Source of the DNA: a candidate division WOR-3 bacterium
GTDB lineage: Bacteria > Hydrothermota > Tepidihabitantia > Tepidihabitantales > Tepidihabitantaceae
Direction: 5' to 3'
Assembly: GCA_039801365.1 (NCBI GenBank)
Contig: JBDRUN010000015.1
Location: 1 to 35,741, forward strand
DNA length: 35,741 nucleotides
A model generated the notes under the pieces. The model was not told where the DNA came from and made no database searches. It saw only the letters and a program-made list of their open reading frames with translations. The translations under genes were made by a program, and so were the position numbers. Every line of letters starts with the position of its first letter. Position 1 is the first letter of the stretch. This document shows, one piece after another, positions 1 to 35,741 of the stretch.

Positions 1-112
1 CTGCGCTCGACCTTGACGAGTTGCTGGCGCTACGGGTATCATATGAAACGCGCAAGCGTCAGGCAGGGGGTCACGATGTGCCTTGGCCGGCCCAAAATGA
101 AGTACCAATGGC

Positions 113-140
113 TTGACAATAGTGACAACTTGTCTATACT
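113..140 (+). promoter_or_regulatory. sigma70-type promoter of rho operon
   Basis: The hexamer TTGACA at 113-118 is a perfect -35 box. After a 16-base spacer comes TATACT at 135-140, a five-of-six match to the -10 box. The pair lies about 175 bases upstream of the rho start and nothing coding is convincing in between. The vegetative sigma factor RpoD is itself encoded in this window. A weaker pair (TTGACG at 13-18, TATCAT at 37-42, 18-base spacer) lies further upstream and was not called. Confidence 0.7.
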
Positions 141-316
141 TGATGCGTCCAAGGGACAAGACCGACCGAGGGTAGCTTGTTCATTTCATTTGAGTTGACT
201 CGTCAGTGCAACGGCTCGGCTCGAGCGGAGAAGTCCTGGCGATTCTAGCCGAAATCTGAATAGCGTCGCGGCTCGCTGGCCGCTTGGATATTCGAAGGTA
301 ATCCAAAGGAGAGCGC
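141..316 (+). other. rho 5' leader
   Basis: About 175 bases lie between the predicted promoter and the rho ATG with no convincing gene. The leader holds a short hairpin (GCTCG 214-218, loop GCT, CGAGC 222-226) and ends in the ribosome binding site AAGGAG at 306-311. A long untranslated leader is expected where rho is autoregulated by attenuation, as known in Escherichia coli. That this leader does so is inference. Bases 1-112 hold nothing I can identify. Confidence 0.4.
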
Positions 317-1582
317 ATGACACAGGAAGAGCTCAAGCACAAGAAAATCGGCGAACTGTACGAGATCGCCGAACAGATGGGAATCCCGGATGCGCGTGAG
401 AAGCGCAAGCAGGGCGTCATCATGGCGATCATCAAGGCCGAGGCCAAGAAGATGAAGGATTCAGGTGAGGGGGTCACTGTCTCAGGCGTGCTTGAAATCC
501 TTGAAGAAGGCTTCGGCTTCCTCCGCTCACCTGACTACAGCTACCTGCCCTCCTCTGACGACATCTACATCTCGCCCTCCCAGATAAAGCGCTTCGGGCT
601 CAAGACCGGCGACACCATCGTTGGCGGCGCACGCCCGCCCAAGAACTCCGAGCGCTATTTTGCCCTCCTGCGAATCGACTCGGTCAACGGCGCTACGCTT
701 GAGGAAATGCGGCAGCGTGTCCCGTTCGATGCACTAACACCGCTCTACCCTTCTCAGCGCATCAACCTCGAAGTCGAGAAGGAAAACGACCTCTCCAAAC
801 GGGTCGTAAATCTATTCGTACCAATCGGCAAGGGCCAGCGTGGACTGATCGTCTCCCCCCCACGGGCCGGTAAGACCATCCTGCTGCAGAAGATTGCTAA
901 CAGCATCACTGCCAACCATCCGGAAATCACCCTCATTATCCTCCTGATTGACGAGCGACCCGAGGAAGTAACCGACATGGAACGCTCGGTCAATGCCGAG
1001 GTCATCAGCTCCACCTTTGACGAAGTGCCAGAGCGACACGTCCAAGTAGCAAATATGGTACTAGAGAAAGCCAAACGCCTTGTCGAGCAGCACCATGACG
1101 TCGTGATACTCCTTGACTCGATTACTCGGCTGTCCCGTGCGCACAATCTTGTTGTGCCGCATTCCGGTCGAACCCTGTCCGGCGGACTCGACTCGAATGC
1201 CCTACAGAAACCGAAGAAATTCTTCGGAGCCGCCCGCGCCGTCGAAGAAGGCGGTTCGTTGACAATCATCGCAACCGCGCTGGTCGAGACCGGCTCGCGT
1301 ATGGACGAGGTAATCTTCGAGGAATTCAAAGGTACCGGCAACATGGAGCTAATCCTCGACCGCAAGCTTGCCGACCGTCGCATCTTCCCGGCCATTGACC
1401 TGCAACGCTCCGGCACCCGCAAGGAAGAGCTGCTTCTGTCCGAGTTCGAACTCAACCGCATCTGGGTAATGCGTAAACTTCTGGCCGAGCTGAATCCGGT
1501 AGAAATGATGGAGTTCGTGCTTGACAAGATGCGGCTGACCCGCAACAATAAGGAGTTTCTGGAAGCAATGAGCGAGAAATAA
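317..1582 (+). CDS. rho: transcription termination factor Rho
   Basis: This is the hexameric RNA-dependent ATPase that releases RNA polymerase at Rho-dependent terminators. The 421-residue protein matches the usual bacterial length. Residues 1-48 form the N-terminal helical domain. Residues 53-125 are the cold-shock-like primary RNA-binding domain, with the GFGFLR motif at 65-70. The ATPase core has a Walker A motif (PPRAGKT near 180), a Walker B motif (VVILLDS) and the conserved R-loop region ([20 protein letters not shown]). The ATG is preceded by AAGGAG at 306-311, a good spacing. It is the first gene of a rho-rpmE-prfB unit; rpmE starts two bases after its stop. Confidence 0.97.
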
Positions 1583-1584
1583 CC

Positions 1585-1878
1585 ATGAAAGAAAAAATCC
1601 ACCCGAACTACGTGGACTGCGTTATCACCTGCGCTTGCGGCAATGTCGTAAAGACCCGCTCGACCAAACCCAAGCTGGATGTAGATATCTGCTCCGCCTG
1701 CCACCCGTTTTTCACCGGCAAGCGTAAGCTCGTTGACACTGCCGGCCGGGTTGAGAAATTCCGGCGCAAGTATGGCGAAGCCGTACCGGCAAAACGTCCG
1801 CGCCGGACCGCGGCACCCAAAGCCAAGGCACCGGAAGAGAAGATAGAGGCCAAGGAAGAAAAGCCGACCGTCAAGTAA
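1585..1878 (+). CDS. rpmE: 50S ribosomal protein L31, zinc-binding type
   Basis: This 97-residue protein is a large-subunit ribosomal protein. The first 65 or so residues match L31. It carries the four zinc ligands of the C+ form: Cys16, Cys18, Cys36 and Cys39, the last pair in CSACHPF. Residues 66-97 are a low-complexity tail of Ala, Pro, Lys and Glu that is longer than in typical L31 (about 70 residues). This tail looks lineage-specific. The start lies two bases after the rho stop, so translation is probably coupled. rpmE beside rho and a release factor gene is a common bacterial order. Confidence 0.95.
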
Positions 1879-1884
1879 CTAACC

Positions 1885-2983
1885 GTGGCCGAGCCGCTCC
1901 AGACCGTGGCCGACCGGCTGGCCAAGCTCAAGGAGTTCCTTTGAGCTTGACCGTCGGCGTTCCGAGCAGCAGAGCCTGACAACAGAAAGCAGCCATCCGG
2001 ACTTCTGGCAGAATCCGGCCCGGGCTCAGGAAGTAATGCGTCGCATTTCGTCTAACGCCGACATTATCGAACGGGTCGAACGCCTAGAACAAGACGTAAG
2101 AGATGCGGCTGAGCTCCAGGAACTCTTCCGGTCTGACGAAAACGTCTCGGCCGAACTTACCGCACATCTCGAAAGAGTCGCCCGCGAATTGAACGCGCTC
2201 GAAGAGCGGGCAATGTTCAATTCGCCTGAGGACGCCCGCGGAGCAATCGTCTCCTTCCACCCGGGTGCTGGCGGAGTTGATTCGTCAGACTGGGCTGAAA
2301 TGCTTTTCCGGATGTGCACACGTTACGCAGAGAACCAGGGTCTCTCCTGTCGCGTTCTTGACTTCCAGCCCGCAGAGGAGGCCGGTATCCGCGACGCCAC
2401 TGTCGAAGTTACCGGCCCGTATGCCTACGGGCTCCTCAAGTCCGAGGCCGGAGTTCACCGTCTCGTGCGCATCTCGCCCTTTGACGGCAACCAGCGACGT
2501 CACACAAGCTTTGCGGCGATTTCGGTCCTACCTGAAATCGAAGAAGTGGAAGTCGAAATCAATCCCAACGACCTGAAGATCGACACCTTTCGCGCCGGCG
2601 GCCACGGCGGCCAGAACGTCAACAAAGTCAGCTCCGCGGTCAGAATTACACATCTGCCAACCGGCATTACAGTCACCTGCCAGAACGAACGCTCCCAGTT
2701 TCAGAACCGGCAAAACGCCCTGAAGATTCTCCGCGCCCGGCTCTATGATCGTCTGAAGCAGGAGCAGGATGAAAAACGCCGCAAGTTCGAAGAAGCCAAG
2801 ACTGAAATCGCCTGGGGTCACCAGATCCGCTCATACGTGTTCTTCCCCTATCAGCTAGTGAAGGACCACCGTACTGGCGTGGAAACCCACGACGTCGAGG
2901 CGGTAATGAATGGACATATCGAACAATTCGTTCACGCATTTCTAACACAGATACCGCGCCGACAGACCGGGGTCGAATGTTAG
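1885..2983 (+). CDS. prfB: peptide chain release factor 2, made by programmed +1 frameshift
   Basis: RF2 recognises UGA and UAA stop codons and triggers peptide release. The simple open frame starts only at 2036, but homology continues upstream. Frame zero opens at GTG 1885 and runs 19 codons to TGA at 1942-1944. A +1 shift at CTT-T then continues from GAG 1943 to the stop at 2983. The joined product (1885-1941 plus 1943-2983) is 365 residues, the usual RF2 length, and restores the N-terminal motif HPDFWQNPARAQEVM. RF2 identity rests on the stop-codon recognition tripeptide SPF (in RISPFDG), not the PAT/PVT of RF1, and on the catalytic GGQ loop (GGHGGQN). The GTG lacks a strong ribosome binding site and lies six bases after rpmE, so coupling is likely. 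Confidence 0.93.
1930..1944 (+). promoter_or_regulatory. prfB programmed +1 frameshift site
   Basis: The site reads AAGGAG (1930-1935), TTC, then CTT TGA (1939-1944). This is the RF2 autoregulatory signal: an internal Shine-Dalgarno-like stretch, a three-base spacer, and a CUU slippery codon before an in-frame UGA. The spacing equals that of the Escherichia coli prfB site (AGGGGG TAT CTT TGA). The base after TGA is G here instead of C. A second frame-zero TGA follows at 1948-1950. Low RF2 makes ribosomes pause at UGA and slip forward, which produces more RF2. Confidence 0.92.
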
Positions 2984-3046
2984 ATGCCTGTCGGACAGTA
3001 GTAGGGTGACAACGAAGGATGGCTGACCAGGCCCGAAAATCTTCAC

Positions 3047-3077
3047 TTGACAAGACACCCTAGATGTGTATTACAAT
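3047..3077 (+). promoter_or_regulatory. promoter of the ferredoxin gene
   Basis: A perfect TTGACA at 3047-3052 is followed by TATTACAAT at 3069-3077, in which TACAAT at 3072-3077 resembles a -10 box. The spacing to TACAAT is 19 bases, a little long; TATTAC (3069-3074) would give 16. It lies after the prfB stop and about 50 bases before the ferredoxin start, so this small gene is probably transcribed independently. Confidence 0.45.
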
Positions 3078-3127
3078 GCCCGAATCCTGAGATGATCAGA
3101 GAGGAAAGCTAACCAACAGGAGGAAAC

Positions 3128-3316
3128 GTGAGAGTGACGATTGACCAGGAACTGTGCACCGGCTGCGAGCTGTGCGTCGGAACCTGTCCGGACCTGTTTG
3201 AGATAGCCGAAGAGACCGCAAGACCCAAGGTCGACATTGTGCCGGAAGGCGCAGAAGAGTGCGCTCGCCAGGCGGCCGAGGACTGTCCGGTTTCGGCCAT
3301 CAAACTCGAAGAATAA
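3128..3316 (+). CDS. 4Fe-4S ferredoxin, mono-cluster type
   Basis: This is a 62-residue soluble electron carrier. Cys10, Cys13, Cys16 and Cys53 (CTGCELC and DCP) are placed to ligate one 4Fe-4S cluster. Two further cysteines, Cys20 and Cys45, sit where Thermotoga maritima ferredoxin forms a disulfide. Length and cysteine layout match that family closely. The GTG start at 3128 follows AGGAGG at 3118-3123 by four bases; a second GTG at 3134 would have ten-base spacing and is an alternative. The gene stands alone between prfB and the convergent hflX, with its own predicted promoter. No redox partner is encoded nearby, so its specific donor or acceptor is unknown. Confidence 0.93.
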   Translation: MRVTIDQELCTGCELCVGTCPDLFEIAEETARPKVDIVPEGAEECARQAAEDCPVSAIKLEE

Positions 3317-3367
3317 CAGAACGCGGACGAACATCTTCTACCTCCTCAACCCAGAGCGGCGATAGAC

Positions 3368-3430
3368 GTAGCCGGGAGCTTGCTCCGTACTATCGGGGCG
3401 GCGATGCCAATCCCGCTACAGCGTGACGCT
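3368..3430. repeat. nested inverted repeats in convergent intergenic gap
   Basis: Between the convergent ferredoxin and hflX genes lies a densely self-complementary stretch. An outer stem pairs GTAGC(C)GGGA at 3368-3377, with one bulged C, with TCCCGCTAC at 3411-3419. Inside are GGAGC-TT-GCTCC (3375-3386, competing with the outer stem) and ATCG...CGAT (3392-3404). Next to it is AGCG-TGA-CGCT at 3420-3430, which overlaps the last bases of hflX. There is no T-tract, so an ordinary intrinsic terminator is doubtful. It could be a REP-like palindromic element or a two-way 3' end barrier. Confidence 0.4.
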
Positions 3431-4763
3431 AGCGGCGGCGGATGGCCGCATCTAGAGCCTTACGTGCCCGTCCCAGCGCAGCCTCGAATCCACTGACCAC
3501 TAGTCGCCGCTTACCGTCAAGAGCTTCTTCTCTAAGCACCCGGCCCGAATCACGCACGAGACTAATAAGGTCCCAGCGCGTGTCCGGAATTGTGAAAGTG
3601 CGCGTCCTCATTTGGCGCCGAACTCTACCCAGCAGTTCACGCTTGAGTTCCTGGATGCCGAGACCGGTCTTACCCGAAACAAACTGGGCCCCGGCATAGT
3701 TGCGCCTGAGCCGATCCAGCACTGCGTCATCAAACACCCGGTCCACCTTTGAAAAAACAACCAGCACCGGCTTATCCTTCGCACCGACTTCGGCTAGAGT
3801 ATCGTTTACCGCATCAATCTGTCTTTCCAGGTGTTCCTCGGTCGCATCTGCGACGTGGAGTAGCAGGTCAGCCTCGCGGACTTCGGCGAGCGTCGAACGA
3901 AAGCTTGCAACGAGCTGATGCGGCAGGCTGCGTATGAATCCGACAGTATCGGTGAGTACCACTCGAACGTGCGGATCAAGGTCTAGTGGCTTGGTGTTTG
4001 GGTCCAGCGTTGCAAACAGACGGTTCGATACCATTACACCAGCGTTGGTGAGCTGATTGAACAACGTTGACTTGCCGGCATTGGTGTACCCGACAAGCAC
4101 AACCTGGAACAGTTCCTGCCGCCGCCGGCGCTGGGTCTCCCGCTCTCGATCTATCCGACTAAGAGAATGACGAAGACTAGCGATGCGGTGCCTGATGCGG
4201 CGTCGGTCAACCTCAAGCTGCGTCTCGCCGGGGCCACGCGCACCGATGCCGCCTTTGATGCCGCCGAGCCGCGACATCTCGGCCCCGAATCCTGTCAATC
4301 GGCTCTGCCGGTACTCAAGTTGAGCAAGCTCAACCTGGATCTTCGCCTCCGCGGTTCGGGCATGAATTGCGAAAATATCAAGGATCAGAGCAGTACGGTC
4401 AACAACCCTGACCCCAACTGCAGCCTCAAGGTTGCGCTGCTGGGTCGGGGTGAGTTCATCGTCGAATATCAGGAGGTCAATTAAGTGCTGCCGGCACAGC
4501 TGTCTCAGTTGCTCGACCATGCCGCTACCCACGAACGTAGCCGGGTCTGGCCTGGGCCTTACCTGAACTAGCTTTTCCACCACGATGCCGCCAGCCGTCC
4601 GCGCCAGCGCGGACAATTCCTCAAGCGAGTCCACCTTGGCCCAACGGAGCTTGCTTGAAGTCGCAAGTCCGATCAGAAGTGCACGGTTCACAAACGACGT
4701 CTGCTCGTCGGTCACACTGGCAGCAGGCCAGCGTGCCTCCCGTCTATCTAGATTTCCTGTCAT
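3429..4763 (-). CDS. hflX: ribosome-associated GTPase HflX
   Basis: HflX is a GTPase that binds the 50S subunit and splits stalled ribosomes under stress. The 444-residue protein has the N-terminal HflX nucleotide-binding region (around 27-190, with the Gly-rich GGIKGGIGARGPGETQLE), a basic coiled-coil linker (about 190-215), and the G domain. The G domain has G1 GYTNAGKST near 222-231, G3 DTVGFI and G4 SKVD, a variant of NKxD. The start is three bases after the stop of the upstream phosphatidyltransferase gene and no strong ribosome binding site is seen, so coupling is likely. The first 26 residues are not conserved and a later start is possible. It is the last gene of the long minus-strand unit. 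Confidence 0.95.
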   Translation of the reverse strand: MTGNLDRREARWPAASVTDEQTSFVNRALLIGLATSSKLRWAKVDSLEELSALARTAGGIVVEKLVQVRPRPDPATFVGSGMVEQLRQLCRQHLIDLLIFDDELTPTQQRNLEAAVGVRVVDRTALILDIFAIHARTAEAKIQVELAQLEYRQSRLTGFGAEMSRLGGIKGGIGARGPGETQLEVDRRRIRHRIASLRHSLSRIDRERETQRRRRQELFQVVLVGYTNAGKSTLFNQLTNAGVMVSNRLFATLDPNTKPLDLDPHVRVVLTDTVGFIRSLPHQLVASFRSTLAEVREADLLLHVADATEEHLERQIDAVNDTLAEVGAKDKPVLVVFSKVDRVFDDAVLDRLRRNYAGAQFVSGKTGLGIQELKRELLGRVRRQMRTRTFTIPDTRWDLISLVRDSGRVLREEALDGKRRLVVSGFEAALGRARKALDAAIRRR

Positions 4764-4766
4764 CGG

Positions 4767-5357
4767 CTAACAATCGTGAGGTCTTGCCTGACCCAGGACA
4801 TGCACAAGGCGGTGGATGACGGTACCAAAGCTCCCAGCAGCAATCACTGCAAGGGCAAGTGGAGTCCAGGTCCGCCCAAGTATGAACAGCCCGAATAGGA
4901 GCACTAACACCCTCACCGGCCGCTCGAACCAACCGACCCGACACTCGTACCCTGCCCCTTCAGCTCGGGCGCGAACATAGCTGACCATGAACGAACACAC
5001 AAGAGCGAAGAGTACGACAAGCGCGTACCACCTGTTCACACTCTGGTAGTACCAGAAGAGACCAATGAATGCAACAAGCTCACCGAACCGGTCCACCACC
5101 GAGTCAAGGAAGGCGCCACTGCTTGTAGCCCGTCCGGTCAGCCGCGACAGTCCACCGTCCAGGGTGTCGCACAGACCAACCAGAGCGAGAAGAATACCGG
5201 CCCAGACAAATCGGCCCAAAGCAAGCAGCACGCTGGCGCCAAGGGCCAAGGGAACAGCAGCGAGCGTCACGGCGCAGGGCGTAACCCGGGCTGTAACCAG
5301 AAGGTTTACGAGCGGCCGCAGCAGCCTTCTTCCCCGGCGCTTACTCTCTTCCTTCAC
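4767..5357 (-). CDS. CDP-alcohol phosphatidyltransferase
   Basis: This is a membrane enzyme that transfers a phosphatidyl group from a CDP-lipid to an alcohol acceptor, as in phospholipid head-group synthesis. In the 196-residue protein, Asp64, Asp67-Gly68, Arg72, Gly81, Asp85 and Asp89 fit the family signature DxxDGxxAR-x8-GxxxDxxxD, with Ser in place of Ala before Arg. Several hydrophobic segments surround it. The N-terminus is rich in Lys and Arg. The acceptor (glycerol phosphate, inositol phosphate or other) cannot be told from the motif, so no symbol is given. The start is GTG and overlaps the end of rsmI by 17 bases; the next gene, hflX, starts three bases after its stop. Confidence 0.88.
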   Translation of the reverse strand: MKEESKRRGRRLLRPLVNLLVTARVTPCAVTLAAVPLALGASVLLALGRFVWAGILLALVGLCDTLDGGLSRLTGRATSSGAFLDSVVDRFGELVAFIGLFWYYQSVNRWYALVVLFALVCSFMVSYVRARAEGAGYECRVGWFERPVRVLVLLFGLFILGRTWTPLALAVIAAGSFGTVIHRLVHVLGQARPHDC

Positions 5358-6213
5358 AGTTTGTCAAGCTGCCTAGACACTCACCAGTCTCGGACCGGCT
5401 TTCCTCAACTTGCTCCGAGTCATGTCCGGTCTGAGATTCGTCTTCCTTCCCGTCCTTCTCCTGCTCGTCTTGACCGCTTTCAGCACCCGCAACCACAACC
5501 ACAGTCTCGCCCTTGAGCTCGCGATCTGCAAACCTAGCGAGAACATCGCTCAGCGTCCCGCGGACAACCTCCTCAAACTTCTTCGTCAACTCTCGACCTA
5601 CCACCACTCTGCGCTCACCCCACAACTCACGCATTTCGGCAAGAAGCCGCGCCAGCCGGCGGGGTGACTCGTAGAATACCATCGTCCGCTGTTCGTTCTT
5701 AAGACCTGCAAGCCGTTTACGACGCCGACCTTCCCGTTTGGGCAAGAAACCTTCAAATGCAAATCGGTCCGACGGCAGACCGGAAACAACAAGTGCTGCA
5801 AGGATAGCCGACGCACCGGGCACCGCAACTACCCGCAAACCTTTCTCAATTGCAGCGCGAATCAGATAGAACCCGGGGTCAGATATGCCCGGGGTACCTG
5901 CGTCGGTGACCAGTGCTACCCGCTTGCCCTGCACAATCATTTCCAGAACTTCCGGCGTCCGGCTCAGCTTGTTGTACTCATGATAGGAAACCAATCTGGC
6001 TTTCACACCGAAGTGGCCCAATAGGAGTCCGGTGCGCCGTGTGTCCTCACAGGCGACCGCGTCCACCCAGGCCAGCACGTCGAGCGCTCGCAGTGTCATA
6101 TCACCGAGATTGCCGATTGGTGTCGAAACCACGTAGAGACCAGGTTCAAGAGAACCTTGGCCTACAGCGCTTCCGCTGGAACGCAGCGGCCGCTTATTGC
6201 CGCTTCGGCTCAT
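5341..6213 (-). CDS. rsmI: 16S rRNA (cytidine-1402-2'-O)-methyltransferase RsmI
   Basis: RsmI methylates the ribose of C1402 in the ribosomal P site, using SAM. The 290-residue protein has the tetrapyrrole-methylase-like fold, with [15 protein letters not shown] near 29-43, [21 protein letters not shown] and VPGASA, all characteristic of RsmI. After about residue 245 the family domain ends. The remaining tail of some 45 residues is acidic and low in complexity (many Glu, Asp, Gln, Ser) and looks like a lineage-specific addition. The ATG at 6213 overlaps the rpoD stop as ATGA, implying translational coupling. Confidence 0.95.
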
Positions 6214-8030
6214 TTCAGAAGATCACGCAGCGCTTCGAACTTGCGCAGCCGCACCGGGTGTCGCAGTTTCTTCAGCGCCTTGGCCTCAATCTGTCGCACA
6301 CGCTCGCGGGTGATATTGAATATCTGACCGACTTCCTCGAGTGTTCGCGGGCAACCGTCGCCCAAGCCGAAACGCAAACGCAGCACCTTCTCCTCTCGCT
6401 TGGTCAGGACCTTGAGTGCGCTTTCAAGCTTCTCGGCCAGTAGTGACACGCCTGCCGCATGAGATGGCGAAGCGGTCTTTTCATCGCAGATGAAATCACC
6501 AATGAAACTTGACTCGTCATCATCCACCGGCTTGTCCAACGAGACACCGAACTGCGATATCCTAGTCAACGCCTCAATCTTGTCCTTGGGCGTTGACAGC
6601 CGCTGGGCCAGCTCCGCAACCGACGCCTCACGGCCGTGTTCCTGCATGAACTTACGCTGAATCTTGCCCACCTTGTTGATAGCATCAATAATGTGAGCCG
6701 GCACTCGCACAGTGCGGGACTGATCCGCTATTGCCCGGGTTATTGCCTGCTTTATCCACCACGTCGCATAGGTAGAAAACTTGAACCCCTTGCGGTAGTT
6801 GAACTTCTCGACTGCCTTGATGAGACCGACGTTACCTTCTTCCAGAAGGTCGGCAAACTCAAGACCCCGATTGACATACCGCTTGGCGATCGAGATCACC
6901 AGACGAACATTGCCCTCGATCATCTTGTCGCGGGCCGCAATTATTCTCTTTTCGCACCGAGCCATCTCCTCAAGATTTCTTCTAATTTCTGGTATGCTAC
7001 AGCCTAGAAACACCTGTTCCTGCTTGAGTTGCGCCCGCAGTTGCTTGACTTCATCGGCGCTGCGTCCTTCGGCCCTTGCCCGCTGAATCTTCTCGTGACA
7101 CTCAAGCGCCCGCCGTGCAGCATCTTTGAACTGGCCGATGAAGACGTTGATAAGTTGATGCTGAAGTGCGAGTTTCTTGATCCAGTTTACAACCCTCTGC
7201 CGCGCCTCCTCGACCTTGAACCTTGTCCTGCGTCCCGGTCGCTTACTACCCCGCTCGATGCTATCAATCCAGTCGGCCTCGCGGCGAATCCGGTGAATGA
7301 TCGAAACGAACCGCTGCCGGTCACGGGAAAGCGCCTTCTGGTCAAACAGGCATTCGAACTCGACGCGTGCAACTTGGTCGAGTGATTTGGTGCCGTCCTC
7401 AATTGCTGCGCACTCATTGACCAGTTGACGCATAATCGCTACCGGCCGGAACAGAAACTCGATTATACTGTCGTACCCCTCCTCCATTTCACGGGAGTAG
7501 TATATCTCCTCCTCCCTCGTCAGCAGCGGCAGCTTGGACAGCTCCCGGAAATAGGACTTGGTCGGGTCCTCGGTGCGCTGGATAACCGGCCTTGGGCCTC
7601 GGCGCATCACTGGCAACTCTTCTTCCCGGCTCTCCGTTACCCTGATGCCATCCCTGGCCAGCTCAGTAATGAGTTCATCAAGCTGTCGTGAAGATGTCAG
7701 TACCTCGTCAGGCAGCAAGTCATCAAGTTCCTCGTAGGTGATGCGTTTGTCTTGGGCTGCCTTCTGGTAAACTGACTCCAGCCACCCCACGCGCTTTAGC
7801 CGGGCCTCTCGGGTCGCTTCGGTCACAAGCTCCTGTTCCTCGTTCTCGGTTGCGGGTGGCAGTTGCTCATCCATGTACGACTTCAACTTGACCTCAGAGC
7901 CGTCGTCTCGGCCGCAAGGATATCCGGTTCGACTCGCCCGCGGCTTGGCACGGGTCCGGAACGGAGAGCCTGCAGACCCTATTTTCCTTTTTGCTGACGT
8001 TTTCTTCCGTTCTTTCCTTCTGTCGCTCAT
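6210..8030 (-). CDS. rpoD: RNA polymerase primary sigma factor RpoD
   Basis: This is the housekeeping sigma factor, 606 residues. Region 1.2 is seen at [21 protein letters not shown]. Region 2 contains [19 protein letters not shown] and the melting and -10 recognition stretch [17 protein letters not shown]. Region 4 ends with the helix-turn-helix [21 protein letters not shown] long basic and acidic non-conserved segment separates regions 1.2 and 2. The N-terminal 50 residues are very basic and not typical; Met53 is an alternative start. The ATG at 8030 is preferred because it overlaps the dnaG stop as ATGA and has AAAGGAG at 8040-8046, nine bases upstream. The rpsU-dnaG-rpoD order is the classic macromolecular synthesis cluster, here with mutS2 between rpsU and dnaG. 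Confidence 0.96.
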
Positions 8031-9694
8031 TTGCTGGCACTCCTTTCACGTGCGACCCCGCCGAGAAGTTCGCTTCGCTCCCGACTGAGCATCTCGGCCT
8101 CGCGTTCGTTGCCCGCTTCGTAGGCCGCAACAATCCGACGGTGCAGCCAGGCCGCCCGGAGCCGGCGTACTCGCTTTTCGAACTCATCCGGGTCAGGCAG
8201 CAGACGCTCAACAAACGTCCATCCTGCCAGTCTTCTTCTCGTATCTTCATCGCTGATCTTGTCTAGCAGCAGTGCCGGACCAAATCCCGGCTCGTCGCAG
8301 TGCTCGGCCACCAGCGCAGCCACAGCCCGCAGGCGTTCATCGGCCAACACCTCGGCAACGCAGAAATCCCGTACCACGCGAGCGAGGTTTGCATCCTGAA
8401 CCGCAACCGCAAGCACTTTCTCCTCGATCGCATCAGTACCAGGTACTCTTGGCCGTGCCGCTGGTAGCTCGGCTGCGTCTGCAAGCAGTACTTCCTTAGT
8501 GACCCTCAAGCGGGCGGCCACCTCGTTGGCGTAGAGCTCTCTTGTTGCCGGGTCTCCGATGAGCCGCAGCAGAGCAACCAGCTCCCGCAACGCCGCCCGT
8601 TCGTCCGTTACAGTACGGAGTTTCCTGCCTTCAAGCACAAAATCCACGAATCCCCGGGCCTGGCTAACAAGCAACCGGAAAGCATCCACACCCTCCTTGC
8701 GCACGTAGGCATCAGGGTCGACGCCGTCTGGCAGCAATACAAACTGAGGGTCAAGCCCGCAACGCAGCACTGTCTCGAGTGTCCGACGGGCTGCCTTGCG
8801 ACCAGCCGCATCGCCGTCGAAGCAAACGATGACGCTGCGGTTGTATCGGGCAAGCAAGAGTGCCTGACTCATAGTCAGCGCTGTGCCAAGCGGAGCGACT
8901 ACGTTATTGATGCCATTCTCTACAAGCGTCAGCAAGTCGAAATTACCCTCGACCAGAATCGGTGGTTCCTCACGCATGTACCCTTTGGCCTGAAATGCCC
9001 CATATAGAACATAGCCCTTGCGGAAAATCTCGGTGTCGGGCGAGTTGAGGTACTTAGGTTCTTCGTCACCCAGTACCCGGCCGCCAAAGCCTACAACTTT
9101 GCCCGACATCGAGAAGATCGGGAATATCAGTCGGTCATAGAAATAGTCCGTAATGCCCGCCTCCCGCTTCACCAGCAGCCCGGCCCGCAGAAGCCCTTCC
9201 TCAGGCCAGGACCTCCGGCGTGCCTCCCCACGCAGCCGGTTGCCGGCTGGCGCGAAGCCGAGCCGGAATCGCTTGACCGTACCAGGTGTGAGACCTCGGC
9301 GTTCCACGTAGGCCATAGCACGCTCGGACGTTGCGAGCTGTCGCTCAAAATACTGCGTGACCTGCTCGCAGATTTCATACATCGGCCGGTTCGGACCTGC
9401 CGCCTCCTCAACAACCTCAATGCCAAGGCGGTTTGCCAAGAACCTCACCGCTTCTGGAAAAGCCAGTTTCTCATGTGCCATCACGAACCCGACTGCATTA
9501 CCGCCGGCTCCACACCCGAAACAATGATAGGTCTGGCGGTCCGGGCTGACATAGAACGAGGGACTGCGGTCTGGATGAAATGGACAGAGCCCACGGAAGT
9601 TACGGCCAACCCTTTTCAAAGGCAGATAGGAACCAATAAGCTCCACAATATCGGTTTCGGCTCGCACGCGTTCAACAGTTTCAGGCTTTATCAT
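8027..9694 (-). CDS. dnaG: DNA primase DnaG
   Basis: Primase makes RNA primers for lagging-strand replication. The 555-residue protein has the N-terminal CHC2 zinc finger (Cys37, His40, Cys58, Cys61). The primase core carries the TOPRIM motifs VEGNFD (catalytic Glu) and FDGDAAG (metal-binding Asp pair). The C-terminal part from about 430 is poorly conserved and would be the helicase-binding region. The start lies eight bases downstream of the mutS2 stop. Its stop overlaps the rpoD start as ATGA. Confidence 0.96.
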
Positions 9695-9702
9695 CCTAGT
9701 TC

Positions 9703-12105
9703 CTAACCTCGCTTACGCCGGTTCGCTCGCTTTTGCCCAGGCGACGTGGCAACACTCAACTTCGCGTCACCGGATGCGTCGTCCCCAAGCAACACGACCG
9801 TAGCTCCGGTTCCGCCCTCAGACGGCTCACCGAACCGAAATCCACGCACTCGCGGGTCATCACGCAGGCGTCGCCACAACATCTTCTGCAACACGCCCAT
9901 TCCCTTGCCGTGTACCACCACGACCTGTTTAGTTCCCAAACATACTGCATCATCCAAGAAGCGGCTTACAGCCTCTTCAGCCTCGTCCTTGGGCATACCG
10001 CGGACACTGAGCCTCGGTTCAAAGTGAAAAGGTTCTGCTGCCTGCACTACCCCCGGCGCGGAATCGGCCGACGCCCCAACTGCGACAAGGTCCGAGACCG
10101 GCAACTGCATTCTGATGTTACCAAGCACAACTGTCACTGCCTCACCAGTGACTTGAGCGACCGTCCCGCGACACCGAAGCGACTTGGATTCGACTGCATC
10201 CCCGACCGCAAATCTCGGCCCTATGTTTGGCTCTCGAACCTCGGACGCTGAACCCTGAGACTTTGTGCCAGTCACGTCAGTTTTCCTCAGCTCGTCCTCG
10301 ACAAAACGCTTAGCCTTAACCACCACGTCATGCCGAGCCTGGGTTTCCCTTATTTCTCGTACCAGATTCTCTATCTCGCGCCGAGTGCGGATCAGTACAT
10401 CCTTCCGCTCGTGCTGCAAGCGCTCCTGCTCAGTTCGAACCCGCTGTTCGAGCTCATCCAATCTTGCCTCGTACGTAGTCCTGAGCCGTTCTCCTTCCAG
10501 ACGGACCGCCTCGGCCTCGCGCCGTGCGACCAATGCTTTCTCGAGTTCCTGGTTCAGAACGCGGAGCTTCGCTCCAAGGTCAAGCCACTCGCGACCAAGT
10601 CTCGACTCGGCCCTGCGAATCAACTCCTCGCCGAGCCCGACTCGGGCCGCAATCTCGAGCGCACTTGATTCGCCTGGAAAGCCGAATGTCAGCCGATATG
10701 TCGGCCGGCCGTCCCGGAATCCCATGGCCGCATTGACCATACCTGGTTCGTCCTGCACGAACATCTTCAGCGCACCTAGGTGAGTAGTCGCTACCGTTAG
10801 TACCCCGCGGTCGCGTAACGCCTCAAGCACCGCCACCGCCAACGCTACCCCTTCTTCCGGTGCGGTCGAAGCCCCAATCTCATCCAAAAGCACGAGGCTA
10901 CGGGTGTCAGCGTGTTCGAGAATGTGCTTCAACCGGACCAAGTGGCCGGTAAACGACGACAGGTCCGCATCAAGCGATTGCTCATCTCCGATGTCGACGA
11001 ACACCTTCTCAAACAGGGGCAGACTGGTTCCGGCTTCAGCGGGCAAGTAGAGACCGCAAGCAAGCATAAGGCAGAGCAGACCAAGCGTTTTGATGACAAC
11101 CGTCTTGCCGCCCGCATTCGGCCCTGAAACAAGTACCACATGTTTGCCATCCGGCACCCGAAAATTGAGCGGCACCACATCCCGCTTCCGCCTTGCCAGT
11201 AGCGGATGTCTAGCCCCCACCAGCTCGATACGACAGCCGTTGGAGATTTCGGGTCTGCAGCAGTTGAACTCCAGCGCGAACCTCCGTTTCGCCAACAGCA
11301 GGTCCAGCTCGCCGACTGTGTCAATGCTGATCTGCAGATCGGCCGCGTGTCTCGCCACCAGACCGGACAAGTTCCTAAACACTCGCGCCACTTCGTCAGC
11401 CTCGACCCCGCGTAGCTCGGCAAGCTCGTTCTGATCTGCAACCGTTTCAAGCGGCTCCACGAAAAGTGTATGGCCACTGGCCGAGCTCTCATGGATGACG
11501 CCACCAACCTGCTCGCGTGCCTCAAGGCGAACCGGCAGGACGAACCGGTCTCGCCGCACCGTCGGCCGGTCCGCGAACCACTCCGGGTGCTCAGCAACCA
11601 TCTTCTCCATCCGATCCACCAGCCGATTGCGCCGACGTCGCAACTCCCTTCGGGTCTTGTCCAGCACCGGCGTGGCCGAATCGCGAACCAAACCAGCGTC
11701 GTCCAGAACACGGTCTAGCGTCAGTTCCAGCTCAGGCTGCTCTACGAGCCTACGCGCGACGTGCCAGACCCGGGGAGCTCTTTCCCGTCGCTGGCTAAAG
11801 AATTGACGGCTCCTGCGGACACCAGCACACGCACACCGCACGGCCAACAGCTCAGGGCCAGCAAGGATGCCTTCCTGAACGGCACGCCTCAAACACGAAC
11901 GAATGTCCGGCACACTGCCAATATCCGGCTCGTCCTCCAATGCCACAAGCTCGGTCACGCGATCAAGTTCGGCCTTGACAATTTCGGCCGAAGCCTGAGG
12001 GACCATGGCCAACGCCCGTTCCTTTCCCATTGGTGTGCGGCAGTAGCTGGCGATGATCTCGCACACCCGCGGAAACTCTAAGAGCTCCAAGGCTTGCTTC
12101 GACAA
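9703..12105 (-). CDS. mutS2: MutS2-family endonuclease/ribosome-rescue ATPase
   Basis: MutS2 is a MutS-like ATPase tied to suppression of recombination and, in some bacteria, to splitting collided ribosomes. In this 800-residue protein the core and clamp-like region cover 1-310. The ATPase has Walker A GPNAGGKT near 327-334 and the Walker B region LVLLDEIGAST. A long coiled coil spans about 505-600, then comes a KOW-like segment and a C-terminal Smr domain (about 720-795). The Smr domain keeps HGKG but its first motif reads LSVRG, lacking the Asp of the usual LDLRG. The start is TTG with CAGGAG five bases upstream. The linker near residue 616 is encoded by a degenerate heptanucleotide tract. 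It lies between rpsU and dnaG. Confidence 0.94.
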   Translation of the reverse strand: MSKQALELLEFPRVCEIIASYCRTPMGKERALAMVPQASAEIVKAELDRVTELVALEDEPDIGSVPDIRSCLRRAVQEGILAGPELLAVRCACAGVRRSRQFFSQRRERAPRVWHVARRLVEQPELELTLDRVLDDAGLVRDSATPVLDKTRRELRRRRNRLVDRMEKMVAEHPEWFADRPTVRRDRFVLPVRLEAREQVGGVIHESSASGHTLFVEPLETVADQNELAELRGVEADEVARVFRNLSGLVARHAADLQISIDTVGELDLLLAKRRFALEFNCCRPEISNGCRIELVGARHPLLARRKRDVVPLNFRVPDGKHVVLVSGPNAGGKTVVIKTLGLLCLMLACGLYLPAEAGTSLPLFEKVFVDIGDEQSLDADLSSFTGHLVRLKHILEHADTRSLVLLDEIGASTAPEEGVALAVAVLEALRDRGVLTVATTHLGALKMFVQDEPGMVNAAMGFRDGRPTYRLTFGFPGESSALEIAARVGLGEELIRRAESRLGREWLDLGAKLRVLNQELEKALVARREAEAVRLEGERLRTTYEARLDELEQRVRTEQERLQHERKDVLIRTRREIENLVREIRETQARHDVVVKAKRFVEDELRKTDVTGTKSQGSASEVREPNIGPRFAVGDAVESKSLRCRGTVAQVTGEAVTVVLGNIRMQLPVSDLVAVGASADSAPGVVQAAEPFHFEPRLSVRGMPKDEAEEAVSRFLDDAVCLGTKQVVVVHGKGMGVLQKMLWRRLRDDPRVRGFRFGEPSEGGTGATVVLLGDDASGDAKLSVATSPGQKRANRRKRG
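10230..10257 (+). repeat. degenerate heptanucleotide tract within mutS2
   Basis: Four consecutive seven-base units on the plus strand read GCTCTCG, AACCTCG, GACGCTG and AACCCTG. They fit a loose consensus NNYYCTG. The tract encodes a Ser/Glu-rich linker between the MutS2 coiled coil and the following domain. AACCCTG and AACCTCG recur in the cmk tract at 28280-28314, which argues for a shared repeat family. Confidence 0.5.
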
Positions 12106-12225
12106 CTCAGCTCCTGACTAAATCCCCGGCTGACGCTGGAGGCCGATAGCTTCAAACTTCTCGCCATAGACTGGAAGCCGTCGGTCTGTCCGGCATTCAT
12201 CTGCGGCCTGCCTACCCTCTTGCGC

Positions 12226-12423
12226 TCAGCGCCAGTCCGACTGCTGTCTACGCCAATTGCGCCTGCGTGCCTCGGCTGCCTTGCGCTTCCGACGAACACT
12301 CGGCTTTTCATAGTACTCGCGTCGCTTCACGTCCCGAAGGATGCCGGCCTTCTCGCAGGCCCGGCGGAACCGGCGCATGAAGCTCTCATACGACTCACCT
12401 TCCTTGACGACGATACCTGCCAT
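12226..12423 (-). CDS. rpsU: 30S ribosomal protein S21
   Basis: S21 is a small, very basic 30S protein important for initiation. The 65 residues match the family, with the start MAGIVVKEGES followed by FMRRFRRACEKAGIL and a basic C-terminal helix rich in Arg. The ATG is preceded by a near-perfect ribosome binding site AAAGGAGGTG (12434-12443 on the minus strand). That site lies partly inside a hairpin. The gene heads the macromolecular synthesis segment, 120 bases before mutS2. Confidence 0.96.
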   Translation of the reverse strand: MAGIVVKEGESYESFMRRFRRACEKAGILRDVKRREYYEKPSVRRKRKAAEARRRNWRRQQSDWR

Positions 12424-12438
12424 CTCTCGCTAACACCT

Positions 12439-12479
12439 CCTTTCCTCTGAAAGGGTCCTAGGTTCCATCGAACTCCTAG
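12439..12479 (-). other. two stem-loops between rsmE and rpsU
   Basis: Just after the rsmE stop, GAAC and CTAG arms (12458-12465 with 12470-12479) form an eight-pair stem with a two-base bulge and a four-base loop. Next, CCTTTC (12439-12444) pairs with GAAAGG (12449-12454) around a four-base loop. The second hairpin covers part of the rpsU ribosome binding site. Neither is followed by a T-run, so they may act in RNA processing or in control of S21 translation rather than in termination. Confidence 0.4.
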
Positions 12480-12482
12480 ATT

Positions 12483-13322
12483 CTACGCTCCGGACTCCAA
12501 CACCTTTGGCCCTCCGGCTCTGCGTCCATCAACTGCAAGCTCGCCCAACAGCGATAGCGCCAGAACCACGGCTGCGCTTGCCGCCGTCTCAGCCCGCAGT
12601 CTTCTCGGACCGAGGCTGAAACTGCGAATTCCGGCCGCTTTCATCCGTAGGACTTCGGCACGCTCAAAACCACCTTCCGGTCCGACAAGGAGCAATACCG
12701 ACTCCGCCCCAGGATCAAGCACATCTGCGAGTTGGGTGTGTTCTTCCTCCTCGTACGCCACGACCGCCGCATCGAACTCGCTGACCCGACCCAGCAACTC
12801 GGACAGTTCCAGCGGCTCGGCCAGCATCGGCACGACTGTCCGGCCCGAGCACTTTACCGCCTCGCGTACCTTTCGTCGTAGATGCTCGAGCCTTGTCGGC
12901 TTCAAACTCGCTACCGTGCGCGCGCTGCCGAAAGGTATAATCTCTGACACTCCGAGCTGGGTAGCACTTTGCACCAGCTCCGCCATCCGGTCCGGTTTGA
13001 TAATACTCTGCGCCAGAACAAGTCGGCGGGCCGGCTCACGCGGCCGGACCCGAGTCATGAGCACCCTCCCGACAGCTTTATCCGGCCGCACCGACACAAG
13101 CTCAAGCTCGTACTCGACTCCCTTTCCGTCGGTGGCAAATACGCGATCGCCAGACTGGAGGCGTAGCACCCGGCACAGATGTCGCGCCTCATTGCCGGTT
13201 ATCACCGCGACCTGGTCCGGTCCCGGCTCCTGGTCGAGCAAGAAAAAGGCTGCTCCCTTACTTTCTTCACCCCCCGAAGCTCTGAGTCTTGAGCGCTCCT
13301 TGTGTCCTTGTCCGCTGCTCAT
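12483..13322 (-). CDS. rsmE: 16S rRNA (uridine-1498-N3)-methyltransferase RsmE
   Basis: RsmE is a SPOUT-class methyltransferase that modifies U1498 of 16S rRNA with SAM. The characteristic C-terminal knot motifs are present: [35 protein letters not shown] and the upstream [21 protein letters not shown]. The longest frame begins at 13382, deep in dnaJ. I chose the ATG at 13322 because it overlaps the dnaJ stop as ATGA, giving 279 residues. That is still 20-30 longer than usual. The excess is an N-terminal Ser/Gly/Arg-rich stretch partly encoded by a degenerate heptanucleotide tract. The dnaJ-rsmE order is common in bacteria. Confidence 0.93.
13271..13298 (+). repeat. weak heptanucleotide tract in rsmE 5' end
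   Basis: Seven-base units CCCCCGA, AGCTCTG, AGTCTTG and AGCGCTC lie in phase on the plus strand. Two of them fit the NNYYCTG pattern well and two loosely. The tract encodes part of the non-conserved N-terminal extension of RsmE. It is weaker than the tracts in cmk and is listed because it falls in the same kind of place. Confidence 0.3.
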
Positions 13323-14461
13323 TGCCTCGGCTTCCTCGGGACAAGTGAATCCCTGTTCTCGCTGTCGGCCAGCGCCTTCCACAGCTTCCTTTCTTCTGCT
13401 GACAGTCGAGTCGGAACCTGCAGTACAACCCGGACTAGCTCATCACCTCGGCCACCATCCAGTCGCTTAACGCCCGCCCCGCGCAACCGCAGCAGCGCGC
13501 CCGACTCAGTCCCAGCCGGCAGGGTAATGACTTTTTCACCTCCAAGAGTCGGCACTGTCAGCTTCGCGCCCAGAACCGCTTGCGCTGGAGTGACCGGTAA
13601 CTCCACGATAATGTCGTCTCCCCGACGCAAGAACAACGGATGTTCCTTCTCCTCTACCTCAATTAGAACATCCCCCGTACCGGCCGGACCATAGTGGCCT
13701 TCGTTGCGGAGCGGAATGTAGTTGCCTGAGGATACACCGGCCGGAACCCTGACCTTCAACGTCCGCTGCCGCCGTACCCTTCCTTCTCCTTCACACTTCC
13801 TGCATGTTTCTCTGACCCGCGTACCCTGTCCACCGCAGGCCGGACAGGACGAGACTTGCACGAACTGGCCAAAGATCGAACTCGTGCGTCGTTGTACTCG
13901 TCCCTGTCCCCGACAGGTCGGACAAACTTCCTGCCCGGTCCCGCCGCGGCCTCCACACTCCTCACACGCCTCGTACCGGGAGAAGGTAACCTCCCGTACT
14001 ACACCCTCGGCAATCTCCTCAAGCGTGAGCTTGAGTCTAATTCTTATATCTCCACCACGTCGTCCCCGAGCAGAACCCTCTGTTTGTCCACCGAATAAGA
14101 CGTCAAATAACCCGCCCGAGGTGAATCCCCCGCCAAATCCGCGTAACAGATCGCCAAATATGTCGCTGATGTCTTCCGTATGTGTAAAATCGCGGCGGAA
14201 GTCGAATCCGCCCGGCCCAAACTGACGCGACACACCCTCGTGGCCGTACTGATCGTAGAGACGACGCTTGTTCTCGTCCGCCAGAACCTCATACGCCTCA
14301 GAAAGCTCCTTGAACTTCTCCTCGGCCTCAGCCCGATTGCCCGGATTCTGGTCCGGGTGATACTGCTTGGCTAGCCTGCGGTAGGCGGACTTTATTTCCT
14401 CGAGCGTAGCGTTGCGCGGTACTCCAATAACTTCATAGTAGTCGCGCTTCGTCTGAGGCAT
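13319..14461 (-). CDS. dnaJ: molecular chaperone DnaJ, type I
   Basis: DnaJ delivers unfolded proteins to DnaK and stimulates its ATPase. The 380-residue protein is a full type I Hsp40. The J domain has the HPD motif at 35-37, and a Gly/Phe-rich segment lies around 75-130. The zinc region has four CxxCxGxG repeats ([32 protein letters not shown]). The C-terminal substrate-binding domains follow. It is 104 bases downstream of dnaK. The only good ribosome binding site, GGAGG at 14476-14480, lies 14 bases from the ATG and inside a small hairpin. Confidence 0.96.
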
Positions 14462-14462
14462 T

Positions 14463-14480
14463 AGGTGATACTACACCTCC
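14463..14480 (-). promoter_or_regulatory. hairpin masking the dnaJ ribosome binding site
   Basis: On the minus strand the leader reads GGAGGTGTAGTATCACCT just before TAATG. AGGTG pairs with CACCT over a six-base loop, five pairs in all. The stem holds part of the Shine-Dalgarno sequence GGAGG (14476-14480). Folding would either hide the site or bring it closer to the ATG, from which it is otherwise 14 bases away. In a heat-shock gene this is a candidate RNA thermometer, by inference only. Confidence 0.4.
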
Positions 14481-14489
14481 GCAAAAGTA

Positions 14490-14539
14490 CTCTGCGCTTC
14501 GTGCACCACTTCCCACCGGGCGCAAAACCCAGCGCAGAG
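14490..14539 (-). terminator. stem-loop with short U-run between dnaK and dnaJ
   Basis: CTCTGCGCT (minus strand, from 14539 to 14531) pairs perfectly with AGCGCAGAG (14498 to 14490), nine pairs around a 32-base loop. TACTTTT follows the stem. This resembles a leaky intrinsic terminator, or an RNA-processing hairpin that would lower dnaJ relative to dnaK. The large loop and only four U residues make full termination unlikely. Confidence 0.42.
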
Positions 14540-14565
14540 CGTAGCACGTAGTGCCGGTCGTTTCG

Positions 14566-16470
14566 TTACTTCTTCTCCTCGTCGTCAATGACCTGATAGT
14601 CGGCATCAACCGTCTTGCCCGATTCGGGCTTGTCCTTCTCTTTCGCACCACCGGACTTCGCTTGGGTTTCGGCCTGCTGCTGGCGGTACATCTCTTCAGC
14701 CAGCTTGTAACTGACCTTCTGGAGTTCCTCGATTGCTGAATCAATCGCCGCCTTATCGTCGCCCTTCATCGCAGTCTTGAGCGCCGCAATCGCCTCGTCT
14801 ATCTTTTTCTTTTCGTCCGCCGCCACCCGGGTGCCAAAATCCTTCAGCGTCCGTTCGGTCTGGTAAATAAGAGTATCCGCCCGATTGCGGCTGTCAACCA
14901 ACTCACGCTTGCGTCGGTCTTCGGCTGCATGGGCCTGTGCCTCACTGACTTTACGTTCGACTTCCTCCTTAGACAGACCGGAGGAAGCGGTTATTCGGAT
15001 GCTTTGCTCCTTGCCGGTGGCCTTATCCTTGGCTGTGACGTGCAAAATTCCGTCCGCGTCAATGTCGAACGTAACGTCAATCTGTGGGATCCCTCGGGGC
15101 GCGGGCGGAATACCCGAGAGTTCGAACCGGCCAAGGGTACGGTTGTCGGCTGCCATCTCGCGCTCGCCCTGCAGCACGTGTACCGTAACCGCCGGCTGAT
15201 TGTCTTCTGCCGTAGTGAAAGTCTGAGTCTTGCGGGTTGGAATCGTGGTATTGCGCTCGATGATCCGTGTCATCACCCCGCCCAGGGTCTCGATGCCCAG
15301 TGAAAGAGGCGTCACATCAAGCAGCACAATGTCCTTAACCTCACCCGCAAGTACTGCGCCCTGAATCGCCGCGCCGATTGCCACTACCTCATCCGGATTG
15401 ATACCCTTGTGCGGCTCTTTGCCGAAGAATTCCCGTACCAGTGCTTGCACTTTGGGCATCCGGGTCTGACCACCGACAAGAATAACTTCATCAATATCGC
15501 GCGGGGTAAGTCGTGCGTCGGTGAGCGCTTGTTTCACCGGTTCAAAAGTACGATCAATCAGGTCCGCAACCAGAAACTCCAGCTTGGACCGCGTCAACTT
15601 CATATCAATGTGCAACGGCCCCTTCTTCTCGTCCGCACAAATGAACGGCAGGCTTATCGAAGTCTCCATCGAAGTCGAAAGCTCGCACTTTGCCTTCTCT
15701 GCCGCCTCCCGTATACGCTGAAGTGCAGTCTTGTCCTTGGCGAGGTCAATGCCGTTTTCCCGTTTGAACTCCTCGATAATCCAGTCCATCACGCGCTGGT
15801 CAAAGTCGTCGCCACCGAGATGCGTGTCACCATTCGTGCTCTTCACCTCAAACACACCCTCGCCGATTTCAAGTATTGAGATGTCGAAGGTTCCACCGCC
15901 CAAGTCGTAAACTGCGATTTTCTCGGCCTTCTTCTTGTCCAAGCCGTAGGCCAATGACGCCGCGGTTGGCTCGTTGATGATACGCAATACCTCAAGACCC
16001 GCAATCTTACCTGCGTCCTTGGTCGCCTGACGCTGAGAATCATTGAAGTACGCCGGCACCGTGATGACCGCCTTGGTAACGGCTTCTCCCAAGTACGCTT
16101 CAGCCGCTTTCTTTAGATACTGGAGCACCATCGCTGACACCTCAGGCGGAGAATACTTCTGCCCGCCGACCTCAACCCAGGCATCGCCATTCTCAGCCGG
16201 CACAACCTTGAATGGCACTCGCTTTATTTCCTCGCCAACCTCGGTGTAGCGTCGGCCCATGAAGCGTTTGATCGAATATATCGTCGTCTCAGGGTTGATT
16301 ACTGCCTGCCTTCTCGCCAACGTGCCAACAAGCCGTTCTTTACCCAGTGCCACAACCGAAGGCGTTATCCTGCCGCCCTCTGGGTTCGGGATAACGACTG
16401 GCTGGCCCCGCTCCATAACCGCTACGCACGAAAACGTCGTGCCCAAGTCTATGCCAACTACCTTTGCCAT
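14566..16470 (-). CDS. dnaK: molecular chaperone DnaK (Hsp70)
   Basis: DnaK is the central ATP-driven Hsp70 chaperone. The 634-residue protein has the N-terminal phosphate loop [13 protein letters not shown], the second signature [14 protein letters not shown] near 190-205 and the third [14 protein letters not shown] near 330. The interdomain linker [17 protein letters not shown] is intact, and an acidic Lys/Glu-rich lid ends in a DDEEKK-like tail. The ribosome binding site AGGAGGT lies upstream of the ATG. It is flanked by grpE (157-base gap with a palindrome) and dnaJ (104-base gap with hairpins), so relative expression may be set at RNA level. Confidence 0.98.
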
Positions 16471-16540
16471 ATCAAACCTCCTTATACAAACAGTGCAGGA
16501 TAAAGTACCCAGAACAAAGCTAACCTCAGATAACAGAATC

Positions 16541-16567
16541 GGTATAATGAACCAAAGTTAGTATACC
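16541..16567. promoter_or_regulatory. 27-base palindrome between grpE and dnaK
   Basis: GGTATA at 16541-16546 and TATACC at 16562-16567 are perfect inverted arms. Inside them AAC (16550-16552) and GTT (16557-16559) extend the symmetry. On the minus strand the same bases give a TTGGTA / 17 bases / TATACC pair that could serve as a weak promoter for dnaK. The palindrome would then overlap both boxes, as an operator would. It does not match the CIRCE element of HrcA. Confidence 0.4.
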
Positions 16568-16627
16568 AAGTCATGGCCGAGTATACATCTGACCTTGTCC
16601 TTTACTCACTGCCTTAATCCTAGCTGC

Positions 16628-17326
16628 TTACTTCGTCCTTTCGTCACTTTTACCGGTCTGCTTCGCAACTACCACCTTGGCCGGCCTTATTACCTTACCG
16701 CGGCAACTGTAGCCTCGACAATGCTCCTCAACCACAGTGTCAGGTTTGTGGTCATCGGTATGGACAAAACTCACCGCCTCGGCTCGCCTGGGGTCAAACT
16801 CTTCGCCGAGGCAGCTGTACTCCTCAAGCCCGTGCCGGCCCAGTACGTCATACATCTGCCTTCTTATAAGCGAAATGCCCTCGCGTATCCTCCCCAGCAA
16901 GGAAGTCCACTCCGAGGCCGCTCCCCCGGGCGTCGGCGCATGCCCGACGTCAACACCCGTTGCACCTCCGTTGCTCGCCTGACATCTCTGACTATCCGCC
17001 TGCGTATCATCGTCCGCTGATTGTATGCCGGTGTCCAGTCCAGACCGCAGCGTCGCCAATGCTCGGTCAAAATTGTCCAGCACTGGCAGCAGGTCTGCCA
17101 TTATGGCCTCGATGGCAGCGTGCCGTACGACTTCGAAATCCCGCTGCACACGCCGCCGGTAGTTATCAAAGTCAGCAAGCGAACGTATATACCGGTCCTT
17201 GTGCTCGGCACACTCCTGCTCCAGCGCCGCACACCTCTCGACCAGCTCTGCAACTGGCCCCTTCCGTGCCTCGTTTGCCTTACCGGAGTATTGTACCACC
17301 GGGTCCACACTGTTATCAGTATCCAT
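16628..17326 (-). CDS. grpE: nucleotide exchange factor GrpE
   Basis: GrpE releases ADP from DnaK. The 232-residue protein has the long N-terminal helix (around 25-70, with YIRSLADFDNYRRRV), the LLPVLDNFDRAL motif at 79-90 and the C-terminal beta domain (GEEFDPRRAEAVSF and RGYSCRGKVIRPAKVVV). Residues about 97-140 are an unusual insert rich in Asp, Gln, Gly and Ala, placed between two helices where most GrpE proteins have only a short turn. It is the first gene of the grpE-dnaK-dnaJ series. No hrcA gene is next to it, so heat-shock control must differ from the HrcA/CIRCE arrangement or be encoded elsewhere. Confidence 0.94.
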   Translation of the reverse strand: MDTDNSVDPVVQYSGKANEARKGPVAELVERCAALEQECAEHKDRYIRSLADFDNYRRRVQRDFEVVRHAAIEAIMADLLPVLDNFDRALATLRSGLDTGIQSADDDTQADSQRCQASNGGATGVDVGHAPTPGGAASEWTSLLGRIREGISLIRRQMYDVLGRHGLEEYSCLGEEFDPRRAEAVSFVHTDDHKPDTVVEEHCRGYSCRGKVIRPAKVVVAKQTGKSDERTK

Positions 17327-17411
17327 ACGTTCTCATTCTTACCGGACGACTCCGTTCGTTTGCCTTACTGTTACTCGTTCAGGACTGACTACTTAGACCA
17401 TCTTCTACACT

Positions 17412-17431
17412 GTCTCGATTCGGCCCGAGAC
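17412..17431 (-). other. inverted repeat in grpE leader
   Basis: GTCTCG at 17412-17417 and CGAGAC at 17426-17431 form a perfect six-pair stem with an eight-base loop. It lies between the predicted grpE promoter and the grpE start, so it would be a leader hairpin in the RNA. Its function is unknown. Confidence 0.35.
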
Positions 17432-17448
17432 GAAAGAAGCAAAGCTTG

Positions 17449-17485
17449 ATTACACCTAGCAATAGGCAGCAAGACAACTGTCTTG
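17449..17485 (-). promoter_or_regulatory. predicted grpE promoter with palindromic operator
   Basis: On the minus strand TTGTCT (17477 to 17472) and TGTAAT (17454 to 17449) are separated by 17 bases and match -35 and -10 boxes at four and five positions. The -35 box lies inside a palindrome with seven-base arms, CAAGACA and TGTCTTG, two bases apart (17470-17485). A palindrome over the -35 box is typical of a repressor site. The pairing is visible; the regulatory role is inferred. Confidence 0.42.
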
Positions 17486-17518
17486 GGTCAGCACAGTAAC
17501 ATCATAGAAAGACATAAC

Positions 17519-18883
17519 TTACTTACCTTTGTCAGCCACTAGCACTGTCTGTTTCTGCTTCTTGCCTAGTTCCTGAAGCGCCTCGCCTGCAACATAGAAC
17601 GAACCGGCTACCACAACAGGGGTTTTGTCTGCGGCAAGACGCAGCGCCTCAGCCAGTCCAGTTCTCACGCTACCGGCCGCAACGTGCCGAATCCCAAGCC
17701 GGGTGAAGATGCGTTTCAAATGCGAAATCTTCTCAGCCCGCGGCGAAGCGGGCTCTACGAGTATCACAATCTCAACCTTCGGTACGAGCGGCGCGACCGT
17801 CGCAGTGATGAGTTTGCCGGAAAGGGAACCGTAAACGAGGATAACCTTTGTGCCAAGGTGCATCTCAATTGCTTCAGCCAGGGCACGTCCGGAATCAGGA
17901 TTGTGGCACGAATCCAAGACTACGAGTGGCTCTTGTGATACAACTTGGCATCGAGCTGGGATACTCACCTTGGCAAGTCCCTGCTTCACGCTATCAAGCC
18001 TAATCCGGCAGTCCTCGCGGGCCAACAGCCCAAGCACACCGAGTACGGTTGCGCAGTTCTCCACTTGGTGCTGCCCAAGCAGCGGTAGCTCTATCCTCCC
18101 TGCGCCGAGCTCAGACAAGACGGAAAAAGCAACTCCACCACCTAGGCCCTGAGCCCCGGGTACCTTAGCCTTCTGCACTGATACTGCCTCAACGTTCCAG
18201 ACTCGGACCCGGTCAGTGGCTGGCACCAGTTCTGCGCCTATTCGGTACGCCTGGTGCGAGAGTTCTGCCTTGGCTTCGGGCACCTGCATTCCGATGACAA
18301 CCGGCCGGCCAACCCGCATGATACCCGCCTTTTCGCGCGCTATCTTACGCACAGTTCTGCCGAGCACCGCCACATGGTCAAGCCCGATACGGGTGATTAC
18401 CGAAACCGTAGGTTTGCAGAGATTCGTTGCGTCCAGCCTACCCCCAAGTCCGACCTCGATCACGGTCCAGTCCGGCTGCTTACGGGCAAACAGCTCAAAC
18501 GCCATTGCTGTTATCAGTTCGAAGTAACTCACTGGCTGCTGGCGAACAAGTGGCCGAAAACGTTCGGCCAAGGCGGCGAAAGCACGTTTCGAGAGATACT
18601 CACCGTCCAACTGGATCCTCTCCCTGACCGTGCTGACGTGCGGCGAGACGAACAGTCCCGTGCGAAGCCCGCACGCCCTCAGCGCTGATTCGAGCATGTA
18701 GCAGACCGAACCCTTGCCTTTAGTTCCGCCCACAAGAACCACGTTCTTGAGTTGGGCCTGCGGGTTTCCGGCCAGCGCGAGCAGCCTGCGGATATTGTCG
18801 AGCTTGAACCGGTTTCTCGGTTTCGCTTGCTTCTCGTAGTTCACCAGACTGTCAAGAAAGCGAAGAGCCTCACTGTATGTCAT
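17519..18883 (-). CDS. folC: bifunctional folylpolyglutamate/dihydrofolate synthase
   Basis: FolC adds glutamate to folates and/or dihydropteroate using ATP. The 454-residue protein has the P-loop GGTKGKGS at 52-59 (usually GTNGKGS), the Mur-ligase-like segment VIEVGLGGRLDATN, and the C-terminal motif VVLDSCHNPDSGRAL. Length is normal. Whether it has both activities cannot be told from sequence alone. The ATG at 18883 overlaps the stop of lpxA as ATGA, so it is probably co-translated with the lipid A genes upstream. It is the last gene of that block; grpE lies 192 bases beyond, behind its own predicted promoter. Confidence 0.94.
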   Translation of the reverse strand: MTYSEALRFLDSLVNYEKQAKPRNRFKLDNIRRLLALAGNPQAQLKNVVLVGGTKGKGSVCYMLESALRACGLRTGLFVSPHVSTVRERIQLDGEYLSKRAFAALAERFRPLVRQQPVSYFELITAMAFELFARKQPDWTVIEVGLGGRLDATNLCKPTVSVITRIGLDHVAVLGRTVRKIAREKAGIMRVGRPVVIGMQVPEAKAELSHQAYRIGAELVPATDRVRVWNVEAVSVQKAKVPGAQGLGGGVAFSVLSELGAGRIELPLLGQHQVENCATVLGVLGLLAREDCRIRLDSVKQGLAKVSIPARCQVVSQEPLVVLDSCHNPDSGRALAEAIEMHLGTKVILVYGSLSGKLITATVAPLVPKVEIVILVEPASPRAEKISHLKRIFTRLGIRHVAAGSVRTGLAEALRLAADKTPVVVAGSFYVAGEALQELGKKQKQTVLVADKGK

Positions 18884-19722
18884 TCACTACCCACTGTCTC
18901 GCTGTCGTCGCCGGTTCGGAGTTCCAGACCTCGTCTCGTGGTCTGAGCGAACTCAAGGAAACTTCCTATTTGTTCCAGCCCACAGCCCGGCTGCGCACTG
19001 GGCAGAATTTCAGCCTCAATCTGTGCGACGGCCTGAGCCAGGTTCAGACCTGAACGGTAGACGAGCCGGTAGACCTGCTTCAACAACAGCACAGCCTCCC
19101 TCGGCACACCGGCCCGCTCCATGCCGCGAAGGTTCAGGCCTCTGACCCGGCACGGGTTACCGGCTGCGACCACAAACGGCGGCACGTCCTTGTTCACATA
19201 GGAACAGGCACCGACCATCGCCAGCTCGCCGACGCGACAAAACTGATGGATACCAGTGAGCCCGCCGATGTTTGCCCGATCTCCGACCTCGACATGACCG
19301 GCAAGTTGCACGCCGTTGGTAATGATGCAACCGCTCCCGATACGACAGTTGTGTCCAATATGCACATATGCCATCACCAGGTTGCTGTCTCCGATGATCG
19401 TCATCTTACCGTCACCGGTCGCCCGGTTTGCGGTTACGTACTCGCAGAACACATTGTCCGAACCGATGACAACCGCGGTATCCTCCCCGCGATAGTTCCG
19501 GTCCATTGGTGCCGAACCAATGACCGCTCCGGTTCCGAACCGGCATCGCATACCGACGCGCACCCTGCCCTCAAGCCGACAGAATGGCCCAACCTCCGAC
19601 CCGGCGCCCAGTTGTACCTCGGGTGCGACAACGGCACTCGGATGCACCCGTGGCGCTGGCAGGGCATCAGGGTCTGAATCCTGCTGCGCAGCAGTAGCGA
19701 GTCGCGGCCGCTCCGTTCTCAC
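18880..19722 (-). CDS. lpxA: acyl-ACP--UDP-N-acetylglucosamine O-acyltransferase LpxA
   Basis: LpxA performs the first step of lipid A synthesis, acylation of UDP-GlcNAc at the 3-OH. The 280-residue protein is a left-handed beta helix of hexapeptide repeats. The catalytic HIGHN segment, NGVQLAGHVEVGDRANIGGLTGIHQFC and VPPFVVAAGNPCRVRGLN identify LpxA rather than LpxD. The start is GTG without a strong ribosome binding site. The first 25 residues are not conserved; part of them is encoded by GGGTCTG AATCCTG (19670-19683), two units of the heptad family. fabZ lies directly upstream and folC overlaps downstream. Confidence 0.94.
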   Translation of the reverse strand: MRTERPRLATAAQQDSDPDALPAPRVHPSAVVAPEVQLGAGSEVGPFCRLEGRVRVGMRCRFGTGAVIGSAPMDRNYRGEDTAVVIGSDNVFCEYVTANRATGDGKMTIIGDSNLVMAYVHIGHNCRIGSGCIITNGVQLAGHVEVGDRANIGGLTGIHQFCRVGELAMVGACSYVNKDVPPFVVAAGNPCRVRGLNLRGMERAGVPREAVLLLKQVYRLVYRSGLNLAQAVAQIEAEILPSAQPGCGLEQIGSFLEFAQTTRRGLELRTGDDSETVGSE

Positions 19723-19745
19723 CTAGCGTGCTCGCGTAGTTCGGC

Positions 19746-20174
19746 TCAGCCTCTGAGCACGCCCATCACTGTTGCCTCGCATGCCAGCTCGCCGTCAACC
19801 GAGGCAGTACCTTGGAGCTTGTACAGGCCTGCTTTGCCGCCAACCAGCTCTGCCGTTAGGACCAGGCGCTCACCAGGTTTCACTATTCGCCTGAACCTCG
19901 CCCGTTCGATGCTGGCGAACAGGGTGTTGCGGCCCTTGCGCTCCTCCTGTTGGACGAGAACCAAGAGAATCCCGGCCTGAGCAATGGCCTCCACCATCAG
20001 CACACCGGGAAACACCGGATTGCCCGGGAAGTGCCCTGAAAAGAAGAACTCTTCTGGCCTGAGTTCACGGTATGCCTCAATCCGGCCTGGATCAAGTCTG
20101 GTAACACCGTCAACGAAAAGAAAAGGTTCGCGGTGTGGCAGCAGTCGTTTGATCTCGTCAATGCCCATTATCAT
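19746..20174 (-). CDS. fabZ: 3-hydroxyacyl-ACP dehydratase FabZ
   Basis: FabZ dehydrates 3-hydroxyacyl-ACP in fatty acid synthesis and competes with LpxA and LpxD for the same substrate, which explains its place among lpx genes. The 142-residue hot-dog-fold protein has LLPHREPFLFVD at 11-22 and the active-site helix GHFPGNPVFPGVLMVEAIAQ at 47-66, with catalytic His48 and Glu62. The ATG at 20174 has GAGGAG about six bases upstream and is preferred to Met3. Confidence 0.96.
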   Translation of the reverse strand: MIMGIDEIKRLLPHREPFLFVDGVTRLDPGRIEAYRELRPEEFFFSGHFPGNPVFPGVLMVEAIAQAGILLVLVQQEERKGRNTLFASIERARFRRIVKPGERLVLTAELVGGKAGLYKLQGTASVDGELACEATVMGVLRG

Positions 20175-20235
20175 CCCTGGCTCCTCTCGGTATGCTCCAG
20201 TCTACGGTTCGCTATCTGTCGTTCCGCATCTTGCA

Positions 20236-21141
20236 TCATTCCTTCAGTGCCCTTTCTAGTTTCCGCACGAATTCGAGATTTATGTCATGTCCGGGCCGAA
20301 ACGCGAAAAGCTCCGCTCCTACCGGCCGGCCAAGCAGCGCCAAGTCACCGACAAGGTCCAGTACCTTGTGTCGGCACGGCTCGCACGTCAGCCGCCACCG
20401 TGCCGGATATACGAACGCGCCGTGCTGCCCGCGGCCGGTGACCTTCCTCAGTCCGAAGCGCAGGCCGAGACGTTGCCGCGCCGAGGGCAAGTCGACCCAG
20501 CCAAACGTGCGAGCCCGCGCAATATCGCGGACAAAGGCACCCGCGGTTTCTACAAAGCTAACGTACTGAGGCCCGATTCTAGGTAGTTGTACAAAGCAGT
20601 TGATGGTCAATCGACTCGCGGGAAAGGCTGCAATGAATCGCGTACCACTCTGCACGAGTAACGGCCGCCTGAGATGCGCTGTCCTCGGTCCGACCTGATA
20701 ACGCACCATCCCGGCCTGCATCATAGCTGTCACGTACGGCTGTGCGCTACCGTCAAGCAAAGGCAACCGCGACCCTGAAGTCTCAACCAGAAGATCGGTC
20801 ACTCCCAGCCCGTAGCAGGCAGCAAGTAGATGCTCAACCATCCGGACTGTCCTGATACCCTGACCTAGACATGTCTCGTATCCGCGTGTCACAGCGTTCC
20901 CGACTGTAGCCCGCACCGCCTGAGTCCAGTCACAAGGTTGCCAGCCTGCTTCGGCCCGATGCCGGACCGACACAGGCCAGGCCCGGGTTCTGGATGCGGT
21001 ATTGCGAACAAACCAAATCCCTGAACCTGGTCCGGCCGGTCGCAGCGTCACCTGTGCCGGCCGACCACTACGGTCTACCCCGCACCGAGTCACCGGCCGC
21101 GCGATGGTCGCACCGCAGTACTTCAATGTCTCGCCGCTCAC
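20236..21141 (-). CDS. lpxC: UDP-3-O-acyl-N-acetylglucosamine deacetylase LpxC
   Basis: LpxC is the zinc-dependent deacetylase and committed step of lipid A synthesis. The longest frame begins at 21249, but I chose GTG 21141: it overlaps the lpxD stop as GTGA, has GGAG upstream, and gives 301 residues, close to the usual length. Zinc ligands are His104 (in MVEHLLAA), His258 and Asp262 (in RHKVLDLVGDL). Glu103 and His285 are the catalytic pair. RDIARARTFGWV matches the conserved FVRDIARARTFGF. The N-terminal segment usually reading GVGLHSG is degenerate here (CGVDRSG), and an insert rich in Arg and Trp follows residue 55, so the protein is divergent. Confidence 0.92.
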   Translation of the reverse strand: MSGETLKYCGATIARPVTRCGVDRSGRPAQVTLRPAGPGSGIWFVRNTASRTRAWPVSVRHRAEAGWQPCDWTQAVRATVGNAVTRGYETCLGQGIRTVRMVEHLLAACYGLGVTDLLVETSGSRLPLLDGSAQPYVTAMMQAGMVRYQVGPRTAHLRRPLLVQSGTRFIAAFPASRLTINCFVQLPRIGPQYVSFVETAGAFVRDIARARTFGWVDLPSARQRLGLRFGLRKVTGRGQHGAFVYPARWRLTCEPCRHKVLDLVGDLALLGRPVGAELFAFRPGHDINLEFVRKLERALKE

Positions 21142-21791
21142 CGCTTCACTGCTCCAGCGTCCGATTCCTCTTTCCCGAATCGCCTCCACAGTCCTGCCCA
21201 GAAACGCTTCGTTTGATCGTGATGTCGGGCCGGAATTCCCGAGTAGCACGCACCCGGCGGCACCGAGCGGAACACTGCGGCACGCGCAAGAATGACTGCG
21301 TTATCGCCGATGCGGACGTGGTCCTTCACTCCAACCTGACCACCGATCATCACGTAGTCGCCAATGATCACGCTACCGGCAATCCCGGTCTGCGCTGCAA
21401 TCACGCAGTGTTTGCCAATCCGGACGTTGTGCGCGATATGGACCTGACTATCAATCTTGGTTCCTTGGCCGATTCTCGTTTCCCGCCCATGCTTGGCTCG
21501 GCAAACAGTGCAGTTCGCTCCAATTTCGACGTCATCCTCGACAATCACACCCCCCGTGTGGGGCAGGTGATGATACTTACCGTCAACGAACTCGTACCCG
21601 AAACCTGCAGCGCCGATTACCGTACCTGGTCCGACCCGGACGCGAGCACCAAGCCGTGCATGGCCGACAATCACTGCATTCTCGCCGATGACCGCGTCTG
21701 GCCCAACAGAGACGTCCGGTCCAACAAAAGCACCAGCCCCTATCCGTGCGCTCGGGTCAATCCCGACCATCAGGGAGGAGTTGCATCGCAT
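21138..21791 (-). CDS. lpxD: short LpxD-type UDP-3-O-acylglucosamine N-acyltransferase
   Basis: LpxD adds the second acyl chain to UDP-acylglucosamine. The protein of 217 residues is nearly all hexapeptide-repeat beta helix. Specific LpxD motifs are VIGAAGFGYEF, VIVEDDVEIGANCTV, the catalytic HIAHN, CVIAAQTGIAGSVIIGD and SGIPARHH. Typical LpxD is about 340 residues with an N-terminal uridine-binding domain of about 100. That domain is missing. An in-frame TAA lies a few codons upstream of the ATG, and only 156 bases separate this gene from skp, too few to encode it in any frame. The start has no clear ribosome binding site; Met8 is an alternative. It sits between skp and lpxC, the usual place for lpxD. 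Confidence 0.85.
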   Translation of the reverse strand: MRCNSSLMVGIDPSARIGAGAFVGPDVSVGPDAVIGENAVIVGHARLGARVRVGPGTVIGAAGFGYEFVDGKYHHLPHTGGVIVEDDVEIGANCTVCRAKHGRETRIGQGTKIDSQVHIAHNVRIGKHCVIAAQTGIAGSVIIGDYVMIGGQVGVKDHVRIGDNAVILARAAVFRSVPPGACYSGIPARHHDQTKRFWAGLWRRFGKEESDAGAVKR

Positions 21792-21947
21792 ACGTCTCGG
21801 CCGGCGCTCAGCGTCGGGAATGAGTTACTTGACGCCTCGATTCCGGCCCGGCTATCGACTCGACATCAAGGTTGGGGCTTGCGTGACAGTCTCGGATTCC
21901 GGACACCGTCCTCACGTATCGCATAGCGCTCAGGGCATAACACATCA

Positions 21948-22901
21948 TTATGGTTTCTGTACGCTCGTCATCAGAACCTGAACAGCCCTGGCAACCTGAA
22001 CCCTCAAGTCCTCAATCCGGTTCGTCTCTCCAGTTTCGGTACGCACCACGGTACCAAGACGGACGTCAATAATTGTCAGACTAAACGATATCTTTCGATC
22101 CTGCTTCGCGCAATCACCGAAAACCGCATAGTCGGCGTCTAAGGCCCGGGCAACATCCAGCGCCTCGGTCTGACCGATCTGCCGCCCGGCAAACCCGCGT
22201 GCCTGAACCAGTTCGTCTGCCTTCTGGTTTCCGACCATCTCAGTGTTCGGCTGGGACCGCACCAGGTCGTAGCAAAACTGCCTGGTCTGCGAACCGATCC
22301 GGTCCTGCCGTGCTTCGTCGTTCGTCTCGTATATCGGCATTACCGCATAAACGGACTTTCTCGTCCCGGCCGGTCCGACCGGTGCATACTCACGATTCAG
22401 CTCTGCTACCACCTCATCGGTCAGGTCAAGTCCGGGCTGAGCATACACAACTTCGATCTTGGCGGCATCGAGTACAAGGGAGTAACCTTCTTCCTCGGCA
22501 ATCTTGCTGACAACCGCATTTATTTTCTCGACGATTGGCGCAATCAGCTCGTCGTTCTTCTGGTCAATCTTACCGCCGTCGCGGTACACCTGGTCAACGA
22601 AGGCATCATACCGGCTCTTGCGCTGCTGGACCTCGGCCTGTTTCGCCCGCTTGCCATCTTCCGAGAGCGTCAGCTCCTGAGACTCGTACTCCTCCTGAGC
22701 CCGCTCGTAATCAGCTCGCAGCGAGTCGGCCTGGGCGCGAAACTTGGCGATTTCACTTTCCAGCTCCTTTTTTGCCTCCTTCGCCGCCTCGTACTTTGAG
22801 ATAATTGCATCTGAATCAATGTAGCCAACCTTGTACTCCTTGGCTCCGAGCGACATAATCAAAGCAAGTCCCAGTCCGACGAAAAATATTCGCGGCGTCA
22901 T
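21948..22901 (-). CDS. Skp/OmpH-like periplasmic chaperone fused to a TolB_N/CsgG-like domain
   Basis: Residues 1-20 are a signal peptide. Residues 22-165 match OmpH/Skp: YKVGYIDSDAIISKYEAAKEAKKELE, a long charged coiled coil (about 30-115), and a return strand ending SLVLDAAKIEVVYAQPGLDLTDEVVAELN. Skp carries outer-membrane proteins across the periplasm and is usually about 160 residues. Here a second domain follows at 185-317, with VYAVMPIYETNDEAR, ALDVARALDADYAVFGD and SFSLTIIDVRLGTVV. That order resembles the alpha/beta domains of TolB-N, CsgG or LpoB proteins; this assignment is by pattern and is moderate. The ATG overlaps the mtaB stop as ATGA, and lpxD follows. Confidence 0.82.
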   Translation of the reverse strand: MTPRIFFVGLGLALIMSLGAKEYKVGYIDSDAIISKYEAAKEAKKELESEIAKFRAQADSLRADYERAQEEYESQELTLSEDGKRAKQAEVQQRKSRYDAFVDQVYRDGGKIDQKNDELIAPIVEKINAVVSKIAEEEGYSLVLDAAKIEVVYAQPGLDLTDEVVAELNREYAPVGPAGTRKSVYAVMPIYETNDEARQDRIGSQTRQFCYDLVRSQPNTEMVGNQKADELVQARGFAGRQIGQTEALDVARALDADYAVFGDCAKQDRKISFSLTIIDVRLGTVVRTETGETNRIEDLRVQVARAVQVLMTSVQKP

Positions 22902-24250
22902 GCCACCTCCTTGACAGTGTTAGTCTTTGAGTATCCGACCGCGCCGGCGCAGTCGTGGCTCGGCCGCCCGGTCACCGGCTGGCCGACCAGGCGGCCAGAT
23001 TCCAACACAATCATCATATCAACCATCCTGCGCGGCTCAGTTGCGCTCAAGGGGTCCAATGCCACCCTCAGGTAGTTGTCGGTCAACGCCGTGGCGCACG
23101 ATTCCACAACCGCACTCCGCACAGTACCGACAAACCGGCTGCTGTACTCCTGCCTGAACCGAACCGAGCGCTCACGCAGCAGCCTTGCCCTTGCTCTGCG
23201 CTCGCCTGCAGCCGGCACGTCCGCCATCCCTGCCGCCGGGGTTCCAGGCCGGGCCGAGTATGAGAAGACATGCAGATACCCAGGTGCAAGCCGGTCAATA
23301 AGGGCCACAGTTCGACTGAATGAGACCTCGCTCTCGGCCGGCAATCCAACGATGACATCGAACCCGATGTTCGCATCTGGCCGGACCCGCCTGAGTTCGG
23401 CGACCAGTGCGGCAAATGCCTGGCTGTCATAACGCCTTTCCATACGGGCAAGCACTCCGTCATCACCAGACTGAAGTGCCAGATGAAAATGTGGTGCCAT
23501 CCGCTGATCACTGACTAAGTCCAAGATTGCCCGGCTCACTGTATCCGGCTCCAGCGAGCCGAGTCGAATCCGGACCGGTCGGCGGCCTGCCTGGACGAAC
23601 ATCATTCGTACAAGCCCGGCCAAGTCCGTGCCGTCGTCATCCTGATATAGACCAAGATTCAGACCGGTCAATACCACTTCCTGGAAACCTCTCGCCAAAA
23701 GCTGTTCAAACTGGTGACAGACGACCTTGGTTGGTACCGAAACCGGCCGGCCGCGCAACCGACCGACGACGCAGTAGCCGCACTCTCGGTTGCACCCGTC
23801 TTGGACTTTGAGAAACGCCCGGCTACGCCGAGGCTCCGGGCAAACGCAAGCAATCTCGGCCTGTTTTCTCGCATTGTCCCAAACCTCTGCAACACCGGGA
23901 ATCGACCATACCCTGGCCGGTGCCCGTTCCGCCAGACATCCAAGCACGACAACCCTGGGTCTGGGGACAGGTTGGCACGCACGCCGGATGAGCTGAATCG
24001 AGGAACGGTCAGCCGCCGCGGTCACGGTACAGGTATTCACGAAGCAGAAATCCGCCGTTCGGACATCACCGACAAGCCCGAACCCAAGCTGAATCAGCCT
24101 GGCCCGCAGCGCATCGCTCTCCGCCTGGTTGAGACGACAGCCGGCGGTAAGGACGTTCGCGCGAGCCCCAACCTCCACCCCTGCTGACCTAGACGATAAA
24201 CTCGACCGCCGAGTGCCACGCAAGGCGTAAGGCGTCAAGCCTCTGGCCAC
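22898..24250 (-). CDS. mtaB: tRNA (t6A37) methylthiotransferase MtaB
   Basis: MtaB is a radical-SAM enzyme that adds a methylthio group to t6A37 in tRNA. The N-terminal domain shows AGCRLNQAES and CFVNTCTVTAAADR with cluster cysteines. The radical-SAM site is VQDGCNRECGYCVVGRLRGRPVS, matching MtaB better than MiaB or RimO. A TRAM-like region lies at about 365-425. The GTG at 24250 gives 450 residues and overlaps rpsA by 16 bases, but the first 24 residues are unlike the family. GTG 24178 (residue 25) would give a start about 15 residues before the first cysteine, as is normal, so the annotated start is uncertain. Confidence 0.88.
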   Translation of the reverse strand: MARGLTPYALRGTRRSSLSSRSAGVEVGARANVLTAGCRLNQAESDALRARLIQLGFGLVGDVRTADFCFVNTCTVTAAADRSSIQLIRRACQPVPRPRVVVLGCLAERAPARVWSIPGVAEVWDNARKQAEIACVCPEPRRSRAFLKVQDGCNRECGYCVVGRLRGRPVSVPTKVVCHQFEQLLARGFQEVVLTGLNLGLYQDDDGTDLAGLVRMMFVQAGRRPVRIRLGSLEPDTVSRAILDLVSDQRMAPHFHLALQSGDDGVLARMERRYDSQAFAALVAELRRVRPDANIGFDVIVGLPAESEVSFSRTVALIDRLAPGYLHVFSYSARPGTPAAGMADVPAAGERRARARLLRERSVRFRQEYSSRFVGTVRSAVVESCATALTDNYLRVALDPLSATEPRRMVDMMIVLESGRLVGQPVTGRPSHDCAGAVGYSKTNTVKEVA

Positions 24251-26013
24251 TCCTCGTCATGGTCCTGGCCGCGCAGATGGTCCTCGAGTGTGAACCGGTC
24301 GGTCGGCTCCTCACGTAGTTCCTCCGGCTCGGTCTCAAGTTCCTCGGCTTCATCCGGCCCAGGCTCCTGCCCAGATAAAACCCGCTCACTCAGCGTAATC
24401 CGACGGTGGGCAAGGTCAATTCTTGAAACTTTGAGCTCAAGCTCCTCACCAATCTGGTAATTCTCTCGAACCTTCTTGCCGCCCCTGGCAAGCTGGCTCA
24501 GCGGCACAAAACCCTCGACACCATACTGCAGGCTTACAACCACACCCGGTTTGGGCAGGTCGACAATCCGGGCCCGCACTACATCGCCCTCGGCCAGTTC
24601 CTTGCTTATTCTGTAGAACGGGTCTTCCATGGTCTGCTTCAATCCCAGCGTTATGCGCCGATTCTCCTTGTCAATGCCAAGAATGATCGTGTCAACCCGC
24701 TGGCCCTTCTTCAGCTCCTCGCGCGGATGCTTGACTCGTCTGGTCCACGACATGTCGGCGTTGTGAATCAGTCCTTCGATACCTTCCTCGATTTCACAGA
24801 AGGCACCAAAGTCCTTCAGCACCTTGACTCTACCTTGGACGCGCTGACCAACGTGATACTTCTCGTCAATCAACGACCAGGGATCAGGCATTGTCTGTTT
24901 CAGGCCGAGCGATATCCGGCGGTTTTCCTTGTCGATGTTGAGGACGACTGCCTCAACCTCCTGGTCCACCGAGAGAATCTGGGATGGATGGTGAATTGAC
25001 TTCGTCCAAGACATCTCCGAAATGTGAATCAGCCCCTCGATACCCTTTTCGAGTTCGACGAAAGCGCCGTACTCGGCTAGGGTCGTAACCCGGCCCTTAA
25101 CTCGCGTGCCGATTGGATATTTTTCCTCGACCCGCTCCCAGGGGTGCGGACTCATCTGCTTCAGCCCCACCGTAACACGGCCGGTCTTCTCATCCGCCGA
25201 GATCACCTTAACCTTGATTTCGTCGCCGACGTTCACAACTTCCTTCGGGTGAACAACCTTGTTCCACGCCAGATCGGAGATATGCAGCAAGGCATCAACT
25301 CCGCCGATGTCCACAAACGCACCGAAGTCGGTTATCGTCTTCACCGTCCCTTGAACCACGTCGCCGACTGCAATCCGGGCGAAAAGCTCACGCCGTGCCT
25401 GCTCCTGGCGTTCCTCCAGCAACACACGACGTGATACTACGATGTTCTTCTTGAACCAGTTGACCGAGATAATCTTCACCTCGACCTGTTTACCCAAGAG
25501 TACATCGAGGTTGGGCACCGGCCGTAGGTCAACCTGCGACCCGGGCAGGAACGCGTCCAGCCCCATAACTTCAACTGCCAGACCTCCCTTTACCCTTCGA
25601 AGTATCGTCGCCGGAACTCCTTCAGAACTCTCGGACTTCTGTTTTATCTGCTCCCAGGCGAGCTGAAAATCGGCCTTGCGCTTGGAAATTGCGGGAAAGC
25701 CGTCGGCGTCTTCAATCGCCTCAAGACAAACCTTGACCTCCTGGCCTTCCTTGACCTCGTCCGGGTTGCGGAACTCATCTAGCGGCAGAATGCCCTCTGC
25801 CTTCAGGCCCAGGTCAACCAGCACCGCGTTGGGCAGCTTCTTGATTATCCGGCCGGTTACAATCTCGCCCACCTTCAGACTGGGGAAGGACGAGTCGTAA
25901 ATACTGGTCATCGTTTCATTGGTCTCGGCCCCGGTTGCGCGGCTAGTAGGTCGCGGTTCAACCGTCGGACCGGTTGGTTCTGCCGGCACGCCGGCAGGAT
26001 TTTCGTCAGTCAT
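24235..26013 (-). CDS. rpsA: 30S ribosomal protein S1, six S1 domains
   Basis: S1 binds mRNA and helps initiation. Six S1 repeats can be counted: GEIVTGRIIKKLPNAV; a degenerate second repeat with GGLAVEVMGLDAFLPGS; then four canonical ones, beginning GDVVQGTVKTITDFGAF, GTRVKGRVTTLAEYGAF, GQRVQGRVKVLKDFGAF and GDVVRARIVDLPKPG. The C-terminal tail is very acidic. The longest frame starts at 26037 and overlaps ispH as ATGA, but that ATG has no ribosome binding site. The ATG at 26013 follows AGGAGG (26024-26029) by ten bases and is preferred, giving 592 residues. The cmk-plsC-ispH-rpsA order recurs in many bacteria. Confidence 0.95.
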   Translation of the reverse strand: MTDENPAGVPAEPTGPTVEPRPTSRATGAETNETMTSIYDSSFPSLKVGEIVTGRIIKKLPNAVLVDLGLKAEGILPLDEFRNPDEVKEGQEVKVCLEAIEDADGFPAISKRKADFQLAWEQIKQKSESSEGVPATILRRVKGGLAVEVMGLDAFLPGSQVDLRPVPNLDVLLGKQVEVKIISVNWFKKNIVVSRRVLLEERQEQARRELFARIAVGDVVQGTVKTITDFGAFVDIGGVDALLHISDLAWNKVVHPKEVVNVGDEIKVKVISADEKTGRVTVGLKQMSPHPWERVEEKYPIGTRVKGRVTTLAEYGAFVELEKGIEGLIHISEMSWTKSIHHPSQILSVDQEVEAVVLNIDKENRRISLGLKQTMPDPWSLIDEKYHVGQRVQGRVKVLKDFGAFCEIEEGIEGLIHNADMSWTRRVKHPREELKKGQRVDTIILGIDKENRRITLGLKQTMEDPFYRISKELAEGDVVRARIVDLPKPGVVVSLQYGVEGFVPLSQLARGGKKVRENYQIGEELELKVSRIDLAHRRITLSERVLSGQEPGPDEAEELETEPEELREEPTDRFTLEDHLRGQDHDEEWPEA

Positions 26014-26033
26014 CGTAGCAGTTCCTCCTGAAC

Positions 26034-26888
26034 TCATGGATTTCGGACAAATTCCGCAACCTCGCGCACCACCCAGGCCGGCGTGCTCGACCCGGCCACT
26101 ATCCCGACTTTTCTCCGTCCGTGCAGTGCCGTCCTGGGCACATCAATAGCGCGCTCGGCAAAAATCATCTCTTTTCCCGCGGCCTTTACGATCTCGGCGA
26201 GCCGGGACGTGTTTGCGCTGTTTCGACCACCGACTACAATGACCAGCTCGGTGCACCGGGCAATCGCCGCAGCCGCTTTCTGCCGGGAGATTACTTCCCC
26301 GCAGATTGTATCAAAAACGCGAAGCTCAGTATAGCGCAACCGGCTGAGGTTGGCAACTGCCTCCTGAAGACGCTGGGGCGACATTGTCGTCTGAGCGACG
26401 ACACCGATACATTGGCCCGAGCTACGGCCAGTTGTGGACGTAACGAACCGCATTCGCGGAGAGTACACCTTCGCCGCCCTGCCCCCGCACCCGAGAATCG
26501 AACGTACCTCTGGATGGTCCCGCTCGCCAACAACAATAACAAGATAGCCCTGTTCCACCAGCCTGCGGGCTACGTTCTGCACCTTGCGCACGTACTGGCA
26601 AGTCGCGTCAATCGTCATTATCCCCAGCCGCTCGCATCGTCTGAGCAAATGCGGAGGACAGCCGTGTGCCCTTATAACCAACGCACCGCCCCGTGCATCT
26701 TCGGGCCGCAAGACCGCCCTTATCCCCTCCTGCTCCAGCTCGGCCAGGACCTGAGGATTGTGCACAAGCTCTCCAAGAGTGTAAACTCGGCCGTACCGCT
26801 CCTTGCCCTGCTTGGCCATCCGGATGGCCCGCTCGACTCCGGAGCAGAACCCGGTCGGCCTGGCAATCATAACCTTTCTCACTAACAC
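26034..26888 (-). CDS. ispH: 4-hydroxy-3-methylbut-2-enyl diphosphate reductase IspH
   Basis: IspH makes IPP and DMAPP in the last step of the MEP isoprenoid pathway. The 284-residue protein has the three cluster cysteines at 15 (GFCSGV), 97 (DATCQYV) and 196 (DTICGEV). Substrate histidines are His43 (ELVHNPQV), His75 (IRAHG) and His125 (GERDHPEV). GGRNSANTSRL is conserved. The GTG at 26888, a second GTG at residue 3, and ATG at residue 7 are all possible starts; family alignments would favour residue 3 or 7. This shows the organism uses the MEP route. Confidence 0.95.
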   Translation of the reverse strand: MLVRKVMIARPTGFCSGVERAIRMAKQGKERYGRVYTLGELVHNPQVLAELEQEGIRAVLRPEDARGGALVIRAHGCPPHLLRRCERLGIMTIDATCQYVRKVQNVARRLVEQGYLVIVVGERDHPEVRSILGCGGRAAKVYSPRMRFVTSTTGRSSGQCIGVVAQTTMSPQRLQEAVANLSRLRYTELRVFDTICGEVISRQKAAAAIARCTELVIVVGGRNSANTSRLAEIVKAAGKEMIFAERAIDVPRTALHGRRKVGIVAGSSTPAWVVREVAEFVRNP

Positions 26889-26959
26889 GGTCCCGGCTTT
26901 CTATTCCATCTCATCCGGACCTCACTGTCCCTAGCAGTCATCGGACCTTGTCCGAATCA

Positions 26960-27661
26960 CTATTTGACAAGTTCCCTCACGCGAGCCTCAATCACCCTCG
27001 TCATCTCAACGTATCCCTCCCGCGAACGACGGAAATCGGCTGGGTGCACCGGTTCGCCAAATCGCACCTCAATCCACGGATTCTGTGCTGGCTTGTGCCG
27101 GAATCCCCGGATTACAAAATCCCTGTCCGCGAGATACGAAATCCAGGATTGGTCCAGCCCTGATATTCGTGTCGGCACGACTGGCACCATGGCGTTGATT
27201 GCCAGCATTCCAACCCCGGGCTTGAACTCGGCCATCTCACCGGTCCGGCTTCGCGTGCCTTCGGGAAACAGCACCAGCGTTTGGCCTCGCTGGAGCACCT
27301 CGGTGCAGTGTCTTATCGCGGCCGGGTCTGGCACTCCTCTCCTGACCGGCCAGGCGTTCCAGGCCCTGATTAGCCAATCGAACAGTCGCGAAGCACGGAA
27401 CAGCTCCTCTTTGGCCAGAAAATGCAGCTCCCTGGCCGCGGCCCAGCCGACAATCAGCGGGTCAACATTCGACAGATGATTTGACGCCAGTATCTGCGGC
27501 CCGGGGCCGAGCACCTCCCGACCGAACACCCGCAGCCGGAACAAGAGCTTCGCCAGCGGATAGGTCGCCAGCCACGCCACCTGCCAGCGCAGCCGCCATC
27601 TCCGCCACCGCCTTCCAGTTGACCGTAACCGATGAGATTGAGCGATGGCCGTCGAAGCCAA
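26960..27661 (-). CDS. plsC: 1-acylglycerol-3-phosphate O-acyltransferase PlsC
   Basis: PlsC makes phosphatidic acid by acylating lysophosphatidic acid at the membrane. The longest frame begins at 27808 inside cmk. I chose TTG 27661, which lies two bases after the cmk stop and has AAGGAG at 27666-27671, giving 233 residues, the normal size. The catalytic motif H-x4-D is at His62-Asp67 (NHLSNVDP) and the substrate motif FPEGTRS at 132-138. A basic N-terminus with a hydrophobic segment (about 24-42) is the membrane anchor. It lies between cmk and ispH. Confidence 0.92.
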   Translation of the reverse strand: MASTAIAQSHRLRSTGRRWRRWRLRWQVAWLATYPLAKLLFRLRVFGREVLGPGPQILASNHLSNVDPLIVGWAAARELHFLAKEELFRASRLFDWLIRAWNAWPVRRGVPDPAAIRHCTEVLQRGQTLVLFPEGTRSRTGEMAEFKPGVGMLAINAMVPVVPTRISGLDQSWISYLADRDFVIRGFRHKPAQNPWIEVRFGEPVHPADFRRSREGYVEMTRVIEARVRELVK

Positions 27662-27662
27662 G

Positions 27663-28481
27663 TCACTCCTTACATGTCTTCTGGGCCAGCCTTTGCCGCA
27701 CCAGCCAACAAACGATTCTGACCTGCTCCTCGATGGAGAGCATCGTCGTATCCACGAGCACGGCATCCGGCACACGCACCAGTGGCGACATCTGGCGGCT
27801 CGAGTCAATCCGATCCCTGGTCTTCAGATTCTTCAGGACTCCATTCAATTCACACGTCCTGGTTCTGGTTTTCAGTCTCTGACCCCGGCGTTCCGCGTTC
27901 TGCATTCTGACTTCTGCGCTCACAAGCCCCTTCTCCACCATCTCATCAAACCTGCGCTCCGCACGGCTCAAAAGGTCGCAGTCAAGGAAAACCTTCAGCT
28001 CTGCGTCCGGAAATACAACGCTCCCGATGTCCCGACCTTCGCACACAATACGCCGACCTCGGGCGATGCGGCGTTGTTCAGCAACCATCTTCCGCCGTAC
28101 CGCCGGAACCGCCGACACAACTGATACAAGGTCGCTCACCTCCGGTGCCCGAATGTCTCGGGTCACATCCCGGCCGTCCAGCGTCACACCTAGCATGTCG
28201 CGCCGCCAATGCACTCCGACGGTGGTGGAACGCAGCAGCCGGGCAAGTGCTCGACTCGATATCAGATTCCCAGACTGTGGCCCTCCAGCCCTGAACCCTG
28301 AACCTCGGGCCTTGTCTCCCTGGCTCCTTGTCATCATCTCCTCAATCACTTTGAGCGTCATCGCCCGGTACATCGCGCCGGTGTCAAGGTAGTAAAACCC
28401 CAGCCGGCGGGCACACTCGTTCGCGGTCGTGCTCTTACCCGATCCAGCCGGTCCGTCAATCGCCACTACGAAGCGCTGCAT
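27663..28481 (-). CDS. cmk: cytidylate kinase with two inserts
   Basis: Cmk phosphorylates CMP and dCMP. From the ATG at 28481 the protein has 272 residues, about 40-50 more than usual. GTG 28505 is an alternative but adds eight unusual residues. The P-loop is IDGPAGSGKS at 8-17, followed by YLDTGAMYRA, LDGRDVTRDIRAPEVS, GRRIVCEGRDIGSVVFPDA and TRDRIDSSR. The extra length is two inserts. One lies after IEEMMTRS and is rich in Gly and Arg; the other lies between EKGLVSAEV and KTRDRIDSS. Both are encoded by degenerate heptanucleotide tracts. The frame is intact and every core motif is kept, so the enzyme is probably functional. Confidence 0.93.
   Translation of the reverse strand: MQRFVVAIDGPAGSGKSTTANECARRLGFYYLDTGAMYRAMTLKVIEEMMTRSQGDKARGSGFRAGGPQSGNLISSRALARLLRSTTVGVHWRRDMLGVTLDGRDVTRDIRAPEVSDLVSVVSAVPAVRRKMVAEQRRIARGRRIVCEGRDIGSVVFPDAELKVFLDCDLLSRAERRFDEMVEKGLVSAEVRMQNAERRGQRLKTRTRTCELNGVLKNLKTRDRIDSSRQMSPLVRVPDAVLVDTTMLSIEEQVRIVCWLVRQRLAQKTCKE
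27861..27923 (+). repeat. nine-unit heptanucleotide tract inside cmk
   Basis: Nine in-phase seven-base units run without a gap: GGTTCTG, GTTTTCA, GTCTCTG, ACCCCGG, CGTTCCG, CGTTCTG, CATTCTG, ACTTCTG and CGCTCAC. The consensus is about NNYYCTG. The tract coincides with the second insert of Cmk (Asn, Arg, Gln and Thr rich). Units have diverged but kept phase, which suggests an old expansion. Confidence 0.6.
28280..28314 (+). repeat. five-unit heptanucleotide tract inside cmk
   Basis: In-phase units are GCCCTCC, AGCCCTG, AACCCTG, AACCTCG and GGCCTTG. They share exact units with the mutS2 tract (AACCCTG, AACCTCG). The tract encodes the Gly/Arg-rich first insert of Cmk. Confidence 0.55.
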
Positions 28482-28517
28482 GGCCTCATTGCCGACGCGC
28501 TTCACCGGCGCCCGATT

Positions 28518-28994
28518 CTACTCCTCTGACTCGCGTAGCGCGTACTCCCTAACAAGCTGGAGCTGCATGTGCCGAAGCCGGGAGGCTATCGTCTTGGCCA
28601 CGCCTCGCATCACTGCGAATCCCAGCTTCGGGTCCTCGGCAAACTCCTTCTCGAGTTCCTTGGCGTCAAACTCGATGACGGTGCTATCGGCAAGGGTTTT
28701 GCCGCTCGCGGTGTAGTGAGGATTGCCCACCATCCCGGACCAAGCAAACATCTCTCCCGGTCCGATTGACGTCACAAGGTAGCTTCGTTTGGTCACTCCG
28801 AAATCAAGGTCAAGTACGACGCCGAGTCTGCCGTTGACAAGAATGTAGAACTTGTCCGCCGGCTGCCCCTGTATGTCAACCATTTCTCCGGCTTTGACGT
28901 GGCGCAGCTTCGCCAACTTGACCAGTCGCTCCAACTCTTCATCACTCAGTTCGCAGAACGCCTCTAGACCTCGCAGAAACTCTTTCACATCCAT
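28518..28994 (-). CDS. stand-alone cyclic-nucleotide-binding (CRP-like) domain protein
   Basis: The 158-residue protein is one cNMP-binding beta roll with flanking helices and no DNA-binding domain. The typical start LRGLEAFCELSDEELERLVKLAKLRHVKAGEMV and KFYILVNGRLGVVL are clear. In the phosphate-binding cassette, Gly80-Glu81 are present but the usual Arg is missing (WSGMVGNPHYTASGKT). Binding of cAMP is therefore doubtful, and it may bind another ligand or act as a protein-interaction module. The ATG has GGAGG six bases upstream. It is 12 bases before cmk and could be the first gene of that operon. Its job is not known. Confidence 0.88.
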   Translation of the reverse strand: MDVKEFLRGLEAFCELSDEELERLVKLAKLRHVKAGEMVDIQGQPADKFYILVNGRLGVVLDLDFGVTKRSYLVTSIGPGEMFAWSGMVGNPHYTASGKTLADSTVIEFDAKELEKEFAEDPKLGFAVMRGVAKTIASRLRHMQLQLVREYALRESEE

Positions 28995-29116
28995 AACATT
29001 CCTCCAGATGCAGCACTTGACTTCAGCCTACCCGCCAAACCAAAAGTGTCAACGACCAGAAATCCAGAGTAGACACCGGTCAACGGCAGAGAACGCAGTA
29101 TGCGGAGCAGAATTGA

Positions 29117-29818
29117 CTAGAACCGGTTCTGGAACGAAATGTCAACGACGCGGTTCAGCTTCATATCCGACCGGCTGCCCAGAACATCGCGCAGCCCAAT
29201 ACCGAACCGCACCTGCTCGTTAAACGTCCAGCCCAACCCCAGGTTTAGATACCCGCGCCGGTGTTCTAGGCGGCTGTCGTTGACCGCAAGGTCATACTCG
29301 GCGATGACCTCGAACCCACCGGGCAGAAGCTGGTTGACGACGGCAAACCCGCTGACCCTGCGCCAGTAGTTCACCCCGATTTCAACGTACGTCCTCGTCG
29401 GCTCGACTGTCTTACCCAGACAGACGTACCCGCCCTTGGGATACACCTCATACTCATCATCGAGAAAATGGTCAAACCCCTGGCTCTCAAACCCGACAAC
29501 AAGGTCAGGAAAGTATCCCTGCTCGGCCAAGATTGCGCCTCGGGCAAAGAACTCAGGCCGGGGATAAAACGCAGGCTGGTGCGAGCCGATCAGGCTGTCG
29601 CCGCCGAATGAGGCGCCGAGCGTCAGCCGGTCGAACAGACCGACACCGAACCGCAGCAGCGCGCCACCACTGCCCCAGAGCCGGACCCCGACGTTGTATT
29701 CGCCGTGTGCGAGTGAAACCGGCACCGGCTGGTCAACGTGGTACAGCCCGGTATAGCCGGCTGTGACCACGGCAAATAACACCAATACCGCCTTCATGAT
29801 TCGAGCATAGAGAAACAT
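29117..29818 (-). CDS. putative outer-membrane beta-barrel protein
   Basis: The 233-residue protein has a hydrophobic signal-like N-terminus (MKAVLVLFAVVTAGYTG from Met8). The rest is alternating amphipathic strands rich in Gly, Tyr, Phe and Arg, ending in a terminal Phe, as outer-membrane barrels do. Strand-like stretches such as YNVGVRLWGSGGALLRFGVGLFD and RRGYLNLGLGWTFNEQVRFGIGLRD recur. I do not recognise the family. The ATG at 29818 has GGGAG directly against it, which is poor spacing; Met8 (29797) fits a signal peptide better. It lies alone, separated from the cNMP gene by 120 bases, and probably forms a small transporter, porin or structural protein. Confidence 0.72.
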   Translation of the reverse strand: MFLYARIMKAVLVLFAVVTAGYTGLYHVDQPVPVSLAHGEYNVGVRLWGSGGALLRFGVGLFDRLTLGASFGGDSLIGSHQPAFYPRPEFFARGAILAEQGYFPDLVVGFESQGFDHFLDDEYEVYPKGGYVCLGKTVEPTRTYVEIGVNYWRRVSGFAVVNQLLPGGFEVIAEYDLAVNDSRLEHRRGYLNLGLGWTFNEQVRFGIGLRDVLGSRSDMKLNRVVDISFQNRF

Positions 29819-30241
29819 CTCCCGCTGTCAAGCCCGCCACCACCAAGGCGACAAGTACCACCGATGCTACTACCCCATCTCACCTCAGAACACCGGATGC
29901 GTCGGCGGGCAGAAAACCGCACTGGGTGAGAAAAAGGGAAGAACTTACTTTGGAACAGACTTTGCATCGGGCGCTTGTATTCTGAAATTGTCCGTCGGGC
30001 AAATGTGCTGCTGGCCAGGCGGCTTTCCCCGAAGACTCGTCAGCCTGATTGCCGACGATACTTGGGCTGATTTCAGTCTGCATCGTGGTCCGGGCAGTAT
30101 GGACCGCCGGGTCGTCTGGTTGAGTAAGCGTTAGGCAAGGCACCGGGCCAGCCCACCGCCGGACACTGAAGAGAGCAGCAAGCACAGCCCAGGACTGAGC
30201 AGACCGGCCTGCCGACGCAGCAGCCTAGCGGTCCGCTGTTG
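29819..30241. other. non-coding or unassigned stretch
   Basis: About 420 bases contain only short frames without recognisable protein features. I see no tRNA, terminal repeats or transposon ends. The stretch separates the housekeeping block on the left from the helix-turn-helix gene and may be degenerated sequence or 5' regulatory DNA. Confidence 0.4.
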
Positions 30242-30547
30242 TCAGAGTATGTCCCGTAGCATCCGTACCGGCTCAAAAGGAAGCTCGCTGAAGAGCAAGA
30301 GCTGAAGCTCCAGTGAAAGCGAGGGACTGTTTAGCGATGACTGCTCCGGGAAGACTGGATGCGACACCATCGTCCCCACTGGAAGCCAATGCTTCTGGTA
30401 AAGCAGCCGTTCAAGCTGATTGCCTAGCGACCTGGGCAGCAGCTCCCCGGCTGGGATGCCAAGTGACACTTCAGCATATAGCACGTTGTTGTTCAAGTGG
30501 TTACCAGATTTCAGCCAGTTGATTCTTCTGCGACAGCGATGTATCAT
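30242..30547 (-). CDS. hypothetical small protein, divergent from the HTH gene
   Basis: An open frame of 101 residues runs on the minus strand, starting 18 bases from the chosen HTH-gene start and facing away from it. Its sequence has the look of a globular protein (LERLLYQKHWLPVGTMVSHPVF and LLLFSELPFEPVRMLRDIL) and reasonable codon use. No family is recognised and there is no clear ribosome binding site. It could be a partner of the HTH protein or simply a chance frame. Confidence 0.28.
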   Translation of the reverse strand: MIHRCRRRINWLKSGNHLNNNVLYAEVSLGIPAGELLPRSLGNQLERLLYQKHWLPVGTMVSHPVFPEQSSLNSPSLSLELQLLLFSELPFEPVRMLRDIL

Positions 30548-30565
30548 TCCCCTGGACGTCCGCGC

Positions 30566-31738
30566 ATGAAACGGGTCAGGACTACCCTTGCTTTTCCCAA
30601 AGAGTTAGGCGAACGCCTGCGCGGAATCAGAAAGAAGGCAGGGCTGACCCAGACAGAACTCGCCACGTTGATGGGAAGAAATGGTACCGGCGCACACAAC
30701 CAGATTTCGCGTCTGGAGAGAGGAATACAACCCTTTCCATCCCTGGCCTTGATTGCGGACTACCTGCGGGCCTGCCGGGCACGGTTTGCGGACCTTCTCG
30801 ACATCCTGGACTCATACACGTCACAGCCTGTGGTATCAGACGCCGAAACAGAAGCGGCCCTGACCAGACTTACCCAGCAACTACCCAGTGACGCCAGCTC
30901 AGCCGTTATCAAGTATGAGAAGAAAACGACGAACCGACAAGCAATGCCAACGGTCGGCAAGAGGCCGGTACTACTTAGTCCGGCGCAGCGTGTGCTACGG
31001 ATGCAGAAGATGTTTGCCCGTCAATACCACAGCGAGGTTCTGGAGGCCAGTCTGCACCGGGCGCTCGTCGGGCTGGGTAAAGCCGTACCTTTATCGCTTC
31101 AGCGGGTAACCTGCGACTACGGCAGGAAAGTGTTTGCTGCCCTTGTACGCGGACGGAAACTCGTACCTCAATGCAGGACCGAATTGCCGCGGCGGGGAGT
31201 CGCAGCCGCGATTCAGACAAAGCTCAACCGGATAAGAGCAAAGGCGCGAAAGCACGGGGTCACAGAAAAGGCCCTGGAAGCGATGGCGTCGGCTGCTCAG
31301 CAGGCCTATGACCAGTTGAATCGCGAACGCCGACTGGACTGGATTCCGAGTCCGCAGGAAATCGCCGCCCTGGGTATCAGACCTTTCAAGGTGACCAAAG
31401 CAGAGACTAGGATGGAATTGGCTGCGGCCCGAGCGGACGGAGACTATTGGAAGCAGCGGGAGTTCATCAAGGTTCTGATTGCACTTAAGGTTGACAAGAA
31501 GCTGGACAAGCTGCATCTGGACTCGGACGTAAGACGGAACGTATGGCTGTGGGTAGGGACGCTTTTCGATGTCCTTGCCGACAGGGGCAAAGAAGCAGCC
31601 GCCCGGCTGGCCAAGGTCGGCATGCGCCGGGTGAAGGATAAAGTCCTAACCAGAGACATCGCTGACAAAGTCTTTGAGCTATTTGAGAGGTACGAGCAGA
31701 AGCTGAAGCCCCGGCCGCCAGAAGAATCCCGAACCTGA
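30566..31738 (+). CDS. XRE-family helix-turn-helix protein with unknown C-terminal domain
   Basis: From the ATG at 30566 the protein has 390 residues; a longer frame starting at 30497 adds 23 unlikely residues. Residues about 12-75 are a Cro/C1-type helix-turn-helix (LGERLRGIRKKAGLTQTELATLMG, then NQISRLERGIQPFPSLALIADYL). After a Ser/Thr-rich linker, residues 135-390 are mainly helical and very basic and match no family I know. They include MQKMFARQYHSEVLEASLH, LNRIRAKARKHGVTEKALEAM and a helix-rich end. No signal peptide or membrane segment is seen. It is isolated from the neighbouring operons. It probably binds DNA, but its target and the role of the C-terminal part are unknown. Confidence 0.75.
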   Translation: MKRVRTTLAFPKELGERLRGIRKKAGLTQTELATLMGRNGTGAHNQISRLERGIQPFPSLALIADYLRACRARFADLLDILDSYTSQPVVSDAETEAALTRLTQQLPSDASSAVIKYEKKTTNRQAMPTVGKRPVLLSPAQRVLRMQKMFARQYHSEVLEASLHRALVGLGKAVPLSLQRVTCDYGRKVFAALVRGRKLVPQCRTELPRRGVAAAIQTKLNRIRAKARKHGVTEKALEAMASAAQQAYDQLNRERRLDWIPSPQEIAALGIRPFKVTKAETRMELAAARADGDYWKQREFIKVLIALKVDKKLDKLHLDSDVRRNVWLWVGTLFDVLADRGKEAAARLAKVGMRRVKDKVLTRDIADKVFELFERYEQKLKPRPPEESRT

Positions 31739-31775
31739 ACGCTCCGGGCCCGCGAAAACTTTGCTGCACAACGAA

Positions 31776-31791
31776 ACAGCATACCTGCTGT
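31776..31791 (+). terminator. possible stem-loop after the HTH gene
   Basis: ACAGCA (31776-31781) and TGCTGT (31786-31791) form a perfect six-pair stem with a four-base loop, 40 bases after the HTH-gene stop. No T-run follows, so it is a weak terminator candidate. Bases between it and the promoter at 31923 hold nothing I can identify. Confidence 0.3.
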
Positions 31792-31922
31792 CGCAAGCCA
31801 AGGTCTGCCTCCGCCAACCAGTACCCGACTCGCTTCCTTACTGCCGGTTCGGTCTCAACACGAGTTGTTCGGTTTTGCCGCGGTTCCTTGGCAAGCCATG
31901 TCGTCTCCCGTTTCTCGCGCTC

Positions 31923-31950
31923 TTGACCTGGTCACGAATCCGGCTAGTAT
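31923..31950 (+). promoter_or_regulatory. promoter of the cobalamin riboswitch and receptor gene
   Basis: TTGACC (31923-31928) and TAGTAT (31945-31950) are separated by 16 bases. Transcription would begin around 31957, just before the riboswitch, which fits the expected layout. Confidence 0.5.
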
Positions 31951-31974
31951 CCAGGCAGAAACGCGGCGGAAGAC

Positions 31975-32142
31975 CGTCTTGGAACGGTAGCCAGGCCGGA
32001 TACCCAATTTCGCGTCTGGCTCAGGGAAAGCCGTGAAAATCGGCTGCGGTCACGCCCACTGTAAGTACCGCGCGTGCTTCTGCCATGCCACTGGCCTCGG
32101 GCCGGGAAGGCGGCAGAAGATGGTATAAGCCAGGAGACCTTT
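31975..32142 (+). ncRNA. cobalamin (AdoCbl-type) riboswitch
   Basis: Landmarks of the class appear in order. AGGGAA is at 32023-32028. The stem-loop GCCG-TGAAAAT-CGGC spans 32030-32044. CACGCCCACTGTAA begins at 32051. A second GCCACTGG with a GC-rich stem (GGCCTCGGGCC) follows, and the B12 box AAGCCAGGAGACCT is at 32127-32140. These are the known B12-element core motifs; edges are approximate. Downstream, GGCTG-ATT-CAGCC (32154-32166) forms a hairpin shortly before the ribosome binding site AAGGAG (32175-32180). Control is therefore more likely at translation than by termination. When B12 binds, receptor synthesis should fall. Confidence 0.92.
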
Positions 32143-32186
32143 TCGCCGCAAATGGCTGATTCAGCCTGCGATGAAAGGAGAATCGG

Positions 32187-34394
32187 ATGAAGACAGTACC
32201 CAAGTGGCCAGACAGGCGAATGGTCAAGCGGGGGGAAGCAGACCGAAAACAGAAAAACAGGGCACCCGGCAACAAGAGAATAGAAGGGTGGACAACTAAG
32301 TGGCTCGCACTCGGTATCGCGCTTGCGTTCGGGCACGCGAGTGCGGTGACATATCGAGGCCAAGTCCTCGATGCCTGCACCCGCCAGCCTGTCCCCTACG
32401 CAGCAATTGTTGCGCAGGACGGCACTGCGGCTTATGCCGACGATAAGGGCCGGTTTGAACTGACCTTGGAGACCGACACCCTTACAGTCGAGGTTTTCCA
32501 CGTCGGTTACCTGACGCGCACGGCAACGCTTGCCAAAACAAGTCGCAACACCACCGTTTTCCTCACGCCTGAGGTCATCAGCCTGAAGGGCGTAACTGTC
32601 ACCGCATTCCGCACCCCGGTACCCCTTGGCCGGTCCGGCCCGGTAGCCATAGTCGAACGCGAGTCGGCAACCCGCTTCGGCAACACCGACCTGGCCGCGG
32701 CCCTGCGCCGTACCGTATCCGCAGTCAGCCGTGACAACGTCAATTTCTCAAGCGTGACCCTGCGCGGCACCAATGCCGAGCATGTATTGGTAGCAATTGA
32801 CGGCATCCGGCTAAACTCGGCCCAGAACGGCACATTTGACATGACTACCCTGCCGGTCGCGCTTGCTGACCGGATCGAGGTCGTCCGGGGCGGCAACTCT
32901 TCGCTCTACGGCACGAGCCCGGTCGGCGGAATGATAAATCTGCTGACCCCAGACCCGGCCGGCCTTGGTGCCTGGCTACGCGCCGGCGTTGGTGCGCTGG
33001 GCGAACGTCGCGTCGAGGTAACACACGGGCAACGGGTAAGGCACTTCGGCTACGCGGTCGGCAGCACTTGGTCGCAGACTAAGAACGGCTTTGCGTACAA
33101 CGACGACTCAGGTGGCACGGCAACAATGACTAACGCCGACCGCAGTTCACTCAACGCCTTTGGCAAAGCACTGTACTCAACGGCCGCACACCGTGCGAGC
33201 CTTTTTGCCGAGTATGCTTCGAGCGCACGCGGGGTACCAGGCTCGCGGCGCTTGCCGAGCGACGACGCCCGGCGCGATGACACTCGCGGCCTGTTCATCG
33301 GCCGCTACCAGTTCCAGCCGGGTGAATGGCTGCGCGCCGGCATCACCGGTTACCGGCTCAACCAGTGGCAAAACTACCGCGACCCAGATTCACTGTTTCC
33401 GACTAGCGACACCCATTGCCTGGCGGACATGGGCATTCACCTCGAAGCTGCTTTCTACCCGGCCGACTGGGCACTGGTGATGACCGGGTTTGAACTTGAC
33501 GACCACCGGCTGCGAAGCACGACCGTCGGCACGCCTGGGCGGCTGGACATCGCCGGTTGGACTCAGGTCCGGTTCGAGGCCAGCCGGTTCAATGCTACAC
33601 CTCAAGCACGCTTCGAGGCGCTGCAAGGGGCACCGTTCTCAAGCACGCTCGCCAGGCCTGCGACAACAACTGTGTTCAGCCCGAAGCTGACTCTGAACTG
33701 GTCTGTGCTCAACTGGCTTAGTATCTTCGCTGGCCTGGGCCGCTCTTTCCGGGCCCCCGGCCTCAACGACCTATACTGGCCTGAGGACGCCTGGTCGTAC
33801 GGCAACAAGGACCTGAGGCCAGAGTTCGGCACCGGCATTGACCTCGGGTTCAGCGGCCGGCCCGCGAAAGGACTGGCGTGCCGGTTTGGTGGCTACCGCA
33901 CTACCCTGACCGACCTCATCCAGTGGCAGCCTGACACATCGTTCCGCTATCGGCCGGTAAATGTGGCGGCTGCGACTATCACCGGCATCGAAGCTGAGGC
34001 TGAATTCGACCTTGGCTTGGCTGGACTTGACGCAAATCTCAACTGGTCTCAAGCCAAGTCTGACGGTAAGCGGCTGTACTACCGACCTGACCTTACCATG
34101 CGAACCGTGCTCTGGGCTAGAGTCGGGTTACAACCGTTGGACATCCGGCTCGACCTCGGGGTCGAGCATTCCAGCGACCGACTCTCCGACCCGGTGTACC
34201 CGGAAACCGAACCGCGCACGCTGGCTGGATTCACACTGCTCGACGCCGCGGCCGCAGTCTGCCCGCGCATCGGCCTGCAGAACACAGTCGTCCGATTCGG
34301 TGTCAGAAACATCCTCGACACACACTACCAGACGGTTGACTTCTATCCGAATCCGGGCCGCACCTGGTTCTCGGAGCTGGAACTGGGAATTTAG
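32187..34394 (+). CDS. TonB-dependent receptor, probable cobalamin transporter (BtuB-like)
   Basis: This 735-residue outer-membrane receptor lies directly under a cobalamin riboswitch, which points to B12 or corrinoid uptake. Its signal segment WLALGIALAFGHASA (39-53) follows an unusually long charged N-terminus. Residues 55-130 form a carboxypeptidase-regulatory-like domain (GQVLDACTRQPVPYAAIVAQDG), common in Bacteroidota-type receptors. The plug domain at about 145-260 has VTLRGTNAEHVLVAIDGIRLN and IEVVRGGNSSLYGTSPVGGMINL, and the 22-strand barrel follows (SFRAPGLNDLYWPED, GVRNILDTHYQTVDFYPNPGRTW). The ATG has AAGGAG six bases upstream. No TonB, ExbB or ABC transporter genes are in the window. 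The stop overlaps the convergent peptidase gene. Confidence 0.93.
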   Translation: MKTVPKWPDRRMVKRGEADRKQKNRAPGNKRIEGWTTKWLALGIALAFGHASAVTYRGQVLDACTRQPVPYAAIVAQDGTAAYADDKGRFELTLETDTLTVEVFHVGYLTRTATLAKTSRNTTVFLTPEVISLKGVTVTAFRTPVPLGRSGPVAIVERESATRFGNTDLAAALRRTVSAVSRDNVNFSSVTLRGTNAEHVLVAIDGIRLNSAQNGTFDMTTLPVALADRIEVVRGGNSSLYGTSPVGGMINLLTPDPAGLGAWLRAGVGALGERRVEVTHGQRVRHFGYAVGSTWSQTKNGFAYNDDSGGTATMTNADRSSLNAFGKALYSTAAHRASLFAEYASSARGVPGSRRLPSDDARRDDTRGLFIGRYQFQPGEWLRAGITGYRLNQWQNYRDPDSLFPTSDTHCLADMGIHLEAAFYPADWALVMTGFELDDHRLRSTTVGTPGRLDIAGWTQVRFEASRFNATPQARFEALQGAPFSSTLARPATTTVFSPKLTLNWSVLNWLSIFAGLGRSFRAPGLNDLYWPEDAWSYGNKDLRPEFGTGIDLGFSGRPAKGLACRFGGYRTTLTDLIQWQPDTSFRYRPVNVAAATITGIEAEAEFDLGLAGLDANLNWSQAKSDGKRLYYRPDLTMRTVLWARVGLQPLDIRLDLGVEHSSDRLSDPVYPETEPRTLAGFTLLDAAAAVCPRIGLQNTVVRFGVRNILDTHYQTVDFYPNPGRTWFSELELGI

Positions 34395-35707
34395 CGACCA
34401 GCGGCTGAGTCAGTGGACAGCATGTCCGGAACAGCCGACGCAAGCGCCTGCTGGATTTCCGCAATGTATCCATCTCTGACCTGCTTGAACTCGTCCATGT
34501 ACTTTGCCGGTACCGGCTCGGCCCGAGGTGGAATAACCTTCAGGGGGTTGACTGGTTTACCTGCCTGCCTTATTTCGAAGTGCAGGTGCGGCCCGGTCGC
34601 GTCTCCGGTCGTACCGACGTAGCCGACTGTCTGACCCTGACGCACGGTCCGGCCCGATCTAACCCCGGGTCCGAACCCGGAAAGATGACCGTAGCGGGAT
34701 GACAGCCCACCCGAGTGGCGCACCTCAACCAGATTACCGTACCCCCCACGCCAGCCAGCAAAGGTGACCGAACCATCAGCAATCGCCGACACCGGCGTAC
34801 CCGAAGGTGCGCCGTAATCAACCCCCGCGTGCTGGCGATAGACCCGATAGATGGGATGGAACCGCATCCCGAAATGAGACGTGACCTTGCTGAACTCCAA
34901 TGGCGAACGCAGAATGGCCTTACGCAGTGACTGCCCCTTCTCGTTATAGTAGTCCCAGTGCCCACTCGGCAACACATAGAAGAAACCCCAGGTATTGTCG
35001 GTTTTGCCCCGATAGTGCACCGCACGCACTCGGCCGTACCGATAGAACCGCCCCTCGACCAGAAGCTTGTCAACGATGACCTGAAACGAGTCACCATCGT
35101 TTGACTCAGTGAAGAAGTCCACGTCGTAACGCAGTATGTCGGTAAAGCTCATCGCCAGCCACGGCTTCTCACCCAGGGCCAGCAGCGAATTCCAGAACGA
35201 TACTTTCACCAAGCCGTGCACCACCGCACGCACGGTATCAACCGGCTTGGTGGACTTTGTCGCCACGGCTCCGGTCGAATCGAACGCAACTCCGTAACTC
35301 GTGACCATATCATTGTGATAGGTCAGGCTGACAAGCTGAAGCCCTCGGTACGCAAGCGTCACTGAGTCGCCCGGCCGCAGATGCCGGAACGGAAAGTCAG
35401 TCTTGGCGAGTGCGGCCTCAGCCCGGTTCGCCATATCCTTCGGCACGCCGAGCCGGACCAGCATTCCAGTCAGCAGCTCATCCTTATACATCGTGTCTCC
35501 GCCAAAAAACGTCGAATCCGGCGACGGCAACTCCGGACCGCACCTCGGCCGTGGCCTGCGGCTCAACACGAGGAACAACACCGTCCCAAGCGCCAGCAGA
35601 CCGATTGCGACAATCATCGCCGGTTGACCCCTGAAACCAGGTGTCGGAATCCTGGATTCTGGCTTCGACCCCGGTGTCGGAGTAGGCTCGAACCCGTCAC
35701 TCATCAC
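34391..35707 (-). CDS. M23 family membrane-anchored peptidoglycan peptidase
   Basis: The protein of 438 residues probably cleaves peptide cross-links of peptidoglycan in the periplasm. A Pro/Ser-rich cytoplasmic tail (1-30) precedes one membrane segment, AMIVAIGLLALGTVLFLVLS. A middle region (75-265) resembles the LysM/OapA-like part of MepM-type proteins. The M23 domain has HAGVDYGAP (His292 and Asp296, approximate), the GNLVEVRHSGGLSSRYGHL segment and HLHFEI (near 373-375), so all metal ligands are present. The start is GTG 35707 or ATG 35704; the gene upstream is outside the window. The tail is encoded by a heptanucleotide tract. The last four bases overlap the receptor gene tail to tail. 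Confidence 0.92.
   Translation of the reverse strand: MMSDGFEPTPTPGSKPESRIPTPGFRGQPAMIVAIGLLALGTVLFLVLSRRPRPRCGPELPSPDSTFFGGDTMYKDELLTGMLVRLGVPKDMANRAEAALAKTDFPFRHLRPGDSVTLAYRGLQLVSLTYHNDMVTSYGVAFDSTGAVATKSTKPVDTVRAVVHGLVKVSFWNSLLALGEKPWLAMSFTDILRYDVDFFTESNDGDSFQVIVDKLLVEGRFYRYGRVRAVHYRGKTDNTWGFFYVLPSGHWDYYNEKGQSLRKAILRSPLEFSKVTSHFGMRFHPIYRVYRQHAGVDYGAPSGTPVSAIADGSVTFAGWRGGYGNLVEVRHSGGLSSRYGHLSGFGPGVRSGRTVRQGQTVGYVGTTGDATGPHLHFEIRQAGKPVNPLKVIPPRAEPVPAKYMDEFKQVRDGYIAEIQQALASAVPDMLSTDSAAGR
35627..35675 (+). repeat. seven-unit heptanucleotide tract at the 5' end of the M23 gene
   Basis: In-phase units are ACCCCTG, AAACCAG, GTGTCGG, AATCCTG, GATTCTG, GCTTCGA and CCCCGGT. Three fit NNYYCTG exactly and the others partly. 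The tract encodes the Pro/Ser/Arg-rich tail before the membrane segment. Confidence 0.5.
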
Positions 35708-35741
35708 TCATCTACTCGCTACGCTCACCGGCAATCTGCGG

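Follow-up and report, generated by a model that had tools for sequence, protein, structure and literature searches.

Cobalamin riboswitches on the genes of outer-membrane vitamin B12 receptors are a thoroughly known kind of control element, and the locus described here is of this kind. In the E. coli btuB riboswitch and in env8HyCbl, both of which act on translation, a kissing loop stabilises P13 and thereby the hairpin that holds the ribosome binding site, as set out in the sections of the source used here (PMC10653944). According to the same sections, the L5-L13 contact of btuB consists of five contiguous pairs, and that of env8HyCbl contains a mismatch and a bulge and acts on the ribosome binding site hairpin (PMC10653944). 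In Bacteroides thetaiotaomicron, an excerpt on the BtuB loci describes riboswitch-controlled B12 transporters that occur with BtuG (PMC10404256). The locus studied here lies in a candidate division WOR-3 bacterium, in a stretch of 35,741 nucleotides (the window) that is the entire contig 15 of a draft genome of 2.51 Mb (95.6% complete, 124 contigs). It shares with E. coli btuB the aptamer family, the type of target (an outer-membrane B12 receptor) and a P13 hairpin whose L5-L13 contact bears on the ribosome binding site; with env8HyCbl it shares an irregular kissing loop on that hairpin, and with the Bacteroides loci a B12 receptor under a B12 riboswitch. We consider it very likely that this element is a translational OFF switch for vitamin B12 uptake, and the sequence features make it most likely that B12 shuts off translation of its own receptor. 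What is added here is a bulged kissing loop supported by covariation, a genome-wide check for corrinoid import, and the question of the adenosylcobalamin source in a cell with no recognisable adenosyltransferase. A literature search over a partial library, on WOR-3 together with cobalamin or vitamin B12, found no prior report of this system.

The aptamer core is firmly placed. An Rfam scan of the whole window gave RF00174 (Cobalamin) as the only family above threshold, at 32023-32140 on the forward strand, with 72.2 bits (E 4e-16) against a gathering score of 31.5 bits, and this match is also the only one in the 2.5 Mb draft genome. The sequence-only reading had called a cobalamin riboswitch here and named the covariance search as its check, and the call was borne out by a wide margin. 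The match spans model positions 45-169 of 189, leaving out 1-44 and 170-189, and the P1 helix lies outside it; P1 was found through the complementarity of 31963-31972 (5' strand) with 32140-32149 (3' strand), both on the forward strand, with 10 pairs, 8 of them Watson-Crick. P1 was sought in relatives by a simple search for the longest complement, whose best helix was not P1 in 3 of 15 cases (G011, G012, G016), and the minimum free energy fold of the whole element was set aside for the aptamer structure. The env8HyCbl riboswitch binds hydroxocobalamin with a minimal aptamer, whereas the window has a longer RF00174 core with a CCACUG...GGGAAGGC extension that is aligned within the match. Under the class I subtype rule, a peripheral P6 extension together with the J6/3 sequence marks the adenosylcobalamin type, and the longer core with its extension suggests that the window aptamer would be of this type. 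Upstream, the promoter that had also been proposed survives in part: a sigma-70-like motif, TTGACC-16-TAGTAT with 9 of 12 consensus bases, is present at 31923-31950 (forward strand) as the single such site in 31700-34500, but such a site is weak evidence when taken alone, and because shuffled sequences average 0.5 sites the promoter is plausible rather than shown.

With the L5 consensus UCCCG, as given in the sections of the source used here (PMC10653944), L5 could be placed at 32050-32055 (UCACGC, forward strand) and its pairing with L13 at 32168-32174 (GCG-A-UGA, forward strand) was found. All six L5 bases form Watson-Crick pairs with L13, and one base, A32171, is bulged, as compared with the five contiguous pairs of E. 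coli btuB. A hairpin at CCACUG...CGGGAAGG was also tried as L5 and was rejected, as it showed no conserved pairing with the platform. Likewise, an anti-aptamer contact between a CGCAAG box of the relatives and CUUGCG in the platform was dropped, because the window reads GUAUAAG there, as judged by eye.

The pairing was counted across a sample of 100 genomes, comprising the organism's own genome and relatives up to the phylum. L5 and L13 could be extracted by pattern at 49 of the 90 riboswitch places in this sample; the other 41 were dropped for having no L5 or no Shine-Dalgarno hairpin pattern. The 16 rows from the GTDB family hold 7 distinct L5/L13 combinations, in which 40 of 42 pairs are formed, a number equalled in 86 of 20,000 partner shuffles; for all 49 rows, with 16 distinct combinations, the figures are 80 of 96 pairs and 21 of 20,000 shuffles, and in both counts some of the sequences are those on which the kissing loop was first noticed. 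Sliding the loop register by up to four bases gave at most 24 of 42 pairs in the family and 49 of 96 in all rows. Counted in the fixed register, two family members (G001 and G007) form 4 of 6 pairs; among rows from other families, G023, G025, G026 and G027 form 4-5 of 6, and G042, G046 and G034, with 0-1 of 6, could have been extracted wrongly. All of these rows were nevertheless kept in the counts.

Covariation was assessed on aligned family sequences; 11 of the 16 were used, and the five with longer stretches between the loops were left out. In this alignment 91.5% of the kissing-loop cells pair, against 84.1% in shuffles (0 of 500 as high) and 42-56% in slid registers; none of the 500 shuffles attained the covariation score, and the number of cells with two-sided changes lay above all 500. 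Two other measures were no better than shuffles, namely the number of pairs changed on both sides (5 against 4.1, with 189 of 500 shuffles as high) and the number of further pair types (12 against 13.3, 463 of 500 as high). Both partners have changed among relatives at three of the six kissing pairs. One of these is A-U in the window alone, where four of the 11 sequences have C-G and another four U-A, so that the window's own L5 change is compensated in L13. This bears on whether the element could be a decayed riboswitch without function, as might be thought from a local Rfam match (45-169) that scores below many relatives. Decay would not be expected to leave the L5/L13 pair compensated and P1 complete, and we therefore regard it as extremely improbable. 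The same covarying loop offers a natural mutation series for loop control of a ribosome binding site.

The expression platform directly precedes the receptor gene. The P13 sequestering hairpin occupies 32156-32186 (forward strand), as placed from the fold of the tail and from relatives. According to the fold prediction, its outer stem pairs CUGAUUC (32156-32162) with GAAUCGG (32180-32186), and inside it CCU (32165-32167) pairs with AGG (32176-32178) of the ribosome binding site, so that, in comparison with E. coli btuB, the strand pairing with the ribosome binding site sits inside P13. The Shine-Dalgarno sequence AAAGGAG lies at 32174-32180 (forward strand), 6 nt 5' of the ATG, and its AAAGGA is invariant in 11 of 11 aligned family members; the outer stem of P13 pairs in 84.8% of the alignment cells, and its innermost pair in 7 of 11 sequences. 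A second hairpin, GGCUG-AUU-CAGCC at 32154-32166 (forward strand, -5.5 kcal/mol alone), excludes P13. The hairpin next to the ribosome binding site that had been noticed from the letters hence exists in two forms that exclude each other, one at 32156-32186 and one at 32154-32166. In the alternative fold of the tail, the 32154-32166 hairpin is accompanied by a 4-bp CGAU/AUCG hairpin with AAAGGAG in its loop. Tail folds with the 32154-32166 hairpin were predicted at -9.4 and -9.1 kcal/mol against -10.9 kcal/mol for P13, a gap of about 1.5 kcal/mol, and P13 is thus predicted to be the more stable even without ligand. By eye, the 32154-32166 hairpin is not obviously common to relatives, and the predicted alternative fold, which would be the ON state, seems specific to the window sequence.

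These hairpins also bear on the level of control. Some cobalamin riboswitches act on transcription, an example in the sections of the source used here being P. megaterium metE (PMC10653944), and the window element might do so through a terminator. However, no terminator-like site was found between the aptamer and the ATG, and the predicted hairpins involve the ribosome binding site, in an arrangement common to the family. Transcriptional control is therefore very unlikely in our view, and control of translation is the reading that we follow below.

The gene under the switch (32187-34394, forward strand) encodes a TonB-dependent receptor of 735 aa with a CarbopepD_reg_2 domain (residues 57-138), a plug (PF07715, 151-248) and a barrel (PF00593, 282-709), all above the Pfam cut-offs, just as the sequence-only reading had described it, with a carboxypeptidase-like N-terminal domain. 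This additional domain is not part of the TIGR01779 vitamin B12 receptor family. It is present in 11 of 12 aligned family receptors, and all BLAST matches to the window receptor from beyond the family begin at residue 91 or later, a hint that the domain could be particular to the GTDB family. Among named sequences, the receptor is closest to two from candidate division WOR-3 MAGs (L061 and L062), with identities of 49% and 45%.

The substrate of the receptor was approached by three comparisons. The best NCBIfam model is TIGR01779 (E 5.5e-56, residues 133-728), but the score of 190.4 bits is far below the curated equivalog cut-off of 599.7 bits, and the protein was for this reason filed as BtuB-like and not as a member of TIGR01779. 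In a PDB search with a profile of 12 family members, the first ten matches were B12 transporters, eight of them by name and two (8bmx and 8p97) by their structure titles, with 1nqf as the best (1.5e-43). An AlphaFold2 model of moderate quality (pLDDT 72.6, pTM 0.71) was submitted to Foldseek, and the first 14 of 735 matches were structures of BtuB or of Bacteroides B12 transporters, among the latter 8blw, 8bmx, 8p97 and 8p98; the heme receptor ChuA came 15th. The designation BtuB-like is thus well supported by these sequence and fold comparisons, and the earlier proposal that the riboswitch assigns a probable substrate to the receptor agrees with its closest relatives by sequence and by fold being B12 receptors. 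A probable substrate is thereby given to a receptor that would otherwise be annotated generically.

A real switch could nevertheless sit on a receptor for another cargo, such as cobalt chelates, heme or a siderophore, with B12 serving only as the signal. In the fold alignments the receptor is only about 20-23% identical to E. coli BtuB, the TIGR01779 cut-off was missed, and heme receptors score too. On the other hand, B12 receptors came top in all three comparisons, and the four other PF00593 receptors of the genome are lower on TIGR01779 than the window receptor (158.0, 55.6 and 32.4 bits, and one without a listed match, against 190.4 bits); the nearest of them, L034, fits the hemin and the B12 models to about the same degree. 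The switch and a similar receptor are also kept together across the phylum. RF00174 matches were found in 86 of the 100 genomes, above the cut-off in 85, and these 86 genomes supply the 90 places. At 76 of the 90, the window included, the next ORF resembles the window receptor with E values up to 1e-3 (1e-10 or better at 73 of them), a resemblance that indicates a TonB-dependent receptor and not by itself a B12 receptor. Within the GTDB family the switch is present in 16 of 18 genomes and the receptor follows at 15 of the 16 places, the contig at the sixteenth ending after 89 codons. Taken with the comparisons above, this makes transport of another cargo very improbable, and uptake of B12 is the probable function that we assign to the receptor in what follows.

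The surroundings of the gene carry little that relates to B12. Of the 122 overlapping ORFs listed for the window, 28 were chosen for Pfam scans, and besides the receptor they are mostly housekeeping genes, named here from their Pfam matches: rho, prfA, rpoD (the sigma-70 factor gene, 6213-8030), dnaG, dnaK, lpxC, lpxA, ispH and genes with S1 domains. The lipid A genes lpxC and lpxA are consistent with a cell that bears an outer membrane. It had been claimed that no transport partners or B12 synthesis genes lie nearby, and this holds for the 28 scanned ORFs, among which no B12 transport gene was found and the sole tetrapyrrole methylase is RsmI, an rRNA enzyme. The locus differs here from the Bacteroides thetaiotaomicron BtuB loci, as no partner-like gene was seen among these ORFs (the Pfam scan having no BtuG-specific model) and a BtuF-C-D-like operon is on another contig, as are the other B12 transport partner genes of the genome. 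An M23 peptidase gene (34391-35707, reverse strand) is convergent with the receptor gene and overlaps its end by four bases, and in each of the 7 family loci checked by Pfam such a convergent gene follows the receptor.

The search for btuCDF, TonB and cob genes that had been proposed along with corrinoid import returned a consistent picture. A single FecCD permease is encoded in the genome, and its operon also includes genes for a periplasmic binding protein and an ABC ATPase. None of these BtuF, BtuC and BtuD candidates scores high enough for the curated cut-offs of the NCBIfam models for B12 transport, and other models score about equally for the ATPase. The contig of this operon also bears genes for S-adenosylmethionine synthetase, adenosylhomocysteinase and serine hydroxymethyltransferase. 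TonB_C and ExbD had 5 matches each in the genome. The single PF00590 match of the genome is the window's RsmI (5542-6138), a 16S rRNA methylase above its curated cut-off, so that no corrin-ring methylase was found, and CobS had no match in the genome. An estimated 4.4% of the genome is missing, which makes single gene absences weak, but the absence of the whole ring-methylase set is strong evidence for auxotrophy. From these searches for transport genes, ring methylases and CobS, the cell appears unable to make corrin rings and is probably a corrinoid importer, in line with what the sequence-only reading had suggested.

Uses for an imported corrinoid are also encoded. B12-binding domains occur at three loci of the genome, one of which is a methylmalonyl-CoA mutase operon with MeaB. 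Methylmalonyl-CoA mutase needs adenosylcobalamin. The genome (G000) has this mutase, and neither PduO-type nor CobA-type adenosyltransferases (PF01923 and PF02572) had a match in it; NrdJ had no match either. The second locus (L059:1268-5086, contig 25) has four genes, for an MTTB-type methyltransferase, a protein that matches the MetH activation domain only, a corrinoid protein nearest to MtgC models and a homocysteine methyltransferase. By analogy, with MtgBCD as the comparison system (from an excerpt of PMC12478193), this operon looks like a split methionine synthase that would be fed by a methylated amine and not by methyl-folate. The third (L060:3578-7859, contig 7) holds genes for a corrinoid protein, two 2-hydroxyglutaryl-CoA dehydratase D-type (HGD-D) proteins and a URO-D-type protein, and is a putative corrinoid methyl-transfer locus.

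Taken together, these parts suggest a simple feedback. Intracellular corrinoid, probably adenosylcobalamin, would bind the aptamer, and the kissing loop would lock P13, by which ribosome access would be blocked and the receptor would not be made. Without ligand, the tail would refold into the 32154-32166 hairpin and the 4-bp hairpin that exposes AAAGGAG in its loop, and the receptor would be translated. Energised by TonB-ExbBD, it would bring corrinoid into the periplasm, from where the BtuF-C-D-like system would take it over to supply methylmalonyl-CoA mutase and the corrinoid methyltransferases. This marks the uncultured, probable WOR-3 lineage as likely to be auxotrophic for B12 and to import it, knowledge that can serve both the design of cultivation media and the modelling of B12 exchange. 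A wider proposal, which we find doubtful, is that many WOR-3 cobalamin riboswitches share a distinct platform, in which the kissing loop, made of six pairs and one bulged base, lies inside the hairpin holding the Shine-Dalgarno sequence, and that the switch here guards the outer-membrane step of a cell without a recognisable adenosyltransferase, which would need to take up adenosylcobalamin in finished form and to sense it directly.

At 14 of the 90 places in the sample the riboswitch is followed by something other than a similar receptor. Ten of these were scanned with Pfam, giving two periplasmic binding proteins, four ECF substrate components, one CobU, one anaerobic ribonucleotide reductase, one beta-propeller protein and one without a match. 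The four ECF transporter substrate components (L005, L008, L010 and L016) come from four related genomes and likely belong to a cobalamin ECF system. The anaerobic (class III) ribonucleotide reductase gene (L171:403-2625, genome G096) has the cobalamin riboswitch match on its 5' side with 39.3 bits.
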